In this document: one piece after another, positions 1-64,000 of the stretch
How the letters are laid out: each line of letters begins with the position of its first letter
How positions within the stretch are numbered: the stretch's first letter is position 1
Source: Methylomonas sp.
GTDB lineage: Bacteria; Pseudomonadota; Gammaproteobacteria; Methylococcales; Methylomonadaceae
NCBI GenBank assembly: GCA_026988155.1
Contig: JALSLW010000053.1
Span: forward strand, 1 to 64,000
Length of the DNA: 64,000 nt
Direction: 5' to 3'
Made by a program: the position numbers and the translations under genes
The notes under the pieces: generated by a model
The model's input: only the letters and a program-made list of their open reading frames with translations
Database searches by the model: none
Told to the model about the DNA's origin: nothing

Positions 1-609
1 CTTAACAGCTCCTTTGCTGGCAACATTCATATAAGTAGTATCCAAAGCTGAATTGGCATTGAATGAAGCTGCATTATGTATGTTAATTGTATTTATCGAT
101 GATGAGCCATTAAGTGTCGCAACAGACTCACCGCCGGAGACGGTCAAATTATTTGCTGAAAGGTTACCCCCAGATTGCACATTTAACAGACCATTACGAA
201 CAGAAACAGATGAAGCAGAAAGTGCACCTTTACTTAAAATATCAAGAGTACCGCTTTGAGAATTTCCTAGAGCGAGATCTTGGACGGCAATCGAAGACCC
301 CAAATTAACCGCAGCCGGCTCAACAGATCCGGCAACTGCACTTGTATTGCCGATATATACCTTATCACTGGCACTTGGAGCAGTACCGCCAGCAGAACCG
401 ACCCACCCCCCATCACTCCAGGTTCCCGTTGCAGAAGTGCGACCAAAGTCTTCAGCTACTGCAGTTTGGCTAGTGAAAAATGATACAGCAATAATACCAA
501 GGAAAGCTAAATATGATTTTGCTTTAAATTTATGCTTTAAAAAAATAGGCGCTGACTTTAAGTCCAAGCCCCCTTCTAATTCCTGTAGACAGGATTGATA
601 TGATTTCAT
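1..609 (-). CDS. Partial secreted beta-helix adhesin / autotransporter-like protein
   Basis: Read on the minus strand from ATG at 609-607, an open frame of 203 codons runs off the left edge with no stop, so only the N-terminus is present. A good Shine-Dalgarno (AGGGAG, 623-618) lies 9 bases upstream. The first ~52 residues look like an extended signal peptide: a long charged n-region, a hydrophobic core (LAFLGIIAVSFF) and an AVA-ED cleavage site. The mature part is Gly/Ser/Asn-rich. It opens with a TGTWSDGGWVG...P.A.DKVYIG block, which is typical of autotransporter-associated beta-helix passengers, and continues in short repeats such as GTLDILSKGALSASSVSV. Surface export is inferred. The transporter domain, if present, is outside the window. 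PEP-CTERM or two-partner secretion proteins are alternatives. Confidence 0.75.
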   Translation of the reverse strand, partial: MKSYQSCLQELEGGLDLKSAPIFLKHKFKAKSYLAFLGIIAVSFFTSQTAVAEDFGRTSATGTWSDGGWVGSAGGTAPSASDKVYIGNTSAVAGSVEPAAVNLGSSIAVQDLALGNSQSGTLDILSKGALSASSVSVRNGLLNVQSGGNLSANNLTVSGGESVATLNGSSSINTINIHNAASFNANSALDTTYMNVASKGAVK

Positions 610-775
610 TATGTGCAACTCCCTATAACTTAAATAATTTGCATTTGCTTACCAATCATTTTGAAGCCCTAAAACCGCATCTTTGACTGCTTTGACTTTT
701 GGTAAAGCAAAACCACAACCGAATACACGATATAGTTAATATATGATAAACAGTTCACATAATTATTACTTATTT

Positions 776-791
776 TGTGATTCTTGTCACA
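776..791. promoter_or_regulatory. Perfect CRP-type operator in the adhesin/antiporter spacer
   Basis: TGTGA-TTCTTG-TCACA matches the CRP/Vfr consensus TGTGA-N6-TCACA at all ten specified bases. It lies in the 432-base spacer between the divergent adhesin gene (start 609) and the antiporter gene (start 1042), about 167 bases upstream of the former and 250 upstream of the latter. Regulation of the adhesin by cAMP-CRP is the likelier reading, by distance. The rest of this spacer is AT-rich with no gene. Confidence 0.55.
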
Positions 792-1007
792 GTCTTAATT
801 ATTTAAATATCATAATTACTTTCAATGCTTTTACGAGACTGCAAACCTAGGTCTGGAAGTATGTTTATTTACAAAACATTAGTTCACTGCCTTTACCCAA
901 GCGAATTTACTATCCTTGTTCCAGCAGACTACATACGCATTAACCATGAAAGAGCTTACGGCAGTTTATCTCTTGGAACTGCATACAATAAGATTTTTTA
1001 AAGGTAC

Positions 1008-1013
1008 TATAAT
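1008..1013 (+). promoter_or_regulatory. Candidate -10 box of the antiporter gene
   Basis: A consensus TATAAT lies 29 bases upstream of the GTG start at 1042. No convincing -35 hexamer is found 16-18 bases further upstream, so this is only a candidate promoter. Confidence 0.3.
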
Positions 1014-1041
1014 AAATCCAAATTAACTTAAGGCATTCAAA

Positions 1042-2772
1042 GTGGAAGAAGCTAGCTCTCAGTATTTAATGGATATTTTGGCATTGCTGCTCGCTACAGT
1101 GATTGTTGTACCTGTGTTTCATGCTATACGCCTTGGTGCTATTTTAGGGTATTTAACCGCCGGAGCAATTCTTGGGCCTTGGGGGCTGGGCATCATCACA
1201 GAAGTTGAAGAAATTCGCCATTTAGCTGAATTTGGCGTTATTTTTCTACTTTTTGTACTTGGAATAGAGCTGAACCCTGACAAACTATGGCAAATGCGCA
1301 AGTTAGTAATAGGCCTCGGTGCAACCCAGCTGTTAATCACTGCTCTATTGCTTTATGGGGCTTCTCTTTGGCTAGGCGTTTCACAGCATAATGCTATTAT
1401 CATTGGCTTTGGGCTGGCTCTTTCATCCACCGCATTCTGCTTAAACCTATTAGCTGAACGCGGAGGAATAGCCACTATTATGGGGCAAGCTTCCTTTTCC
1501 ATCCTATTATTGCAGGATATAGCGGTGGTTCCGTTGTTAGCCTTGGTATCTATGCTTGCCGGCGGAGATATTGATGCTGCCGAATCTGGATTAAGCCTGC
1601 TTTATGCAATAACAGCTATTGTTACCCTATTAATAGTCGGCCGTTATTTACTCAACCCTGTTCTAGATAAAATAGTTGCCAGCCAAGATCCTGAAGTCTT
1701 TATTTCTGTTGCTGTGTTACTGGTACTTGGTGTTGCCTGGATAATGAAACTAGTCGGCCTATCCATGGCACTGGGAGCTTTTCTGGCAGGTTTAATGCTT
1801 GCTGAATCCCATTATCGCCATCAAATTGAAGCAGATATCCTGCCTTTTCGAGGCATATTGCTCGGCCTATTTTTTATGACCATAGGCATGGGCATTGATT
1901 TTGGCTTGCTATGGGAAAACCTAGCAAATATTATCGGCTTAACCTTTGCTTTAATGCTGATAAAAGCAAGTGTGATATATATGCTGGTACGATTGAGCGG
2001 CATGCGCCATGACATTGCAATGCAAACGGGTGTGCTACTGTCTCAAAGTGGCGAATTTGGTTTTGTCATGTTTGGATTCGCATCCGCAACAGGCATTTTA
2101 GATGGGCAAATTAGCCAGACATTAACCCTTATTATCGCCCTAAGCATGATACTCACCCCTTTTGCGGTAAACATCATCAATATTTTATTGCTGAAATTCT
2201 ATACTCCAGAAATAGCCGATGCACATCAAGATGAATTTACGGAAGATTCTCAAGGACACATCATTTTGGCAGGCTTTGGCAGAGTCGGTGCCCGAATCGG
2301 TGCCATCTTAAATGCAGCCGGTGTTAAATACATTGCCATTGATATGGACCAGAAACGGATTAAAGCAGCACGGGCTCAAGGTTTCCCTGTATTTTTTGGC
2401 GATGCCTGCAATGTAAAGGTACTTCGTTCTGCCGGCGCTGATCAAGCCAAAATGATTGTCATTTCATTGGATAACCCAAAAAATGTTGATCGGATGATTC
2501 CTCTTATTCGACAGCATTATCCGAGCCTGCCCATTCATACCCGAGCCATAGACAGACAGCATTGTGCCGACTTAATCAGCCAAGGTGCAGATACCACAGT
2601 ATCAGAAACTTTAGAAGTCAGTTTACGGCTTACAGAAGAAGTACTATTGGGCAGCGGGATAGACAATCAAACCATTGAAAAAGTCATCCATGAGTTCAGA
2701 GATGATTATTATCTGGATGTAGTACAAAAAGTTACAGAAAATAAAGTGGTTATGGGTGAGTTGAGACATTAG
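1042..2772 (+). CDS. Kef-type monovalent cation:proton antiporter (CPA2) with TrkA-N domain
   Basis: This 576-residue inner-membrane protein has about 12 hydrophobic segments over residues 8-385, the Na+/H+ exchanger fold of the CPA2 family. A cytosolic Rossmann TrkA-N/RCK domain follows, with GFGRVG near residues 411-416. The architecture is that of KefB/KefC/YbaL potassium efflux systems, which exchange K+ for H+ under nucleotide or glutathione-adduct control. Length agrees with KefB (about 600). The start is GTG at 1042 with TAAGG at 1029-1033. No KefG/KefF ancillary flavoprotein is adjacent, so glutathione gating cannot be assumed. The gene stands alone: a repeat element follows it and the next gene is on the other strand. 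Confidence 0.85.
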   Translation: MEEASSQYLMDILALLLATVIVVPVFHAIRLGAILGYLTAGAILGPWGLGIITEVEEIRHLAEFGVIFLLFVLGIELNPDKLWQMRKLVIGLGATQLLITALLLYGASLWLGVSQHNAIIIGFGLALSSTAFCLNLLAERGGIATIMGQASFSILLLQDIAVVPLLALVSMLAGGDIDAAESGLSLLYAITAIVTLLIVGRYLLNPVLDKIVASQDPEVFISVAVLLVLGVAWIMKLVGLSMALGAFLAGLMLAESHYRHQIEADILPFRGILLGLFFMTIGMGIDFGLLWENLANIIGLTFALMLIKASVIYMLVRLSGMRHDIAMQTGVLLSQSGEFGFVMFGFASATGILDGQISQTLTLIIALSMILTPFAVNIINILLLKFYTPEIADAHQDEFTEDSQGHIILAGFGRVGARIGAILNAAGVKYIAIDMDQKRIKAARAQGFPVFFGDACNVKVLRSAGADQAKMIVISLDNPKNVDRMIPLIRQHYPSLPIHTRAIDRQHCADLISQGADTTVSETLEVSLRLTEEVLLGSGIDNQTIEKVIHEFRDDYYLDVVQKVTENKVVMGELRH

Positions 2773-2848
2773 TGTTCTGACAACTTGAGTTTGAAGCATA
2801 TAGGCCACCAATATTCTGACACAGGGGGTCCGGGAACCAGAAAAAACA

Positions 2849-3150
2849 AGGCATGCCCCAATGTCATTAAGTTAAGAGGTTTATAGAGCTAATTAAGGTA
2901 ACGCGCATTAAATAACCTACCCAGATTGCGCAGGATTTTTATTCGTCTTCAAGGCGCAACAAAGGGGGCATAGCAAGCTATGTGACCGAAGTTGCAACGC
3001 TGAAGACGGATAAAAAGACAAGCAAGATTGGCGGGTTATTTATTGCGAGTTGCCTTAGCTTGGATACGGGGATTTAGCTCCGTATTTGTAAGGACTAAAG
3101 TCCCTCCAGCGAATATTTTATGCTTAATTTAACGACATAGAGGCATGCCC
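2849..3150. repeat. Nested inverted-repeat element (MITE-like), about 300 bp
   Basis: Two ~28-base arms face each other: 2849-2877, reading GGCATGCC..ATGTC.TTAA.TTAAG, and 3122-3150 on the opposite strand, agreeing at most positions. They enclose the 164-bp palindrome at 2894-3057 and two smaller hairpins, ATACGG/CCGTAT and GGACT-AA-AGTCC, between 3060 and 3105. No ORF is present. The arrangement suggests a non-autonomous mobile element or a composite of several. It fills the 418-base gap between the antiporter gene and the DUF1456 gene. Confidence 0.6.
2894..3057. repeat. Long imperfect palindrome
   Basis: The outer arms TAAGG..AAC.CGC..TAAATAACC and the opposite-strand copy at 3036-3057 agree at 19 of 22 positions. 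Pairing continues inward through TTTTTAT.CGTCTTCA and ends in a perfect CATAGC-AA-GCTATG hairpin near 2969-2982. A transcript would fold into one long stem. No coding potential is seen. Confidence 0.65.
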
Positions 3151-3190
3151 TGTCTCTTTCTATTTAAAATTCAAAAAGGCCAGAAAGCAT

Positions 3191-3673
3191 CTATTTTTCT
3201 ACTTTTAAATAGGCATTATCACGGTATTTAAACTGCATGCCCTGTAGAAAATTACGCAAAACCTGATCTTTACATTCGCGATAGTTTTTATGTCCTTTTT
3301 TTCGAAAAAAAGCACTCAGCTCATGCTGGCTTAAGTCAAAATCGGCAAAACCTAAAATTTCCAGCACATCATCATTTTTTAAATTTAATGCAATTTTCAA
3401 TTTCTTGAAAATAATATTATTGGTCAAGCGCTTTTCAGGTACAGGCTGGTCCCCTTCTTTCTTGCCTCGCCTGTCATTGATTAAGCCATTTAAAAAAGTT
3501 GCCAATTCTTCATCTGTACATTCTTGAAAATCTGCATCATCATCTTTTTTTAGCCAATTGCTAATTTGCTCACGGCTGACCTCACAGCCACCTTCTCCAA
3601 ATATAGCGATCATTTTGGAGTCTTCAAAATCGAAGGTGTAGCGTATACGACGTAAAACATCGTTATTTGTCAT
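3191..3673 (-). CDS. DUF1456 family protein (YehS-like)
   Basis: This 160-residue cytosolic protein is built of two homologous halves, about 1-70 and 85-155. Each has the DUF1456 pattern: NNDVLRRIRYTFDF...EVSREQISNWLKK and NNIIFKKLKIALNL...DLSQHELSAFFRKK. The family is widespread in gammaproteobacteria (E. coli YehS) and has no established function. It starts at ATG 3673, just below the putative acnB terminator, so it may be expressed by read-through from acnB or from its own unseen promoter. Confidence 0.85.
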   Translation of the reverse strand: MTNNDVLRRIRYTFDFEDSKMIAIFGEGGCEVSREQISNWLKKDDDADFQECTDEELATFLNGLINDRRGKKEGDQPVPEKRLTNNIIFKKLKIALNLKNDDVLEILGFADFDLSQHELSAFFRKKGHKNYRECKDQVLRNFLQGMQFKYRDNAYLKVEK

Positions 3674-3693
3674 TAATTATCCTTGAAAAAGTC

Positions 3694-3726
3694 AAAAGAT
3701 GGGCATGCTATAGCACATCGCCCATC
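3694..3726 (-). terminator. Putative terminator after acnB
   Basis: In the minus-strand transcript a GATGGGC/GCCCATC stem (3698-3704 with 3720-3726) has a nested TGCTATAGCA palindrome in its loop and is followed by TTTT (3697-3694). It lies 18 bases downstream of the acnB stop. Confidence 0.6.
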
Positions 3727-3743
3727 CTGGATTATCAAACTTA

Positions 3744-6296
3744 TTATGAATTTACCTGCTGATACTTTTCAATTTTATCAAAATTCAAATAGCGATAAGT
3801 ATCATCTGCTGTGGCATTAATCTGTTCAAAATAGGCCATATACTGTTCAAATGTCGGTATTTTCCCTAAAATTGAACAGACAGCCGCCAATTCTGCAGAA
3901 CTCAAATAAACATTTGCACCGTTACCTAAACGATTAGGGAAATTGCGAGTTGAGGTTGAAACTACGGTTGCATTGTCAGCCACTCTGGCCTGATTCCCCA
4001 TGCAAAGTGAACAGCCTGGCATTTCCATGCGAGCGCCGGATTTGCCAAAAGTACTGTAATAGCCTTCCTGTGTGAGCTGATCCTGATCCATTTTAGTGGG
4101 TGGAGATACCCACAATTGTGTTGGCAAATGGCCTTGATGCTTTTCCAATAGTTTTCCTGCAGCCCGAAAATGGCCAATATTGGTCATGCATGAGCCTAAG
4201 AATACCTCATCAATTTTTGTTCCCGCTACATCAGACAGTGTTTTCACGTCATCAGGGTCATTCGGACAGGCCATAATAGGTTCTTTAATCTGATTAAGAT
4301 CAATTTCTATTGTCTCAAAATATTCTGCATCAGCATCAGGTGCCATCAATTCTGGATTAGCCAGCCATTCCTGCATTTTTTCTATTCGGCGGTTAATGGT
4401 TCTTGCATCGCCATAGCCTTCTGATATCATCCATTTCAGCATGGTAACGTTCGAATTGATATATTCACGGATGGGCGCTTCATCTAGTCGGATGGTACAG
4501 CCTGCAGCTGACCTTTCAGCTGAAGCGTCGGATAGTTCAAAAGCCTGTTCTACTTTTAAATCGGGCAGCCCTTCAATCTCTAGAATACGGCCTGAAAAAA
4601 CATTTTTTTTGCCTTTCTTTTCAACGGTTAGCAAACCTTTTTCAATCGCAGCCAAAGGAATAGCATTTACCAGATCACGCAGGGTAATTCCTGGCTGCAT
4701 ATTCCCTTTAAAACGTACTAAAACAGACTCTGGCATATCTAAAGGCATAACGCCTGTAGCTGCGGCAAAAGCAACTAGCCCAGACCCAGCCGGAAATGAA
4801 ATGCCTATGGGAAAACGGGTATGAGAATCACCGCCAGTGCCCACAGTATCTGGCAATAGCATCCGATTTAGCCAGGAATGAATGATGCCATCTCCTGGAC
4901 GCAAAGCGACCCCCCCGCGATTCATTATAAAGTCTGGCAATGTATGCTGCATTTCTACATCAATTGGCTTTGGGTAGGCTGCCGTGTGGCAAAAAGACTG
5001 CATCACTAAATCAGCAGAAAAGCCTAAGCAGGCCAAGTCTTTTAATTCATCACGGGTCATAGGGCCAGTAGTATCTTGAGAACCTACTGTAGTCATTTGA
5101 GGCTCGCAATAAGTATCAGGACGCACCCCCGTGACACCACAGGCTTTTCCGACAATTTTTTGTGCCAGAGTAAAACCTTTATTGCTAACTTCAGTATCGG
5201 CTGGTCTGGCAAAGACATCAGAAGCGGACAGCCCTAAAGATTCTCTGGCTCTATCGGTTAACCCCCGCCCTATAATTAATGGAATACGTCCGCCGGCACG
5301 CACTTCATCCAGAATCACATTAGTCTTTAAAGTGAATTCAGAAACCACTTCATCACTATCATGGCGCTTAACAACTCCCTGGTAGGGATATATATCAATT
5401 ACATCACCCATTGCCATATTTTCAACATCACATTCAAACGGCAGGGCACCTGAATCTTCCATGGTGTTAAAAAAAATCGGAGCTATTTTCCCTCCGATAC
5501 AAACACCGCCCGATCTTTTATTTGGAACATAGGGAATATCATTGCCTATATGCCACAGAACTGAATTGGCCGCTGATTTACGTGATGAACCCGTACCCAC
5601 AACATCACCGACATAGGCAATAGGAAAGCCTTTTTTCTTTAGCTCTTCAATTTGCTGTCCTGCATCAGTAATGCCTTCTCTGGGAATTTTAAGCATAGCT
5701 TTTGCATGCAACGGGATATCAGGACGAGACCAGGCATCAGGTGCAGGCGATAAATCATCGGTATTGGTTTCACCCGTCACTTTAAAAACAGTTACCGTTA
5801 GTTTTTCTGCAACCTCAGGTTTGCTGGTAAACCACTCGGCTTCTGCCCAGGACTGTATGATTTGCTTAGCAAACTCATTGCCGGCATCCGCTTTTTCTTT
5901 AACATCATGAAAGGCATCAAATATTAACAGGGTATGAGATAAAGCTTTTGCTGCAATAGGCGCCAGCTGAGTGCTATCCAATAACTCAATTAAAGGTGCA
6001 ATATTGTACCCGCCTAGCATCGTACCCAATAACTCAGTCGCTTTGGATGCATCTAAGATAGGTGAACTGACTTCAGCTTTAGCAATCGCGGAAAGAAAGC
6101 CAGCTTTTACATAGGCAGCCTCATCAACTCCAGCCGGAATACGGTTAACCAGCAAATCCAGAATAAATGCTTCTTCTCCTGCGGGCGGCTGTTTAATTAA
6201 CTCAATTAACTCTGACACCTGTTCAGCATTTAAAGGCTGAGGAACGATTCCTTCAGCAGCACGTTCAGCAACATGTTTGCGGTATTGCTCTAGCAT
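3744..6296 (-). CDS. acnB: Aconitate hydratase B
   Basis: This bifunctional aconitate hydratase/2-methylisocitrate dehydratase interconverts citrate and isocitrate in the TCA cycle. The 850 residues (E. coli AcnB has 865) follow the AcnB order: an N-terminal HEAT-like helical domain (1-160), the swivelling domain (about 165-385, with [17 protein letters not shown]), then the 4Fe-4S catalytic core. Cluster cysteines are visible in FLGSCMTN near residue 703 and in [10 protein letters not shown] near 758-767. The GGDSHTRFP active-site stretch is also present. It is monocistronic or leads only into the DUF1456 gene, and is divergent from glrK across a 174-base spacer. Confidence 0.97.
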
Positions 6297-6421
6297 TATT
6301 TATCCTTGTTATATACAAAAAAAATTTAATATGTCAATTTTAACCTAAATAGTCAGATAACTTGCAATAAATAGTCTTATAATCCTAACGGTTAAAACTT
6401 TTTCAGGTTTTATCTGTCACA

Positions 6422-6436
6422 GTTCTTTAAAAGAAC
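6422..6436. promoter_or_regulatory. 15-bp perfect palindrome upstream of glrK
   Basis: GTTCTTT-A-AAAGAAC, centred 42 bases before the GTG start of glrK, could be an operator or a leader hairpin. The binding protein is unknown. Confidence 0.35.
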
Positions 6437-6470
6437 ATGTTGCCCCACCATCATAACCCCAGCCTAATCC

Positions 6471-7940
6471 GTGACTAAAAAACGCCCCCGAAAAAAAACC
6501 AGCATCGGTTCTCTCGCCCAATGGGCATTTGCCAGCTTTATTATGATGAGCCTGCCATTAATTTTTGCGATTGTTTATACCGTGTCAGGGGTAGGGAGCT
6601 TTACAGAGAAAAGTCAGTCAACTATATTTAAAGCGGTAAATGAAACTGAAAGTGCCCGCATTATTCTAGAGCGTTTAGCGTCCATGGAACGCAATATTCG
6701 ACAGATTCAGCTTTTCGGCAAGTCAGTTTTTTATGATTTGTATCAAGAAAATAGGAATAAATTTCTGGTAGAAATGGCCTCACTTCAGATAAGTGACAGG
6801 AGTGAGCAATTAATAACGCAGCTGGATTCTTTAAAGCATAATGAAAATACATTTCACCAATATTTTTTAACTAAACTGGAAGGTGAAGAAGTCAAGCTAA
6901 CACAGGAAGATCTTAACTCCTTCGATCAATTAACTCAGGAAGCTCGAACCTTAGTGGCTGAAGGAGAGCAAAAAGTCCGTTCAGAATCTGATTCTTTATT
7001 AAAAGCAGCTAAACAGTTAAAACAAGAACTTATTTATTTAGCCGTTGGCAGTATCATTATTGCATCGCTTTTGTCTTTATTCTTTGTTCGTTTATTGCTT
7101 AGACCGATTAAAGATATAGCCCAAGCTATTCGTTTCTTAGGCGAAGTAGGGTTTGATCAGGCCATTTCCATCAGAGGACCTAAAGATCTGCAAAAATTAG
7201 GCGGTCACCTTGAATGGCTAAGAGTTAGACTTGACAACCTGGAAAATGATAAACAGCAATTTATCAGGAATGTTTCTCATGAACTTAAAACGCCTTTAGC
7301 GACGTTAAAGGAAGGAACTGACTTATTATCCGAAAATGTCGTGGGCGAGCTAAATACCGAGCAGCAAGACATTATTCAATTAATGAAAATAGGCAATATC
7401 ACTATTCACGACTTGGTCGAAAACTTGTTAGAATACCAAAGAACTATCTCGACCCAAATTGTTTTTAATGTTACAGGCTTTAAATTAGAAACGCTGATAG
7501 ACAGAGTAACTGATGAATATGAACTACTCCTTAGGAGTAAAAATATCTTTCTAAAAAGCAACCTGCACTCAACTGAAATTGATGCCGATTATGACAAACT
7601 TAGAATTGTTATCAGCAATCTCTTTTCAAATGCACTTAAATTTTCACCTCAAAACGGTTCAATTGGATTAACCCTCTCTTCTAAAGATAGCATCATAACC
7701 TTAATTATTGAAGATCAGGGACCAGGTATAGCCAAAGAAATTCAGCCATTAATATTTAAAGATTTTTTTTATGGCAATTCAACTCCGGATTGGAAAATTA
7801 AAGCATCTGGCCTAGGACTTGCATTAGTAAAACATTACCTTGATGCACATAATGGTTCAATTAAATTACTGTCCGCAAATGAAAACTATTGCGGCGCCCG
7901 ATTTTCCATTCTTTTACCGCAAAATCAAGGAAATAACTGA
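6471..7940 (+). CDS. glrK: GlrK/QseE-type membrane sensor histidine kinase
   Basis: This 489-residue inner-membrane kinase has a transmembrane helix at about 15-40, a periplasmic helical region (42-185), a second transmembrane helix (about 186-208) and a HAMP linker. HisKA follows, with the phospho-acceptor in NVSHELKTPL (His about 270), then HATPase_c with an N-box (NLFSNALKF), EDQGPGIA and GLGLALVKHY. Identity as GlrK rests mainly on context: the next two genes are a QseG-like lipoprotein and a GlrR-type sigma-54 activator, coupled by TGATG and TAATG stop/start overlaps. The start is GTG. It should phosphorylate GlrR at Asp62. In enterobacteria GlrK responds to envelope-related cues together with QseG. 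Confidence 0.85.
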   Translation: MTKKRPRKKTSIGSLAQWAFASFIMMSLPLIFAIVYTVSGVGSFTEKSQSTIFKAVNETESARIILERLASMERNIRQIQLFGKSVFYDLYQENRNKFLVEMASLQISDRSEQLITQLDSLKHNENTFHQYFLTKLEGEEVKLTQEDLNSFDQLTQEARTLVAEGEQKVRSESDSLLKAAKQLKQELIYLAVGSIIIASLLSLFFVRLLLRPIKDIAQAIRFLGEVGFDQAISIRGPKDLQKLGGHLEWLRVRLDNLENDKQQFIRNVSHELKTPLATLKEGTDLLSENVVGELNTEQQDIIQLMKIGNITIHDLVENLLEYQRTISTQIVFNVTGFKLETLIDRVTDEYELLLRSKNIFLKSNLHSTEIDADYDKLRIVISNLFSNALKFSPQNGSIGLTLSSKDSIITLIIEDQGPGIAKEIQPLIFKDFFYGNSTPDWKIKASGLGLALVKHYLDAHNGSIKLLSANENYCGARFSILLPQNQGNN

Positions 7941-8506
7941 TGTCAGCCCTATTTAGGCTTTTTTTACTATTTACTGCTCTTTCAACACAAGGCTGTCAAC
8001 AGTTGCCCTCATATCCATTTTATAAAGGAGATGATGCCAAAGCCGAAACAGAGGAAGCAATTTACGCTGATCAAAAACATGATCAGGTTCATAGTCTAAT
8101 GCGACTAGGCCGACAATACAGCAAATTAACTAAAGAAAGCAAACAGGATGCCTGTACACAATTAGAGCAAGACTACCTGCACCAAAATGACTGGCAATCG
8201 GCATGGCTTTTGGTCTATCTGTTAAATGATGATTTTAAATGCCTTAGCCAAACAAAAACGCTTAAATTATTGAAAGCCATCCAAGCAGATACAGATTTCA
8301 ATGTCTCTTTAAGATGGATGAACCGCAATCAAATCAAATTAATAGATAAATTAATCGCTTTACAAGCCCAGAACAGTAAATATAAGAAAAAAAACAGTGA
8401 CTTAAAAAATAAATTAGACGAAGCTGAAATTCAGCTACAGGAAGTTATCTCTAAAATTCAAGCACTTAAAATAATTGAAACCACCATTAATCAGAAAACC
8501 GAGTAA
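7940..8506 (+). CDS. qseG: QseG-like outer-membrane lipoprotein
   Basis: This 188-residue protein has an N-terminal hydrophobic segment ending at Cys19. The lipobox is imperfect (L-S-T-Q-G-C), but lipidation at that Cys is likely. The remainder is helical. Residues about 135-185 are rich in Lys/Glu/Gln heptads (KKKNSDLKNKLDEAEIQL), which predicts a coiled coil. It sits between glrK and glrR, overlapping glrK by one base and sharing TAATG with glrR, exactly the position of qseG in enterobacteria, where QseG interacts with the GlrK/QseE kinase. Sequence conservation in this family is low, so the name relies on synteny, lipoprotein character and size. Confidence 0.7.
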   Translation: MSALFRLFLLFTALSTQGCQQLPSYPFYKGDDAKAETEEAIYADQKHDQVHSLMRLGRQYSKLTKESKQDACTQLEQDYLHQNDWQSAWLLVYLLNDDFKCLSQTKTLKLLKAIQADTDFNVSLRWMNRNQIKLIDKLIALQAQNSKYKKKNSDLKNKLDEAEIQLQEVISKIQALKIIETTINQKTE

Positions 8507-9894
8507 TGACAGAACAAATAGAAAAAAATTTTCAGGCACAAAAAATTTTACTGGTGGATGATGATCCCAGTTTACTGAAGCTTCTTGCCTTACGCTTCCG
8601 CTCACTTGGCTTTGAAGTCAATACCGCAGAAAGCGCAGAACTGGCCGTTGCATTAATTCCAAGCTACCATCCGCATTTAGTCATAACCGATTTGAGAATG
8701 GGTGAAATGGATGGCATGGCATTATTTAATCATATCAAAGAAACCTACCCCACCATCCCCGTCATCATCCTAACTGCACATGGCACAATAAAAGAGGCAG
8801 TAGCCGCCACCAGTGAAGGAGCCTTTGGCTTTCTTACTAAACCCTACGATCCTAAAGAACTGGTTGAACTGGCCAGCAAAGCCCTATCAATAAACATCTG
8901 CCACCCTTTAGACCAAGCAACCAAAAAAGAACTCTCCTGGCGAGAAAAAATCATTACCCGCAGTGTTCTTATGGAAAATTTATTGCGAGAAGTTGAACAC
9001 GTTGCCAACAGCAAGATCAGTGTCTATATTCATGGGGAAAGCGGTACTGGCAAAGAGCTTATTGCTCAGGCAATACATAATATTAGCTCACGCAGAGACA
9101 AGGAATTCGTCACTGTCAATTGCAGCGCAATTCCTGAAGATCTACTGGAATCAGAATTATTTGGGCATTGTAAAGGTGCCTTTTCCGGTGCCTCTGCAAA
9201 CCGAAAAGGTCTGTTTGAAGAGGCTGATGGAGGCAGTTTATTTCTTGATGAAATAGGCGATATGTCTGCAGCTTTCCAGGTGAAACTGTTACGTGCCTTG
9301 CAGGAAGGAGAAATCCGTCCCGTTGGATCTAACAAGACCATTAAAGTTGATGTCAGGGTTATTTCTGCCAGTCATAGAGACTTGCAAAAACTGGCTGCTG
9401 AAGAAGTTTTTCGGACAGATCTTTATTACCGCCTAAATGTAGTTACTTTGTCCCTGCCTCGGTTAGCTGACAGACTGGAAGATATCCCTCTTTTAGCCAA
9501 CCATTTTATTGCAAACAATCATTCTAACCCTCATGGCATTGCAAAAGGCCTGTCTACAGAGGCGATGGAATTGTTAGTTTCTTATGAATGGCCTGGCAAT
9601 GTCAGACAGCTTAAGAATGTAATTGAACATATCTGCACTTTTGCCACAACACCTTTAATCCCAGTTAGTCTTGTTGAAAATGCTTTGCAGGAAAAACAGG
9701 GGTCTGCATCATTAAGCTTTAATGATGCTAAAAAGAACTTTGAGCGTGATTACCTGGTTAAACTGCTTCAATTAACCAATGGCAAGGTAACGGAAGCTGC
9801 CAAGCTAGCCAAGCGTAACCGAACAGAGTTTTATCGGCTATTGGATCGCCATGAGCTTAAAGCGGCTCAATTTAAAATAAAAAAAGAAGCTTAA
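8506..9894 (+). CDS. glrR: GlrR/QseF-type sigma-54-dependent response regulator
   Basis: The 462 residues comprise a receiver domain (1-125; acidic pocket DDD at 18-20 and phospho-acceptor Asp62 in ITDLRMG), a sigma-54 AAA+ domain (about 150-380) and a C-terminal Fis-type helix-turn-helix (about 415-450, KVTEAAKLAKRNRTEFYRLL). The AAA+ domain has Walker A GESGTGKE at about 177-184, the sigma-54 contact loop GAFSGA at about 224-229, and Walker B LFLDEIGD. It should bind enhancer sites and open sigma-54 promoters. In enterobacteria GlrR recognises TGTC-N10-GACA upstream of glmY. Two such sites and a sigma-54 promoter lie immediately downstream here, before an EF-hand gene. Confidence 0.92.
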   Translation: MTEQIEKNFQAQKILLVDDDPSLLKLLALRFRSLGFEVNTAESAELAVALIPSYHPHLVITDLRMGEMDGMALFNHIKETYPTIPVIILTAHGTIKEAVAATSEGAFGFLTKPYDPKELVELASKALSINICHPLDQATKKELSWREKIITRSVLMENLLREVEHVANSKISVYIHGESGTGKELIAQAIHNISSRRDKEFVTVNCSAIPEDLLESELFGHCKGAFSGASANRKGLFEEADGGSLFLDEIGDMSAAFQVKLLRALQEGEIRPVGSNKTIKVDVRVISASHRDLQKLAAEEVFRTDLYYRLNVVTLSLPRLADRLEDIPLLANHFIANNHSNPHGIAKGLSTEAMELLVSYEWPGNVRQLKNVIEHICTFATTPLIPVSLVENALQEKQGSASLSFNDAKKNFERDYLVKLLQLTNGKVTEAAKLAKRNRTEFYRLLDRHELKAAQFKIKKEA

Positions 9895-9947
9895 ACCCCT
9901 TTTATATAAAAGCCTGCATAAAGAACCAGCTCAGCACGCTCCCTATC

Positions 9948-9965
9948 TGTTGCATTCCCACGACA
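9948..9965. promoter_or_regulatory. Putative GlrR enhancer site 1
   Basis: TGTT-N10-GACA matches the GlrR operator TGTC-N10-GACA at 7 of 8 bases. It shares a longer core (TGTYGCA..CAYGACA) with site 2. Its centre is about 362 bases upstream of the predicted start of the sigma-54 transcript. Confidence 0.55.
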
Positions 9966-10064
9966 GCTCACATCTAAGCCAATAGACTGATTTAAAAGAT
10001 AAAGATATGACACACTTATCTATAAAAGAACAAAAACATGGCTGGGCGGCCAATAATGCAATGT

Positions 10065-10082
10065 TGTCGCAAAAGCATGACA
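10065..10082. promoter_or_regulatory. Putative GlrR enhancer site 2
   Basis: TGTC-GCAAAAGCAT-GACA is an exact TGTC-N10-GACA match. Its centre is about 245 bases upstream of the predicted start site, a distance workable for a sigma-54 activator acting by DNA looping. Confidence 0.65.
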
Positions 10083-10171
10083 CTCTTTCGTCAATATCAA
10101 TAGTCTTTTGATGACAAGAATGTTTAGAAGGCCTAAACGAATGAGCAATTTAAACCTAAACTCAATTATCT

Positions 10172-10192
10172 TAGAAAGATCAGTTGAGCACG
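10172..10192. repeat. Copy of a dispersed 21-base motif
   Basis: TAGAAAGATCAGTTGAGCACG differs at one base from the opposite-strand copy at 43364-43384, which forms one end of an inverted-repeat element. Here it appears alone, as a fragment between the GlrR sites and the sigma-54 promoter. Confidence 0.5.
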
Positions 10193-10292
10193 TATTTTAT
10201 CCTACCGAATGGGGGCCTGATAAATAATTAATATATAACATACAATAGCTTGCGAACAGGTTTAGCGTTTAACTTATTTTTCTATAATTATC

Positions 10293-10308
10293 TGGCATGT
10301 CATTTGCT
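10293..10308 (+). promoter_or_regulatory. Sigma-54 (-24/-12) promoter of the EF-hand gene
   Basis: TGGCATG-N4-TTGCT has GG and GC spaced exactly as in the RpoN consensus TGGCACG-N4-TTGCW, with one mismatch in the first block. Transcription should begin near 10319, giving a ~46-base leader that carries the AAGGA at 10355-10359 before the ATG at 10365. Together with two upstream GlrR-type sites and the adjacent glrR gene, this predicts GlrR-dependent expression. Confidence 0.75.
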
Positions 10309-10364
10309 TTAGCTAACATGAGTAGCAATATTCATCACAACAGCAACTACATTTAAGGATTATA

Positions 10365-10652
10365 ATGAAAAAATTATTAGCAATATTATCCATTACCTTA
10401 GTTTCATTTGCGGTAACTGCAGAAAGTGCCGTCGTAGAATTTGGTTCCACCTTAGCTCCTATAAAATCAGAGCCCAAGCAGAATGATTCAAACCTATGGA
10501 ACATGCTTGATACGGATAAAGATGGCTATATCAGTAAAAGTGAAGCCGTATACTCTACCCGCATCTCGGATAGATGGAGCAGTCTAGATACCAATAAAGA
10601 TGAAAGACTTGACACAGCTGAGTTTTCACACTTTTATTCTAATAATAAATAA
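10365..10652 (+). CDS. Small secreted EF-hand calcium-binding protein
   Basis: This 95-residue protein has a signal peptide (1-19; MKKLLAILSITLVSFAVTA followed by ESA). A mature domain of about 75 residues carries two EF-hand loops: DTDKDGYISKSE, with all canonical ligands, and DTNKDERLDTAE, with Glu in place of the usual Gly6. It is a single EF-hand pair, predicted to bind Ca2+ in the periplasm or outside the cell. It is preceded by a sigma-54 promoter and GlrR-type sites and followed by a strong terminator, so it is a one-gene transcription unit. The role is unknown; calcium sensing or buffering in the envelope-stress response governed by GlrKR is a guess. Confidence 0.85.
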   Translation: MKKLLAILSITLVSFAVTAESAVVEFGSTLAPIKSEPKQNDSNLWNMLDTDKDGYISKSEAVYSTRISDRWSSLDTNKDERLDTAEFSHFYSNNK

Positions 10653-10663
10653 CCAGTTCTACC

Positions 10664-10725
10664 CAAATTCTATCTGACCCAGAGAATCTTTCCTACCAGT
10701 TCTGGAAAAGATAGAATTTGTTTTT
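10664..10725 (+). terminator. Rho-independent-type terminator after the EF-hand gene
   Basis: A 12-bp perfect stem pairs CAAATTCTATCT (10664-10675) with AGATAGAATTTG (10709-10720), enclosing a 33-base loop and followed by TTTTT (10721-10725). It also lies downstream of the convergent mutarotase gene and may serve both strands. Confidence 0.7.
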
Positions 10726-10761
10726 GCATTTCTAAAAATAGAATTGCAAGGTTTAATGCAA

Positions 10762-11691
10762 TCAGTCTCTAACAACCTGGTAATTAGTTACCATTCTATA
10801 CTTACAGTCTGGCTGTATTGTCACTTTATTTGAGGCTGCATTGGCTATTTCAACACAGATAAAACGTTTGTAATCTTCACCCGTTAAATCTTGCATCTTC
10901 TCCGCACCTTTAGCACCAGGGTTCCAGACTACAACATTTTTATTCCCTGATGATAAGATTTGTATTTTTCGCTTTAGAACAGGATCTAAAATAGTCAAAT
11001 CATGCCCTACATTGATATGGATATGATCAGTTTCCTGCTCAAGAATAACAGCACCAACCTGACAGACCTTTATAAAATCTTCCGCTTTGTCTAAATATTC
11101 TGTTTTTTCCAGCCCTAAAACCTGCACCTGTGCAGCATCACCTACTTTAAAATACGCATGTAATGCCTCGGTAATGGTAAAAACCTGCTCTCCTCTATTT
11201 TGAGTCACAAGATCTAGAGTAAGCGAATCACCGATAGTAATATCTAATGAAAGGTGAAATTGATAAGGCCACATTTCTCTGGTTTTATCAGAATCAAAAA
11301 ATTCCAGCTGTACTCTAACATCTCCATTTTTTAAAACATCAACAGCTGAAACTGTCCAAAAATCATTCCGCACAAACCCATGACTGGGATTCTCTGGCTT
11401 TATAGGCGCACCACCAAACCAGGGCCAGCAAATTGGTATCCCGCCTTTAATAGCCTTTCCTTCCTGAAAAAAAGCATTATCACTGATAAACATAACATCT
11501 TCAGATTCTTTATTAGGCCTGAATGATAAAACCTGACCTGCATAAATAGAAATTACAGCGGTGGCTTTTTCAGTCGTTATCTGTATAAAGGGCAGGCCGC
11601 CACGGCCTTCAACAAACTTAACCTGATCCTTGATGCCAAAATCAACATTTAATTGCTGAATATTGAAATGCCTATCTTCCTTCATAATCAC
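10762..11691 (-). CDS. D-hexose-6-phosphate mutarotase (YeaD family)
   Basis: This 309-residue cytosolic aldose-1-epimerase-fold protein of the YeaD (glucose-6-phosphate 1-epimerase) family interconverts the anomers of hexose 6-phosphates. Typical blocks are GGIPICWPWFGG (near residue 84), PSHGFVRNDFW, TEALHAYF and VVVWNPG. The His in HGFVR and the Glu near the C-terminus (FICVEIANA) fit the epimerase active site. Its ATG lies inside the end of the carbonic anhydrase gene (20-base overlap), so the two are translated from one message. There is no adjacent sugar pathway to explain the pairing. Confidence 0.88.
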   Translation of the reverse strand: MIMKEDRHFNIQQLNVDFGIKDQVKFVEGRGGLPFIQITTEKATAVISIYAGQVLSFRPNKESEDVMFISDNAFFQEGKAIKGGIPICWPWFGGAPIKPENPSHGFVRNDFWTVSAVDVLKNGDVRVQLEFFDSDKTREMWPYQFHLSLDITIGDSLTLDLVTQNRGEQVFTITEALHAYFKVGDAAQVQVLGLEKTEYLDKAEDFIKVCQVGAVILEQETDHIHINVGHDLTILDPVLKRKIQILSSGNKNVVVWNPGAKGAEKMQDLTGEDYKRFICVEIANAASNKVTIQPDCKYRMVTNYQVVRD

Positions 11692-12367
11692 TTTTCATAA
11701 CTTTTAAATTTGGCTGATAAATATTTTTCTTAGCCTGTTTTAGCTGATAGATATCATTAGTATGATCAATTTCGCTAAATCTCATATTCAAATCTTTCAG
11801 AATGCCAGTCTCCAAAGTATAAATGCAGCCATGAACACTTAATTCTTTATTGTTGCGCCAGGCCCTCTGTACAACAGTGGTATGACAAATATTCCTCACC
11901 TGCTCAATGACATTAAGTTCACACAGCCTGTCCAGACGTTCTGTCTTATCAGCAATGCATAACAGCTCATCCTCATTTTTCTGATGTACACTTTTAATAT
12001 GGCAAAGCCAATTATCAATTAACCCATGCTCTATGCCTTCCATAGATGCCTTGACACCACCGCACCCATAATGGCCGCAGACAATAATATGCTTAACTTT
12101 TAATACCTCAACTGCAAATTGGATAACAGATAGACAATTCAAGTCTGTAGGCACCACAACATTCGCAATATTGCGATGTACAAACAGCTCACCGGGCTGC
12201 AATCCGACTAACTGTTCGGCAACAACACGGCTATCTGAACAGCCTATCCATAAATACTCAGGTGACTGCTGTTTTGAGAGATCAGAAAAAAAATCAGGTC
12301 TCTGCGTTTTTATCTTTTCTGCCCACGCTATATTATTTTCATAAATTTTTTGCAAAGGATTATTCAT
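11672..12367 (-). CDS. can: Beta-class carbonic anhydrase
   Basis: This 231-residue cytosolic enzyme hydrates CO2 to bicarbonate. The zinc site of the beta class is complete: Cys43 and Asp45 in WIGCSDSR, and His99 and Cys102 in CGHYGCGG. Arg47 forms the usual Asp-Arg dyad. Length and order match Can (CynT2) of E. coli (220 residues). It is the first gene of a two-gene unit with the mutarotase and would supply bicarbonate for carboxylations such as PEP carboxylase. The 433 bases upstream hold no other gene. Confidence 0.93.
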   Translation of the reverse strand: MNNPLQKIYENNIAWAEKIKTQRPDFFSDLSKQQSPEYLWIGCSDSRVVAEQLVGLQPGELFVHRNIANVVVPTDLNCLSVIQFAVEVLKVKHIIVCGHYGCGGVKASMEGIEHGLIDNWLCHIKSVHQKNEDELLCIADKTERLDRLCELNVIEQVRNICHTTVVQRAWRNNKELSVHGCIYTLETGILKDLNMRFSEIDHTNDIYQLKQAKKNIYQPNLKVMKSDYEGR

Positions 12368-12800
12368 TAGCCGCTCTTGGTTAATATATTTTATAATTAT
12401 CTGAGTATTCTACCTGTTTGTTTAAAGGCTTTGTAAACAAGCATGGAATTATAGAAGAACTAACTCGTCTAATAAATTTTTCTAGAAATTTAACATAGGC
12501 AAGATTAAAGCCAACTTTGAATAATTTATCTTATAAAATAAATCTCCTCTTATTAACAATAGCTTGCCAATAAACTTATAACGATATTAGCAACTGGCAT
12601 TCTTAGATACTGCAGAGCATTTTTATACCCACGCCCATTATTAAATCCTTGCTCGCACTTTAATGGTGCACCCATTAAATAAAAACCATAGCAATCCAAT
12701 ACTCTATAGCAGCTATAACAAAGCTTCTCTGCTCAGTTCAGCATAAATTCAGTAACTTGAAGTATACTGCTCATTCTCATACTCACATACGGAAAATACC
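12368..12800. other. 433-base AT-rich spacer
   Basis: Divergent spacer between the carbonic anhydrase and DUF4197 genes. I see no ORF, RNA gene or clear repeat. TATACT at 12763-12768 is a possible -10 box for the DUF4197 gene but lacks a matching -35. Confidence 0.5.
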
Positions 12801-13559
12801 ATGTTTAAAAAGAATGCAGGTTTAGCGGTTGTAATTTTAGCATTGTCAATCAGCCAGGGAGCTCAGGCTGAAGGATGGCTGGATACATTGCAAGGAGCCG
12901 TTAATACGGTTTCAAAAAATGGCGGCAATGAATTAGTTAAATCATCTCTGACAAACAGCGATATGGTTGATGGCCTTAAAGAAGCCTTGGCAAACGGGGT
13001 TGAGTCTGCCGTCAAATCATTAGGGCGGCCAGGCGGGTTTGAAGGTAATCAGCTAGTTAAAATTGCAGTACCCGATTCACTCAAAACTGTTGTGGCTACT
13101 GCTCGCACTTTAGGACAGGGACAATATATTGATTCCTTTGAATCAACCATGAATCAAGCGGCAGAAAAAGCCGTTCCTGAGGCGGCAACGATATTAGCAG
13201 ATGCAATACGCCAAATGAGTGTTGATGATGCTATGAATATAGTGAATGGTCCAGATGATTCAGCCACTCAATATTTTCGGAAAATGGCAGAAGCCTCGTT
13301 AACGGAAAAGTTTAAGCCAATAGTTAACCAGGCAACTGAAAAGGCAGGCGTAACGGCAGCCTATAAAAATTTAACAGGAATTGCTAGCAACCCGCTAGTC
13401 GGCAGTCTTTTAGGCGGGTCTACTCTAGATCTTGATCAATATGTAACAAACGAAGCGCTTGATGGCCTGTTTAAATATATTTCCATAGAAGAAAAGCGCA
13501 TTCGTAGCAACCCTGCGGCAAGAACGACTGATTTATTAAAAAAGGTTTTTGGCGGATAA
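12801..13559 (+). CDS. DUF4197 periplasmic protein
   Basis: The 252 residues begin with a signal peptide (MFKKNAGLAVVILALSISQGAQA, then EGWLD). The mature part is almost all helical and matches the DUF4197 pattern: GLKEALANGVESAV, a GFEGNQLVKIAVPDSLK block, an Asp/Gly bend NGPDDSATQYF, and a C-terminal YVTNEALDGLFKYISIEEKRIR.NPA. The family is common in proteobacteria and its function is not established. It is monocistronic, divergent from the carbonic anhydrase gene and convergent with the Crp/Fnr gene. Confidence 0.88.
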   Translation: MFKKNAGLAVVILALSISQGAQAEGWLDTLQGAVNTVSKNGGNELVKSSLTNSDMVDGLKEALANGVESAVKSLGRPGGFEGNQLVKIAVPDSLKTVVATARTLGQGQYIDSFESTMNQAAEKAVPEAATILADAIRQMSVDDAMNIVNGPDDSATQYFRKMAEASLTEKFKPIVNQATEKAGVTAAYKNLTGIASNPLVGSLLGGSTLDLDQYVTNEALDGLFKYISIEEKRIRSNPAARTTDLLKKVFGG

Positions 13560-13667
13560 ATTCTACCTCCTCTAAAACCAGATTGCACAGGGAGGTGCAT
13601 GCCGGCATCCAATTTGTCTTTGAAAAGGCAATATTAAAAACGGTTTTTCTAAAAATCGACAGTGTCT

Positions 13668-14336
13668 CTATTCTTTTGACCTTGTAAGTCTTTTTAATGC
13701 ATTTTTATCGAGAAGAGTCACCCTTCCTCTGCTCAACTTGACCCAGCCTTTCTCTTCAAACTGCTTCAGGTTTCTTGAGACCACTTCACGGGCTGAACCT
13801 AATTTTATAGCCATTTCCTGGTGAGTTATCTTTAATACCTCAGCATTAGCACTCAGCAGTTCTTTAGCCAAACGCCAGTCAACCCCTTCAAAAACCACTT
13901 CACCTAAGCGTCCGATAACATGTGAAAGCCGAGCAGCAAAGTTTTTAAAAACAAATTCCCTGAAAAAAGCAGACTGCTCAAGACAGCGATAAAAGGCATG
14001 TGAAGAAATGACAAATGCTGAAGTATCTTCTTCTGTATACGCTTCCGCAGGATAATAATCTCCGCTCAGTAGACAGGATGTAGTCAAAACACAAGAATCG
14101 CCAGGGCGGACTTGATACAGCAGCATTTCTCTGCCATTTTCAGATAACAGCTGCGTTTTTACTGAACCTTTTAACAGCAGCAGATAATTTTCACATTGGC
14201 TTCCCGATGCAAAAACTTGCTGTCCTGCCGGAATATTTACCAAAATCGCACTTTCCATCAAACTGTCAATCTTTGATTCGCCACATTGTATAAATTCCGG
14301 AAAATGCATTGCCCACAAGTCTTTATGCTTAAGCAC
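13668..14336 (-). CDS. Crp/Fnr-family transcription regulator
   Basis: The 222 residues comprise a cyclic-nucleotide-binding-type beta-roll (about 25-130), a long dimerisation helix (about 130-155) and a Crp-type winged helix-turn-helix (about 165-215; ITHQEMAIKLGSAREVVSRNLKQFEEKGWV). The start is GTG with a strong AAAGGAGG 6 bases before it. No N-terminal Fe-S cysteine cluster is present, so it is not an oxygen-sensing FNR. The beta-roll lacks an obvious cAMP-binding signature, so the effector is unknown. It is divergent from a porin gene across a 149-base spacer that contains an inverted repeat, a likely target. Confidence 0.85.
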   Translation of the reverse strand: MLKHKDLWAMHFPEFIQCGESKIDSLMESAILVNIPAGQQVFASGSQCENYLLLLKGSVKTQLLSENGREMLLYQVRPGDSCVLTTSCLLSGDYYPAEAYTEEDTSAFVISSHAFYRCLEQSAFFREFVFKNFAARLSHVIGRLGEVVFEGVDWRLAKELLSANAEVLKITHQEMAIKLGSAREVVSRNLKQFEEKGWVKLSRGRVTLLDKNALKRLTRSKE

Positions 14337-14420
14337 GGTTAGCCTCCTTTTAATCTGACCATCAACCTTATGCCTTTAATAATTCATTGTAAAGGAATCA
14401 ATTATCAAAAAAAACAACAG

Positions 14421-14449
14421 GTATTGCAAATCGTTCGTATGTGCAATAC
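14421..14449. promoter_or_regulatory. Inverted repeat in the regulator/porin spacer
   Basis: GTATTGCA (14421-14428) and TGCAATAC (14442-14449) form a perfect 8-bp inverted repeat with a 13-base spacer, 37 bases before the porin ATG. It may be an operator for the divergent Crp/Fnr regulator or a leader hairpin. Confidence 0.4.
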
Positions 14450-14485
14450 TATAAACAACACCTAAACTATTTTACTTTTCCTCCC

Positions 14486-15763
14486 ATGACATTTAAATCA
14501 CTCCCCCTCGCTATCAGCATTCTTCTTGGCTCAGCCACCGCGGCTCACGCTTTAACTGTTGATGAACTGGCGGCACAGTTTGAAGCCTACAAAAAAGTCC
14601 AAGAAAAAAGGTTTGATCAGCTTAATAATGAGAACAATTATTTAAAACGGCAAAACCAAGCACTAAAAGAAGAGGTTAAAACCAATACAGAAGCTGTTGA
14701 AGCTGTTAGTGAAAATTACGATGCAGTCAGTAAAACAGCTGGATGGTTTAACAATACAACTGTTGGCGGCTATGGCGAATTGCATTATCAAAATAGAAAT
14801 ATTGAAGGCAAGGATCATAAAGAAGAGGTGGATTTCCACCGCTTTGTTCTATTCTTTGGCCACGAATTTACCGATAAACTGCGTTTTTTCTCAGAGCTTG
14901 AACTTGAGCATTCCATTTCAGGGGATGGCCAAAATGGCGCAGTCGAATTAGAACAAGCCTTCATTGAGTATGATTTTAATAGCAACGCCAGTGCAAAAGC
15001 CGGTTTATTTTTAGTGCCAGTGGGAATTCTGAATGAAACCCATGAGCCTAATACTTTCTACGGTGTTGAGCGCAATGAAGTAGAAAAATATATTATTCCT
15101 ACCACTTGGTGGGAAGCAGGTATTGGCGGTAGCTACCGATTTGATAATGGTTTAAGCATTGATGCAGCCATTACCACCGGCTTAGATATGGATAATCGAT
15201 TTTATACCCGTGGTGGCCGTAAAAAAATATCAAAACAGAAAGCAAATGATCCTATTTTTGTTGGCAGAGTTAAATATACAGGTATTCCAGGTCTGGAGTT
15301 GGCAGCTACTGCATTACATCAAACTGATATGGGACAAGGTGACAACTCAAGTAATGGCAGTGTTGATATTGGATCAGGTACACTATTTGAAACTCATGCA
15401 ATATACAGCCATGCGATTGGCCCAGGTACTTTTACCGGCAAAGCACTTTATAGCCAATGGGAATTTGATATTAATGACCCTAGCCAGCAAGCAGCTTCAG
15501 AACAGTATGGCTGGTATGTAGAACCTAGCTACAGAATGCCTACTGTTATCGGTGATGTCGGTGTATTTGGACGTTTTCAGCAATTAGATTATTACAAAGG
15601 CTCTGAACAGAACTTTAATATCTGGGAAGCCGGAACCAATTGGTGGATTCATGAAAATGTTGTTTTAAAAGCCAATTATATTTATAAAGAAGATACTATT
15701 CATAGCGGTTCGAATGACAGAGATGAACATGGCTTTGATTTTGGCATAGGCTACCAGTTCTAA
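14486..15763 (+). CDS. Outer-membrane porin (phosphate-selective porin O/P-like) with N-terminal coiled coil
   Basis: I take ATG 14486 as the start because it puts a clean signal peptide first (MTFKSLPLAISILLGSATAAHA). A GTG at 14441 would add 15 residues ahead of it. Residues about 25-75 form a charged coiled coil (KKVQEKRFDQLNNENNYLKRQNQAL), as in periplasmic trimerisation stalks. The rest is a beta-barrel of alternating strands, with VGGYGELHYQ, FFSELELEHSI and a C-terminal strand ending DFGIGYQF, whose final Phe is the usual insertion signal. The family includes OprO/OprP; substrate specificity cannot be read. It is divergent from the Crp/Fnr gene and followed by a hairpin. Confidence 0.8.
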   Translation: MTFKSLPLAISILLGSATAAHALTVDELAAQFEAYKKVQEKRFDQLNNENNYLKRQNQALKEEVKTNTEAVEAVSENYDAVSKTAGWFNNTTVGGYGELHYQNRNIEGKDHKEEVDFHRFVLFFGHEFTDKLRFFSELELEHSISGDGQNGAVELEQAFIEYDFNSNASAKAGLFLVPVGILNETHEPNTFYGVERNEVEKYIIPTTWWEAGIGGSYRFDNGLSIDAAITTGLDMDNRFYTRGGRKKISKQKANDPIFVGRVKYTGIPGLELAATALHQTDMGQGDNSSNGSVDIGSGTLFETHAIYSHAIGPGTFTGKALYSQWEFDINDPSQQAASEQYGWYVEPSYRMPTVIGDVGVFGRFQQLDYYKGSEQNFNIWEAGTNWWIHENVVLKANYIYKEDTIHSGSNDRDEHGFDFGIGYQF

Positions 15764-15771
15764 AATGCTTT

Positions 15772-15942
15772 CCCCAGCCTACATCGTAGCCAATAAAGAA
15801 AAAAGTGTAGACTGGGGCGACTGCATGGATGCAAAAGGCAGAGCAGTGCAGGATCCGTAAAACGGTGTATCGAGAAGCTTAAGCGTAACCCCGGCAGTAT
15901 GCGAAAATCCGGGGTTGAACTTTTGTTCCATCCCAATCTACA
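15772..15942. repeat. TGTAGGCTGGG-family repeat cluster after the porin gene
   Basis: CCCCAGCCTACA (15772-15783) pairs with TGTAGACTGGGG (15806-15817) at 11 of 12 positions. The second arm also faces CCATCCCAATCTACA at 15928-15942, enclosing 137 bases that hold an AACCCCGG/CCGGGGTT hairpin (15887-15916) and GAAC-TTTT-GTTC. No ORF is present. The same TGTAGGCTGGG motif recurs at 42859 and 48318. The first hairpin could also end the porin transcript, though it lacks a U-run. Confidence 0.6.
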
Positions 15943-16032
15943 ACCTTACCTAGTAGCAGTTGCCATATAATTATCCTTGCTAAATCGGCATACACTTTTT
16001 ATCCCTTGTCACAAATAGAATATAATATAATC

Positions 16033-16548
16033 ATGCTAAAAAATATTTTGTTCTTTACCCTAGTCAGTTTATTTTCTTCACTTCAGGCTAAAGAATACCA
16101 AAGCACAGAAGATTTTTTGCACCAGGTTTTTTCAGGCGCTCCGCCAAAACCTAAAGTGTTATGGCTAAAAAAAGATATTCGAGAAAAGGTCTCTCACATC
16201 CTCCAGCATAAGCCTGGGTTTCTTCGAACCCGTTATTGGCAAACTCCCGAACAGTCTGTCTGGGTCATCAATGAAGTGGGTAAAACAAAACCCATTACCG
16301 TGGCGGTCGTCATTAAAGACAATAAAATTGATGTCCTTAAGGTTTTGGCTTTTAGAGAAAGCCGAGGCTGGGAGGTAAAGCATGATTTTTTTACCGACCA
16401 GTTTAAGCAAAATACACTGACAGATAAATTAAGATTGGCTCAACCTATTGACGGCATATCCGGTGCCACTTTATCAGTAAAAGCATTAACCAAAATAGCA
16501 CAAATGGCTTTGTTTTTTAACCGCTTAATTCTTAATGAAAAAAAATAA
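16033..16548 (+). CDS. Secreted FMN-binding (flavinylated) protein
   Basis: ATG 16033 is preferred over the upstream TTG at 16006 because it begins a signal peptide (MLKNILFFTLVSLFSSLQA, then KEYQS). The 171-residue protein ends in an FMN_bind domain. DGISGATLS near residues 146-154 fits the ApbE target motif D-G-x-S-G-A-T, whose Thr is linked to FMN through a phosphoester. Such proteins carry electrons outside the cytoplasm, as in NqrC, RnfG and many two-gene cassettes with PepSY membrane proteins. The next gene, overlapping by 14 bases, is such a PepSY protein. The flavin transferase ApbE is not in this window. Confidence 0.8.
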   Translation: MLKNILFFTLVSLFSSLQAKEYQSTEDFLHQVFSGAPPKPKVLWLKKDIREKVSHILQHKPGFLRTRYWQTPEQSVWVINEVGKTKPITVAVVIKDNKIDVLKVLAFRESRGWEVKHDFFTDQFKQNTLTDKLRLAQPIDGISGATLSVKALTKIAQMALFFNRLILNEKK

Positions 16549-17281
16549 CCGAGGCTGGCGGTTCCTATACAAATCCCACCGTTATGCGGGACTGTTTTCA
16601 GCCGTTATCCTTATAATGCTTGCCGTTACAGGCATTGCCCTAAACCATACGGAAGACTTGAAGCTGGACAGTCAAATGATTCAGTCCGATACCATTCTGG
16701 ACTGGTATGGAGTTTCTTCACCGACTGATTTTAAATCCTTTTCAGCTGGACAGCATTGGCTGACTATAGCCAATCAGCAGATTTATTTCGACCACAGCCT
16801 GCTATTAAAGCAGCAAAACCGGCTATTGGGCGCGGTTGAAACTAATGAGTTTGTTGCAGCTGCTTTCAGCAATTCTTTAATGATGCTAACTCTGGAAGGA
16901 GAACTAATTGAACAAAGTCCTTTTGAGGCTATTGTTCGCATTGGTATTGGTTCTCAGCAACAGGTTGTTATTCAAACTGAAACTGAATTAATGGCCAGCG
17001 ATGATGGTCTTCTTTCTTGGCACCCTTACCACAATAAGCAAATTAAATGGTCAACACCTCGCCAGCCGCCAAAATCCATCGCAAAAAGCATTAAACATAG
17101 TTTTCGCACTTCAGTGCTGCCAATGGAGAGAGTCTTGCTCGATATTCATAGTGGGCGTTTTTTTGGTTATGCAGGGGTGGTTCTGGTTGATATTAGCGGC
17201 ATACTGCTCATTTTACTGGCATTAAGTGGGTGCTCGATCTGGCTAAAACATAAATTTAGAGCGTTAAAGCTCAGAAAATAA
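16535..17281 (+). CDS. PepSY-associated transmembrane protein, partner of the FMN-binding protein
   Basis: The 248 residues have a transmembrane helix at about 17-36 (YAGLFSAVILIMLAVTGIAL), preceded by SHRYAG and followed by NH, which fits the PepSY_TM pattern. A periplasmic domain (about 45-205) and a second transmembrane helix (about 210-235, GVVLVDISGILLILLALSG) follow, with a basic C-tail. His residues at the membrane edges (SHRY, NHTED, DIHSGRFFG) could bind haem or quinone, as proposed for PepSY_TM proteins paired with FMN_bind domains. It probably passes electrons between the membrane and the flavoprotein encoded upstream. It is translationally coupled to that gene. Confidence 0.75.
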   Translation: MKKNNRGWRFLYKSHRYAGLFSAVILIMLAVTGIALNHTEDLKLDSQMIQSDTILDWYGVSSPTDFKSFSAGQHWLTIANQQIYFDHSLLLKQQNRLLGAVETNEFVAAAFSNSLMMLTLEGELIEQSPFEAIVRIGIGSQQQVVIQTETELMASDDGLLSWHPYHNKQIKWSTPRQPPKSIAKSIKHSFRTSVLPMERVLLDIHSGRFFGYAGVVLVDISGILLILLALSGCSIWLKHKFRALKLRK

Positions 17282-17344
17282 GAAGAAAGGGAAATATGGT
17301 ATTCTAAACAATATTTTCTCTGGTAAACACCGCATTATCAATAT

Positions 17345-18136
17345 ATGAGTAAAAACCGCCCTATTGTTTTATCTTTTTCAGGCCACGACCCCAGCGGTGG
17401 CGCAGGCATACAGGCTGATATAGAAACACTGGTCAGCCATCAATGCCACCCCTGCAGCGTGATAACCGCGCTGACAGAACAAGATAGCCGTAATGTTAAA
17501 AAACTGATCCCGCAAAAACCTCAGGATATCATTGACCAGGCACGAACCGTTCTAAACGATTTTCCAGTCAAGGCAATTAAAATTGGCCTGATTGGTCATT
17601 ATGAAACCGCATCAGCTATCCAGTCCATTTTAATACAGAATCCCCATATCCCAGTTATTTTAGATCCCGTTCTAGCTGCTGGCGGAGGAACATCATTATC
17701 AAATTCACAGTTAATTAAAAGTATTGTTGAATTGCTGCTGCCCCATACTGCTGTGTTAACCCCCAATAGCGAAGAAGCACGAATACTGGCAAATCAAAGT
17801 GACTTATCAGATTGTGGACAGGCATTAGTCATTAAAGGCTGCGATTATGTTCTGATAACAGGTACCCATGAACAGTCCGCCACGGTAGATAATCAATTAT
17901 TCCAGGCAAACAGTAAAACAGAAACCTTCAGCTGGGATAGATTAAGTAAGGAATATCACGGTTCAGGCTGTACACTGGCCAGTGCCATTGCCGGGTTAAT
18001 AGCTCATGGCCTTGACCCTTTCACTGCAATTTCTGAAGCACAGGACTATACCTGGAACGCATTAGCCGATGCCTACCACCCTGGCAAAGGGCAATTCAAT
18101 CCTAACCGGCTATTCTGGATGGAGGATGAACATTGA
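17345..18136 (+). CDS. thiD: Hydroxymethylpyrimidine/phosphomethylpyrimidine kinase
   Basis: This 263-residue ribokinase-fold enzyme phosphorylates HMP and HMP-P to HMP-PP for thiamine synthesis. The N-terminal SGHDPSGGAGIQADIETL is the ThiD signature. LDPVLAAGGG and the C-terminal anion-hole motif HGSGCTLASAIA are also clear, and the length matches the family (about 266). It starts the run thiD-thiE-soxY-soxZ-moeA-fnr. Its TGA overlaps the TTG start of thiE (TTGA). Only 63 bases separate it from the PepSY gene, too few for a TPP riboswitch, and none is seen. Confidence 0.93.
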   Translation: MSKNRPIVLSFSGHDPSGGAGIQADIETLVSHQCHPCSVITALTEQDSRNVKKLIPQKPQDIIDQARTVLNDFPVKAIKIGLIGHYETASAIQSILIQNPHIPVILDPVLAAGGGTSLSNSQLIKSIVELLLPHTAVLTPNSEEARILANQSDLSDCGQALVIKGCDYVLITGTHEQSATVDNQLFQANSKTETFSWDRLSKEYHGSGCTLASAIAGLIAHGLDPFTAISEAQDYTWNALADAYHPGKGQFNPNRLFWMEDEH

Positions 18137-18753
18137 TTTTTCCGGCTACTGGGCTTTATGCCATTACCCAAACCGAAGGAAAAGACGCTGATAGCATTAT
18201 TCAGGAAGTTTCATCCGCTCTAAAAGGCGGTGCTTGCGTGATTCAATACCGGGATAAACATTCTGCTGACAAAACCTATCTGGCTAAACAGCTGCTAAAA
18301 CTATGCAAAAACAACCATGTCCCTTTAATTATCAATGATGACGCCGAACTAGCCTGCCAAATTGGAGCTGATGGCGTACACATAGGCAAGGATGACGGAG
18401 GTATTGCAGCGACTAGAAAAGTAGTGGGTTCAAAGGCCATTATTGGGATTTCCTGCTATGATAATATTAATATTGCCCTGCAAGCTGAAAAGGATGGTGT
18501 TGATTATGTTGCCTTTGGCCGGTTTTTTCCATCCAGCTCCAAACCTTTAGCATTGCCAGCCCATACAGATACTCTGCTGCTGGCCAAAACGCAAATTAAA
18601 GTGCCTGTTGTTGCTATTGGCGGCATTTTACCCGAAAATGGTGCCAGTTTATTAGAGGCTGGGGCTGATTTGCTAGCTGTTATTGGTGGAATTTTTGATC
18701 ATAGCCCAGAACAGTCAGCCCAAGCGTATATAACACTTTTTAACAGAAAATAG
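18133..18753 (+). CDS. thiE: Thiamine-phosphate synthase
   Basis: This 206-residue TIM-barrel enzyme couples HMP-PP with the thiazole phosphate to give thiamine monophosphate. Motifs are VIQYRDK, INDDAELACQIGADGVHIG, the FFPSSSKP loop and AIGGI near the C-terminus. The start is TTG, overlapping the thiD stop by four bases. This indicates translational coupling and agrees with the short N-terminus of the family (ATGLYAIT). The pair supplies the last cytosolic steps of thiamine synthesis; thiazole genes are not in this window. Confidence 0.93.
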   Translation: MIFPATGLYAITQTEGKDADSIIQEVSSALKGGACVIQYRDKHSADKTYLAKQLLKLCKNNHVPLIINDDAELACQIGADGVHIGKDDGGIAATRKVVGSKAIIGISCYDNINIALQAEKDGVDYVAFGRFFPSSSKPLALPAHTDTLLLAKTQIKVPVVAIGGILPENGASLLEAGADLLAVIGGIFDHSPEQSAQAYITLFNRK

Positions 18754-19224
18754 ATGCTTAAAAGTCGCCGAAATTTTATAGCAAAAGCACTCTCTCTCGG
18801 AGCCTATAGCTTAACCATTGCCAGTGGATTGCTGCATTCATCGCTGGCTCATGCCCAACGGCTAAAATTTAGTCTCAATAATTATCATGAAACAATCGGG
18901 TATTTATTTCAAGGTGCTGAACTGATTGACAACCACTATAAAATACAGATATACCGATTACCCAAAGTTGCAGAAAATGGTGCTAACGTACCGATAAAGG
19001 TTGTCAGCAACTTTAAAGACATAACAAAAATTTATATCTTAGTGCAAAACAATCCTCATCCATTAAGTGCAGAATTTACTCTTTCTCCAGCCGTTGCCGC
19101 TCAGGTATCCGCCCGGTTAAAAATGGCTAAAACCAGTAATGTCATTGTGATAGTTGAAGCTGATGGAAAATTTTACCGTAAAGTAAAAAATGTTAAAGTT
19201 GCCAAAGGAGGCTGCGGTGGCTAA
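18754..19224 (+). CDS. soxY: Sulfur carrier protein SoxY
   Basis: The 156 residues begin with a twin-arginine-type signal (KSRRNFIAKALSLGAYSLTIASG). The protein is therefore exported folded, as is known for the SoxYZ complex. It ends with GGCGG, the swinging arm whose Cys (Cys154) carries the sulfur substrate. The core has the SoxY immunoglobulin-like fold pattern (VVSNFKDITKIYILVQNNPHP...AEFTLSP). The gene begins directly after the thiE stop. No soxAX, soxB or soxCD is adjacent, so a complete thiosulfate-oxidising system is not shown. Confidence 0.92.
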   Translation: MLKSRRNFIAKALSLGAYSLTIASGLLHSSLAHAQRLKFSLNNYHETIGYLFQGAELIDNHYKIQIYRLPKVAENGANVPIKVVSNFKDITKIYILVQNNPHPLSAEFTLSPAVAAQVSARLKMAKTSNVIVIVEADGKFYRKVKNVKVAKGGCGG

Positions 19225-19534
19225 TAGCTCCAGCATAAAAATCAGAACCAAACGACTGGATGGCAACACCCAAATTAGAACATTGATTACTCATCCTATG
19301 GAAAATGGCCGTAACAGGGATAAAATTGGCAATTTTATCCCTGCCCATCATATTCAGGAATTGTGGATTGAGCATAATAGAAAAAAGGTCATCAGTTGCG
19401 ATATGGGGGGCAGCATTTCAAAAAACCCTTATTTTGATTTCTTGCTTAAAGGGGGGGAAGTAGGGGATACAGTCACTGTATCCTGGGTAGACAATCTAGG
19501 CAACACTGACACTAAAGATCAAAAGATAAAATGA
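19217..19534 (+). CDS. soxZ: SoxZ, partner of SoxY
   Basis: I choose GTG 19217 because the product then starts MANSSSIKIR as in the family, and the GGAGG at 19208-19212 is correctly placed. The longer reading from 19190 would lie wholly within soxY. The 105-residue protein has the SoxZ features ITHPMENGRNRD (here with an Asn-Arg-Asp variant) and IPAHHIQELWIEHN, and ends in a strand with SWVDNLGN. It has no signal and is exported as a SoxY passenger. It overlaps soxY by 8 bases and moeA by 4 (ATGA). Confidence 0.92.
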   Translation: MANSSSIKIRTKRLDGNTQIRTLITHPMENGRNRDKIGNFIPAHHIQELWIEHNRKKVISCDMGGSISKNPYFDFLLKGGEVGDTVTVSWVDNLGNTDTKDQKIK

Positions 19535-20793
19535 TGATACCTGCTCAAGCCAGCTGCACTGATATTTTTGAGTCTGGCCTGCTCCCCGCCGAGCAGGCTC
19601 TTTCCCAAATATTATCAGCCCTGCCCCACATAGATGATTATGAAATCATCCCTATTGAAAAGGCTAAAGCACGCACATTAGCTCAAACTGTTATTGCATC
19701 CTTTAATGTACCACGGCTTAATAACGCCGCGGTCGACGGCTATGGACTCAATGCCAATGATTTACCGTCTATGGGTACAGCATCACTGAATGTGATTGGC
19801 TCTGCCTATGCAGGAACGCCCTATTCCAAGAAGGTCTCTGCTAGGCAATGTGTTCGAATTATGACTGGGGCCATCATTCCTGAAGGTGTTGATACCGTCA
19901 TTATGCAAGAACATGTCGAACTAAAAAACAATACTGTCTTTATTGATGACCGACATAAAGCTGGCCAGAACATTCGTTTGGCTGGCGAAGACCTCCGACA
20001 AGGCGAAGCGATATTGCAAACGGGAAAGTTCCTTACGCCTGCCGATATCGGTCTGATCGCATCTTTAGGCATCGCCGAAATAAAAGTCAAAAGAAAGCTG
20101 AAAATTGCCATTGCCTCCACGGGCAATGAAGTAATTAGCATTGGAGACACACCCAGCAAAAGTAGCCTTTATGACAGCAACCGCTACAGCCTATATGCGG
20201 CTCTAGACCGTCCAGATATTGAAATCATCAATATGGGGATTTTACAAGATAATCCAAAAACCTTATTAAACAGCTTCAATCAGGCTAGCCAATCTGCTGA
20301 CATCATTATTTCTTCGGGCGGTGTTTCAGTCGGTGATGCTGACCATACCAAAACAGCGCTTAAGCAGTCTGGACAGGTTGATTTTTGGAAGATTGCCATT
20401 AAACCCGGCCGCCCCTTAGCCTTTGGCCATATTAATAACAGTGTATTTTTTGGCTTGCCAGGCAACCCGGTTGCCGTCATGGTCAGCTTTTATCAATTTG
20501 TACTTCCAGCAATAGAAGCTATGCTAGCCATCAAAGAAAAAGCCATTGCTCCCACATTACAGGTAGAATCTATTGAAAATATCCGAAAAAAAAAGGGGCG
20601 TACAGAAATTGTACGGGGCATTTTGCAACAGGATGGGAAAGGTCACTGGACAGTTAAATCCACAGGAAAACAAGGGTCGGGAATTCTCCGTTCAATGAGT
20701 TTAGCCAATGCATTTATTATTCTTGAACATGACAGAGGCACTGTAAAAATTGGAGAATCAGTAACTGTTCAGCCTTTTTCCGGTTTAATCTAG
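19531..20793 (+). CDS. moeA: Molybdopterin molybdenumtransferase
   Basis: The 420 residues show the MoeA order: an N-terminal linker with NAAVDGYGL, the GTGAIIP-like stretch MTGAIIPEGVDTVIMQE, the MoCF-type domain with STGNEV..(I)GD and SSGGVSVGDADHTK, then GLPGNPVAVMVSF and a C-terminal beta domain. It inserts molybdate into adenylylated molybdopterin in the cytosol. It is in the same overlapping run as soxZ (ATGA) and is followed 7 bases later by fnr. This pairing suggests molybdoenzyme maturation tied to anaerobic or sulfur metabolism, but no molybdoenzyme gene is nearby. Confidence 0.93.
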   Translation: MMIPAQASCTDIFESGLLPAEQALSQILSALPHIDDYEIIPIEKAKARTLAQTVIASFNVPRLNNAAVDGYGLNANDLPSMGTASLNVIGSAYAGTPYSKKVSARQCVRIMTGAIIPEGVDTVIMQEHVELKNNTVFIDDRHKAGQNIRLAGEDLRQGEAILQTGKFLTPADIGLIASLGIAEIKVKRKLKIAIASTGNEVISIGDTPSKSSLYDSNRYSLYAALDRPDIEIINMGILQDNPKTLLNSFNQASQSADIIISSGGVSVGDADHTKTALKQSGQVDFWKIAIKPGRPLAFGHINNSVFFGLPGNPVAVMVSFYQFVLPAIEAMLAIKEKAIAPTLQVESIENIRKKKGRTEIVRGILQQDGKGHWTVKSTGKQGSGILRSMSLANAFIILEHDRGTVKIGESVTVQPFSGLI

Positions 20794-20800
20794 CTATATT

Positions 20801-21511
20801 ATGTCTACAGAAATAAGTCATGTATCCTGCAATAATTGCAGTTTAGATAAAATCTGTTTCCCCAGAGGTCTATCTCAGGATGAAATTAATCACATTAGCC
20901 AAATTATCAAGCCAAAAAAGACATTGCAGAAAGGTGATTACATCTTCCGCGAAAATGGAGAGTTTAAAGGGGTGCTTGCCATCAGATCAGGATCTTCAAA
21001 GGTGGTAACAAATGATCACCATGGCAACGAACACATTCTTAATGTTCTGCTCCCTGGAGAATTATTAGGCTTTGATGGACTTTCTGATGGCAAATACCAC
21101 CGTTCAGCCATCGCTCTGGAAACCCTAAGCTTTTGTGAGTTACCGGCACAAAACATGAATGATCTTTTTAAAAATGTACCTGCGCTGACAAAAGAGCTTT
21201 TCCGCCACAGCAGCGAGAAAATGAATCTGGATAAAGATTTTATTATTTTAAGTAAACGGCCCGCAGAGGAAAAGCTAGCTTTTTTTCTAATCAGTCTTTC
21301 AGACCGTTTAAAAAAACGGGGATTTTCGGCTTCCGAATTTACCCTGTCATTAACAAGGCAAGAAATTGGCAATCATTTAGGGTTAGCTCTAGAGACGGTC
21401 AGTCGTCTATTTAACAGATTTCAGAAAGACGATTTAATCACCGTCAATTCTAAACAAATAAAAATTAAAGACATTTCTAAACTGCGTGCCGTTTTTACTT
21501 TTTCAGAATAA
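20801..21511 (+). CDS. fnr: FNR-type oxygen-sensing regulator
   Basis: The 236 residues carry an N-terminal Cys10-x2-Cys13-x5-Cys19 cluster with the same spacing as C20/C23/C29 of E. coli FNR. A fourth Cys in ALETLSFCELP matches C122. These bind the oxygen-labile 4Fe-4S cluster. The beta-roll is followed by a dimer helix and the recognition helix LETVSRLFNRFQ, whose Glu-x2-Ser-Arg reads TTGAT-N4-ATCAA sites. It is the last gene of the thiD-to-fnr run, 7 bases after moeA. I found no clear FNR box within the window. Confidence 0.93.
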   Translation: MSTEISHVSCNNCSLDKICFPRGLSQDEINHISQIIKPKKTLQKGDYIFRENGEFKGVLAIRSGSSKVVTNDHHGNEHILNVLLPGELLGFDGLSDGKYHRSAIALETLSFCELPAQNMNDLFKNVPALTKELFRHSSEKMNLDKDFIILSKRPAEEKLAFFLISLSDRLKKRGFSASEFTLSLTRQEIGNHLGLALETVSRLFNRFQKDDLITVNSKQIKIKDISKLRAVFTFSE

Positions 21512-21571
21512 GGCGATAGTGCGATCACAAGAGCCCCTTCCCTACAGAACAAATACATAGAATAGCTTTAT

Positions 21572-22336
21572 TCAATTTTTAATCCCTACTCCTTTATGCA
21601 GCAGCAAAAGACTCAAAAGCGTTAAAAAGGCAATGAACCCGCCAGTAATCAAAAAAGACATCTGAATATCTACATCGCTCACCCCAATCAGACCATACCT
21701 AAAGGCATTAATCATATACAAAATTGGATTTGCCAAAGAAATGGTTTGCCAAATGGCAGGCAGCATAGATACAGAATAAAAAACACCGCCTAAATAGCTC
21801 AAAGGCGTTAAAACAAAGTTGGGAATAATGGAAATATCATCAAAACTGTCTGCAAATACTGCATTAATAAATCCGGCCAATGCAAATAATGTCGCTGTCA
21901 AAAAATAGACAGCAATTGTGACTCCCCAGTTAACTACCGTAATTTCAGCAAATAATTGAGAAATGCCAGTCACCACACAGCCAACCATTAGTCCCCTGGC
22001 TACACCGCCTCCAACATAGCCCAGCAAAATCACCCAGTTAGACACGGGCGCAACTAACAGTTCCTCTATATGACGCTGGAATTTCGTTGAATAGAAAGAA
22101 GACACTACATTAGCGTATGAATGGCTAATCACCGACATTAAAATGACCCCGGGGACGATATAATCCATATAGCTTGCGCCGTTTATGCTGCCAATGCGAT
22201 CACCTATCAGTTTTCCAAAAATCAAAAAATACAATGATGTTGTTATTGCTGGCGGCAGCAGTGTTTGAGGCCAAATCCTTAGAAAACGATGTATTTCTTT
22301 ACTTAATATTGTTCGAAATGCAATAAAGTTATTCAT
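21572..22336 (-). CDS. ABC-2 type transporter permease
   Basis: This 254-residue inner-membrane protein has six hydrophobic segments and the ABC2_membrane pattern. The most conserved part is VPGVILMSVISHSYANV..SFYSTKFQRHIEELLVAPV, and FSVSMLP-type residues (VFYSVSMLPAIW) appear before the fifth segment. It belongs with the YadH/NodJ group of exporters. It overlaps the ATPase gene by 8 bases and forms a two-gene exporter with it. The substrate is unknown. Confidence 0.88.
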   Translation of the reverse strand: MNNFIAFRTILSKEIHRFLRIWPQTLLPPAITTSLYFLIFGKLIGDRIGSINGASYMDYIVPGVILMSVISHSYANVVSSFYSTKFQRHIEELLVAPVSNWVILLGYVGGGVARGLMVGCVVTGISQLFAEITVVNWGVTIAVYFLTATLFALAGFINAVFADSFDDISIIPNFVLTPLSYLGGVFYSVSMLPAIWQTISLANPILYMINAFRYGLIGVSDVDIQMSFLITGGFIAFLTLLSLLLLHKGVGIKN

Positions 22337-23237
22337 TCACTAAATCCATAAATAATTGTTCAAGACGGTTCGTCTTATTTTTAAGGCTTAATACGGCTAT
22401 GTTATTTTCCGTTAGCTTATGAAATAGCTGATTAATATTTTTCCCTTTAGGCACCGTAACATGTAGCGATTTACTGTCCGCCAATTCAAACTCATAGCCC
22501 TCAATTTTAGGAATAACTGAAATTTCACTAGCCAAATCAAGTACAAAACGATCCTTATTGACCCTGGCAAGTAAATCAGCCATGCCTGACCTCTCTACAA
22601 TCATGCCGTCATTAATTATTGCTATGTTACGACACAGACTTTCTGCTTCTTCTAAATAATGCGTAGTCAAAATTATGGTAGTGCCCTGTTTATTCACCTG
22701 CTCCATCATTTCCCACATGGACCGGCGTATTTCAATATCTACCCCAGCGGTTGGCTCATCTAAAATTAATAATTTTGGTGCATGAACCAAAGCCCGGGCA
22801 ATCATCACACGCCTTTTCATACCGCCTGATAAGCGTCGCGAAACTGTATTTCGTTTATCCCAAAGCGACATTTGTCTTAAACATTCTTCTGTGCTTTTTA
22901 ACGCCAGTTTTTTAGGCATGCCATAATAGCCCGCCTGATTAAGTACAATATTTTTAACCGTTTCAAACTGGTTAAAATTTATTTCCTGAGGAACCAGTCC
23001 AATACAAGCTTTGGCTTTTGCATTATTTTTTTTTAAATCATAGCCAAAAACACTCACAGATCCACTGGTTTTGTTGACTAAAGAACTGATAATTCCTATT
23101 GCAGTAGATTTACCGGCACCATTAGGGCCTAACAGTGCAAAAAAGTCACCGCTTTCTACCTCAAGGTCAATCCCTTTTAAGGCTACAAAGCCATTACTGT
23201 AGGTTTTTTTTAAATTTCGGATAGATAATGCATTCAT
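22329..23237 (-). CDS. ABC transporter ATP-binding protein
   Basis: The 302 residues comprise Walker A GPNGAGKST (about 36-44), a Q-loop (VPQEINF), the signature LSGGMKRR (about 138-145) and Walker B LLILDEPTAGVD, followed by the H-loop His in TTHYLEEAE. A C-terminal extension of about 75 residues is present, as in YadG/NodI/CcmA-type ATPases. It energises the ABC-2 permease encoded next. The start faces ppx/gppA, 61 bases upstream on the other strand if TTG 23299 is used. Confidence 0.9.
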   Translation of the reverse strand: MNALSIRNLKKTYSNGFVALKGIDLEVESGDFFALLGPNGAGKSTAIGIISSLVNKTSGSVSVFGYDLKKNNAKAKACIGLVPQEINFNQFETVKNIVLNQAGYYGMPKKLALKSTEECLRQMSLWDKRNTVSRRLSGGMKRRVMIARALVHAPKLLILDEPTAGVDIEIRRSMWEMMEQVNKQGTTIILTTHYLEEAESLCRNIAIINDGMIVERSGMADLLARVNKDRFVLDLASEISVIPKIEGYEFELADSKSLHVTVPKGKNINQLFHKLTENNIAVLSLKNKTNRLEQLFMDLVNE

Positions 23238-23358
23238 AGCAACTAATACTTAACGAAAACAGAAAAATGGGTTAAATTACTCAGATGAACAGTTTAATTT
23301 GATAACCCAGCAATTTTATCAGAATTTACATTACAGACTAAAAAAACAGGACAACACC

Positions 23359-24861
23359 GTGACCAACGAATTACCCTCCAGCGTTGCAGCCATAGACTTA
23401 GGTTCAAACAGTTTTCATATGATTGTATGTAAACTGGAGAATGGAAAACTGCGAACCATTGACCGCCTTAAAGAGATGGTTCGCCTTGCATCAGGCCTTG
23501 ATGAAGACAAAAACCTTGATACCAAAACTCAAAAAAGAGCCCTGGACTGTCTTAAGCGTTTTGGTCAACGCATAGAGAATTTTCCGGCAGGCAGCGTACG
23601 CATAGTCGGCACTAATACCTTAAGGACAGCAAAAAACTCCAAACAGTTTATTGCTAAAGCCGAAAAGGCTTTAGGACACCCTATTGATATTATTGCCGGT
23701 ATAGAAGAAGCCCGCCTTATTTATCAAGGTGTTGCCAATAGCTTGGGCAGCAATGCCGACTCCCGTTTTGTTATGGATATCGGCGGTGGCAGTACTGAAT
23801 ATATCATTGGCATTGATGATACCGCTCATACTAAAGAAAGCCTTCATATGGGCTGTGTAACTGTCAGCAATAATTTTTTTCCGGATGGAACTATCAGTAA
23901 AAAAGCCTTTAAAAAAGCAGTACTTTTTTGTCAGCAAAAATTAGCCCCTTTTCAAAGGATGTTCAATAGCCGTCGCTGGGATGAAGCTATCGGTGCATCA
24001 GGCAGCATTCGCTGCATTCATAAAGTACTTATTGCCACTCAATGGAGCAATAACGGCATAACCAAAGAAGGACTGGATAAACTGGTTAGCCATATCACTC
24101 AATGCAGTCATGTAACTGAATTGGATCTGCCTGAATTGAGCGAAGAACGTCTGCCAGTTTTTTTAGGAGGCGTTGCCGTCTTATATGCCACTTTTCAAAG
24201 ATTGAATATTGAGCAGATGACCGTGTCTGATGGCGCACTGCGTGAGGGTCTGGTACATGATTTACTCGGCAGAATTTATGACCATGACATCCGTTCAAAA
24301 ACAGTTGAAACCTTGGCCGAACATTACCATACGGACAAGGATCACTCAGCCCGCATACAGCAAACTGTCAACAACATTCTAAGTCAACTGGACAGCAGCT
24401 GCTGTTCAAAAGGGCAGAGAAAAAATATCACCCAATTTTTAAGCTGGGCAGTGAGTCTGCATGGAATTGGCAGAGATATTGCCCATAGCCAATATCATAA
24501 ACACAGTGCCTATATTATTGAAAATGGAGATTTAGCTGGCTTCTCTCGGCAAGATCAGCGTTTGCTGGCTACCATCGTTAAGACGCACCGTAAACGTTTC
24601 TCCCGTTCCCGCTTTAAAGAGCTTCATAAGCCATGGAATCATGATGCTCCAATTCTGACCATTATTCTGCGAATAGCTATCTTAATGCATCGTAACCGCC
24701 ATACAAATAATGTACCCGAATTTACAATATCTATTCAGTCTGACTCAATTGACCTTAAGTTTGCTGACAACTGGCTTGACAGTGCCCCGCTTACCCAAAC
24801 AGATCTAGAAATAGAAGCTAATTATTTGGAGGTCGCGGACTATAATTTAACTTTCTCGTAA
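23359..24861 (+). CDS. ppx: Exopolyphosphatase / guanosine-pentaphosphate phosphatase (Ppx/GppA)
   Basis: I choose GTG 23359 (AGGA 7 bases before it), which places the conserved SSVAAIDLGSNSFHMIV at the N-terminus as in the family. The frame extends upstream to TTG 23299. The resulting 500 residues show the actin-like ATPase fold: phosphate 1 loop DLGSNSFHM, GIEEARLIYQGV and phosphate 2 loop MDIGGGSTEYIIG. A C-terminal helical HD-like domain (about 310-490; LSWAVSLHGIGRDIAHSQYHKHSAYII) follows. It hydrolyses polyphosphate or pppGpp. Ppx and GppA cannot be separated by sequence reading alone. It is monocistronic. Confidence 0.88.
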   Translation: MTNELPSSVAAIDLGSNSFHMIVCKLENGKLRTIDRLKEMVRLASGLDEDKNLDTKTQKRALDCLKRFGQRIENFPAGSVRIVGTNTLRTAKNSKQFIAKAEKALGHPIDIIAGIEEARLIYQGVANSLGSNADSRFVMDIGGGSTEYIIGIDDTAHTKESLHMGCVTVSNNFFPDGTISKKAFKKAVLFCQQKLAPFQRMFNSRRWDEAIGASGSIRCIHKVLIATQWSNNGITKEGLDKLVSHITQCSHVTELDLPELSEERLPVFLGGVAVLYATFQRLNIEQMTVSDGALREGLVHDLLGRIYDHDIRSKTVETLAEHYHTDKDHSARIQQTVNNILSQLDSSCCSKGQRKNITQFLSWAVSLHGIGRDIAHSQYHKHSAYIIENGDLAGFSRQDQRLLATIVKTHRKRFSRSRFKELHKPWNHDAPILTIILRIAILMHRNRHTNNVPEFTISIQSDSIDLKFADNWLDSAPLTQTDLEIEANYLEVADYNLTFS

Positions 24862-24952
24862 GACGAGTAGCTTCCAGTCTTAAACCTAGAAAGATGATTG
24901 TTTTTTTCCAGCTCCCTTATAAAAACCTGTCAATCACTGTTTTTTGCACAAT

Positions 24953-26281
24953 ATGAACTCAAACAACTCGCCTGTTGAGATATCGGCAATTACAGAAAAA
25001 AAAACAAGGAAGTTACTGACTCTATTAACAGAAATAGCCCTCCCCCCTTTTCGCCTGCTATTCTTTTATTTGGCGGCCCCCCCTTTATTAATCGCTATCG
25101 TACTGTTTTATGCTGTTGAAAATACGGCTATAACAAAAAGCAATTGGTCATTAACTCATAGCGATATTGAAAGAGCTAAAAACATTCTCAGCAATACGGG
25201 GATAAAAAATCAGCAAACCATACAGCTCAGTGAAAAAGACCTTAATATTGCCCTTAGCTATCTGCTGAATTATTACATACATAGCACTTCGCAAATCACC
25301 ATTGAAGAGCAGCTGTTACGATTTAAAATTTCTTTGCTATTACCTGAAAACCCTTTTGGGAACTATCTCAATTTTAGCTTTAACCTAACAAAGCAGGCCG
25401 GCTATCCTGTAATAAATACACTTAAAATTGGTTCAATAGAAATTGCCAACGAATTTGCGGGGTTAATTGTCGAAAATATCATTAAATATACCCCCTTAAA
25501 AGAATTTTATATCCTGGCCGCTCAGCACATTAAATCACTGCAAATACAGCCTAAAGGGTTGACAATCAGCTACATCACCTCGGATGATCTCAGCCTGAAA
25601 ACAGCCCTTAGGCTAAATAATAAAAATTACCAGTCTGTTGTGCTCTATCAGCAAAAAATCACCAGCATTATTGCCCGGCACAACCCAAAATGGCGACTAT
25701 CCTTAACGGAGCTATTGCAGCCTTTATTTAATCTGGCCTACCAGCGTTCAAATGACATCACAGCCATAGCAGAAAACCGTGCAGTTCTAATTGCTGTCAG
25801 CACTTATGTCAATAAAAGAGAAATCCAGGCTTTTATTCCCTTTGATATTAGCCCAACAACAAATCGTCAATATTCAGCTTCCTTATATAGACGAACTGAT
25901 ATGGCAAAACATTTTATGGCATCCGCGGCTTTGGCGGCAACGGGCGCAGGTGCTCTTGCACATTTCCTAGGACAGGAAAAAGAACTGATGGATGCCAAAC
26001 AGGGCAGCGGCTTTAGCTTTGTTGATTTAGCAGGTGACAGGGCTGGCCTGCGCTTTGGAAAAACAGCCGTAGCATCCGCAGCCCAGGCCAGATTATTACA
26101 GCAGAGAATGGCCGGCATTAAAGATTACACAGCCTTTATGCCAGAAGTAAGGGATCTTCCGGAAAACATGAGTAAGGCTATCTTCAAACAACGGTTTAAT
26201 TCTGTTTATAGCACTAAGTATCAAGCCATGCTAAGAAAAATAGATCATAGGATCGCCAAACTGCCTATTTATCAGCCATAG
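24953..26281 (+). CDS. Membrane-anchored protein of unknown function
   Basis: ATG 24953 is taken rather than the TTG at 24944. The 442-residue protein has one clear transmembrane segment near residues 33-58 (LLFFYLAAPPLLIAIVLFYA). A large domain of mixed strands and helices (about 75-330) follows, and then an Ala/Gly-rich stretch (about 318-335, FMASAALAATGAGALAHFLG) that could insert in a membrane. The last ~80 residues are basic and helical (KAIFKQRFNSVYSTKYQAMLRKIDHRIAKL). I do not recognise a named family. It is probably periplasmic with an N-terminal anchor. It lies after ppx and is convergent with the protease/pilE genes. Confidence 0.7.
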   Translation: MNSNNSPVEISAITEKKTRKLLTLLTEIALPPFRLLFFYLAAPPLLIAIVLFYAVENTAITKSNWSLTHSDIERAKNILSNTGIKNQQTIQLSEKDLNIALSYLLNYYIHSTSQITIEEQLLRFKISLLLPENPFGNYLNFSFNLTKQAGYPVINTLKIGSIEIANEFAGLIVENIIKYTPLKEFYILAAQHIKSLQIQPKGLTISYITSDDLSLKTALRLNNKNYQSVVLYQQKITSIIARHNPKWRLSLTELLQPLFNLAYQRSNDITAIAENRAVLIAVSTYVNKREIQAFIPFDISPTTNRQYSASLYRRTDMAKHFMASAALAATGAGALAHFLGQEKELMDAKQGSGFSFVDLAGDRAGLRFGKTAVASAAQARLLQQRMAGIKDYTAFMPEVRDLPENMSKAIFKQRFNSVYSTKYQAMLRKIDHRIAKLPIYQP

Positions 26282-26301
26282 CATTTTTCAAAGAAGATAA
26301 A

Positions 26302-26721
26302 TTATTTAATTTTCTTTTTTGCCATATATTTTGATTTTGGGTTTACGTCGATAGTCTGCAGCTTTGGTACCAATACTACATCCATATCTTCCATGGGTAT
26401 GGCTCCCAATAAGACTTCAGACTCGCCCGGAAGCACAGCAGCATTACAGCTAGTCGTTCTATTTTTAAAATTAATAATCAAAGGCCCGACAACCTCCATA
26501 GCCTGCAATGAACCATCGGCAAGTTCTGCCTCCATAGTGTCCACAACGGGCAAATCAAGCTGTGTTTTAATATGTTCATTAATACACATCATATAGGCTC
26601 CGCTATCAACTAATGCCGTTACATTTTCTTTTTTAATCTCATCTTTATTAATATAGCCCTTTCTTGCCAGCCCTACGTCCTCGGCACTTACTAATTCCAG
26701 CTCTGCATATATTAGTCCCAT
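26302..26721 (-). CDS. Retropepsin-like clan AA aspartic protease
   Basis: The 139 residues show one retropepsin-type lobe. The catalytic motif is LVDSGAYMM with Asp39, followed by strand patterns VVGPLIINFKNR and EVLLGAIPMEDMDVVL; the second hydrophobic-Gly motif, LLGAIP, is typical of the fold. As in retroviral proteases the active enzyme would be a homodimer. No signal peptide is present, so it acts in the cytoplasm unless exported otherwise. It lies 21 bases after pilE on the same strand with AGGA before its ATG, so co-transcription with the pilus genes is likely. Whether it acts on pilus components is unknown. Confidence 0.8.
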   Translation of the reverse strand: MGLIYAELELVSAEDVGLARKGYINKDEIKKENVTALVDSGAYMMCINEHIKTQLDLPVVDTMEAELADGSLQAMEVVGPLIINFKNRTTSCNAAVLPGESEVLLGAIPMEDMDVVLVPKLQTIDVNPKSKYMAKKKIK

Positions 26722-26742
26722 ATTTCAATCCTAAAAAAACTT

Positions 26743-27225
26743 TTAATCCCATGTATTTTCACCTGCATCCGTAGTATCACCATCATTATTTCTATCCCAG
26801 CGACCTCGGGACTCAGTATTGTTGATCTCCAAAAGTCCATCACCTGCCTGGGGGCCAGTAGGTGTTGCCCTTAAATTATAAGTAGTTGCAGTTGCTGAAG
26901 CAATCGTCAAATTATATAAAGCACTTCCCCCATCAACCGGACTGGTTGTGGAAAATATAGTTGGAGCTCCGGTTGCGGCTGGGCAATCAGTTGCGTCGGT
27001 TACAGCAGCTCCGCAATAGCTATTATTTTCGGTATAGTATCTTTCCATCGCATTGGCAAACCCCATCAGGGCACCTTTTGCATCTGCACGCCGTGATTTT
27101 TTAATTGAATCCTGATAGCTTGGGTATGCTATGCCTGCAAGAATGCCAATAATTGCCACGACTATCATCAACTCTATCAGGGTAAACCCCTGTTGATTTT
27201 TTACTTCCACTTTATTGCTAACCAT
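26743..27225 (-). CDS. pilE: Type IV minor pilin PilE
   Basis: This 160-residue prepilin has a 13-residue basic leader and the prepilin peptidase site [10 protein letters not shown], with Glu5 of the mature protein present. The hydrophobic alpha-1 helix is [21 protein letters not shown]. The head domain holds a Cys pair ([13 protein letters not shown]) and a C-terminal Asp/Asn-rich stretch ([13 protein letters not shown]) resembling a calcium loop. The pattern ([23 protein letters not shown]) is that of PilE-type minor pilins. It ends the downstream fimT-pilVWX-pilY1-pilE set; a stem-loop separates it from pilY1. Confidence 0.9.
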
Positions 27226-27260
27226 TTTTTTCTCCTAATTGTATCTGCTTCATTATCAAT

Positions 27261-27305
27261 AGGCAGACCGTTTTTTATCTAATTTGTCGCCAGGACTGTC
27301 TGCCT
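27261..27305 (-). other. Stem-loop at the pilY1/pilE junction
   Basis: AGGCAGAC (27261-27268) and GTCTGCCT (27298-27305) form a perfect 8-bp stem spanning the pilY1 stop codon. There is no proper U-run after it on the minus strand. It might stabilise or divide the message between pilY1 and pilE. Confidence 0.4.
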
Positions 27306-30300
27306 GTGGGATCATCTGTGGATTCTTTCGTCAATACTTTTTCACCGCTAGAGCCAATAGTATATTTACATTCCACGCCGTCTTCGCAGGTAATAACACC
27401 TACAGATTTTACAATGCCCTGACCTATATCTGAAATTCCGCTGGGAGGCATTTTTCCATCATCTTCATCAACATCTCCGTCTTGGTCTGTATCATACATT
27501 AGCAAATAATCCTCCATGGTAAACCTGCCATCACCATTAATATCAAAAGGAGCAGTAGCTAAACGTTTACCAGTGATTGCATCAATCTCCATTAACCAGC
27601 TAACCCCCCCTGAAGTACAGGGGTCTTGAGTAGGAACTATGGTGGTAAAAATAATGCGTCCCGCCCGTAGCAAAGCGCCTGTTGTAACAATTTCACCTTC
27701 AATGCCATTGGCTGGAGAAATTAAATCCATATACCAGCCTTTTTCACTGAAATAATTGACTGAACTGTCAGACGTTACTCTAAATTTTTTCCCTAATGCA
27801 GGAAATTCCTGCTCTGCAAGAATTGTCTGTTCCTGCAAATTCCCTCTTCCAGAAATAACTGATCCAGAATCCCGAATACCATAAAAGCTTTGAACCTGTG
27901 ATGATGCCCCACCATTTTGGTCACCCGCTTCAAAATATTTTCCCGTTCCAAAATAAACCATCAAACCGCCATCCGGGTGATTGCCTACCTGAGGCTTTGC
28001 AGTAATGGGCTGGCGGTTTATGCAGGGGTCTTCATTGCATGCGCTAAAAAGTGGGACAGGCACGTTAGGAGTTCCGCCACTGCTATAGGCAATATGCCAC
28101 TGATTAGCATTGGGAGAACTGACATCAAATTTCCACATATTCCCCAATAAATCGCCTGCATAAATATAATCAGTAATACGATCCCCATCCACATCTACCG
28201 GTATAGCTGTTGACAGACCATTCGGTGTACTTGCATCTCCCGCAAGTGTATCCAGCGTTTTTTTGATCTCCCCGGTTTCTATATCGACAATAAACAGAAC
28301 GGCTTTTTTATCGGCACTGTCATAGCCGTTTGCAACAATAGCTGCCCATGAGCCATCCTGCATACGAACAACCGATGTTTTAGGAAGCGTAAAACCTAAA
28401 TTGCTTTGCAGATTTATTAAATCGGCAGAATTATAGGCTTGTGCAGTAGATATTTCCCATAAAATAGCTGATGAAGAAAACGGCGTATTTGGTGAAGATG
28501 CATTAGGGTTGGCATTCGTCACATCAATTGCAAACACGGCTTTTCCGCCCGCACCCAATGTTCCAACAATAACCGAATGCCAGGAAGGAGTACTGCCAAA
28601 ATAGGCATCCCCCTGCCTTACAGAACCGTCAACATAATATCTATGCTGACAGTTGGCTGAGGATATGCAGCCGTAGTTGGGGTCCGCCAATGCGGGAAGC
28701 TTATTAATGACAAAATCAGGAATATAGGTAAATAATTCAGTTCCTCCTGCAATATCAGCATCATTAGCAGGATCACCATCATTGTCACTGTCAACCGCCC
28801 TATCTTGATCAAAATCATCACCTACAATGGCATGCATCATGCCATCATTTGCTCCAAATAAAAGCAGTGCAGGCTTATAGGCCTTTGCCAGCCTAAAGGC
28901 CGAATATGAACCGCCTTCTGTCGAAGGCAAAATACTATAGCCAAAATCAGCATCCTGTCCCATAAACCAGGGGTCTGAATTAACAATATCTCCCATTAAA
29001 CTCGCTCTATTTCTAAAGCTGCTATTTGAAGCACCTCTTATATAATCCAGTCTGGCCTCACCCGAAGCATCCGCATTGCCATAGTTATCTGTATTTAATA
29101 ATGCTTTCTGAGCAGCATTAAGGTTGGCCCATTCAAAGACAATTCCTTTTCTGGCAGAAGTAAGAGAAGGGTCGTAAGAATAGATATTTCTGAGGCTTTC
29201 ACCCGGTATGCCGCTGGCTGCATTCCAGGCCTCGGCATTATCAATAGAACCATCAGTATTTAAAGGGAAGGCAAATAAATTTCCGCTCCAGTCAGTTGAA
29301 TCAAAACTTGACTGGTAAATTTTTGAGTTTGCATTCAGCCGTGTTGAGTTGGTCGCAACTGCAGACGTTGTACCTGTTCTAGATTCAATATCATTAAATG
29401 CCGCATTTAATGCTGCAACCAGCTTAACGGGCTGAGTAGCCAGCACATAATTATCCGGCTCTCCATCTGAGTCAGTGTCCCATTCTGATGCTAAATCAGG
29501 TTGGCTATTGTTATTCTCATCAACAAAACCGCCATACTTGCCCGCCAGCCATAGCATATTCATTTGACCTATCAGGGGGTTATCGCTGTATTCCTGAGTA
29601 TCAATCATAAAGGTTGAAACAGTCTGCTTTCCTGAGAAGTTATCGGCCCCACCCGTACCTGTTCGAATATCCTGAGTATTGGCATAATAGGCTAACCCAG
29701 CAATATAATATGAATTTTCTTTAGGTACATAAGGACAGGTTCCAAATACCTCCCCCAATCCTGTGATTGTTTTATTAGTCGCAGACAGATCACAATTAGT
29801 TGCAGTGCAGCCAACACATTGAGAAGTTCCGGTAATCCCCTGAAGATCACCTACGGTATTGGTTAATGCTGTAACATCAATATCTGGATCAGGATTTGAT
29901 GGCTCACCATAATCATCACTGATATTTCGGCCATTAAAACTGCTTGAGGTAAAAAAAGTGCCCGGCAATTTTTTATCTTTCCATGGGTTAGCATCATTAA
30001 TGCCAATAATAAAGTTTTTCTGACATGAATATTGAATAGGATCCTGCCAGCGCGAGCGCCCTAAAATGGGGAAACCGCCATTTGCACCCGTCAAATATTC
30101 TGCTGTAGGCCCCAGGTTTTTAAAATAACGAATCGATTCATAAAATAGTTCACTGGCAGGATCATAGGCTTTATAGCTTGCATCACTGAATTTATTTAAG
30201 TAAGTAATAACCCCCGATTTTGAAACGCCACTGGCCGAAGCATCGGCACTATTGGAATTAATATCGATGGTGCCATCCGCTAAAATTTCTGCATTGGGAT

Positions 30301-31195
30301 TAGCCGTTAATCCTCCGGACCCATCTGGCATAATGGCACCGACATACTTTATATTTGAGCGCAGCACGCCGCCATCTATGCCATGTCCGTCAGTATTGGA
30401 ATAGCTGGTTACTCCAAAACGCATATGAGCTGCTTTTTTCTGTATGATGCCTTCAGGTTTGTAATAGTTGCCACCATCATAATAAGCCCTGCAATTTTCT
30501 TCCAGCCCAACAGACTGATCACATACTCTTATATTTACATTGTATGTCCCTTTTTGCTTTCCTCCCCGCGAAGTCCCAAACTCAACGCCAAAATCTGTAT
30601 TATGAATATAAATTTTCCTGCTGCTCCAAGGAGTAACAGTAGAAGGTGCAACATTTCTAGTAGAACTAACCATTTTATGCGGAAACCAGCTATTGTTATT
30701 ATGCTTTCGCGTCCTTCGAATAACCGTCGTAGTATCTGCACCATCATTTATTCTATTGCCTCCGGTCATGGTCCAGACAAACATGTCCATGGCCGTCATT
30801 GTGCTCCAATTCATAAAATTACCGCTAAATTTAGCCGTACACTCATGATCACTATTGGTAGCGCCTACCGGATTAAAACGGCCGGCGCTATAGGTGTAGC
30901 ACTTATTGGGATCAAAATATCCTAAATATGTTTTAGCTTTAAAATAGCAGACACCTACAGTACCGCCATCATTTACCCGTCCTGCACAGCCTTCAGTATC
31001 GGGCTGATCATTATAGGCAGCCCCCCCCATAGGCGTCTCTACCGACATATTAAAGAGTATGTTGGGGTCTGCAGAATTGGCAATAAATAATGGATATTGT
31101 GCCGGCACAGCATTAGCCATACCTATCCAGGCCAAAGAAAAAAACAGAATGGTTAAAATATTTTTCATACTCATACTCTTGTTCATAAAATGCAT
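27275..31195 (-). CDS. pilY1: PilY1-type pilus tip adhesin, copy 1 (non-MIDAS subtype)
   Basis: This 1306-residue secreted protein has a signal peptide ending near MANA (residue 29). Several ATGs near the start leave the exact first codon open. The C-terminal half (about 700-1200) is the Neisseria PilC beta-propeller domain: LLLFGANDGMMHAIVGDD, YYVDGSVRQGDAYF, WHSVIVGTLGAGGKAVFAIDVT and DRITDYIYAGDLLGNMWKFD. Asp-rich loops near 785, 1218 (DINGDGRFTMED) and 1236 (DTDQDGDVDEDD) look like Ca2+ sites. Where other PilY1 proteins have a DxSxS MIDAS, this one reads NMSVETPMGG, so it belongs to the subtype without a functional von Willebrand A site. It should sit at the pilus tip and prime assembly. 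Confidence 0.92.
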   Translation of the reverse strand: MHFMNKSMSMKNILTILFFSLAWIGMANAVPAQYPLFIANSADPNILFNMSVETPMGGAAYNDQPDTEGCAGRVNDGGTVGVCYFKAKTYLGYFDPNKCYTYSAGRFNPVGATNSDHECTAKFSGNFMNWSTMTAMDMFVWTMTGGNRINDGADTTTVIRRTRKHNNNSWFPHKMVSSTRNVAPSTVTPWSSRKIYIHNTDFGVEFGTSRGGKQKGTYNVNIRVCDQSVGLEENCRAYYDGGNYYKPEGIIQKKAAHMRFGVTSYSNTDGHGIDGGVLRSNIKYVGAIMPDGSGGLTANPNAEILADGTIDINSNSADASASGVSKSGVITYLNKFSDASYKAYDPASELFYESIRYFKNLGPTAEYLTGANGGFPILGRSRWQDPIQYSCQKNFIIGINDANPWKDKKLPGTFFTSSSFNGRNISDDYGEPSNPDPDIDVTALTNTVGDLQGITGTSQCVGCTATNCDLSATNKTITGLGEVFGTCPYVPKENSYYIAGLAYYANTQDIRTGTGGADNFSGKQTVSTFMIDTQEYSDNPLIGQMNMLWLAGKYGGFVDENNNSQPDLASEWDTDSDGEPDNYVLATQPVKLVAALNAAFNDIESRTGTTSAVATNSTRLNANSKIYQSSFDSTDWSGNLFAFPLNTDGSIDNAEAWNAASGIPGESLRNIYSYDPSLTSARKGIVFEWANLNAAQKALLNTDNYGNADASGEARLDYIRGASNSSFRNRASLMGDIVNSDPWFMGQDADFGYSILPSTEGGSYSAFRLAKAYKPALLLFGANDGMMHAIVGDDFDQDRAVDSDNDGDPANDADIAGGTELFTYIPDFVINKLPALADPNYGCISSANCQHRYYVDGSVRQGDAYFGSTPSWHSVIVGTLGAGGKAVFAIDVTNANPNASSPNTPFSSSAILWEISTAQAYNSADLINLQSNLGFTLPKTSVVRMQDGSWAAIVANGYDSADKKAVLFIVDIETGEIKKTLDTLAGDASTPNGLSTAIPVDVDGDRITDYIYAGDLLGNMWKFDVSSPNANQWHIAYSSGGTPNVPVPLFSACNEDPCINRQPITAKPQVGNHPDGGLMVYFGTGKYFEAGDQNGGASSQVQSFYGIRDSGSVISGRGNLQEQTILAEQEFPALGKKFRVTSDSSVNYFSEKGWYMDLISPANGIEGEIVTTGALLRAGRIIFTTIVPTQDPCTSGGVSWLMEIDAITGKRLATAPFDINGDGRFTMEDYLLMYDTDQDGDVDEDDGKMPPSGISDIGQGIVKSVGVITCEDGVECKYTIGSSGEKVLTKESTDDPTGRQSWRQIR

Positions 31196-31203
31196 GGCCG
31201 TCT

Positions 31204-31728
31204 CTAGCGTTTATAGACAGATTGCAATATAACAACTGCGGTATCAGTACCGCCCACTGCCCGGCTAGTTGATCTAAAAAATCTTGCAGGCAGGGTTACT
31301 CCGGCCTCCAGACTTCCTTTCGGATCTGAAACTGCTGGCAATTCTTCAATAATATAGCGGGGCTGACTGCTTACGTCGGGAATCGTCGAACTATATTGCA
31401 CCGAACCAGAAGCATCACTCCAGTCAACAGTCGTCCAAACGTCAACGCCATTGGAACCTGGCTGATAAAGGCCGTTAGTCGAATTAAAAGGCGGAATTGT
31501 CAAAGTGGTACGCAAATACTGTTCAGCATCTCTTAAGGCGGCTTCAGAGGACTGAAATGCCAAATTCCTGTCTTTAAAATTACCCGTCATTTTTTCCTGC
31601 AGAGTTGTCGACTGCATACCAGATATGCCAATAAGTGTCATCAACAGCAATATAATAAGTCCAATAGCTAAAATGACACCCTGCTGTTTTTTTGGGGAGC
31701 AGGAAATGGCCTTTTTATTACAAGTCAT
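31204..31728 (-). CDS. pilX: PilX minor pilin, copy 1
   Basis: The 174 residues have a basic N-terminus (SCSPKKQQGV) and a hydrophobic helix ILAIGLIILLLMTLIGISGMQ, followed by TTLQEKMTGNFKDRNLAFQSSEAALRDAEQYL, the PilX_N/PilX pattern. The peptidase site is degenerate (QQG-VILAIG), as usual for PilX. It overlaps pilW by four bases (ATGA) and is followed by pilY1 after 8 bases. It forms part of the minor pilin tip complex with PilV, PilW and PilY1. Confidence 0.88.
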   Translation of the reverse strand: MTCNKKAISCSPKKQQGVILAIGLIILLLMTLIGISGMQSTTLQEKMTGNFKDRNLAFQSSEAALRDAEQYLRTTLTIPPFNSTNGLYQPGSNGVDVWTTVDWSDASGSVQYSSTIPDVSSQPRYIIEELPAVSDPKGSLEAGVTLPARFFRSTSRAVGGTDTAVVILQSVYKR

Positions 31729-32843
31729 AACATTCGGTTCCTGATATTAATGGTAGTAGAAAAAACACGTCTAATTCTGCCATCTGAACTAGTTACCGTT
31801 GCGCCATTCCATGTATAGACCTGATTGCCTATGGTCAGATTGGCATCTGCACTTTCAAACAGCAATGCTATTCTGGCACTGATAACATCTGACCAATCAT
31901 TTGGAACTGCTCCGCCAGGTGCTGCTGGCGGAGTAGGGAAAGTTGCAGCATCCGCATAGGTACTTGCTATACCGCCTGCACCTATGCCATAAGTTATCTG
32001 CATATCTTCCACACCTTCAACCAGCTCTATCGGGTTGCGGGCAGAAATACCCCTGGTATTATCCAGGCGCCATAAAGAATTAAGTCCATTAACGCCAGGG
32101 CGAATAAAATAGCTATATGAAATAAATTTTAAAAGCTGTGCCGGGGGAGATGTGTATGTCTTGCTTAAACCAGAACCGCAAGCTCCAGCATTTGAAGTAG
32201 GATAGCTATTTGGATAGCCAGTACATAAATGAGTTGCTGTATTGGCTGACACAGCATGGGCTATAGTTTCACTTCCGCCCCCTGAAGAAACATTAGTTGC
32301 TCTAAGTATATGAGCTGTAGAACAATCTGTCACCATAGTAGCATCACCGGCACTCAATCTGCAGCTGTTTGGAGATACGACCTGAATATTAGCATTTGAA
32401 GCTGTCGTATTTCCCGTCAATGTAGCTCCGCAAGACTCCCCTTTTTGAATGGTAATCATATCAGTACCCGCAACAACTCCCGTAACAGCTGTAGGAACCG
32501 CATTGCTCCAACTGCCTGAGCCCTGATCCCACCAGCGTCCAATAACAGCACTTTTAACATCAAATATAGGTAAAGGTGCATTTCCTATTCTTATAATTGA
32601 GATTTTATCAAGTCCCCTACAGCCCGTATAGCCAGCTTCACGAACATCTCTTCCCAGCAGTTCCAGTACATAACGGGCATTTTCCTGAACCCTGGACTGT
32701 CCATCCTGTAACCGATAGCTTTGTTTGCTGGAACTAAAAATCTGTATAACGCCAGCCAACAAAAAGGTGCCTAAAGCCATCGCTATCATTAATTCAACTA
32801 AAGAATAGCCAGACTGGTTAAGTATTTCGTTGTTCGTCTTCAT
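31725..32843 (-). CDS. pilW: PilW minor pilin, copy 1
   Basis: The 372 residues start MKTNNEILNQSG-YSLVELMIAMALG, a prepilin site with Glu5. The PilW pattern follows: LLAGVIQIFSSSKQSYRLQDGQSRVQENARYVLELLGRDVREAGYTGC. The large head domain contains several Cys and ends IRRVFSTTINIRNR, the family C-terminus. It overlaps pilV and pilX by four bases each, so the set is translationally coupled. It is longer than its paralogue at 38454 (252 residues), the difference being inserted in the head. Confidence 0.9.
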   Translation of the reverse strand: MKTNNEILNQSGYSLVELMIAMALGTFLLAGVIQIFSSSKQSYRLQDGQSRVQENARYVLELLGRDVREAGYTGCRGLDKISIIRIGNAPLPIFDVKSAVIGRWWDQGSGSWSNAVPTAVTGVVAGTDMITIQKGESCGATLTGNTTASNANIQVVSPNSCRLSAGDATMVTDCSTAHILRATNVSSGGGSETIAHAVSANTATHLCTGYPNSYPTSNAGACGSGLSKTYTSPPAQLLKFISYSYFIRPGVNGLNSLWRLDNTRGISARNPIELVEGVEDMQITYGIGAGGIASTYADAATFPTPPAAPGGAVPNDWSDVISARIALLFESADANLTIGNQVYTWNGATVTSSDGRIRRVFSTTINIRNRML

Positions 32844-33271
32844 AATTCAGTACTCATAACAAAACTCTGGGCAGCATTGCCAGAGTTTCCTCTAGAATCA
32901 TCCCACTGAATAGTGATGCTAACTATCTGTTTAGTACCTACTGTGGTCAAACCAATTGCACCATCACCCACGGGCAGCGCAGCTGCAATATTATTTAGCC
33001 AGTCGATTCTATCGGTATCTGCTAAAGAGGTTCCCCCGGGTGCGTTATCGGCAATAGCTAAATTATAGCCCCCGCTTTGCGCTACTGTCCGGTTTAACCG
33101 CATACGGTCGGCCATATCATAAGCCATTACCGTTGCCGAGGTGCGGTAATAGGCGCTTTGATTATTTTTAAGGCCTGTAATCTGTAATGCTGCAAGTCCC
33201 AATAAGCCAATGCTTAAAACAACTAAAGCAACCAGAACTTCAAGCAGGCTGAATCCGCTATTTTTTATCAT
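32840..33271 (-). CDS. pilV: PilV minor pilin, copy 1
   Basis: I choose ATG 33271, which gives the short leader MIKNSG before FSLLEVLVALVVL. The frame is open upstream to 33382, but that part overlaps fimT. The 143-residue protein has the PilV pattern GLLGLAALQITGLKNNQSAYYRTSATVMAYDMADRMRLNR, and ends with a beta-rich tail (SITIQWDDSRG). It lies 11 bases after fimT. Confidence 0.9.
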   Translation of the reverse strand: MIKNSGFSLLEVLVALVVLSIGLLGLAALQITGLKNNQSAYYRTSATVMAYDMADRMRLNRTVAQSGGYNLAIADNAPGGTSLADTDRIDWLNNIAAALPVGDGAIGLTTVGTKQIVSITIQWDDSRGNSGNAAQSFVMSTEL

Positions 33272-33281
33272 CCGTTTCACC

Positions 33282-33857
33282 CTATAGCCTGCAAGTGGAC
33301 ATATTTGAACCGGTAGAATCATTCGGTATGCCATCATTGTCAGTATCTTTGCCAACACGAACTCTGCCAACAACGTTAACAATGATTAGCTTGGCAGTAT
33401 ACGGAGCGGGGGTAGTATTGCCTCCTCTGTCACAAAGATAAAAAGTGCCATTTTGATTGCTTTGACCTCTGGATGTAAATCTAATAAAGTTTGTAAAATT
33501 ATTATTGCCTCTGAGCGTGTACCCGCTTTCAAGTGCCCCGTATTTTCTAAGCAGTTCCTCGCCTGGATCAAATACATTATCGCCGTCTGCATCAATAAAA
33601 ACATTCCAGCCGTCTTCCCAATGGCTGCCTGATTTTCGTACCCATACTGAAACGCCACGCTTTACTGCCTCACTGCGGGCAAAATTGAGCGCAGTAATCA
33701 ATTCATTAGCCGCAGCAGTTAACCGATTCTTTGTAATGACAGACGTAAAACTAGGGATAGCTATAGCGAAAAGAATGCCTGCAATGGTAATAGTTACCAA
33801 CAGTTCAATTAGGGTAAAGCCTTTGTTTATATGGGTGTATTTTTGGTTTATCTGCAT
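33282..33857 (-). CDS. fimT: FimT/GspH-type minor pilin, copy 1
   Basis: ATG 33857 gives a 12-residue leader (MQINQKYTHINK) before G-FTLIELLVTITI. The frame extends to 33902, which would give an atypically long leader. The 191-residue protein has the GspH pattern RLTAAANELITALNFARSEAVKRG. Residues 89-100 (DADGDNVFDPGE) match a 12-residue EF-hand loop, and near the C-terminus DTDNDGIPND resembles a thrombospondin type 3 loop. It is the first gene of the downstream set. In other bacteria FimT can bind DNA for natural transformation; that is not shown here. Confidence 0.88.
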   Translation of the reverse strand: MQINQKYTHINKGFTLIELLVTITIAGILFAIAIPSFTSVITKNRLTAAANELITALNFARSEAVKRGVSVWVRKSGSHWEDGWNVFIDADGDNVFDPGEELLRKYGALESGYTLRGNNNFTNFIRFTSRGQSNQNGTFYLCDRGGNTTPAPYTAKLIIVNVVGRVRVGKDTDNDGIPNDSTGSNMSTCRL

Positions 33858-34098
33858 AAAAATGAACTTTAAACTTATCGCTATCCGCTTCACCCAGCCC
33901 ACATTGTATTAACTGAAGGTTGTTTTAAAAATGGTGAAGCTTCAAAGCTTGAGGTTTAATTTTATCACTTCATATGCAAACACAAAAAAAAATATGTAAG
34001 CAAAGGTCTGGCTTTATTATAATCTTTTACTTACTCTTGGTTTTTTATAGACCGTTTTTTTTGATTAAAGAGATAGCTGTTGAATGCTAATAGCTATT
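33858..34098. other. Spacer between the two pilus sets
   Basis: This 241-base AT-rich gap on the minus strand separates the PilY2-like gene from fimT copy 1. It holds no ORF of note and no convincing sigma-54 or sigma-70 promoter, so it is unclear whether the two sets are one transcript. Confidence 0.4.
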
Positions 34099-34464
34099 TT
34101 AGTCATCATCAGAGCGTTGTGATTTTTTAAACTCCTGCTTAGAAATTATTTTTAAATCTTTAAGTACCCGATTAGATGACTTTCTATAAAAATGATATTT
34201 AACCGGAGTCCCAGGTTTAAGCTCATTTCCGACATTAGAAATACGGGCACCGGAAGCCTTGTAAAAACGGCTTCCGAAGGTAAAGTGTAAATTCACATCA
34301 CTTACCACTAGACGTGATTCGTCCAAATACACTGCATTAACTATTCCATATTGATCGACATAGCTCGAACGTTTTTCAGACGAAGCGGTATTGTCGGCCA
34401 ATGCTAAATTGCAGCCAAAAACGGGGAGTAATAATAATGCATAAATTACTTTAGATTGTTTCAT
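34099..34464 (-). CDS. PilY2-like small secreted protein
   Basis: ATG 34464 is preferred over the upstream TTG at 34482. The 121 residues have a signal peptide (MKQSKVIYALLLLPVFGCNLALA). The short beta-rich domain contains GIVNAVYLDESRLVVSDVNLHF..GSRF and KPGTPVKYHFY, resembling PilY2, which follows pilY1 in Pseudomonas. The Cys in FGCNLALA could suggest a lipoprotein, but the site is poor. It starts 14 bases after the pilY1 copy 2 stop. Similarity is from size, pattern and position, so the name is tentative. Confidence 0.65.
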   Translation of the reverse strand: MKQSKVIYALLLLPVFGCNLALADNTASSEKRSSYVDQYGIVNAVYLDESRLVVSDVNLHFTFGSRFYKASGARISNVGNELKPGTPVKYHFYRKSSNRVLKDLKIISKQEFKKSQRSDDD

Positions 34465-34478
34465 CCTGTTATCCTCAC

Positions 34479-37400
34479 TCAATTAAATAGTTGAATCCAT
34501 GAATGGCGTTTTCCTGTTATTTTTGGTGCACTGGGAAGATCATACTTTTTGAGACCGCCATTACCGCCACCGCCGTCACTCTCACCGCCCGTTCCCGATA
34601 TATAGGCGAAGGATTTGCCATCTTCATTTGTTATTACAGCTGTGGCTGAAGCTATACCCAGCCCAAACCTTATACCGGCAACCTCATAATCTGTTGAGCC
34701 ATCAGATACCTGATCATCTACATTAAAATTACCATTGCCATCTCTATCAAATGCTGCAAATGTCGGGTTTCCTCCCGTTTTCATATCCACGGCCATCAGC
34801 CAGCTAGTACCGCCTGCATCACAGGGAGAAGCCGAAGGCGTCATTGTATTAAAATAGATTAAACCACGATGCTCAAATGCATCCACAACGACTCTTTCAC
34901 CCGCCTCGGGCAGATTAACATACCAGCCCAGTTCCACTCCAGGCGCCAAAGTCACCGGGTTTTGAGTAAATACTCTGGCATCACTTGGAACGTTGGATAT
35001 TGGCGTTTGCTGTACTAGCTTCGATTTAACAGCTGGAGCGCCTGCATCCCAAATGCCATAGAATGTCTGTTGATTAGTATTAACTGCATCTCCTGTAGCA
35101 ATAAACTGTCCTGTTCCAAAATAAACCATCAAATTAGGCGTATTGTTACCTGCATCATCAGCTATCCAGGCTGGATCTGGCTTAACGACCAAAGGTTTCA
35201 TGGTAATCGGCTGAGCGACAGAAGAATCTGCTGCGATAAATAAAGGTTCAGGGTTAGAGGAGCCATCCTGATAGGGAACAACCCAGCTAGCAGTCGTATT
35301 GCCTGATACATCAAAAACCCATAGATTGCCTAATAAGTCTCCTGCATATATTCTATCGGTTGTGCCATTTCCATCCAAATCAATAAGTGTGGGTGCAGAA
35401 AGGCCATTTTTATTGCCACTACTGCCTTTGCCTGTATCAATAGTAATATAATCTCCAGCCGTCGCCCATTCTCCGTCAAGGCCTTTTTCTATAAACAGAA
35501 TCTTCAATTCTGCATGGTCTGTCCCCGTGGCATTGTAGCCATTGCCAATTATAACGGCCCACTGGCCATTATTCATCATAGCGACTTGAGGGTTGCTAAA
35601 AGAAAAGCCAAGATGATCATCGTCCTGATTGGTAAATTCCCAAAGTACCGTCTTGTTAGCTGCAGGCTGTGTATTTAAAAATTGTGTCGGATCAGTTACA
35701 TCCAATGCATACAGCCCCTGACCACCGCCGCCTAAAGCGCCCACTAAAATAGTCCGCCATGGATTGCCTGTATCGATCGCTGGCATATAAATATCTGCAG
35801 ATAAAGGAGATCCATCAACATAATATCTATGCTGATAATCTACTTCAGTTAAATAATGAAAGCCAGAATTGTTCAATTCGGAAGCGGGGGCACTGGGCAG
35901 ATAGGCCAGCATTTCTTCACCATCGCTCGCTCTAAATCCATGCAGTAAACCATCATTGGCTCCAACATAAACCATTTCATCTCTGACCGTTGAAGATTGA
36001 TAAACTGAATATCTTTTTCCATCAATACCGAAAAAACCGCTATTCGGCCAATTTGAAATTGGGCTTCCAACAAAACGGGTAGCCGAATGAATAATATCTC
36101 CTAAACGGCTACCCCGGTTACGTACCAGTCCAGTGCCTTCTTGGCTAGTATCCCCTCGAATAAAGTTTAGGCGGTCAGAGCTTGAATTAAAAGGTAAGAG
36201 ATCAGTTGTCTCATCCGGATTAATTTTAAAATCATTTAAAATAGTTAAATCTGGTTTGGGATCAGAAAGGCTCCAATTAAATAACACCCCATCTTTGCTG
36301 CCTGCCGAATCCACCCCCCAGGTATATATAATTCGATCCGCCATTTGCACATTAGTCTTAGCATCCAACTTTTCGGCCGCACTCCATGAAGACAGTGCAT
36401 CTAGCTCACCAGTGACTCTATTAATACCAAAAGCTGTTACATCACCTTTCCAATCTACCGAATCAAAACTTGCAAAATATAGCTTTGTGCCATTCAGCAG
36501 GGTAGATGTATTAAATGAAACGGCTGAGGCACTTCCTTTACGCGATTCAATTTCAGAAATAACCTCCTGCATAGAACGAACCAGCTGTTCCGGGTTTCCC
36601 GCACTAAGAAACTTCCCTCGCCCATTGTAGGCCGCATGCTGCATATCTGTTAGAGAACCGGATGGCCAGGAAAATGCCTGGGTTCTATCCACTGGATCAG
36701 CTAAAGAACTTGAAACCCCAAAGGCTACAGTAAAGGTAACTAAATGCTGCGCATCATTTTCATCTAAATTTTGTGTATTATCGCCTGTCTGTACAGTAAC
36801 CTTGTCTGCATAACTTGGAGCAAGATCAGTTTTATACCATTTCATCGCCACATCAGCCAATCTATCTCCTACTGTATCTCTGTGGCCTGGGTAGACAAAA
36901 ATATTATCTACATTTAAATCCTGGTCATCTACGCCAGCAGGCCCTCCATTTCTTTCACCATCAGACATTAGCATAACAAAATTCTGCTGACATTCCCCGC
37001 CTTCAGAAACAGGCAAAATAGGACTAGCTGGTGAACCTATATTTAATCCTGACGGAGTTGCTGTTGATTTATCAAAATACTGTCCCACCCAATCCAAACG
37101 TGTTCGCAACGGTGTGGAGCCACCTGGCCAGACATTAGCAACATCAGCAAGTAAGGCATATTTATTTGCATCCACAGCCATATCTTTGATCTCTGTCCCT
37201 ACTCCGTTATTTCCCCAAAATGTAGCCAGCCCCATACGGGCACTGCTGGTAGCAATAACTTGACCTACAGCAGCTGTCACAGTACGGTCTCTATTTCTGT
37301 AATAGGTAAACCAGTTTGCAAAATTAGTTTTTTCCTCATTTGTTGCAAGGGCACTTGCCCGAGTAACTCGATAATCATCTGAAGTGGGGCATTCTGATTC

Positions 37401-37910
37401 GTCAAACACACCATCACTATCTGCATCTACCCATTGGATAATAGGCGCATTAGATAGATCTACCGTTTGCGTTGAATTATTATCAATAGTATTTGAAGTG
37501 GCTAATGACCCACCCATTGTAATTGGCTCAGACCATGCGCTGGTGAGCACCTGATCAGGGAATGGCGTAGTGGTTCCTGGTATATTGCCCGCCCATGGCC
37601 TATAAATAGTGTTTGAGTTATACGATAAAACATTAGAACCCAAGCACCAAGTCCTCCATTCATCTGCGGAATTTGGCGTCTTATCATAATAATCGCTACT
37701 CCACCCTCCCCCGCCAGTGGTAGTCAAGTTCCACCACATGCTTCCGGAATCATCCAGCATAAAAAAAATATTCGGTGGCACTGGTGCAGAAACAAATAGT
37801 GGAATATGCTCAAGACTACCCGGAGCTGCTCGAACAGAGGTATCCGAAACAGAAAACAGGCAAAGAGTAAAAATAGTGGCCAGTATGGACTGAGACGATT
37901 GATTTTTCAT
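34479..37910 (-). CDS. pilY1: PilY1-type pilus tip adhesin, copy 2 (MIDAS subtype)
   Basis: The 1143 residues have a signal peptide to about residue 28, then a von Willebrand A-like N-terminal half. It opens with FFMLDDSGSM, whose DxSxS (Asp53, Ser55, Ser57) is the metal-ion-dependent adhesion motif. The C-terminal PilC propeller (about 620-1080) has YVGANDGLLHGFRASDG, QHRYYVDGSPLSADIY, ILVGALGGGGQGLYALDVTD and TTDRIYAGDLLGNLWVFD. Calcium-loop-like stretches include DADSDGVFDESE (about 162-173) and DRDGNGNFNVDD near residue 1060. It should be the tip adhesin of the upstream pilus set. Identity with copy 1 is low outside the propeller. Confidence 0.93.
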   Translation of the reverse strand: MKNQSSQSILATIFTLCLFSVSDTSVRAAPGSLEHIPLFVSAPVPPNIFFMLDDSGSMWWNLTTTGGGGWSSDYYDKTPNSADEWRTWCLGSNVLSYNSNTIYRPWAGNIPGTTTPFPDQVLTSAWSEPITMGGSLATSNTIDNNSTQTVDLSNAPIIQWVDADSDGVFDESECPTSDDYRVTRASALATNEEKTNFANWFTYYRNRDRTVTAAVGQVIATSSARMGLATFWGNNGVGTEIKDMAVDANKYALLADVANVWPGGSTPLRTRLDWVGQYFDKSTATPSGLNIGSPASPILPVSEGGECQQNFVMLMSDGERNGGPAGVDDQDLNVDNIFVYPGHRDTVGDRLADVAMKWYKTDLAPSYADKVTVQTGDNTQNLDENDAQHLVTFTVAFGVSSSLADPVDRTQAFSWPSGSLTDMQHAAYNGRGKFLSAGNPEQLVRSMQEVISEIESRKGSASAVSFNTSTLLNGTKLYFASFDSVDWKGDVTAFGINRVTGELDALSSWSAAEKLDAKTNVQMADRIIYTWGVDSAGSKDGVLFNWSLSDPKPDLTILNDFKINPDETTDLLPFNSSSDRLNFIRGDTSQEGTGLVRNRGSRLGDIIHSATRFVGSPISNWPNSGFFGIDGKRYSVYQSSTVRDEMVYVGANDGLLHGFRASDGEEMLAYLPSAPASELNNSGFHYLTEVDYQHRYYVDGSPLSADIYMPAIDTGNPWRTILVGALGGGGQGLYALDVTDPTQFLNTQPAANKTVLWEFTNQDDDHLGFSFSNPQVAMMNNGQWAVIIGNGYNATGTDHAELKILFIEKGLDGEWATAGDYITIDTGKGSSGNKNGLSAPTLIDLDGNGTTDRIYAGDLLGNLWVFDVSGNTTASWVVPYQDGSSNPEPLFIAADSSVAQPITMKPLVVKPDPAWIADDAGNNTPNLMVYFGTGQFIATGDAVNTNQQTFYGIWDAGAPAVKSKLVQQTPISNVPSDARVFTQNPVTLAPGVELGWYVNLPEAGERVVVDAFEHRGLIYFNTMTPSASPCDAGGTSWLMAVDMKTGGNPTFAAFDRDGNGNFNVDDQVSDGSTDYEVAGIRFGLGIASATAVITNEDGKSFAYISGTGGESDGGGGNGGLKKYDLPSAPKITGKRHSWIQLFN

Positions 37911-37925
37911 ATTGCACCTGTAATA

Positions 37926-38441
37926 TTAATTTGTTCTTACAAAAATTTCTTGAAGAATAATTTGAGTACCTGGACTTAACCCCTGCGCTCTTGCCGTTAT
38001 TTTGAAAGTAGTTTGCGTACCAACCAATCCACTGGCTGGAATCAGGTTGATTTTTTTGATAATAAAACGGGGATCAGAAATTGAATTATTTAAATTATTT
38101 TTAAAATTTTCGCCAAAATCAACTGTGGAAGCAGAATTTGCTACCGTCCAAGTAGCCATCGAAAAATAATCTGGTTCAGTATCCGTTTGACCCAACAAGC
38201 CATTATTACCATCATAAATTGAGAGCGAGTTAGTTAAAATAAATTTTTCAGCTTCTATCAATGTCGACTCTGTCGCTTGAAAAGCAATATTTTGGTCTTG
38301 AGCATTTCCTGCCATTTTTTCCTCTAAACTAGTAACATTTGCCCCTGTTATACCAATTAGCGTCAATAGCAATAACATAATCAGACTAACGACCAGGACC
38401 ACTCCTGTTTGTCTATTTAATGGCGTTATTCTATTTTTCAT
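37926..38441 (-). CDS. pilX: PilX minor pilin, copy 2
   Basis: I take ATG 38441, preceded by AAGGG at a good distance; a GTG at 38450 would add three residues. The 171-residue protein starts MKNRITPLNRQTG-VVLVVSLIMLLLLTLIGITGANVTSLEEKMAGNAQDQNIAFQATESTL in pattern, which is PilX. It parallels the copy at 31204 residue by residue through the first 60 positions and then diverges. It lies between pilW copy 2 and pilY1 copy 2 with short gaps. Confidence 0.88.
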   Translation of the reverse strand: MKNRITPLNRQTGVVLVVSLIMLLLLTLIGITGANVTSLEEKMAGNAQDQNIAFQATESTLIEAEKFILTNSLSIYDGNNGLLGQTDTEPDYFSMATWTVANSASTVDFGENFKNNLNNSISDPRFIIKKINLIPASGLVGTQTTFKITARAQGLSPGTQIILQEIFVRTN

Positions 38442-38453
38442 TATAATCACCCT

Positions 38454-39212
38454 TTATGGAAGTCGATTACGCAAAACAATCGTTGATGTAAAAACACGTC
38501 GTAGTCTTCTATCGCCGGTAGCTGGCGTTGTACTTATACCGTTATAAACATAAGCTATTGGTGCTGATGTTAAATTATTATCAATTGAACGAACTAATAA
38601 ACTTATTCGCACACTCACAACCCTATCCATATCGATAATACTTGCAGCATTAACGTAATAATTTGGTGTGCCATCTGCAACTGCATCGGTATCTTCTCCA
38701 TATTCAATTTGCATATCCTCTATACCTTCAATAAGTGCATCATTAGCAGTTGCGCCCGTAACAGCAGCATTAATGGCAGTCGTTGCAGTGGCAACCGATG
38801 TTGCTCCGGAAGTAACTTTATGCAAACTTGGCTGTCCATTTGCATTTTGAATGAAAAATGAGATTACAGAATATGCATCTGCTACACTACACGCATTATC
38901 TTTCTGTAATACTGTGATGCGATCTGAATTATTTAACCCTAAATCGTTTGATCCAAATATTTCACCACCAGTACTTCCATCAGAAAAGCACTCCTTATGG
39001 TCAGCCCCCCGAATATCTCTGGCAATAAACTCCATAGCAAAGCGCCCATTTTCCTGCATTCTAGACATATTCTCCTGCATGCGGTTACTTTGCTTACTGC
39101 TGAGATATATTTGTATGACACCTGACAACAAAAAGGCCCCTAGCGTCATGGCTATTAAAATTTCTATTAGCGTCATACCTTGCTGTGAGTTTTTATAGAA
39201 CTGTTTTTTCAT
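38454..39212 (-). CDS. pilW: PilW minor pilin, copy 2
   Basis: The 252 residues have the prepilin site QQG-MTLIEILIAMTLG and the PilW pattern SGVIQIYLSSKQSNRMQENMSRMQENGRFAMEFIARDIRGADHKEC. The tail is RRLRRVFTSTIVLRNRLP, the same terminal motif as in copy 1. The head is about 120 residues shorter than in copy 1, so the two tips probably differ in shape. It overlaps pilV copy 2 by four bases. Confidence 0.9.
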   Translation of the reverse strand: MKKQFYKNSQQGMTLIEILIAMTLGAFLLSGVIQIYLSSKQSNRMQENMSRMQENGRFAMEFIARDIRGADHKECFSDGSTGGEIFGSNDLGLNNSDRITVLQKDNACSVADAYSVISFFIQNANGQPSLHKVTSGATSVATATTAINAAVTGATANDALIEGIEDMQIEYGEDTDAVADGTPNYYVNAASIIDMDRVVSVRISLLVRSIDNNLTSAPIAYVYNGISTTPATGDRRLRRVFTSTIVLRNRLP

Positions 39213-39754
39213 AATTGAAAACTCATCTGAAAATTTGGATCATTATTGTCTACAGAACCGTCCCCGTTATCATCCCAATTAATTCTAATAGTATAAATAG
39301 GTTCAACCACTGAAATCGTTGCCTGACCTAAAGGTAGCGTTGCGAGCATAGCATCCTTTGCAGGGGGGCCATTTTCTGCACTGCAACCGGCTATAGCACA
39401 ATGCCATTCAAACAAATCATTTTGAGCCAAAGCGGAGGGTGAACACCCTGTAGTACTTAAACAACTCGCTTGATAGCTTGCACTATCTGGGTCTATAGTC
39501 TTATAGGTGCTAGTTGCATACTTTTTTGCCTCTACCCTATTGGCACGCATTCGGTCAGCTATATCATATGCGAGTAACGTAGCCTGTGTTCTGTGATAAG
39601 CACTCGCATTATTCTTTAGCCCTGTGGCTTGAAGACCAGCCAGCCCTAATAAACCAATTGCCAGTACCAGTACAGATATTAGTACTTCAATTAAAGTAAA
39701 TCCTGCTTCATTCTTAATGTACACTATATCAGCCTCCATATACTCAATGTCCAT
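39209..39754 (-). CDS. pilV: PilV minor pilin, copy 2
   Basis: This is a 181-residue prepilin. The leader is long if read from ATG 39754 (MDIEYMEADIVYIKNEAG); ATG 39739 is an alternative. The helix FTLIEVLISVLVLAIGLLGL is followed by GLKNNASAYHRTQATLLAYDIADRMRANR, the PilV pattern seen also in copy 1. The head has four or more Cys (ASCLSTTGC, WHCAIAGC). Near the C-terminus DDNGDGSVDNND reads as a full EF-hand loop. It lies 34 bases after fimT copy 2. Confidence 0.88.
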   Translation of the reverse strand: MDIEYMEADIVYIKNEAGFTLIEVLISVLVLAIGLLGLAGLQATGLKNNASAYHRTQATLLAYDIADRMRANRVEAKKYATSTYKTIDPDSASYQASCLSTTGCSPSALAQNDLFEWHCAIAGCSAENGPPAKDAMLATLPLGQATISVVEPIYTIRINWDDNGDGSVDNNDPNFQMSFQL

Positions 39755-39788
39755 GCTATTAAACTAATAATGCAGAATACGGTAAGGT

Positions 39789-40334
39789 TTATGGACATGT
39801 TGCAGCATTCCCTGAAGATACACGTGCTCTTCCAACGCTATTAACAATGACCGTGCGTGAATTAACGATGTCATTTGCAGTTGCACAAATTCTAAACGTA
39901 TCATTTGTAGATGGCCCTGAAGATTCCATCAGGCCTGTTGGCAAATAAGCAACCCATACATGGTAATTTCCCCCTGTTCTTAATGTATATCCATTGCTCA
40001 GTGCTGGATATGTTTTTAAGAGCGTATCTGTATTATTAAATATATTGTCACCATCTAAATCTATAAATATATTCCATCCACCGTCCCAAATACTATTTCC
40101 ACCTCCTATCTTTCTAACATGAACCTTGGTTCCACGTTTTATAGCTTCACTGCGGGCAAAGTTTAGTGACGCAATCAATTGATTAGCATTCGTTGCTAAC
40201 CTATTATTACTTATAGTTCCGCTAAAATTAGGTACGGCTATACTCATCACAATGCCGATGATGGCAATAGTGACCAACAATTCTATTAGCGTAAAACCTT
40301 TTTTTAATTGATTTTTTATTTGATTATTAAGCAT
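39789..40334 (-). CDS. fimT: FimT/GspH-type minor pilin, copy 2
   Basis: The 181 residues start MLNNQIKNQLKKG-FTLIELLVTIAIIGIVMSIAVPNF in pattern. The GspH motif RLATNANQLIASLNFARSEAIKRGTKVHVRK closely parallels copy 1. DLDGDNIFNNTD lies at the place of the EF-hand-like loop of copy 1. It is the first gene of the upstream set (fimT-pilV-pilW-pilX-pilY1-pilY2-like), and its promoter should lie in 40335-40559. Confidence 0.88.
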   Translation of the reverse strand: MLNNQIKNQLKKGFTLIELLVTIAIIGIVMSIAVPNFSGTISNNRLATNANQLIASLNFARSEAIKRGTKVHVRKIGGGNSIWDGGWNIFIDLDGDNIFNNTDTLLKTYPALSNGYTLRTGGNYHVWVAYLPTGLMESSGPSTNDTFRICATANDIVNSRTVIVNSVGRARVSSGNAATCP

Positions 40335-40559
40335 TCTTAATTATTGGCCACCATCTAAATATGACTAAAGCATAGCTTAAAAAAACAATGCTGTTTGTGA
40401 TTTACAACTCAAAAGTACTGGTTTTTCTGGGTTTATCTGCTATATCTACGACATAGTTTAAATACGCATAATTAATGCGCAAAGATGATAAAGAAGCCAC
40501 ATTGTGCAACAACTTTCTAAAGATTTAGCTAACGCTTGGTTTTTCTTATTTGAGCAACA
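40335..40559. other. Spacer upstream of fimT copy 2
   Basis: This 225-base gap between the YdbH-like gene and fimT copy 2 is AT-rich. I found no sigma-54 element of correct spacing and no clear sigma-70 pair, although the promoter of the upstream pilus set is expected here. Confidence 0.35.
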
Positions 40560-42617
40560 TTATTCTATAACGACCTCATCCGATGAGGATATCCGGGACA
40601 GACGTTCCATCAAAACATTCCAGTCTACCTGGGTGTTGTAACCCATAATATCTATTCTGGGTATACCGCCTCCTTTTATAAGATAGTACCCCTGCTCAGC
40701 CGCTTCCACCCCCATTAATTGGCAGACGCCTTGATGCAGATAACAGCCAAATCCCAGACGGTCATAATTAAAGGTATCAAAAAAGCGTAAAAAACCTTTA
40801 GAAATTATATCGGCAGCCCCGCCACCGCCAATGCTGGCAATATTTTCCACTGCCTTTTGACTGATTCTATGCCTTGATTCATCATTATCTGGCGTACCCA
40901 GCCAGGCATAAAAAGTGATAGGGTGCCAGTTCTCCAGATATAAATTATTAATGTATCCTGAAATACGTCCTTCCATGCCTCCCATTTTAAACTTCTGGGT
41001 AATTTGAAATAAATCCAAATTTTCTATCTCCATAGACATAGAGAATTTTGAAAAATCAGTAAATAATCCGGATGAAGATAATTTGTTGATTGTAACGGTT
41101 CCATCAAACAGCTTAACTTGCAGTTCACCCTTTACTGCCAGTGTTTTATTCTCATACTTAACACCGGGTATATAACCCGTTATAGTTCCTGAGAGCGGTA
41201 CCCAGTCTAAAGCTGCTGTTAATTTCTCTAAAGACAGCTGATTCACTCTGCCTTCAAAATATACCTTAGGCTCATCCTCCCCTGCAGTATGCTGCCATTC
41301 AAACTGCTTTATAGCTAAATTCCCATCCAGCATTGGAACAATGCTCTGTTCAAGCAAACTGAGCTGTTTCTGTTTAAATAGAAATTTTAACTGTCCTGCT
41401 TCAATGGGTATTGTTCTGATTTTCATCTGTCGCCATTGTATATTCGAAGCGGTCTTAAAAGCCGGGTCACTTGACCAGTTAACTGTCCCTTCAGCTTTAT
41501 TGATAACAAGGCGTCTGTTATCGTCTGTTACAGAAAGCGACTGAATATCAGCAGATAGGCTAGTCAATTCTGATTGCTTTATATCAATTTCTGCATTTAA
41601 TTTACCCTGCATTTTAAAGCCTTCAAACGCTGTCTGCTCAGTAAATGGTAAAACGTATTGAGTAGAAAAACTATCCAGCTCATTTATTCTAGTAGAAATA
41701 TGTGCACTTTCCAGATTTAAAGCAGGCTTGAGTTTGATCATCCCCTGAACTTTTAATGCTATAGCATCAGGATGATTAAATTCAGCCTGATGCAATTGAA
41801 TTTCTCCCTGCTTAAGCCTCTTGCCACTTGCCTTTATAGTTAGCTCTCTATCTTTTACTTTTAAATAGACAGGTTCTTGATAAAGCTCGCCTTGGTTTAT
41901 AGTTCCGCTACTGTGCCATTGCCATTCACCCTGTTTTAATCTCGCCTGCAAGTCCCATTTTAAATCGACTGATTCCAATGCTGTTTTTCCCTGATTGGCC
42001 TGCAAGGACAACTGCTTTACCATTGCCTTTATAAATATCGCATTAAGCCCATATCTATTGCCACTGGCTTTAATCGTTGCATTGATTTGTCCGTTGCCTA
42101 TATCAGCCAATGCCCTGTTTTGTTCTGAAAGATAGCGATGCAATTCTTTTAGCTTTATATTTTTAGTATTAATTGCCACAGACCAATGCCTACCCTGCTC
42201 CCTTGCCTTTAAAGAAAGGCGGCCATTAGCCAGTTTTAGATTTTTTATGCTAAAACTGCTTTGCCGCTCAGTTAAAGAAAATGAAAATGCAAAAGAATCT
42301 GGGTATACAAGATGAGATTTAAGTTTTGCCCTGCCTTTGCTGCAGTTAATTTTATTTTCCTGCCAGCTGAACTGACTGCATTGAATATCAATTAATTTAA
42401 GATCTGCAAAGGGTTCTGGCAGTGTAATTTGTTTGATCTGCAGGATAAGCTGCTGTGAGGTTTTTTGTATATCTTGCAGTGAAAGACTGATGTTTGCTAA
42501 CTGCCAGTTTTTGCTTTTAATGTGCTTGACTTCGACGCTTAGGCTATCAAGGGCATGGGCTGGGCGAATGAATAGCAGTATCAGTATAAATGCTAATGAT
42601 TTAAAATTTATGAGCAT
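40560..42617 (-). CDS. YdbH/AsmA-like envelope protein
   Basis: This 685-residue protein has an N-terminal signal or anchor (MLINFKSLAFILILLFIRPAHA). The body is a long series of beta-strand repeats (LKIKLANGRLSLKA, QGEIQLHQAEF, LAVKGELQVKLFDGTVTI), as in AsmA-like and YdbH proteins. The end contains GGMEGRISGYINNLYLENWHPITFYAWLGT in pattern, followed by an Ile/Gly-rich helix and SKGFLRFFDTFNYDRLGFGCYL, which is typical of the YdbH C-terminal domain. E. coli YdbH, with YhdP and TamB, moves phospholipids to the outer membrane. Partners YnbE and YdbL are not adjacent here. Confidence 0.7.
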   Translation of the reverse strand: MLINFKSLAFILILLFIRPAHALDSLSVEVKHIKSKNWQLANISLSLQDIQKTSQQLILQIKQITLPEPFADLKLIDIQCSQFSWQENKINCSKGRAKLKSHLVYPDSFAFSFSLTERQSSFSIKNLKLANGRLSLKAREQGRHWSVAINTKNIKLKELHRYLSEQNRALADIGNGQINATIKASGNRYGLNAIFIKAMVKQLSLQANQGKTALESVDLKWDLQARLKQGEWQWHSSGTINQGELYQEPVYLKVKDRELTIKASGKRLKQGEIQLHQAEFNHPDAIALKVQGMIKLKPALNLESAHISTRINELDSFSTQYVLPFTEQTAFEGFKMQGKLNAEIDIKQSELTSLSADIQSLSVTDDNRRLVINKAEGTVNWSSDPAFKTASNIQWRQMKIRTIPIEAGQLKFLFKQKQLSLLEQSIVPMLDGNLAIKQFEWQHTAGEDEPKVYFEGRVNQLSLEKLTAALDWVPLSGTITGYIPGVKYENKTLAVKGELQVKLFDGTVTINKLSSSGLFTDFSKFSMSMEIENLDLFQITQKFKMGGMEGRISGYINNLYLENWHPITFYAWLGTPDNDESRHRISQKAVENIASIGGGGAADIISKGFLRFFDTFNYDRLGFGCYLHQGVCQLMGVEAAEQGYYLIKGGGIPRIDIMGYNTQVDWNVLMERLSRISSSDEVVIE

Positions 42618-42719
42618 TTTAAAAGAGGGTTATTTTCCGTTTGCATGCTTTGCCTGCGAATGCATAAGGCATTAATGCTAAGTTGTTATATGCTTGCCAC
42701 ACAGCATCATTGCCATTAA

Positions 42720-42836
42720 CCTAAATAAATCAGTTGAACGCTTAGTTTAACTGTAACTTGTTAAATAAACTGTTTAATCCAGTTTTTTACTATTCACCAG
42801 ATGGGTGAGTGTATTTCGCTTCACGGTTTATTTAGG
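42720..42836. repeat. 117-bp inverted-repeat element (copy A)
   Basis: CCTAAATAAA (42720-42729) and TTTATTTAGG (42827-42836) bound a 117-base unit without an ORF. Its first ~110 bases recur as a direct repeat at 43147-43256, including an exact CACCAGATGGGTGAG and TATTTCGCTTCACGGTTT in both. Confidence 0.7.
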
Positions 42837-42858
42837 ATTAAGCTAAGAAAATAACAGA

Positions 42859-42893
42859 TGTAGGCTGGGATAGAACGAAAGTGTAATCCCAGC
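42859..42893. repeat. TGTAGGCTGGG-family hairpin repeat
   Basis: TGTAGGCTGGGAT..ATCCCAGC forms an 8-bp stem (42864-42871 with 42886-42893). The sequence agrees at most positions with the opposite-strand copy near 48288-48318. Confidence 0.6.
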
Positions 42894-42948
42894 TTTTCGT
42901 ATAATGCGGGGGTGAAGCTTAAGAGACTGCATAAATATTAACATTTTG

Positions 42949-43028
42949 CTCCCCCCTCTTTTCCAAAGAGGGGCTGGGGGAGATTTTATTATAAAATCCC
43001 CCTCAATCCCCCTTTGAAAAAGGGGGAG
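42949..43028. repeat. C-rich/G-rich palindromic repeat
   Basis: Two hairpins (CCCCTCTTT..AAAGAGGGG and CCCCCTTTGAAAAAGGGGG) are arranged as a larger inverted repeat around ATTTTATTATAAAAT. From general knowledge this type is dispersed in many bacterial genomes and often gives spurious ORFs containing PLFQRG or PAPLWKRG, as it does here on the minus strand. Confidence 0.65.
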
Positions 43029-43146
43029 GTCAAGAGCAGAATGCTTACCCAGCCTCTTAAGATTCACTCCAGCCTGCATTTTTATCTTCTTTGTTAACTT
43101 AAAGACGGTAACACAAGCAAATAAAGAAATATCAATATATCTTTAT

Positions 43147-43388
43147 CCTAAAAAAATCAGTTGACCGCTAAGTTCAGCTGTAACTTGTTAAATAATATGC
43201 TTAAGCAAGTTTTTCTATTCTCACCAGATGGGTGAGACTATTTCGCTTCACGGTTTTGTGAAAAATCTGGACGAAAAATTCTGCAGAATAGCTCTCAATA
43301 AGGACTACGGCCATTATTTTCGAGCTATTCTTTGCCTTTTTCGCCCAGATTTCCCACAAAATCCGTGCTCAACTGATTTTTCTAGGTT
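43147..43388. repeat. About 240-bp MITE-like element (copy B with long hairpin)
   Basis: The ends CCTAAAAAAATCAGTTGA (43147-) and the opposite-strand CCTAGAAAAATCAGTTGAG (at 43366-43386) are inverted repeats. The left half repeats copy A at 42720. The right half (about 43249-43368) is a hairpin whose ~45-base arms (CACGG.TTTTGTG..AAATCTGG.CGAAAAA...GAATAGCTC) agree at most positions. No ORF is present. The TAGAAA.ATCAGTTGAGCACG end recurs at 10172. Confidence 0.7.
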
Positions 43389-43418
43389 TATCAGATAGGT
43401 TGCTACTCCCATTCATTT

Positions 43419-44309
43419 TTAACTCGGGAACACGCCTGTTGAAAGATAGCGATCCCCTCTGTCACAAATAATGGCGACTATAATTGCATTCTCTACTTTT
43501 TTAGATAATTGCAAAGCGGCTGAAACCGCGCCACCTGACGAAATGCCAGAAAAGATACCTTCTTTTGCAGCCAATTCTCGTGTTGTATTCTCAGCTGATG
43601 TTTGATTTACATCCAGAATCTGATCAACGGTTTCCGGATTGTATATTTTTGGCATATATTCTTCAGGCCAGCGCCTGATTCCTGGTATTTTTGACTTACC
43701 TTCGGGCTGTACCCCAACAATTTTAATATTAGGGTTTTGTTCTTTTAAAAATCGAGAAACACCCATAATCGTCCCAGTTGTTCCCATCGCACTCACAAAA
43801 TGGCTGATTTTACCCTCAGTATCTCGCCATATTTCAGGCCCCGTTCCTTCATAATGTGCCCGCGGATTATCTGGATTAGAAAACTGATCTAAAATCCGCC
43901 CTTTGCCTTCATCCTGCATTTTTCTGGCTAAATCAATTGCCCCTTCCATACTGCCTGCCGCAGGTGTCAAGATAATTTCTGCACCGTAAGCTTTCATAGA
44001 GGCTATTCGCTCAGCACTCATATTGTCAGGCATAATCAAAGTCATTTTATAGCCTTTAATTGCCGATGCCATGGCTAATGCAATGCCGGTATTGCCACTG
44101 GTTGCTTCAATCAGGCTATCGCCTAGCTTAATCTCACCTCTTGCTTCAGCATGTTTAATCATACTTAATGCAGGACGGTCTTTTACTGAGCCTGCGGGAT
44201 TATTGCCCTCTAGTTTGACTAAAATGGTATTGCTAGTTTCACCTGGCAGCCTTTGCAGCCTGACTAGTGGTGTATTGCCTACAAAAGATTCTATTGTTTT
44301 ATAATTCAT
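43419..44309 (-). CDS. cysM: Cysteine synthase B
   Basis: This 296-residue PLP enzyme makes L-cysteine from O-acetylserine and sulfide or thiosulfate. GNTPLVRL is followed by the CysM version of the cofactor loop, NPAGSVKDRP with Lys43. The EATSGNTGIALAM substrate loop and GTTGTIMGVSRFLKE phosphate-binding region are also clear. The length is that of CysM (303 in E. coli) rather than CysK. It starts 6 bases after the purL stop, so the two are one unit, an unusual pairing with no evident metabolic link. Confidence 0.93.
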   Translation of the reverse strand: MNYKTIESFVGNTPLVRLQRLPGETSNTILVKLEGNNPAGSVKDRPALSMIKHAEARGEIKLGDSLIEATSGNTGIALAMASAIKGYKMTLIMPDNMSAERIASMKAYGAEIILTPAAGSMEGAIDLARKMQDEGKGRILDQFSNPDNPRAHYEGTGPEIWRDTEGKISHFVSAMGTTGTIMGVSRFLKEQNPNIKIVGVQPEGKSKIPGIRRWPEEYMPKIYNPETVDQILDVNQTSAENTTRELAAKEGIFSGISSGGAVSAALQLSKKVENAIIVAIICDRGDRYLSTGVFPS

Positions 44310-44315
44310 TAGTTT

Positions 44316-47300
44316 TTATCCAACCCAAAACCGAGCGTTCCTAAACATTCTCATCCACGCACCATCCTCATTCCAGCTTTCAGGATGCCATGAATTTTGC
44401 AGGGTTCTAAAACAGCGTTCAGGATGCGGCATCATAATTGTAAATCGTCCATCGTCTGTGGTTAATCCTGTGATTCCATCGGGTGAGCCATTAGGGTTAG
44501 CAGGGAAATCAGTGGTGGTTTCGCCATAATTATCAACATAATTCAATGCAACTAAAGCCTCTTTATCCGAGGCATCATTAAATTCTGCCCGCCCTTCACC
44601 ATGTGCAATAACGACAGGCAGCATAGAACCTTCCATACCTTTCATTAAAATTGAAGGTGATGGCTGCACCTTAACCATAGAGACCCTGGCTTCAAACTGT
44701 TCTGAGTCATTTCTCTTGAACTCTGGCCAATTCTCCGCACCCGGAATAATTTCTTTTAATCCGGACATCATTTGACAGCCATTACAGACACCTAGCCCAA
44801 AGGTATCTTCACGCTTAAAGAATGCTGTAAATTCTTCTCTCGCTTTTGCATTAAACAAGATAGATTTTGCCCAGCCACCACCAGCACCCAATACATCACC
44901 ATAAGAAAAACCGCCACATGCCACTAATCCGACAAAACCCTTCAAGCTCACTCTGGAGTGAATAATATCGCTCATATGAACATCTATTGCGGTAAAGCCT
45001 GCCCGATCAAAAGCGGCCGCCATTTCCACATGTCCATTGACCCCCTGTTCTCTTAAAATTGCAACTTTAGGCCGGTCAGACAAATCAGCAGCAATTTTTT
45101 CATCTATATTAAAACTTAATTGTGCCGATAAGCCTGGATCATTATCATCTGCAATACGCTCAAACTGCTGTTTTGCACAGTCTGGATCATCTCGCAGTGC
45201 TTGCATTCTATAGCTGACTTCCGACCATGTTTGCTGGAGATCCACTCGGTTTGCTGTATAAATTTCTTTTCCCTGATAGGTGATATTTAACTGCTGCTGT
45301 TTATCTAAAACCCAGCCAATTAAATGTACGCACTGGTCTAATCCTTCATCGCTTAGAAAATCAATGACATCATCAGCATCTGTTTGCTTAATCTGAATAA
45401 CTGCACCCAATTCTTCATTAAACAGGGCAGCCATAATATCTTCATTTTCAGAAGCCAAACTGTCCAGCTCAATTTCTGCACCCTTACGGCCTGCAAAAAT
45501 CATTTCAGCGATAGTCGCTAGCAAACCGCCGTCTGAACGGTCATGATAGGCAAGCAATTTACCCTGACTATTTAAAGTCTGAATAGCATTAAAGAAGCTT
45601 TTGAATAGATCTGTATCATCCAAGTCAGGTGTTTCATTGCCTATCTGGCTATAGACCTGCGCCAGAACAGAACCGCCCAGTCTATTTTTCCCTACCCCTA
45701 AGTCCAGCAAAATCAATACACTGTCTTCATCCTTTAACTGAGGTGTCAGTGTTTTACTGATATCTAAAACAGGTGCAAAAGCGGTGATAATTAATGACAA
45801 TGGAGAGGTCATGGTTTTATCCTTACCATTTTCATTCCAAACAGTTTTCATTGATAAAGAGTCTTTACCAACAGGGATAGCAATCCCCAATTCTGGGCAA
45901 ACCTCCATCCCGACTGTTTTTACGGTATCAAATAAGGCCGCATCTTCACCTTCACTGCCACAGGCTGCCATCCAGTTTGCTGAGATTTTAACGCTGTTTA
46001 ATGATTCTACTCTTGAAGCTGCTAAATTAGTTAATGATTCAGCAATTGCCATACGGCCTGATGCAGGTGCATCAATAATTGCCAATGGCGTTCTTTCGCC
46101 CATAGCCATAGCTTCACCGGTTAAAGCATGGAAGCCTGATGCTGTAACCGCAACATCTGCTACGGGTATTTGCCAAGGCCCCACCATTTGGTCTCGCGCC
46201 ACTAACCCTGTTACAGAACGGTCTCCTATATGAATAAGAAAACTTTTATCCGCAACTGATGGAAAAGATAAAACCCGGCTGACGGCTTCAGATATATCAA
46301 TATCCTCAATTTTTAACGGCTTTAATTTACGGGATTTTTTGGTAACATTTTTATGTATTTTAGGTGACTTTCCAAACAATACTGACATGGGAATATCAAC
46401 AGGTGTCCCGCCCAGCCATTTATCACTTAAAGATAGGTGCTCTTCATCCGTTGCTTCACCAATCACCGCAAATAGGCAATGTTCACGCTCGCAAAAACTG
46501 CTGAATAATTCCAATGCTTCAGGCGCAATAGCCACAACATAGCGTTCTTGCGCTTCATTGCACCAAATTTGCATGGGTGACATGCCTTTATCAGCATTGT
46601 TTACATCGCGCAGTTCAAATTTTCCGCCTCTATCACAGTCATGGATAATTTCTGGTACAGCATTGGACAGGCCGCCGGCTCCAATATCATGAATGGAAAT
46701 AATGGGAGTATTATTTCCCATAGCATTGCAATGATTGATCACCTCCTGACAGCGACGCTCCATTTCAGGGTTTTCTCTTTGTACAGAAGCAAAGTCCAGT
46801 TCGGCAGCGCTTTCTCCTGAAGTCTGTGATGAGGCAGCACTTCCGCCCAAACCAATCAGCATGGCAGGGCCGCCTAAAATAATTATCAATGAGCCTGCCG
46901 GAATTTTATGTTTATCAACCAGCATAGGACGAATATTGCCCATACCGCCTGCTATCATAATGGGCTTATGATAGCCTCGATATTGATTTTCTTTGCCTGT
47001 TTCTTCGGCCTGTTCAAAACTGCGAAAATAGCCTGCAATATTGGGACGGCCAAATTCATTATTAAAGGCTGCTCCGCCGATAGGGCCTTCCAGCATAATA
47101 TCCAAAGCAGAAGAAATGCGTTCTGGCTTGCCATTATCTGTTTCCCAAGGCTGTACAAATCCGGGAATTTTTAAATGCGATACGGTAAAGCCTGTCAGTC
47201 CAGCTTTAGTTGAAGAACCACGCCCTGTCGCCCCTTCGTCACGAATTTCGCCCCCCGAACCTGTTGCTGCGCCAGGGTATGGAGAAATGGCAGTAGGATG

Positions 47301-48188
47301 GTTATGAGTTTCCACTTTCATCAGCAAATGTGCATCTTCTTCTACATAGGCATATTCACCTGTTTGCGGATTGCGAATAAAAACATCAGCTCTCGACCCT
47401 TCTGCAACGGAAGCGTTATCACTGTATGCAGATAAAATGCCTTGCGGGTTTTTGTCTGCAGTATTTCTAATCATGCCAAATAATGATTTAGCCTGCTGTT
47501 CTCCATCTATAGTCCAGCTGGCATTAAATATTTTATGCCGACAATGTTCTGAGTTTGCCTGCGCAAACATCATTAATTCGACATCTGACGGGTCTCGGCC
47601 TAATGCTTTAAAACTGTCCGTTAAATAATCAATCTCATCACTCGACAGAGCCAAGCCTAGTTGTGCATTGGCTGAAACCAGAGCCTCACGCCCCTGCTCA
47701 ATAATTGAAACAGTTTGCAGAGGTTGAGGCTCATGATGGACAAATAAATCTAAGCCGTCTTCACTTTCAAAGATTGATTGGGTCATTCTGTCATGAATCA
47801 GATGGCCAATGCCCTCTTTAAGCTCTGAATTCAGCTCATTATCACTGACAACTATATATTCTATGGCTCTTTCTATGCGTATAACTGATGTTAAACCACA
47901 GCGTTCGGCAATTTCAGTCGCTTTACTGGACCATGGAGAAATAGTGCCCGGCCTTGGAGTGACTAAAAAAACCTGTCCCTGAAGTTTTTCTGCAGGGCTT
48001 GCATAGCCGTAACTCAGTAGACGTTCAAGCATTGCTGTTTCTTCTGCAGTTAAAGCTTTTTCTATTTCTATAAAATGGACAAATCTGGCAGAAACAGCAT
48101 TTATGCTGGCATCTGTCTGTTTAAGCTGATTTAGCAATTGATTAAAACGATGTGCCGAAAGCGCAGAAGTTCCGTAGATTTTTAGCAT
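44316..48188 (-). CDS. purL: Phosphoribosylformylglycinamidine synthase
   Basis: ATG 48188 gives a start [15 protein letters not shown] typical of the family; an upstream TTG at 48236 would add 16 residues. The 1290-residue large-type PurL (E. coli 1295) joins an N-terminal PurS-like domain, two AIR synthase-type halves ([29 protein letters not shown] in pattern) and a C-terminal glutamine amidotransferase. The latter has GVCNGCQM as nucleophile and PHPERCFR at the end with the catalytic His. It converts FGAR to FGAM in purine synthesis. It is followed by cysM. Confidence 0.97.
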
Positions 48189-48235
48189 ATTGCAGTAAGA
48201 TGTAATTTTAAAAATGAGGAGATAGACCTGGAACA

Positions 48236-48318
48236 AGCAGGATGGGGCGATGGCGTCCCAGCATACTGTGATAATTCAATATTGCTGAGAATACGCTTTC
48301 GCTCCATCTCAGCCTACA
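48236..48318. repeat. TGTAGGCTGGG-family repeats upstream of purL
   Basis: GCTGAGA (48284-48290) and TCTCAGC (48307-48313) form a hairpin. On the minus strand the unit reads TGTAGGCTGAGATGGAGCG and continues AAAGCGTATTC. A second GGATGGGG..GTCCCAGC block lies at 48239-48262. Together these occupy most of the spacer between purL and bamC. Confidence 0.55.
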
Positions 48319-48364
48319 GAATAATATTATTTAAACCCATGGATGTAACACACAGAAAACAAGA

Positions 48365-48997
48365 CTATTGGCTTTCAGCCAAATCATCCTTTATAGTTTT
48401 ATATAGCAATTGCAATAGCTTTAACCCTGCACCTTCGGATAAAGGCTGATCATTTACATCAAGCACGGTAATTTCTGTTAAGCTGCTGTTTTCAGCAAGA
48501 CTGACTTTAAACTCTTTTTCTTTGGCTGGATCTGAGCCAAATATAAACAGTATTTCATCCCAAATGGAACCGTCTTCTACTTTTTTAAAGTCAGGGTCGT
48601 ATTGTACAGAATAAACTTTTTCAAGTTCATTCCTATCGGTAATTTCAATAGAGTGAACGCTTATCGCTTTCCCCACTGTACGCCAGGTTCTTTCAATACT
48701 ATCGTTAATTTGTATGCGCGTTACGCCACCGGCAGATTCGATCAATTCAACATCAATTGACTGTTTTTTCTCTCTGCTTTCAGAAGCGGCATTTTCTGCC
48801 AACTCAGTTTGAATAGTATCCGTGGCAGCATTAGCCTCTGACTTCTTTACCGCATCAGTCAGATCAGGAGGAACTATTAACTCGGGAATTTCAGTGGTTA
48901 ATTGATAGTCTTTTTCTTTATCCGGAAAATAGCCTTTTATATGGCCGCATGATGACAGACCTAAAGCCATAAACAAAACAATTATATTTAATTTCAT
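48365..48997 (-). CDS. bamC: Outer-membrane assembly lipoprotein BamC (short form)
   Basis: The 210 residues have a classical lipobox (LGLSSC, Cys17). An unstructured region follows with YFPDKEKDYQLTTEIPELIVPPDL, the conserved BamC N-terminal segment that contacts BamD. One helix-grip domain (about 75-200, ERTWRTVGKAISVHSIEITDRNELEKVYSV) comes next. E. coli BamC has two such domains in 344 residues; only one is present here. It lies 3 bases after dapA, the usual neighbour. The protein would be part of the BAM complex. Confidence 0.85.
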   Translation of the reverse strand: MKLNIIVLFMALGLSSCGHIKGYFPDKEKDYQLTTEIPELIVPPDLTDAVKKSEANAATDTIQTELAENAASESREKKQSIDVELIESAGGVTRIQINDSIERTWRTVGKAISVHSIEITDRNELEKVYSVQYDPDFKKVEDGSIWDEILFIFGSDPAKEKEFKVSLAENSSLTEITVLDVNDQPLSEGAGLKLLQLLYKTIKDDLAESQ

Positions 48998-49000
48998 TGC

Positions 49001-49876
49001 TTAACAGACTTCAGCCTGACGCATTGCATTACGTACTGTCTCATAACAGTCCTCTGTCAGCCAGGTTAATGGCAGTCTAATGCCTTTGTCCATTAAGCCC
49101 ATCTCCGCAACCGCCCATTTAACAGGAATAGGATTTGATTGAATAAATAAATGCTGATGCAGCCCTGTCAATTTTTCATCAGTCGCTTCAGCAGCTTCTT
49201 TATTTCCCTGCATAGCGGCTGAAATCATTTGATGAACTAATTTAGGTGCGACATTTCCAGTGACTGTAATGCTGCCATTGCCGCCTAGCAAACAAAATTC
49301 TCGGCTGCTTGCATCATCGCCGGTATATATTGCAAAATCATCACCACATAAATCACGGATTTTTTTCACCCGGTCCAGTTCACCCGTTGCTTCTTTAACG
49401 CCAACAATGTTATCTATTGCCGATAGCCGTCCAATAGTTTCTGGCAGCATATCACACGCTGTACGGCCAGGTACGTTATATAGAATCTGAGGTATATCTA
49501 CTGCTTCAGCAATAGCTTTATAATGCAGATAAAGCCCTTCCTGCGTAGGTTTGTTGTAATAGGGTGTAACCAGCAGACAGGCGTCAGCCCCCATTTCTTT
49601 TGCACGCTGAGTCAGAGAAATAGCTTCAGCCGTTGAATTTGCTCCAGTGCCTGCTATAACCGGAATTCTGCCCGCAACATATTCAACAACACACTTTACA
49701 ACGTCACAATGCTCTGTTTCATCTAGCGTTGCGGACTCGCCTGTGGTTCCCATAGCAACAATAGAATCAGTTCCCTGCTCAATATGAAATTCCACCAGTT
49801 TTTTCAGACTGTTCTTATCTATTGCGCCATTGCTATCCATTGGTGTGACTAAAGCAACGATACTACCTTGAATCAT
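49001..49876 (-). CDS. dapA: 4-hydroxy-tetrahydrodipicolinate synthase
   Basis: This 291-residue TIM-barrel aldolase condenses pyruvate with aspartate semialdehyde in the lysine/diaminopimelate pathway. [27 protein letters not shown] with the active-site Tyr (about 133) and VGVKEATGE with the Schiff-base Lys (about 161) are all present. It is the first gene of a dapA-bamC unit, an arrangement common in gamma- and betaproteobacteria. Confidence 0.96.
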
Positions 49877-49980
49877 GCAAATCTCTCGTCCAGAATTAAT
49901 TAAAATGAAGATTATTATAACAGTAAAATTGCGCGAGATTATAGAGACCTTGCATGAAACATTTCTGCAGCTTTGTTACT

Positions 49981-51090
49981 CTAACAGGTTAATTCCACTA
50001 GAGTCACATCATCAAATTGCTTGGCTTCACCCCGAAACTGATTAACCGTATCAAGCAGAAATGCTATCTCCTTTTCATTCTCAAGCATTTCGACAATAGT
50101 CTGCTCAAATCTGTCCTGGCCAAACTCCTGCTCTTCTGTATTTATAATCTCAGTTATGCCATCAGAATAGGCATAGACTTTATCCCCCTCTTCAACATTT
50201 ATAGCAATAGCATTATCAAAATCTTGCGTTATGATGCCTAGAGCCAATGTATTGGAAGAAACTTTGTGTATAAGTTTATTATGACGATAAACCAAAACAT
50301 CTGACATGCCGCAATTCCATAAAGACAGCGCTCGGCCATCAGCACTTAACTCTATAAAAATACCGCCTAAAAACAGACCAGTTGGCATTTTTGCCAGCAA
50401 TTGACGGTTAATTTCACGGGCAATTTCAGGTAATGTGATGCTTTTTGCAGCCATGGTATAAAAAATATCATAGACAATCGGACCGCCTACTGCAGCCATT
50501 AAACCATGTCCGGTAAAGTCACCCATTAAAATATATCGGCTTTTATTTGGAGTAAACGTCGACAATACAATATCGCCAGAGGTTTTTTCGACGGGTTTAT
50601 CCAATTGCCTAAGCTGTGAGCTTTCAAATGGTTTTGAATGGCGTGCTTTTAAAATAATATTTTCTATTACTTCTTTTTCGTAAACCAATACATTCTGAGC
50701 CTCTTTTAGCTCATCCTGCAACTCAAGCATGCGACGCCCAACTTTTAAACGTGCCTGCAATTCAGCATTGGCAAACGGTTTTACAATATAATCATTGGCA
50801 CCTGCTTCTAACCCTGCAACCACATCATCCGTTTCGCTGCGGGAAGTCAGCAGAATAATAAAGGGCGGATTTTTTGTGTCTATTTCACGGATGCGCTGAC
50901 ATAAACCTAAACCATCCAGTCTCGGCATTTCCCAGTCAATTAACAGTAAAAGCGGAGGTTCAGGCTGCTGCAATATCTGCCAAGCCTCTTCACCGTCTTC
51001 TGCAGTCACTGACTCATAGCCCCATTTACGGGCAACAGCCGCCAACATAGTGCGAGAAGTCAAATCATCATCGGCTACAAGTAACTTCAT
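49981..51090 (-). CDS. Response regulator with PP2C-type (RsbU/SpoIIE) phosphatase output
   Basis: The 369 residues comprise a receiver domain (1-120; VADDD, phospho-acceptor Asp in LLIDWEMPRLDG at about 53, conserved Lys in YIVKPF), a helical linker (about 120-150) and a PP2C-SpoIIE phosphatase (about 165-369). The last has YILMGDFTGHGLMAAVGGPIV and DKVYAYSDGITEIIN, including metal-binding Asp residues. It should dephosphorylate a STAS-type anti-sigma antagonist, but no such gene is adjacent. It overlaps the hybrid kinase gene by four bases (ATGA), which makes that kinase its likely input. Confidence 0.88.
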   Translation of the reverse strand: MKLLVADDDLTSRTMLAAVARKWGYESVTAEDGEEAWQILQQPEPPLLLLIDWEMPRLDGLGLCQRIREIDTKNPPFIILLTSRSETDDVVAGLEAGANDYIVKPFANAELQARLKVGRRMLELQDELKEAQNVLVYEKEVIENIILKARHSKPFESSQLRQLDKPVEKTSGDIVLSTFTPNKSRYILMGDFTGHGLMAAVGGPIVYDIFYTMAAKSITLPEIAREINRQLLAKMPTGLFLGGIFIELSADGRALSLWNCGMSDVLVYRHNKLIHKVSSNTLALGIITQDFDNAIAINVEEGDKVYAYSDGITEIINTEEQEFGQDRFEQTIVEMLENEKEIAFLLDTVNQFRGEAKQFDDVTLVELTC

Positions 51091-54000
51091 GAAAGCGTTT
51101 CCTCCATTGTAGATTTTAACTGCTCAAAGTTTTGTTCCAATACCGTAACATGCTGGCTGATCATTTGCATATCTCCTATTTTACCTGCCCGTTCCATTTT
51201 AAATGCCAGAGCGGCCAACGCCATGCCTCCTACATTTGATGATGCACCTTTTATTTTATGAGCCTGAGCGGATGCCTGTTCAATATTGTGTTCTTTTACA
51301 GATGCTTTTAGCTGTTCAATCTGTTTAGGCATATCTTCCAGATAGGCGTCTGCTATCACCTGTATCAGTTCTTTATCATTCATCATCCGTTCACTCATTG
51401 CCGAATAATCAAAAATCAACTCTTCTTCATCTTCAGTCTGCTCCTGCTCAACCGGCATCTGCGACTCGGACTCAGAAGCCGATTCCTTCTGATTGACAGC
51501 ATCAGCAGACAGCCATTTTTCCAGCACTTTTCTCAGTTTAATAGGATCGACCGGTTTTGCTATAAAATCATCCATCCCTGCTGCCAGACATTTTTCTTTA
51601 TCACCCTGCATTGCATTTGCTGTCATGGCAATAACAGGGATAGCATGATTAGGTACTGAAGACTGAGGGTCTCTGATATGGCCTGTTGCTGTATAGCCAT
51701 CCATCACTGGCATTTGGCAATCCATAAATACCAGATCATAAGCCCCTTGCTGTAAAAGATCCAGTGCCTCCCGACCATTATTTGCAAGTTCCACTGTTGT
51801 GCCATATTTTGCCAGCATGCCTTTAGCAACTGCCTGATTGGTACTGTTATCATCGACAACTAATATTTTTGCCTGAAACTGCGGCTGCTGTTCTTTTGCA
51901 GTAAAACGGGTAATCAAACTCTCTGTACTGCCCCCGTCTTCTAGCCCTGACATTTGCAATAAAGCGTTATACAGCTCAGATTGATGTATTGGCTTGCTTA
52001 AATAGGCGGAAAACCCCTGTTTATGCATTTTCTGAGCATCTCCCCGCACGCCCTGAGAAGTCAGAAGAGCTAGACGTGTAGCTGAAAACATGCCTTCGGC
52101 ACGTATCATATCGCCTAACTTAGCGCCATCCATGCCTGGCATTTGCATATCTATCAAAACGATACTGTAGGGCTTTTTATTTTCTACAGCTACATACATT
52201 GCCTGCAATGCTGCCGGCCCATTTTCCACAAGAGTATGCTGAACTTTCCAGGCACTAAGGAACTGACCAAAAACGTATCTGTTAGTCTCATTATCATCCA
52301 CCAGCAAAATATTTTCAGCCTTCAAATTATCAGCTTTTATTGGTGAGATTTTGAATTCTGCCTGCTCTAAATCAAGTGTAAACCAAAAAGTAGCCCCCTT
52401 CCCCAGCTCACTGTCAATGCCAACTTCGCCATTCATCATTTCTACCAGCTGTTTAGAAATTGCTAAGCCTAAACCTGTACCGCCAAATTTGCGGGTAGTT
52501 GAGCCATCGGCCTGACTAAATTTCTGAAACAACCTGCTCTGCTGTTCTTCAGTAAGCCCAACGCCGGTATCTTTTACTGCAAAACGCAACAGCTGCCGAT
52601 TATTGTCTGCAGTAATCAACTGATAGCTTACAGAGACTTCACCCTGTTCAGTAAACTTAATCGCATTGCCTATCAAATTGGTTAAAATTTGACGTACTCG
52701 GCCTGGGTCACCTTTAAACCTTTGAGGCAATAGAGGGTTAACTGAACAGATAAATTCCAGATTTTTTTCCGATGCCCGCACTGCAAAAGTATCTGCGACA
52801 TCTTCCAATAGAATGCCTAAATCAAAATCCAATATTTCCAGATCCAGCTTTCCAGCTTCAATTTTTGAAAAATCTAGAATATCATTGATGATGGTCAATA
52901 AAGATTCTGCACTGCGTTTAATAGTTAAGGCTCGATTTTGCTGGTCAGGGTCTAGCTCATGGTCTAGCAGCAATTCTGTCATGCCAATGACGCCATTCAT
53001 TGGAGTACGAATTTCATGACTCATATTTGCTAAAAATTCCCCCTTGGTTTTATTGGCTATTTCAGCCGTTTCCTTTGCCTGTTTCAAGGTAGCTTCTGAT
53101 TGCTGCTGCAGGGTTATATCTCTAAAACTCCATACTCTTAAACCTTCTTTTCCAGGTACCTCTATAGGCCACGAACTGCGCTCAAATACACGGCCATCAG
53201 TAAAGTAAATGAGGCTCTCTATTTCAACTTCATTATTTTCCCTAACTGATTGCACACCATCAATGTACTGTTCTGGTTCTAGCAATTGCTTCGAGATGTT
53301 TTGAAGTATCATTTCCCTATCGGTACACTGCATTAGCTCCGCTGATATATTCCACATCCGGCTGTAATTTTGATTAGTTCGCAGAATACGGTTTCCTTCT
53401 GTTACCAAAATACCATCATCCGTCGCTTCCAATGTTGCTTCAGTTAAAGCCAGTGCTTCAACTGTTTCTAATTCTGCATTTTTCTGACTGCTTATATCTA
53501 AAAGCGTCCCAATCATTCTTCTTGGAAAACCATTTTCATCACACTCTACCAATCGGCCAGTATCTAACACCCAAACCCAATGACCCTCCTTATGCTTCAA
53601 ACGCAGCTCGCACTCATAATTCTCGGTTTCGCCGTCAAAATGCTTTTCCAATAATTGACTAGACCTAGTCAAATCTTCAGGGTGGACCTTGCTTGTCCAA
53701 GTCGCCATATTTAACGGTTTTAATTCTTCCAAAGAATGTCCAGTGATTTCTGCCCAACGCACATTAAACTCAATTTCACCCGTCATAACCAACCAATCCC
53801 ACACCCCGACACCTGTGCTTTCCATAATCAGCTGCAGTCTATCCTGGTTTTCTTTTATCGCTAATTCTGCATGTTTCCGTTTGGTCGTCTCTGTGCTCAA
53901 TGCAATATAGCTTTGAGGCTTACCCTGCTGATCATTGTTTGGCACAATAGTGCTTTCTACCCAGTAGAAGCTTCCATTTTTTGCTTTATTGCAAATTTCG

Positions 54001-55607
54001 CCATGCCATACATTGCCATTGGCAATGGCTTTATACATGTTTACAAAAAAATCTTTATCATGGTGACCTGAATTAAGAAGCCGGTGGTTTTGGGCTATTA
54101 ACTCTGCTCGGGAATAGCCGCTAATTTCACAAAACTTTTCATTAACCAGCGTAATTTTCCCTTTTATATCAGTCACACTGATAATAGCATGCTGATCAAA
54201 GGCAAATTTTTGTTCGGTCAACTCAGTCAGAGCTTCCTGGGCAATATCATTACTTTCTTCTAGAGATTCCCACTGTCTTTGTCTAACTTCAAGCATCTTG
54301 TTAAATGAGTCAGCCAAAACGCCAATCTCATTATTTTCTTTCACCATGACTTTCTGCTTTAAATCACCCGCCTCAACAGCCTGGGCAACATTTACCAGTT
54401 CAGTCAGTGGCTTAGTCATTCTCCTTGCCTGAAAAAAGGCAAAAACCATAGCCAGGAACCCAGTTAGCACTACCAGAAGCGACATAATTTTCTTTAGCCA
54501 TTCAGTACCAAATAAGGCTTCTTCCTGATCTATTTCAGTTATCAAGACCCAGTTAACGCCCGGTATATCAATCGTGTTATGCATACCTATAACAAGCTGT
54601 CCATTAGGCCCCAGGTATTCAAAAGCTTCTTCCGCCATATTCAGGCTTCTTTTTCCTAAAATACCATGCTCGTCCTTCCATCGATTAAATTGTTCAGTCT
54701 CTATTGTCCTACGCAAAATATCTGCATCATCTTGATTAACCCCAGTCCTCAGCAAGCCATCATCACCGACTATATAATTAGTCAGTGTAGTTTTTGTCTG
54801 CCGACTGATTGCCTCATCCGGGTTGTGGTCAAGTATTGTCCATAACTCTCCAGCCTGATCAACCACATATCGAATCATTGACTGCTCTAGCGGTTTATCA
54901 CCTCTAATCACTGAAAAAACTTTCTGCATTTGCAATTGAATGGCAAATACACCTTCTATTTCGCCATGTTCATTAGATATAGGCGTTACTAAAAAACCTG
55001 CCAAGGCATTATTGCTTGGCAAGTAAAACTCAATATCACTGAATAGTGACACCCCCTTTTTCAGACTGGCCTTTACCACCTTGGCAAAACGGGTATTTTT
55101 TAATACCCCGGAAAGTAAATTTCCACCTAAATCAGACTCATGCTCTACCGTATAAAGAACATTGCCACTATGATCAATCAGAAAAACATCATAAATATAA
55201 TCATAATGCTTCATCATGGAAACTAAATCATGCTGTCCTTGACCCGCTATCTGATCCCAGCTATCGCTATTAACATAATCAGGCAGTGGCCGCCCGCTTT
55301 GTGCCCAGCCTGTTTTTATTTTTCGCAGCAATTCTGCTGTATAAGGGGATCCCGCCTGCTTAGCTATATCTCTAAAGCGATAATCAAACCAGTTATGAAT
55401 AAACTGACTGTCAGCCTGAGCAATATCGCTTAATTTATTAACAGATACTTTATACAGTCCTTCAGATGCCTGCTGATAGCTGATAAAGGCAACTAAATTC
55501 ATAGGGATTAATGCCAAAAGTAAAAACCAGGTTAGCAAGGTTCTGCTGATTGAGTTTTTAAAAGCTACCTGTTTATTATTTGTATTGGATGATTTTGTTT
55601 TATTCAT
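51087..55607 (-). CDS. Hybrid sensor histidine kinase (Cache-HAMP-PAS3-HisKA-HATPase-REC2-HPt)
   Basis: This 1506-residue inner-membrane phosphorelay protein has a transmembrane helix near 22-46, a periplasmic dCache-like domain (about 50-360) and a second transmembrane helix (about 370-390). HAMP and three PAS domains with PAC motifs (about 470-830) follow. HisKA has the phospho-His in [12 protein letters not shown] at about 862. HATPase_c has [12 protein letters not shown] and [12 protein letters not shown]. Two receivers (DMQMPGMDG near 1157 and DCQMPVMDG near 1297) precede a C-terminal HPt domain ([13 protein letters not shown] near 1450). A complete relay within one chain can end on the HPt and pass phosphate to the PP2C response regulator encoded next. 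The signal is unknown. Confidence 0.92.
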
Positions 55608-55789
55608 TACAGATTTAACTGTGGCTAATTCTTATTTAATCGTGAATAACAATATGTGATCCATCAAAAATTAAGTATAGCCGCTTATAAAGCATTTGCT
55701 TTATTTAAGAGCAATGAATTGCATAGCACTAATGACAAATAGCCCATAGAAAGAAAGGTGAGCTGTTAAGCAAACTGGAAATATAATCA

Positions 55790-55840
55790 ACAAGCTTGCT
55801 TGTCTTTTTACCCATCAAAACGCTTAATGAGTACGTTTTG
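55790..55840. repeat. Fragment related to the 2894-3057 palindrome
   Basis: 55795-55810 is the exact reverse complement of TAAAAAGACAAGCAAG at 3011-3026, with further partial agreement next to it. It is part of an ACAAGC-TT-GCTTGT hairpin (55790-55803). A CAAAACG/CGTTTTG stem lies beside it (55816-55840). The region lies between the hybrid kinase and zapE genes; the rest of that 256-base gap shows nothing. Confidence 0.4.
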
Positions 55841-55863
55841 TCTTGGAGCAGCTGTATAGATTT

Positions 55864-57018
55864 CTACATCAAATGCTTACGCTGAAAATATTTTTCTGAC
55901 TGCATTTCAATCAACCGTGAACGGGTGCGTTTAAAATCAAAATGCCTATCATAAAAATCAAATTGTTCGATAGGCTGCGCGATGCTGCAAATCAATTTCA
56001 CATTTTTTTCATATAGCGCATCAATAAGTGTCACAAACCGTCTTGCCTGGTCTCTATTTTCTCTGCCCAAAACGGGAATAGCCGCAATAAATACCGTGCC
56101 AAACTCATCGGCAATAGTTAGATAATCGGCCGGCCCCAGCGCTCTTACACAAAGCTCTTCAAATGATGAGAACAAAATATCGCCATGTGTCTGAGGAAAT
56201 TCTATGGCTCTGGCTTTAACATGTAAGGTTCTGCTTTCAATATTCCCATTATTGGTCAGCTCATTAAATCGCTGCTGTAAAAACGCATCGCCTTTCTGAT
56301 CCATTCCTATATGGCAAACAGTTTTCATCGACTTAAAATGTGAAAGCCTGTAATCTTCCTTTGCTACCAATTCTAAAATGTCTGCGGATTGTTTTAACAA
56401 GTCGATAAAAGGTAAAAAAAGTGCTCTCTGCAAGCCATTTTTATATAAATCATCAGGGTGCTGATTTGAAGTTGCAACAAAAATAACGCCCTGATTAATT
56501 AATCGGGAAAATAATCTTGCCAGCAGCATGGCATCTGCGATATCTGTCACTTGAAACTCATCAAAACAAAGCAATAATGATGACTGTCTTATTTTTACAG
56601 CTAATGAGGGTAAAGGATCACCTTTGTACTGTTTTCGCCATTGATGCATATATTCATGCACTTCCTGCATAAAGGCATGAAAATGCACTCGTCGTTTCGA
56701 TTCAATGGGACATGCTTCAAAAAAGAAATCCATTAACATCGACTTGCCACGTCCTACATCACCAAAGATGTAGAGACTTTGGCTGTTTTTTTTAGGAGAG
56801 GATAATAAATGACTGAAAAACGGCTGTTTGTCTTGCTCAAGCTGCTCAGAGATAGTATTTAAAAGATGCTGTAAATGACCCAGCACTTTTATTTGTGCTT
56901 CATCACTGTGTATATGCTGCCTAACAACGAGTTCCTGATAGCGTTTTTCCAAAAAATCACTGGATAGCGAGGGATGCGACAGGTTTTTCTCAGCTTGCTT
57001 TAATAAAAAGTTAAACAT
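55864..57018 (-). CDS. zapE: Cell-division ATPase ZapE (AFG1 family)
   Basis: This 384-residue AAA-type ATPase has Walker A IFGDVGRGKSMLMD (about 83-96), KRRVHFHAFMQEVH, Walker B LLCFDEFQVTDIADAM and YEKNVKLICSIAQPIEQF near the end, all standard for ZapE/YhcM (375 in E. coli). In E. coli it acts at the Z-ring and is linked to respiratory protein turnover in the wider AFG1 family. It is divergent from bcp. Confidence 0.93.
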   Translation of the reverse strand: MFNFLLKQAEKNLSHPSLSSDFLEKRYQELVVRQHIHSDEAQIKVLGHLQHLLNTISEQLEQDKQPFFSHLLSSPKKNSQSLYIFGDVGRGKSMLMDFFFEACPIESKRRVHFHAFMQEVHEYMHQWRKQYKGDPLPSLAVKIRQSSLLLCFDEFQVTDIADAMLLARLFSRLINQGVIFVATSNQHPDDLYKNGLQRALFLPFIDLLKQSADILELVAKEDYRLSHFKSMKTVCHIGMDQKGDAFLQQRFNELTNNGNIESRTLHVKARAIEFPQTHGDILFSSFEELCVRALGPADYLTIADEFGTVFIAAIPVLGRENRDQARRFVTLIDALYEKNVKLICSIAQPIEQFDFYDRHFDFKRTRSRLIEMQSEKYFQRKHLM

Positions 57019-57076
57019 ATTTATTTTTAAATGTACGGTTGCGCATATGCTTCACACAGTCAATAATTTTCCCTGT

Positions 57077-57105
57077 TTCACATCGAACTGTTTTTCCGTT
57101 ACAAT
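57077..57105 (+). promoter_or_regulatory. Sigma-70-type promoter of bcp
   Basis: TTCACA (57077-57082), a 17-base spacer, then TACAAT (57100-57105): each hexamer matches consensus at 5 of 6 bases. Transcription should start near 57112, leaving a leader of about 80 bases before the bcp ATG at 57193. Confidence 0.5.
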
Positions 57106-57192
57106 TTTCCATTAATGTACGGCACAACGGCAAAGGATGCTGCCTGATAGCTTTTTCTCTTAAACTGAACGACTTTTGCCCACCACACAATT

Positions 57193-57657
57193 ATGTCTAA
57201 ATTAGAATCAGGGCAGAAAGCCCCCGACTTTTCCCTATTGGATAACAGCAATAAAAACCACCATTTATCTGACTACCTTGGGCAATGGCTGATATTATTC
57301 TTTTATCCGAAAGACAACACTCCAGGGTGTACCGTTGAAGCATGTCAGTTTAGAGATGATTATGCGGATATTTCAGAAATCAATGCCAAAATTTTAGGCA
57401 TAAACACTGACAGCATTGAAAGTCACAGTAATTTTATTAAAAAGCAGCAACTTCCTTTTCCATTGTTATCAGACAATACAGGCGCTGTTAGCAAACTTTA
57501 TGGTTCTTTATTTAAACTGGGCCCTATTAAATTTTGCAAAAGGCATAGTTTTATTATAGACCCGCAAGGGAATATTGCTAAAATCTATAGAAAAGTGACT
57601 CCGTCAAACCATAGCCAGCAAATTATGGCTGATTTAAAAGCATTGCAATTAGCGTAA
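57193..57657 (+). CDS. bcp: Thioredoxin-dependent peroxiredoxin (Bcp/PrxQ)
   Basis: This 154-residue cytosolic peroxidase reduces hydroperoxides. The peroxidatic Cys46 lies in PKDNTPGCTVEAC, with the resolving Cys51 five residues later, the atypical 2-Cys arrangement of E. coli Bcp. The order APDFSLLD, LILFFYPKDNTPGC, INTDSIESHSNFIKK and LPFPLLSD is that of the family. It is monocistronic and convergent with the TetR gene. Confidence 0.94.
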   Translation: MSKLESGQKAPDFSLLDNSNKNHHLSDYLGQWLILFFYPKDNTPGCTVEACQFRDDYADISEINAKILGINTDSIESHSNFIKKQQLPFPLLSDNTGAVSKLYGSLFKLGPIKFCKRHSFIIDPQGNIAKIYRKVTPSNHSQQIMADLKALQLA

Positions 57658-57720
57658 AGGGCTGGCAACCCAATACCGGAGATTATAGCCACAAAGCATT
57701 TTCCTGCCTGCTAATTACAT

Positions 57721-58320
57721 TTATTTTTTAATAATACTGCCCCAAGCAACTGTCCATGCTTGAGATTGATAACTATCTGCAGTTTTAGACAATTCGCCAG
57801 AAAGCACCATGCATAATGTATGTTTAATTATCCCAAAAAAGTAATTATAGGCAACTAATGCATCTATTGCCCGAATCTCCCCGTTTTTAATGCCATTATG
57901 AATCACGCGGGTAATTTTATTAAAAGGTGCGGTTTCAACAAGATTTTTGTGTTCCGGCAAAATCTCTTTAATATTGACAACTAATAAAAACCGCATAATT
58001 TCCGGTGCGTCATCAGTCAATTTGAAGAGCAAATCAACTATTTCTCGCAACTGTTCGGAAGATTTTTTATTTCTTCGCCGAATATCATCAATAGAAATGC
58101 TTAGGCTATCCAATATATTGCTATATAGAGCTTCTGCGATGGCCTGTTTGTTTTTAAAGTGCTGGTAAATCCCACTGGTTGTCTTTATCCCTACGGCATC
58201 TTTAATATCAGTTAATGAGGTATTAAAATATCCTTTTTCTGAAAATAGTTTTAATGACGCCAATAAAACATCATCTTGTGTGACTGGCTTTTTCTCAGTC
58301 TTGCTGTTGTCCTTATCCAT
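57721..58320 (-). CDS. TetR/AcrR-family regulator
   Basis: The 199 residues have an N-terminal helix-turn-helix (about 18-65; ASLKLFSEKGYFNTSLTDIKDAVGIKTTSGIYQHFKNKQAIAEAL in pattern) and an all-helical ligand-binding domain. The charged leader MDKDNSKTEKKPVTQDD precedes it. It lies 22 bases upstream of pgsA on the map but downstream in transcription, so it could be the last gene of the udgB-uvrC-pgsA run. No target or ligand is evident. Confidence 0.87.
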   Translation of the reverse strand: MDKDNSKTEKKPVTQDDVLLASLKLFSEKGYFNTSLTDIKDAVGIKTTSGIYQHFKNKQAIAEALYSNILDSLSISIDDIRRRNKKSSEQLREIVDLLFKLTDDAPEIMRFLLVVNIKEILPEHKNLVETAPFNKITRVIHNGIKNGEIRAIDALVAYNYFFGIIKHTLCMVLSGELSKTADSYQSQAWTVAWGSIIKK

Positions 58321-58342
58321 GTACTTACTTACGTTTTTCTTG

Positions 58343-58903
58343 TTATTCTTTTAGTGCAGTATAAGCTGCTGATAAATAGCTGATCATTGACCACAAGGTC
58401 AAAAATGCCGCTATATACAGCAACCAATACCCGATTAAATTAATTGGTAAACCAAACAGATCTTCGCGATAAAGTAAAAACCCAATAGCGAGCATCTGCA
58501 CCGTTGTTTTCCATTTCCCTAGTGATGATACTTTTACTTTGGCCTTTTGTCCCACTTCAGCCATCCACTCCCTTAGAGAAGCAATAGTAATCTCTCGTCC
58601 AATAATAATAGCCGAAGCTACAGCTAATGTCGCATTTCCTTGCTGCTGAACGATCAACACTAATACGAAAGCAACCATCAGTTTGTCTGCTACTGGGTCA
58701 AGAAATGCTCCAAACGCTGTCTCCAGGCTCATTTTTCTGGCTAAATAGCCATCCAGCCAGTCGGTGAAACCTGCGACAAAAAAAATAATCGTACAAGCAA
58801 TATTGGAAAATTCCCATGGCAAATAAAAAACAATTGCCAATATGGGAATCAGTGCAATACGCAGTATTGTTAAATTTGTGGGTAAATTAAATTCAATGGC
58901 CAT
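58343..58903 (-). CDS. pgsA: CDP-diacylglycerol-glycerol-3-phosphate 3-phosphatidyltransferase
   Basis: This 186-residue integral membrane enzyme makes phosphatidylglycerophosphate, the first step to PG and cardiolipin. The CDP-alcohol phosphatidyltransferase motif DWLDGYLARKMSLETAFGAFLDPVADK has the D-G-x2-A-R-x8-G-x3-D-x3-D spacing. Several hydrophobic helices and the N-terminal NLPTNLTILRIALIPI match PgsA. It overlaps uvrC by 11 bases, as the two genes do in many gammaproteobacteria. Confidence 0.95.
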   Translation of the reverse strand: MAIEFNLPTNLTILRIALIPILAIVFYLPWEFSNIACTIIFFVAGFTDWLDGYLARKMSLETAFGAFLDPVADKLMVAFVLVLIVQQQGNATLAVASAIIIGREITIASLREWMAEVGQKAKVKVSSLGKWKTTVQMLAIGFLLYREDLFGLPINLIGYWLLYIAAFLTLWSMISYLSAAYTALKE

Positions 58904-60734
58904 CTTGGTGATGAAAGTTATCGTAAATTCGTTGTGCTAATTGTCTGCTTATTCCATCAATTCCAGCAAGCGCATCAACACCTGCACTAGACACCCCTTG
59001 CAGACCTCCAAACTGCCTTAATAAAAGCTGTCTTCTTTTAGGCCCTAAACCTGCAATGCTTTCCAATACAGACTCTCTTTTTGCTTTTGCCCTACGCTGT
59101 CTATGCCCTGTAATTGCAAAGCGATGTGCTTCATCGCGTATGTGCTGAATCAATAGTAAAGCACTTGCACCTGGCGATATCTCCAAAGGCAGTTCCTGAT
59201 CAACTAAAATCAGCTTTTCCATACCAGCCTTTCGGTCTGGTCCTTTAGAAACGCCCACTATCATAACATTATTTACTCCACATTCCTCTAATGCCTTTTG
59301 TGCCTGGCTAATCTGCCCTTTGCCACCATCAATTAATAATATATCGGGTGCTTGATGCTCACCTTTTATTAATCGTTTAAATCGTCGCGTTACTGCCTGA
59401 TACATAGCCGCATAATCATCACCTGGGGTAATCCCCTCAATATTAAATCTGCGATAAGCCGATTTAACAGGGCCTTCTCGGTCAAAAACTACGCAGGACG
59501 CCACTGTTTGATCACCTTGAGTATGGCTTATATCAAAACATTCCAGTCGGTTAGGCAACTCAATGCAGCCCAGCTCTTCTTGCAAATTCAGATAACGTGC
59601 ATACATTCCCTGCTTATCTGATAGTTTGCTTAACAGCGAGTTTTCTGCATTCATTGTCGCCATTTGCAGCCATTTTAACCGGCTTCCTCTTACATTTACT
59701 GCTATGCTGACCGAGTGATTGGCCTGCTTTGCCAGCACTTCAGTCAACAAATCAGCCTCTTCAATGGCATGGCTGACAATCAACTCATAAGGTGCCTGCC
59801 TTTCTAAATAATATTGAGCAACAAAGGCCTGCAAAATATGGCGATCTGAAGCATCATCAGATATTTTAGGGAAAAACACTTTATTGCCTAAGTTTTGTCC
59901 ATTTCGAATAAAAAACACCTGCACAGCTGCAATGCCTGCTTTACTTGCGCAGGCAATAATATCAACATCGCCTTTTTCACCATGTACAAAATGTTTCTCT
60001 AAAACCGTCCGTAATCGAACAATCTGGTCACGATAAATTGCAGCCTGTTCAAAAGCCAAATTTTTAGAGGCTGTTTCCATTTTGTCTATCAATTGATCTA
60101 TCAATAGATTGCCTTTGCCTTCTAAAAATAAAATTGTATTATTGACATCTTCCGCATAACTCTCCTTATCAATCAAACTGACACAGGGTGCTGTACAGCG
60201 CTCAATTTGATATTGCAGACAGGCTCTGGTTCTATTGCTGTAATAGGAATCGTCACATTGCCTAACAGGAAAAATTTTTTGCAGCAGTTTTAATGTTTCC
60301 TTAACCGCTCCTGCACTTGGATACGGTCCAAAATATTTTCCCCGCTTTTTTTTCCCGCCACGATGAAACGTTATTTGAGGAAAATCATGATAGCTTGAGA
60401 TATACAGATAAGGATAGGATTTGTCATCTCTTAGGCAGATGTTATAGCGTGGTTTATGCCGTTTTATTTGCTGGCTTTCCAGCAGTAGGGCCTCTCCTTC
60501 AGTATGGGTAACTGTTACTTCTATTGTCGAAATATTAACGACTAATGCCTTTTGTTTTGGAGAAGCTGTCTTAGTTCTGAAATAGCTGGAAACTCTGTTT
60601 TTTAAGTTTTTAGCCTTGCCAATATAAATAATTTGACCCTTGTCATTAAGCATTTTATAAATGCCCGGCCGTTTTGTCAGATTCTTTAAAAAATCTTTTA
60701 TGTCAGCTTTTAAATCTGAGTCTGTCTCAGTCAT
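58893..60734 (-). CDS. uvrC: Excinuclease ABC subunit C
   Basis: The 613 residues (E. coli 610) begin with a GIY-YIG nuclease (RPGIYKMLNDKGQIIYIGKAKNLKNRV in pattern, about 18-95) that makes the 3' incision. The Cys-rich patch, the UVR motif (LAFEQAAIYRDQI, about 210-240), the RNase H-like 5' incision domain (LECFDISHTQGDQTVASCVVF) and paired helix-hairpin-helix motifs at the C-terminus follow. It acts with UvrAB in nucleotide excision repair. It overlaps both the uracil-DNA glycosylase gene (4 bases) and pgsA. Confidence 0.97.
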   Translation of the reverse strand: MTETDSDLKADIKDFLKNLTKRPGIYKMLNDKGQIIYIGKAKNLKNRVSSYFRTKTASPKQKALVVNISTIEVTVTHTEGEALLLESQQIKRHKPRYNICLRDDKSYPYLYISSYHDFPQITFHRGGKKKRGKYFGPYPSAGAVKETLKLLQKIFPVRQCDDSYYSNRTRACLQYQIERCTAPCVSLIDKESYAEDVNNTILFLEGKGNLLIDQLIDKMETASKNLAFEQAAIYRDQIVRLRTVLEKHFVHGEKGDVDIIACASKAGIAAVQVFFIRNGQNLGNKVFFPKISDDASDRHILQAFVAQYYLERQAPYELIVSHAIEEADLLTEVLAKQANHSVSIAVNVRGSRLKWLQMATMNAENSLLSKLSDKQGMYARYLNLQEELGCIELPNRLECFDISHTQGDQTVASCVVFDREGPVKSAYRRFNIEGITPGDDYAAMYQAVTRRFKRLIKGEHQAPDILLIDGGKGQISQAQKALEECGVNNVMIVGVSKGPDRKAGMEKLILVDQELPLEISPGASALLLIQHIRDEAHRFAITGHRQRRAKAKRESVLESIAGLGPKRRQLLLRQFGGLQGVSSAGVDALAGIDGISRQLAQRIYDNFHHQDGH

Positions 60735-61396
60735 GCCAGCTGTTTTATTGTCTCAAACACATCTGCAAACATTTCTTTTGTTAACCTTTTTGTTTGCACA
60801 TTATACCGGCTGCAATGATAGGAACTGACTAAGGTCTTTCCATCAGGCAATTGATAGGACTTGTTATGTCCAAACTCAGCAGTATTAAGTTTTAATTTAT
60901 ACGCCTTTAATACAGCTTGATGAGCTATGCTTCCCAACACCATAATTACTGAATTATCCGGAAGCATCTTTATTTCTTCAGTTAAAAACTTATTGCATTG
61001 ATTAATTTCCGAACCCTTAGGCTTGTTTAGCGGGGGCAGACATTTAACTGCATTAGTTATACGGCAGTTTATGAGCTGCAGACCGTCATTTGAAGACAAG
61101 GAATCCCTTTGATTGCTATAGCCAAAATTGAATAGCGCTTCATATAACAGCAAACCTGCAGAATCACCAGTAAACGGACGCCCAGTCGCATTTGCTCCAT
61201 GCATGCCGGGCGCCAAGCCAACAATCAATAATTTAGCATTTTTATCGCCGAAAGGTGCAACAGGGCGGGCATGATAATCAGGATATTTTGTCTTAACTTC
61301 AGATAAGAAGCCATCTAATCGTTTGCATGCTCTGCATTCTTGGTCAAAAACCTGCTTCGGAAACATATTTGAATAACTTAAAATTTCGGAGATCAT
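60731..61396 (-). CDS. Family 5 (UdgB-type) uracil-DNA glycosylase
   Basis: The 221 residues have CRACKRL for one half of the 4Fe-4S site and further Cys (NCRITNAVKC). Motif 1 is GLAPGMHGANATGRPFTGDSAG, which is diagnostic of family 5 UDGs (no catalytic Asp). Motif 2 is SSYHCSRYNVQT, with Cys where HPS is usual. It excises uracil and related bases. ATG 61396 directly abuts the pnp terminator; ATG 61366 (MFPKQVFDQE) is a plausible alternative. It is the first gene of a repair-linked run with uvrC, overlapping it by ATGA. Confidence 0.82.
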   Translation of the reverse strand: MISEILSYSNMFPKQVFDQECRACKRLDGFLSEVKTKYPDYHARPVAPFGDKNAKLLIVGLAPGMHGANATGRPFTGDSAGLLLYEALFNFGYSNQRDSLSSNDGLQLINCRITNAVKCLPPLNKPKGSEINQCNKFLTEEIKMLPDNSVIMVLGSIAHQAVLKAYKLKLNTAEFGHNKSYQLPDGKTLVSSYHCSRYNVQTKRLTKEMFADVFETIKQLA

Positions 61397-61420
61397 AAAA
61401 AAAGGGCCATATGGCCCTTT
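61397..61420 (-). terminator. Rho-independent terminator after pnp
   Basis: A perfect 20-base palindrome (61401-61420; AAAGGGCCAT and its complement) is followed on the minus strand by TTTT (61400-61397). It lies 31 bases downstream of the pnp stop. Confidence 0.8.
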
Positions 61421-61451
61421 ATCTTCTAGCTATTAGTATTTGGACAAAGAA

Positions 61452-63533
61452 TCAATCTTCCTTGCCAACTTCTTTCATGCTTAATCTTACTCTTCCTTGA
61501 CGATCAATTTCAAGCACTTTGACCTTGACAATATTACCCTCAGATAATTTATCGCTCACTTTCTCAACACGCTCATCAGAGATTTGAGAAATATGTACCA
61601 AACCGTCTTTTCCGGGCAGAATCGTAACAAATGCACCAAAATCCATTAATCGGGCTACTTTGCCTTCGTATATCTTACCTACTTCAACTTCAGCCGTTAT
61701 CTCTTCAATGATGCGCTGAGCTTCTTCTCCAGCAGCTTTATCAACAGAGGCGACTTTAACAACACCTTCATCAGTCAAATCAACGCTTGCACCTGTTTTT
61801 TCAGTAATGCCACGAATAGTTGCACCACCTTTACCGATAACTTCCCGAATTTTACTGGGATCAATTTTGAAAGTAATAATTCTAGGGGCAAAATCCGACA
61901 TTTCTTCACGGGTTGAAGACAATGCCTTATTCATTTCACCTAAAATAAATAAACGCCCCTGTTTTGCCTGCTCTAAAGCAGTCTCCATGATTTCAGCAGT
62001 AATACCGTCAATTTTGATATCCATTTGCAGCGCAGTAATGCCATCTGCTGACCCAGCCACTTTAAAATCCATATCGCCTAAGTGATCTTCATCACCAAGA
62101 ATATCAGAAAGTACAGCAAAGTTATCTCCTTCTTTGATCAAACCCATTGCAATACCTGCAACTGCACTTTTAGTCGGCACCCCGGCATCCATTAAAGCAA
62201 GACTGCTGCCACAGACAGAAGCCATTGAACTTGATCCATTTGATTCCGTAATTTCAGAAACTACGCGAATAGTGTATGGGAATTCTTCCATATTAGGAAG
62301 AACAGCGGCAACACCGCGTTTTGCTAACCGGCCATGGCCAATTTCACGGCGTTTTGGTGAACCGACAAAACCAGTTTCACCTACACAATATGGAGGAAAG
62401 TTGTAATGCAGCATAAAAGGTTCTTTATGCTCTCCTGCCAAGGCATCAATAATTTGAGCATCACGCTCTGTACCCAACGTTGCAACAACTAAGGCCTGAG
62501 TTTCACCTCGAGTAAATAAGGCAGAACCGTGAGTTCTGTCCAATACTCCTGTTTTGACAGAAATAGCTCTGACTGTTGAAAGGTCACGGCCATCAATACG
62601 CACTCTTTCGTCTAAAATAGAACTGCGTACAATCGTTTTTTCAACATGTTCAATAATATCTCTGATATCACGTTCTTCATATTGATCATCTTCTGTTAGC
62701 TTTGCAACGCAGGCATTTCTGATGCCTGACAATTCATCCTGCCTAACTAATTTCTCAGCAATCTTATAGGCAGCCCGAATACCTGATTCAACGTCTGCTT
62801 TAACTAAGCCTTCTAAAACAGAGTCTGTCTCAGGAGCAACCCACTCATAAGCCGGTGCAGCAACTTCAGCAGCAAATTCTTTAATAGCCTCAATAGCGCA
62901 TTGCATTTGCTCATGGCCAAATAGCACTGCACCTAACATAACCTCTTCAGAAAGTAGCTGTGCTTCAGATTCAACCATTAAAACGGCATGTTCTGTACCG
63001 GCAACAACCAGCTCCAATTGCGATTCTTCCAGTTCTGTTTTTGTTGGGTTCAATAAATAAGAACCTTCTTTATAACCCACGCAAGCTGCAGAAATTGGCC
63101 CATTAAAAGGCAGTCCTGAAACCGCCAAAGCAGCAGAAGCACCCAATAAGGCAGGAATTTCAGTATCAATTTCCGGATTCAATGAAACAACAGTTGCGAC
63201 GATCTGGACTTCATTAGTATAGCCATCAGGAAAAAGTGGCCGAATAGGTCTATCTATTAATCGGGACGTCAGCGTTTCTTTTTCTGTCGGCCGGCCTTCC
63301 CGCTTAAAAAAACCGCCCGGTATTTTACCTGCTGCGTAAGCTTTTTCTTGATAGTTAACCGTTAACGGAAAAAAGTCGCCTCCTTGAGCTTCTTTTTTGC
63401 CAACAACAGCCACAAGTATTGAAGTACCTTCAACATCAATCAATACTGTTCCGCTGGCTTGACGAGCTATTTCGCCCGTTTCCATTGTTACAAGATGATC
63501 ACCGTATTTAAATTCTTTCCTGATAGGAGTCAC
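61452..63533 (-). CDS. pnp: Polyribonucleotide nucleotidyltransferase
   Basis: This 693-residue (E. coli 711) phosphorolytic 3'-5' exoribonuclease has two RNase PH domains (about 10-140 and 310-450), with [21 protein letters not shown] and [21 protein letters not shown] in pattern. A KH domain ([20 protein letters not shown]) and a C-terminal S1 domain ([26 protein letters not shown]) follow. It is the degradosome nuclease. It follows rpsO, with a terminator hairpin between them, as in E. coli. Confidence 0.97.
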
Positions 63534-63605
63534 TATTCAGATCCTTAATAAAAGGTTATTAATATGAAGAGCTTTTATAGTCTTCACTTTATAAAGTCAT
63601 ACTGT

Positions 63606-63649
63606 TTAAAACAAAAACGGCGATTAACCCTTAAGATCAATCGCCGTTT
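63606..63649 (-). terminator. rpsO-pnp intercistronic terminator
   Basis: An 11-bp perfect stem pairs AAACGGCGATT (63615-63625) with AATCGCCGTTT (63639-63649). On the minus strand a T-rich tail (TTGTTTT) follows. It corresponds to the partial terminator found after rpsO in E. coli. Confidence 0.8.
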
Positions 63650-63657
63650 ATGCTAAA

Positions 63658-63927
63658 TTACTTACGCAAGCCTAATCGTTCAATAAGCGAACGATAGCGA
63701 ACATCGTCCTTCTTTTTTAAGTAATCCAGCAACTTACGACGCTGATTTACCATGCGCAACAATCCCCGACGAGAATGGTTGTCTTTTTTATGTTCTGCAA
63801 AATGAGGTGTCAGATGAAGAATGTGTGCGGTTAATAAAGCGACCTGTACTTCAGGTGATCCTGTATCCGTGTCTGATAAGCGATACTCTTCAACAACTGC
63901 TTTTTTTTGTTCTGCTGTAAATGGCAT
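63658..63927 (-). CDS. rpsO: 30S ribosomal protein S15
   Basis: This 89-residue protein is of normal length for S15. It shows [23 protein letters not shown] in pattern and the 16S-binding stretch [23 protein letters not shown]. The AGGGAT before the ATG serves as Shine-Dalgarno. TATAAT on the minus strand at 63954-63949 may be a -10 box, which would give a very short leader. Confidence 0.97.
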
Positions 63928-63956
63928 TTTTTTAATCCCTATAGATTAATTATATT

Positions 63957-63985
63957 AAAAAATAAAGCCATCTTTATGATGGCTT
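63957..63985 (-). terminator. Terminator of the gene upstream of rpsO
   Basis: An AAGCCATC/GATGGCTT stem (63965-63985) with a 5-base loop is followed on the minus strand by TATTTTTTAA. It would end a minus-strand gene lying beyond the right edge, often truB in this neighbourhood. Confidence 0.7.
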
Positions 63986-64000
63986 ACTTAACGACATTGT
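63986..64000. repeat. Possible edge-cut copy of the 2849 repeat arm
   Basis: ACTTAACGACATTGT agrees at 13 of 15 bases with the reverse complement of the arm at 2862-2876. A further copy of that element may begin here and continue outside the window. Confidence 0.35.

Follow-up and report, generated by a model that had tools for sequence, protein, structure and literature searches.

In Escherichia coli, the QseE–QseG–QseF system (GlrK–QseG–GlrR) controls the small RNA gene glmY and rpoE, and in enterics glmY is located upstream of glrK (PMC6075780). For QseF, as GlrR is also called, the published consensus reads TGT-N12-ACA (PMC6075780). GlrKR (QseEF) has been studied in enterics. The genes are reported in beta-, gamma- and deltaproteobacteria and in Nitrospira (PMC8895600). 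The Methylomonas locus described here shares with the E. coli system the gene order, the regulator helix, TGT-N12-ACA, the sigma-54 promoter and a target beside the operon. However, the putative target is a secreted EF-hand protein gene located 3' of glrR, whereas that of E. coli is a small RNA gene located 5' of glrK (PMC6075780). With the PrsK–PrsR/PEP-CTERM system, the locus has in common a sigma-54 activator, single-gene units, long upstream regions, a -24/-12 promoter and exported products. The activator motif given for that system ends in TTTACA (PMC1569441), and the EF-hand translation of our locus shows no PEP-CTERM tail. In the case of CaBP from Caulobacter vibrioides, a small exported bacterial EF-hand protein is likewise connected to a stress circuit. 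CaBP consists of 133 residues with three EF-hands, and the title of that paper connects it with sigV and with neither GlrR nor sigma-54 (PMC13171946).

The window, i.e. the whole stretch of 64,000 nucleotides analysed here, is from Methylomonas sp. (contig JALSLW010000053.1 of GCA_026988155.1). The source genome (3.4 Mb, 107 contigs) contains a methane/ammonia monooxygenase A-type gene. The top match listed in a scan of named genomes is a Methylothermaceae assembly, and the bacterium is probably a methanotroph of the Gammaproteobacteria. The features of the locus are summarized in Table 1. The order of sensor kinase, small lipoprotein and sigma-54 response regulator is that of GlrK–QseG–GlrR (QseEGF). 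In the closest relatives (G003, G004, G013, G063 and G097), a counterpart of the kinase with 53–72% identity is encoded 5' of glrR. The qseG-like counterparts show 34–43% identity in the same five genomes and 24% in G114. Searches of the curated families (Pfam and NCBIfam) gave no match at the cut-off for the qseG-like protein, and a Pfam match to a starch synthase domain was under the cut-off and was set aside. The top NCBIfam model for the regulator is the GlrR equivalog NF011695. The score of 577.9 bits is under the cut-off of 763, and thus the regulator is a relative within the GlrR family rather than a member according to that model. It shows 54% identity to Ewingella GlrR, and the C-terminal helix NRTEFYxLLxRH is common to both. 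The DNA-binding helix of the regulator agrees with that of the enterobacteria, and no separate helix-turn-helix domain is called by Pfam.

Table 1. Features of the glrK–qseG–glrR locus and the adjacent EF-hand gene (positions in the window)
Feature	Position	Strand	Basis
glrK (qseE)-like sensor histidine kinase	6471..7940	+	HisKA and HATPase_c above cut-off
Lipoprotein gene (qseG-like), flanked by glrK and glrR	7940..8506	+	Position; lipobox-like LSTQGC in translation
glrR (qseF)-like sigma-54 response regulator	8506..9894	+	Receiver and sigma-54 AAA+ domains
Upstream candidate GlrR site TGTTGCATTCCCACGACA	9948..9965	.	Full TGT-N12-ACA fit; 7/8 letters of TGTC-N10-GACA
Candidate GlrR site TGTCGCAAAAGCATGACA	10065..10082	.	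Exact TGTC-N10-GACA, one of 30 in genome; exact also 5' of orthologues
Predicted sigma-54 -24/-12 promoter TGGCATGTCATTTGCT	10293..10308	+	One letter off TGGCACN5TTGCW
EF-hand protein gene, 95 aa, predicted secreted	10365..10652	+	Signal-peptide-like N-terminus and two loops, from translation
Hairpin and T-run, probable terminator	about 10664..10720	+	Fold -20.5 kcal/mol, then GTTTTTG

The gap between the end of glrR and the start of the EF-hand gene is 470 bases long. Within 9895–10364, TGT-N12-ACA occurs only twice, at 9948 and 10065, and both candidate sites are located 5' of the predicted sigma-54 promoter, as in the GlrK–QseG–GlrR system. The exact site, the 7/8 site, the promoter, the one-gene EF-hand unit and its terminator, all reported in an earlier note, were found at their positions. 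The -12 element is located 58 bases before the ATG, and the corresponding distances of the other EF-hand genes measured are 39–163 bases. The distance between the -12 element and the nearest site is 233 bases, whereas that of 25 other EF-hand genes measured is 69–195 bases; this greater distance counts against the control by GlrR proposed below.

The product shows a Pfam EF-hand_1 match of 33.3 bits against the cut-off of 25.4, and all 24 members of the EF-hand protein alignment A2 also match this family (E up to 0.001). According to the translation, the two loops are DTDKDGYISKSE and DTNKDERLDTAE. Since two EF-hand loops are present, calcium binding of the protein is likely. The single-sequence structure prediction is poor (mean pLDDT 59.7), and a sequence search of the solved structures gave three weak matches, which are eukaryotic EF-hand proteins. 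Lanmodulin is a small exported EF-hand protein of methylotrophs. The protein of the window resembles it in these respects, but its score against the lanmodulin model (NF053806) is 22.1 bits, far under the cut-off of 135. The XopAW-type calcium-binding effector model (NF041410) was also rejected, with 23.8 bits against the cut-off of 120.

We propose, with a probability of about 0.84, that the neighbouring GlrK–QseG–GlrR pathway directly controls the EF-hand gene, and that this gene is driven by sigma-54 and encodes an exported, probably calcium-binding protein of an envelope response. GlrK together with QseG would phosphorylate GlrR. Phosphorylated GlrR would then bind to the sites at 9948 and 10065, and the DNA would loop to bring it to the sigma-54 RNA polymerase at 10293–10308. 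A one-gene message would be produced from about 10319 to the hairpin. As part of the envelope response, the exported product would bind calcium through its two EF-hands, either in the periplasm or extracellularly. As QseG interacts with the kinase in the periplasm of E. coli (PMC6075780), feedback on either of them by an exported target is possible; a simple envelope or calcium-buffering role is equally likely. The anatomy of the locus and its conservation were observed directly, as was the association of site and promoter with the EF-hand gene in other neighbourhoods. The binding of GlrR, the transcription, the export, the ion binding and the physiological role are what we infer from these sequences.

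One target known from E. coli is located next to the operon, namely the small RNA gene glmY (PMC6075780). The sites and the promoter might serve another feature of the gap, such as an unannotated GlmY-like small RNA, and the EF-hand gene might be merely located downstream. The recurrence of the hairpin 3' of the EF-hand gene at the same place in three relatives (G003, G004 and G013) is in favour of this reading. However, no Rfam family was detected at the threshold in the whole window, GlmY and GlmZ included, and neither glmY nor glmZ is present as a target beside the operon within the window. At a lax threshold, 9700–10900 gave just two weak matches, both to eukaryotic families. A known small RNA in the gap was rejected on the basis of these two scans. 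Moreover, the position of the -12 element before the ATG is inside the range of the other EF-hand genes, and the site and the promoter are kept where the EF-hand gene has another neighbourhood. A small RNA as the true target is therefore very unlikely. The shape of the 10664–10720 hairpin is kept in G003 and G004 with an apparent paired change, and the hairpin may have a role beyond that of a terminator.

The motifs alone prove nothing, since neither of them is enriched across the window. With one mismatch allowed, the site motif shows 15 matches in the whole window against 14.5 expected, and with two mismatches allowed, the promoter motif shows 39 against 44.3. Such loose matches at chance frequency would be consistent with chance sites beside an unrelated gene. 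In the whole genome, exact TGTC-N10-GACA occurs 30 times and TGGCAYN5TTGCW 19 times on both strands, the promoter at 10293–10308 being one of the 19. From these counts, the chance of an exact site in the 470-base gap is estimated to be approximately 0.4%, and that of a strict promoter on the right strand approximately 0.1%. Conservation across genomes is stronger evidence than these statistics. Sites and promoters are present at the orthologues, as described below, and the explanation by chance is already contradicted by this conservation. We regard its probability as negligible.

GlrR (E < 1e-120) was detected in 8 of the 121 genomes drawn from the family. A close relative of the EF-hand protein (E < 1e-14) is present in five of the 121 genomes, and all five are among the eight. 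In two genomes of another genus, the EF-hand gene is located 3' of glrR with a perfect promoter and with two (G013) or three (G063) exact sites. In two genomes of the same genus (G003 and G004), the EF-hand gene and glrR are on different contigs, and the EF-hand gene comes after a glutamate-dehydrogenase-like gene (from the translation). Despite this other neighbourhood, an exact site and a promoter precede it; the promoter of G004 is weak. Promoters in the relatives are placed similarly to that of the window. The other three GlrR-bearing genomes, all of genus g20, have no EF-hand gene of this type. In one of them (G114), two exact sites and a weak promoter precede a relative of an acyltransferase-like gene on contig 17 of the source genome. 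Four more weak EF-hand matches (E about 1e-4 to 8e-4) were found outside the eight GlrR genomes, and no exact site is present at their loci.

The survey was extended to 128 GlrR loci, which consist of the window, 98 loci from the genome draws and 29 from among the matches listed in a scan of named genomes; the GlrR flanks of three GlrR-bearing genomes of the class (G313, G352 and G402) are outside the set. A secreted-looking gene with two EF-hands is present nearby in 28 of the 128 loci, and in none of 63 loci of related activators, which are of mixed phyla, unmatched to the GlrR loci and cover 0.62 Mb against 1.11 Mb. By the pattern used, which is blind to degenerate hands (e.g. L270, counted as EF-hand in the GlrR tree only), the other 100 loci have no such gene nearby; the available flank was too short in 15 of the 128. 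Of the 28 paired loci, 24 including the window represent 17 family codes, and loci of one family are not independent in these counts. The other four, among the matches listed, are from Neptuniibacter (two), UBA7525 and HyVt-581. The earlier note had considered the circuit to be rewired in this lineage; because the pairing is widespread, over these 17 family codes and four named loci, a lineage-specific rewiring is unsupported.

An exact site is located just 3' of glrR in 33 of 127 loci (two for the control palindrome), and in the 1.1 kb 5' of glrK in 22 of 120 loci (one for the control). The results for the 31 EF-hand genes at GlrR loci, for which start codons were picked by a simple score, are as follows. 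An exact site was found for 20 of the 31 (shuffled mean 0.21), a site with up to one mismatch for 27 (4.4), and a promoter with up to two mismatches for 24 (1.5). The strict pair in the correct order precedes 15 of the 31 genes, and the loose pair 23. The corresponding numbers in the shuffles are 0.0 and 0.12. For the other long-ORF starts of the same loci, they are 6 and 8 of 243, and for the paralogue loci 1 and 4 of 708. Two sites are 63–67 bases apart in 8 of 26 EF-hand genes measured. The genes for which no site–promoter pair was detected include those of L254 and Neptuniibacter and two of the three in L255. The Neptuniibacter genes have sites and, by the pattern used, no promoter. Thus, the sites and the promoter are kept in another genus, in two genomes of the same genus and in many other families. 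This cross-genome comparison supports the claim of the earlier note that the GlrK pathway directly controls the EF-hand gene, as far as sequences can tell. It contradicts the refuting condition given in that note, namely sites that are not conserved where relatives retain both genes.

Several loci show variations around glrR. In L255, three EF-hand genes are arranged in a row 5' of glrK, and the sites and the promoter precede only one of them (520 bases scanned). According to the translations, the GlrR-adjacent EF-hand protein is apparently fused to a BON-like domain in L252 and L068, and in Janthinobacterium (L083) and Duganella (L086) a lone BON-like gene is at the place of the EF-hand gene. 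Exosortase-type acyltransferase-like genes (from the translations) are located behind GlrR-like sites in L045, L145, L202, L212, L219, L220, L231 and L238; these comprise seven loci 3' of glrR and contig 17 of the source genome. In L219 and L220, a small secreted-looking ORF is present between glrR and the acyltransferase-like gene. Genes resembling ybgC and tolQ are located 3' of glrR in at least three loci, L065 and L247 among them; in L065 they come after the EF-hand gene. A link to Tol-Pal is possible. The other genes behind sites beside glrKGR include exosortase-type acyltransferase-, OpgG-, BON-domain- and ybgC-tolQ-like genes (an incomplete list, from the translations). Most of them look like genes of envelope functions.

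In the source genome, 20 regions with exact sites were fetched besides that of the window, and the remaining nine of the 30 were compared with the strict promoter list alone. Four exact sites are located within about 310 bases 5' of a correctly oriented strict promoter. They precede the EF-hand gene of the window, a second EF-hand gene (contig 61), a PEP-CTERM-like gene (contig 83) and the acyltransferase-like gene (contig 17). With up to two mismatches in the promoter, the site–promoter pair is found in 5 of the 20 fetched regions. The EF-hand profile has seven matches in the genome, and the two strongest were examined. The second EF-hand gene (L043, contig 61, 26325–26822) has the exact site TGTCGGCTATCTATGACA and the perfect promoter TGGCACGCCAGTTGCT, and no hairpin of the kind described above follows it. 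A stretch containing TGTGACCGAAGTTGCA, located at approximately 2972–2996 of the window, recurs in L043 at approximately 2190–2320 and is perhaps an interspersed repeat. At the PEP-CTERM-like gene (L044, contig 83, approximately 145151–146055), TGTCAAAACTGTCTGACA and TGGCATCATCATTGCA are present 5' of the gene, and the reader of these could be GlrR or PrsR. A near-copy of the L044 upstream stretch is present on contig 104 (L046).

As an exact site and a strict promoter precede the PEP-CTERM-like gene, such sites could be read by PrsR or by a further sigma-54 activator broadly related to GlrR. In that case this activator would drive the EF-hand gene, and GlrR would be a mere neighbour. PrsR is above the cut-off in seven of nine genomes tested, the source genome (G000) included, and the number of matches to the GlrR query in the source genome, at least 28, indicates further sigma-54 activators. 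However, Haft et al. 2006 (PMC1569441) describe a PrsR motif of 17 bases with TTTACA at its end, which differs from TGTC-N10-GACA, although the motif may be another one in this lineage. Moreover, in enterics and many other bacteria, exact sites are found on the flanks of glrKGR itself. In G012, PrsR is present and GlrR is absent at the cut-off, and the locus of the sole, weak EF-hand match has no site. For these reasons, an activator other than GlrR is improbable, and GlrR is retained as the proposed regulator.

EF-hand genes away from glrR were also analysed. Matches to the EF-hand profile are present in 126 of 369 genomes of the class, and many of them probably represent EF-hand proteins of another kind. 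In this distance test, the upstream region is that of the profile match and not of the start codon. Among 22 higher-ranked EF-hand matches away from glrR in GlrR-bearing genomes, the strict pair is present in 4 and the loose pair in 10. Among 26 matches in 25 genomes first scored as GlrR-less, using a GlrR cut-off of 1e-135 which missed at least one genome (G299), the strict pair is present in two (G209 and G299). Three more have the loose pair (G350, G382 and G268), giving 5 of 26. Four of these five pairs adjoin glrR or a glrK-like stretch: GlrR is directly upstream of the EF-hand gene in G299, glrK is beside it in G209 and G382, and a stretch matching the glrK region of L242 is beside it in G268, which belongs to the same genus as G382. 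GlrR itself is absent from the matches of the genome search in G209, G382 and G268, and contig ends are the likely cause. Among the other 22 matches, the pair of G350, which has no GlrR at the cut-off, is the only one left without an explanation. A borderline GlrR match with 44% identity was found in G318, which had been counted as GlrR-less. In a further 22 GlrR-bearing genomes where no adjacent EF-hand gene was seen, EF-hand matches are present in eight. Nine usable upstream regions from these genomes were scanned, leaving aside L359, which was too short, and L367 and L368, which are additional fragments of the region of L362. The loose pair was found in three (L357, L358 and L366). These counts indicate that some of the genomes carry the circuit at a distance from glrR, whereas others show no such circuit.

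The history of the pairing was considered on a GlrR tree of 127 of the 128 loci, which was a quick FastTree calculation with 33 open forks; for 15 of the 128 loci, the flank was too short to assign a label. The EF-hand neighbour changes 16–17 times on this tree, and at least 12 changes are forced by well-supported branches. The pattern would be explained by gains that recurred, or by an old neighbour that was lost or moved many times, and the tree fits both alike. Control of a secreted EF-hand gene by GlrR thus appears to be widespread in the Gammaproteobacteria, and old or recurrent. In Neptuniibacter, which groups with the enterics and the Halomonas relatives in the GlrR tree, the EF-hand genes are located 5' of glrK, that is, in the position of the enteric glmY. 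From this position we tentatively suggest, as a possibility that is rather doubtful, that a secreted EF-hand protein was the ancestral output of GlrK–QseG–GlrR, acting next to GlrK and QseG in the periplasm as calcium-linked feedback or as an envelope effector, and that the enteric glmY took its place.

The earlier note had regarded this target as not known to be described, and the literature searched is in agreement. No paper pairing GlrR or QseF with an EF-hand protein was found, and no described GlrR target outside enterics was found; subscription journals were mostly outside the scope, and absence is therefore not proven. The main text of a 2025 comparison of sigma-54 regulons (PMC12316311) contains no GlrR, QseF, EF-hand or calcium. 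A study of Acidithiobacillia that names GlrR (PMC12194929) does not mention EF-hand. What appears to be new here is a widely shared type of target for a known regulator.

The exported EF-hand protein is a repeated and specific candidate target of GlrR, and it offers a simple reporter. It also gives a first guess at what the system handles, namely calcium or envelope charge. These results suggest that the small-RNA circuit of enterics may be a single offshoot of a broader envelope system and not its original form.
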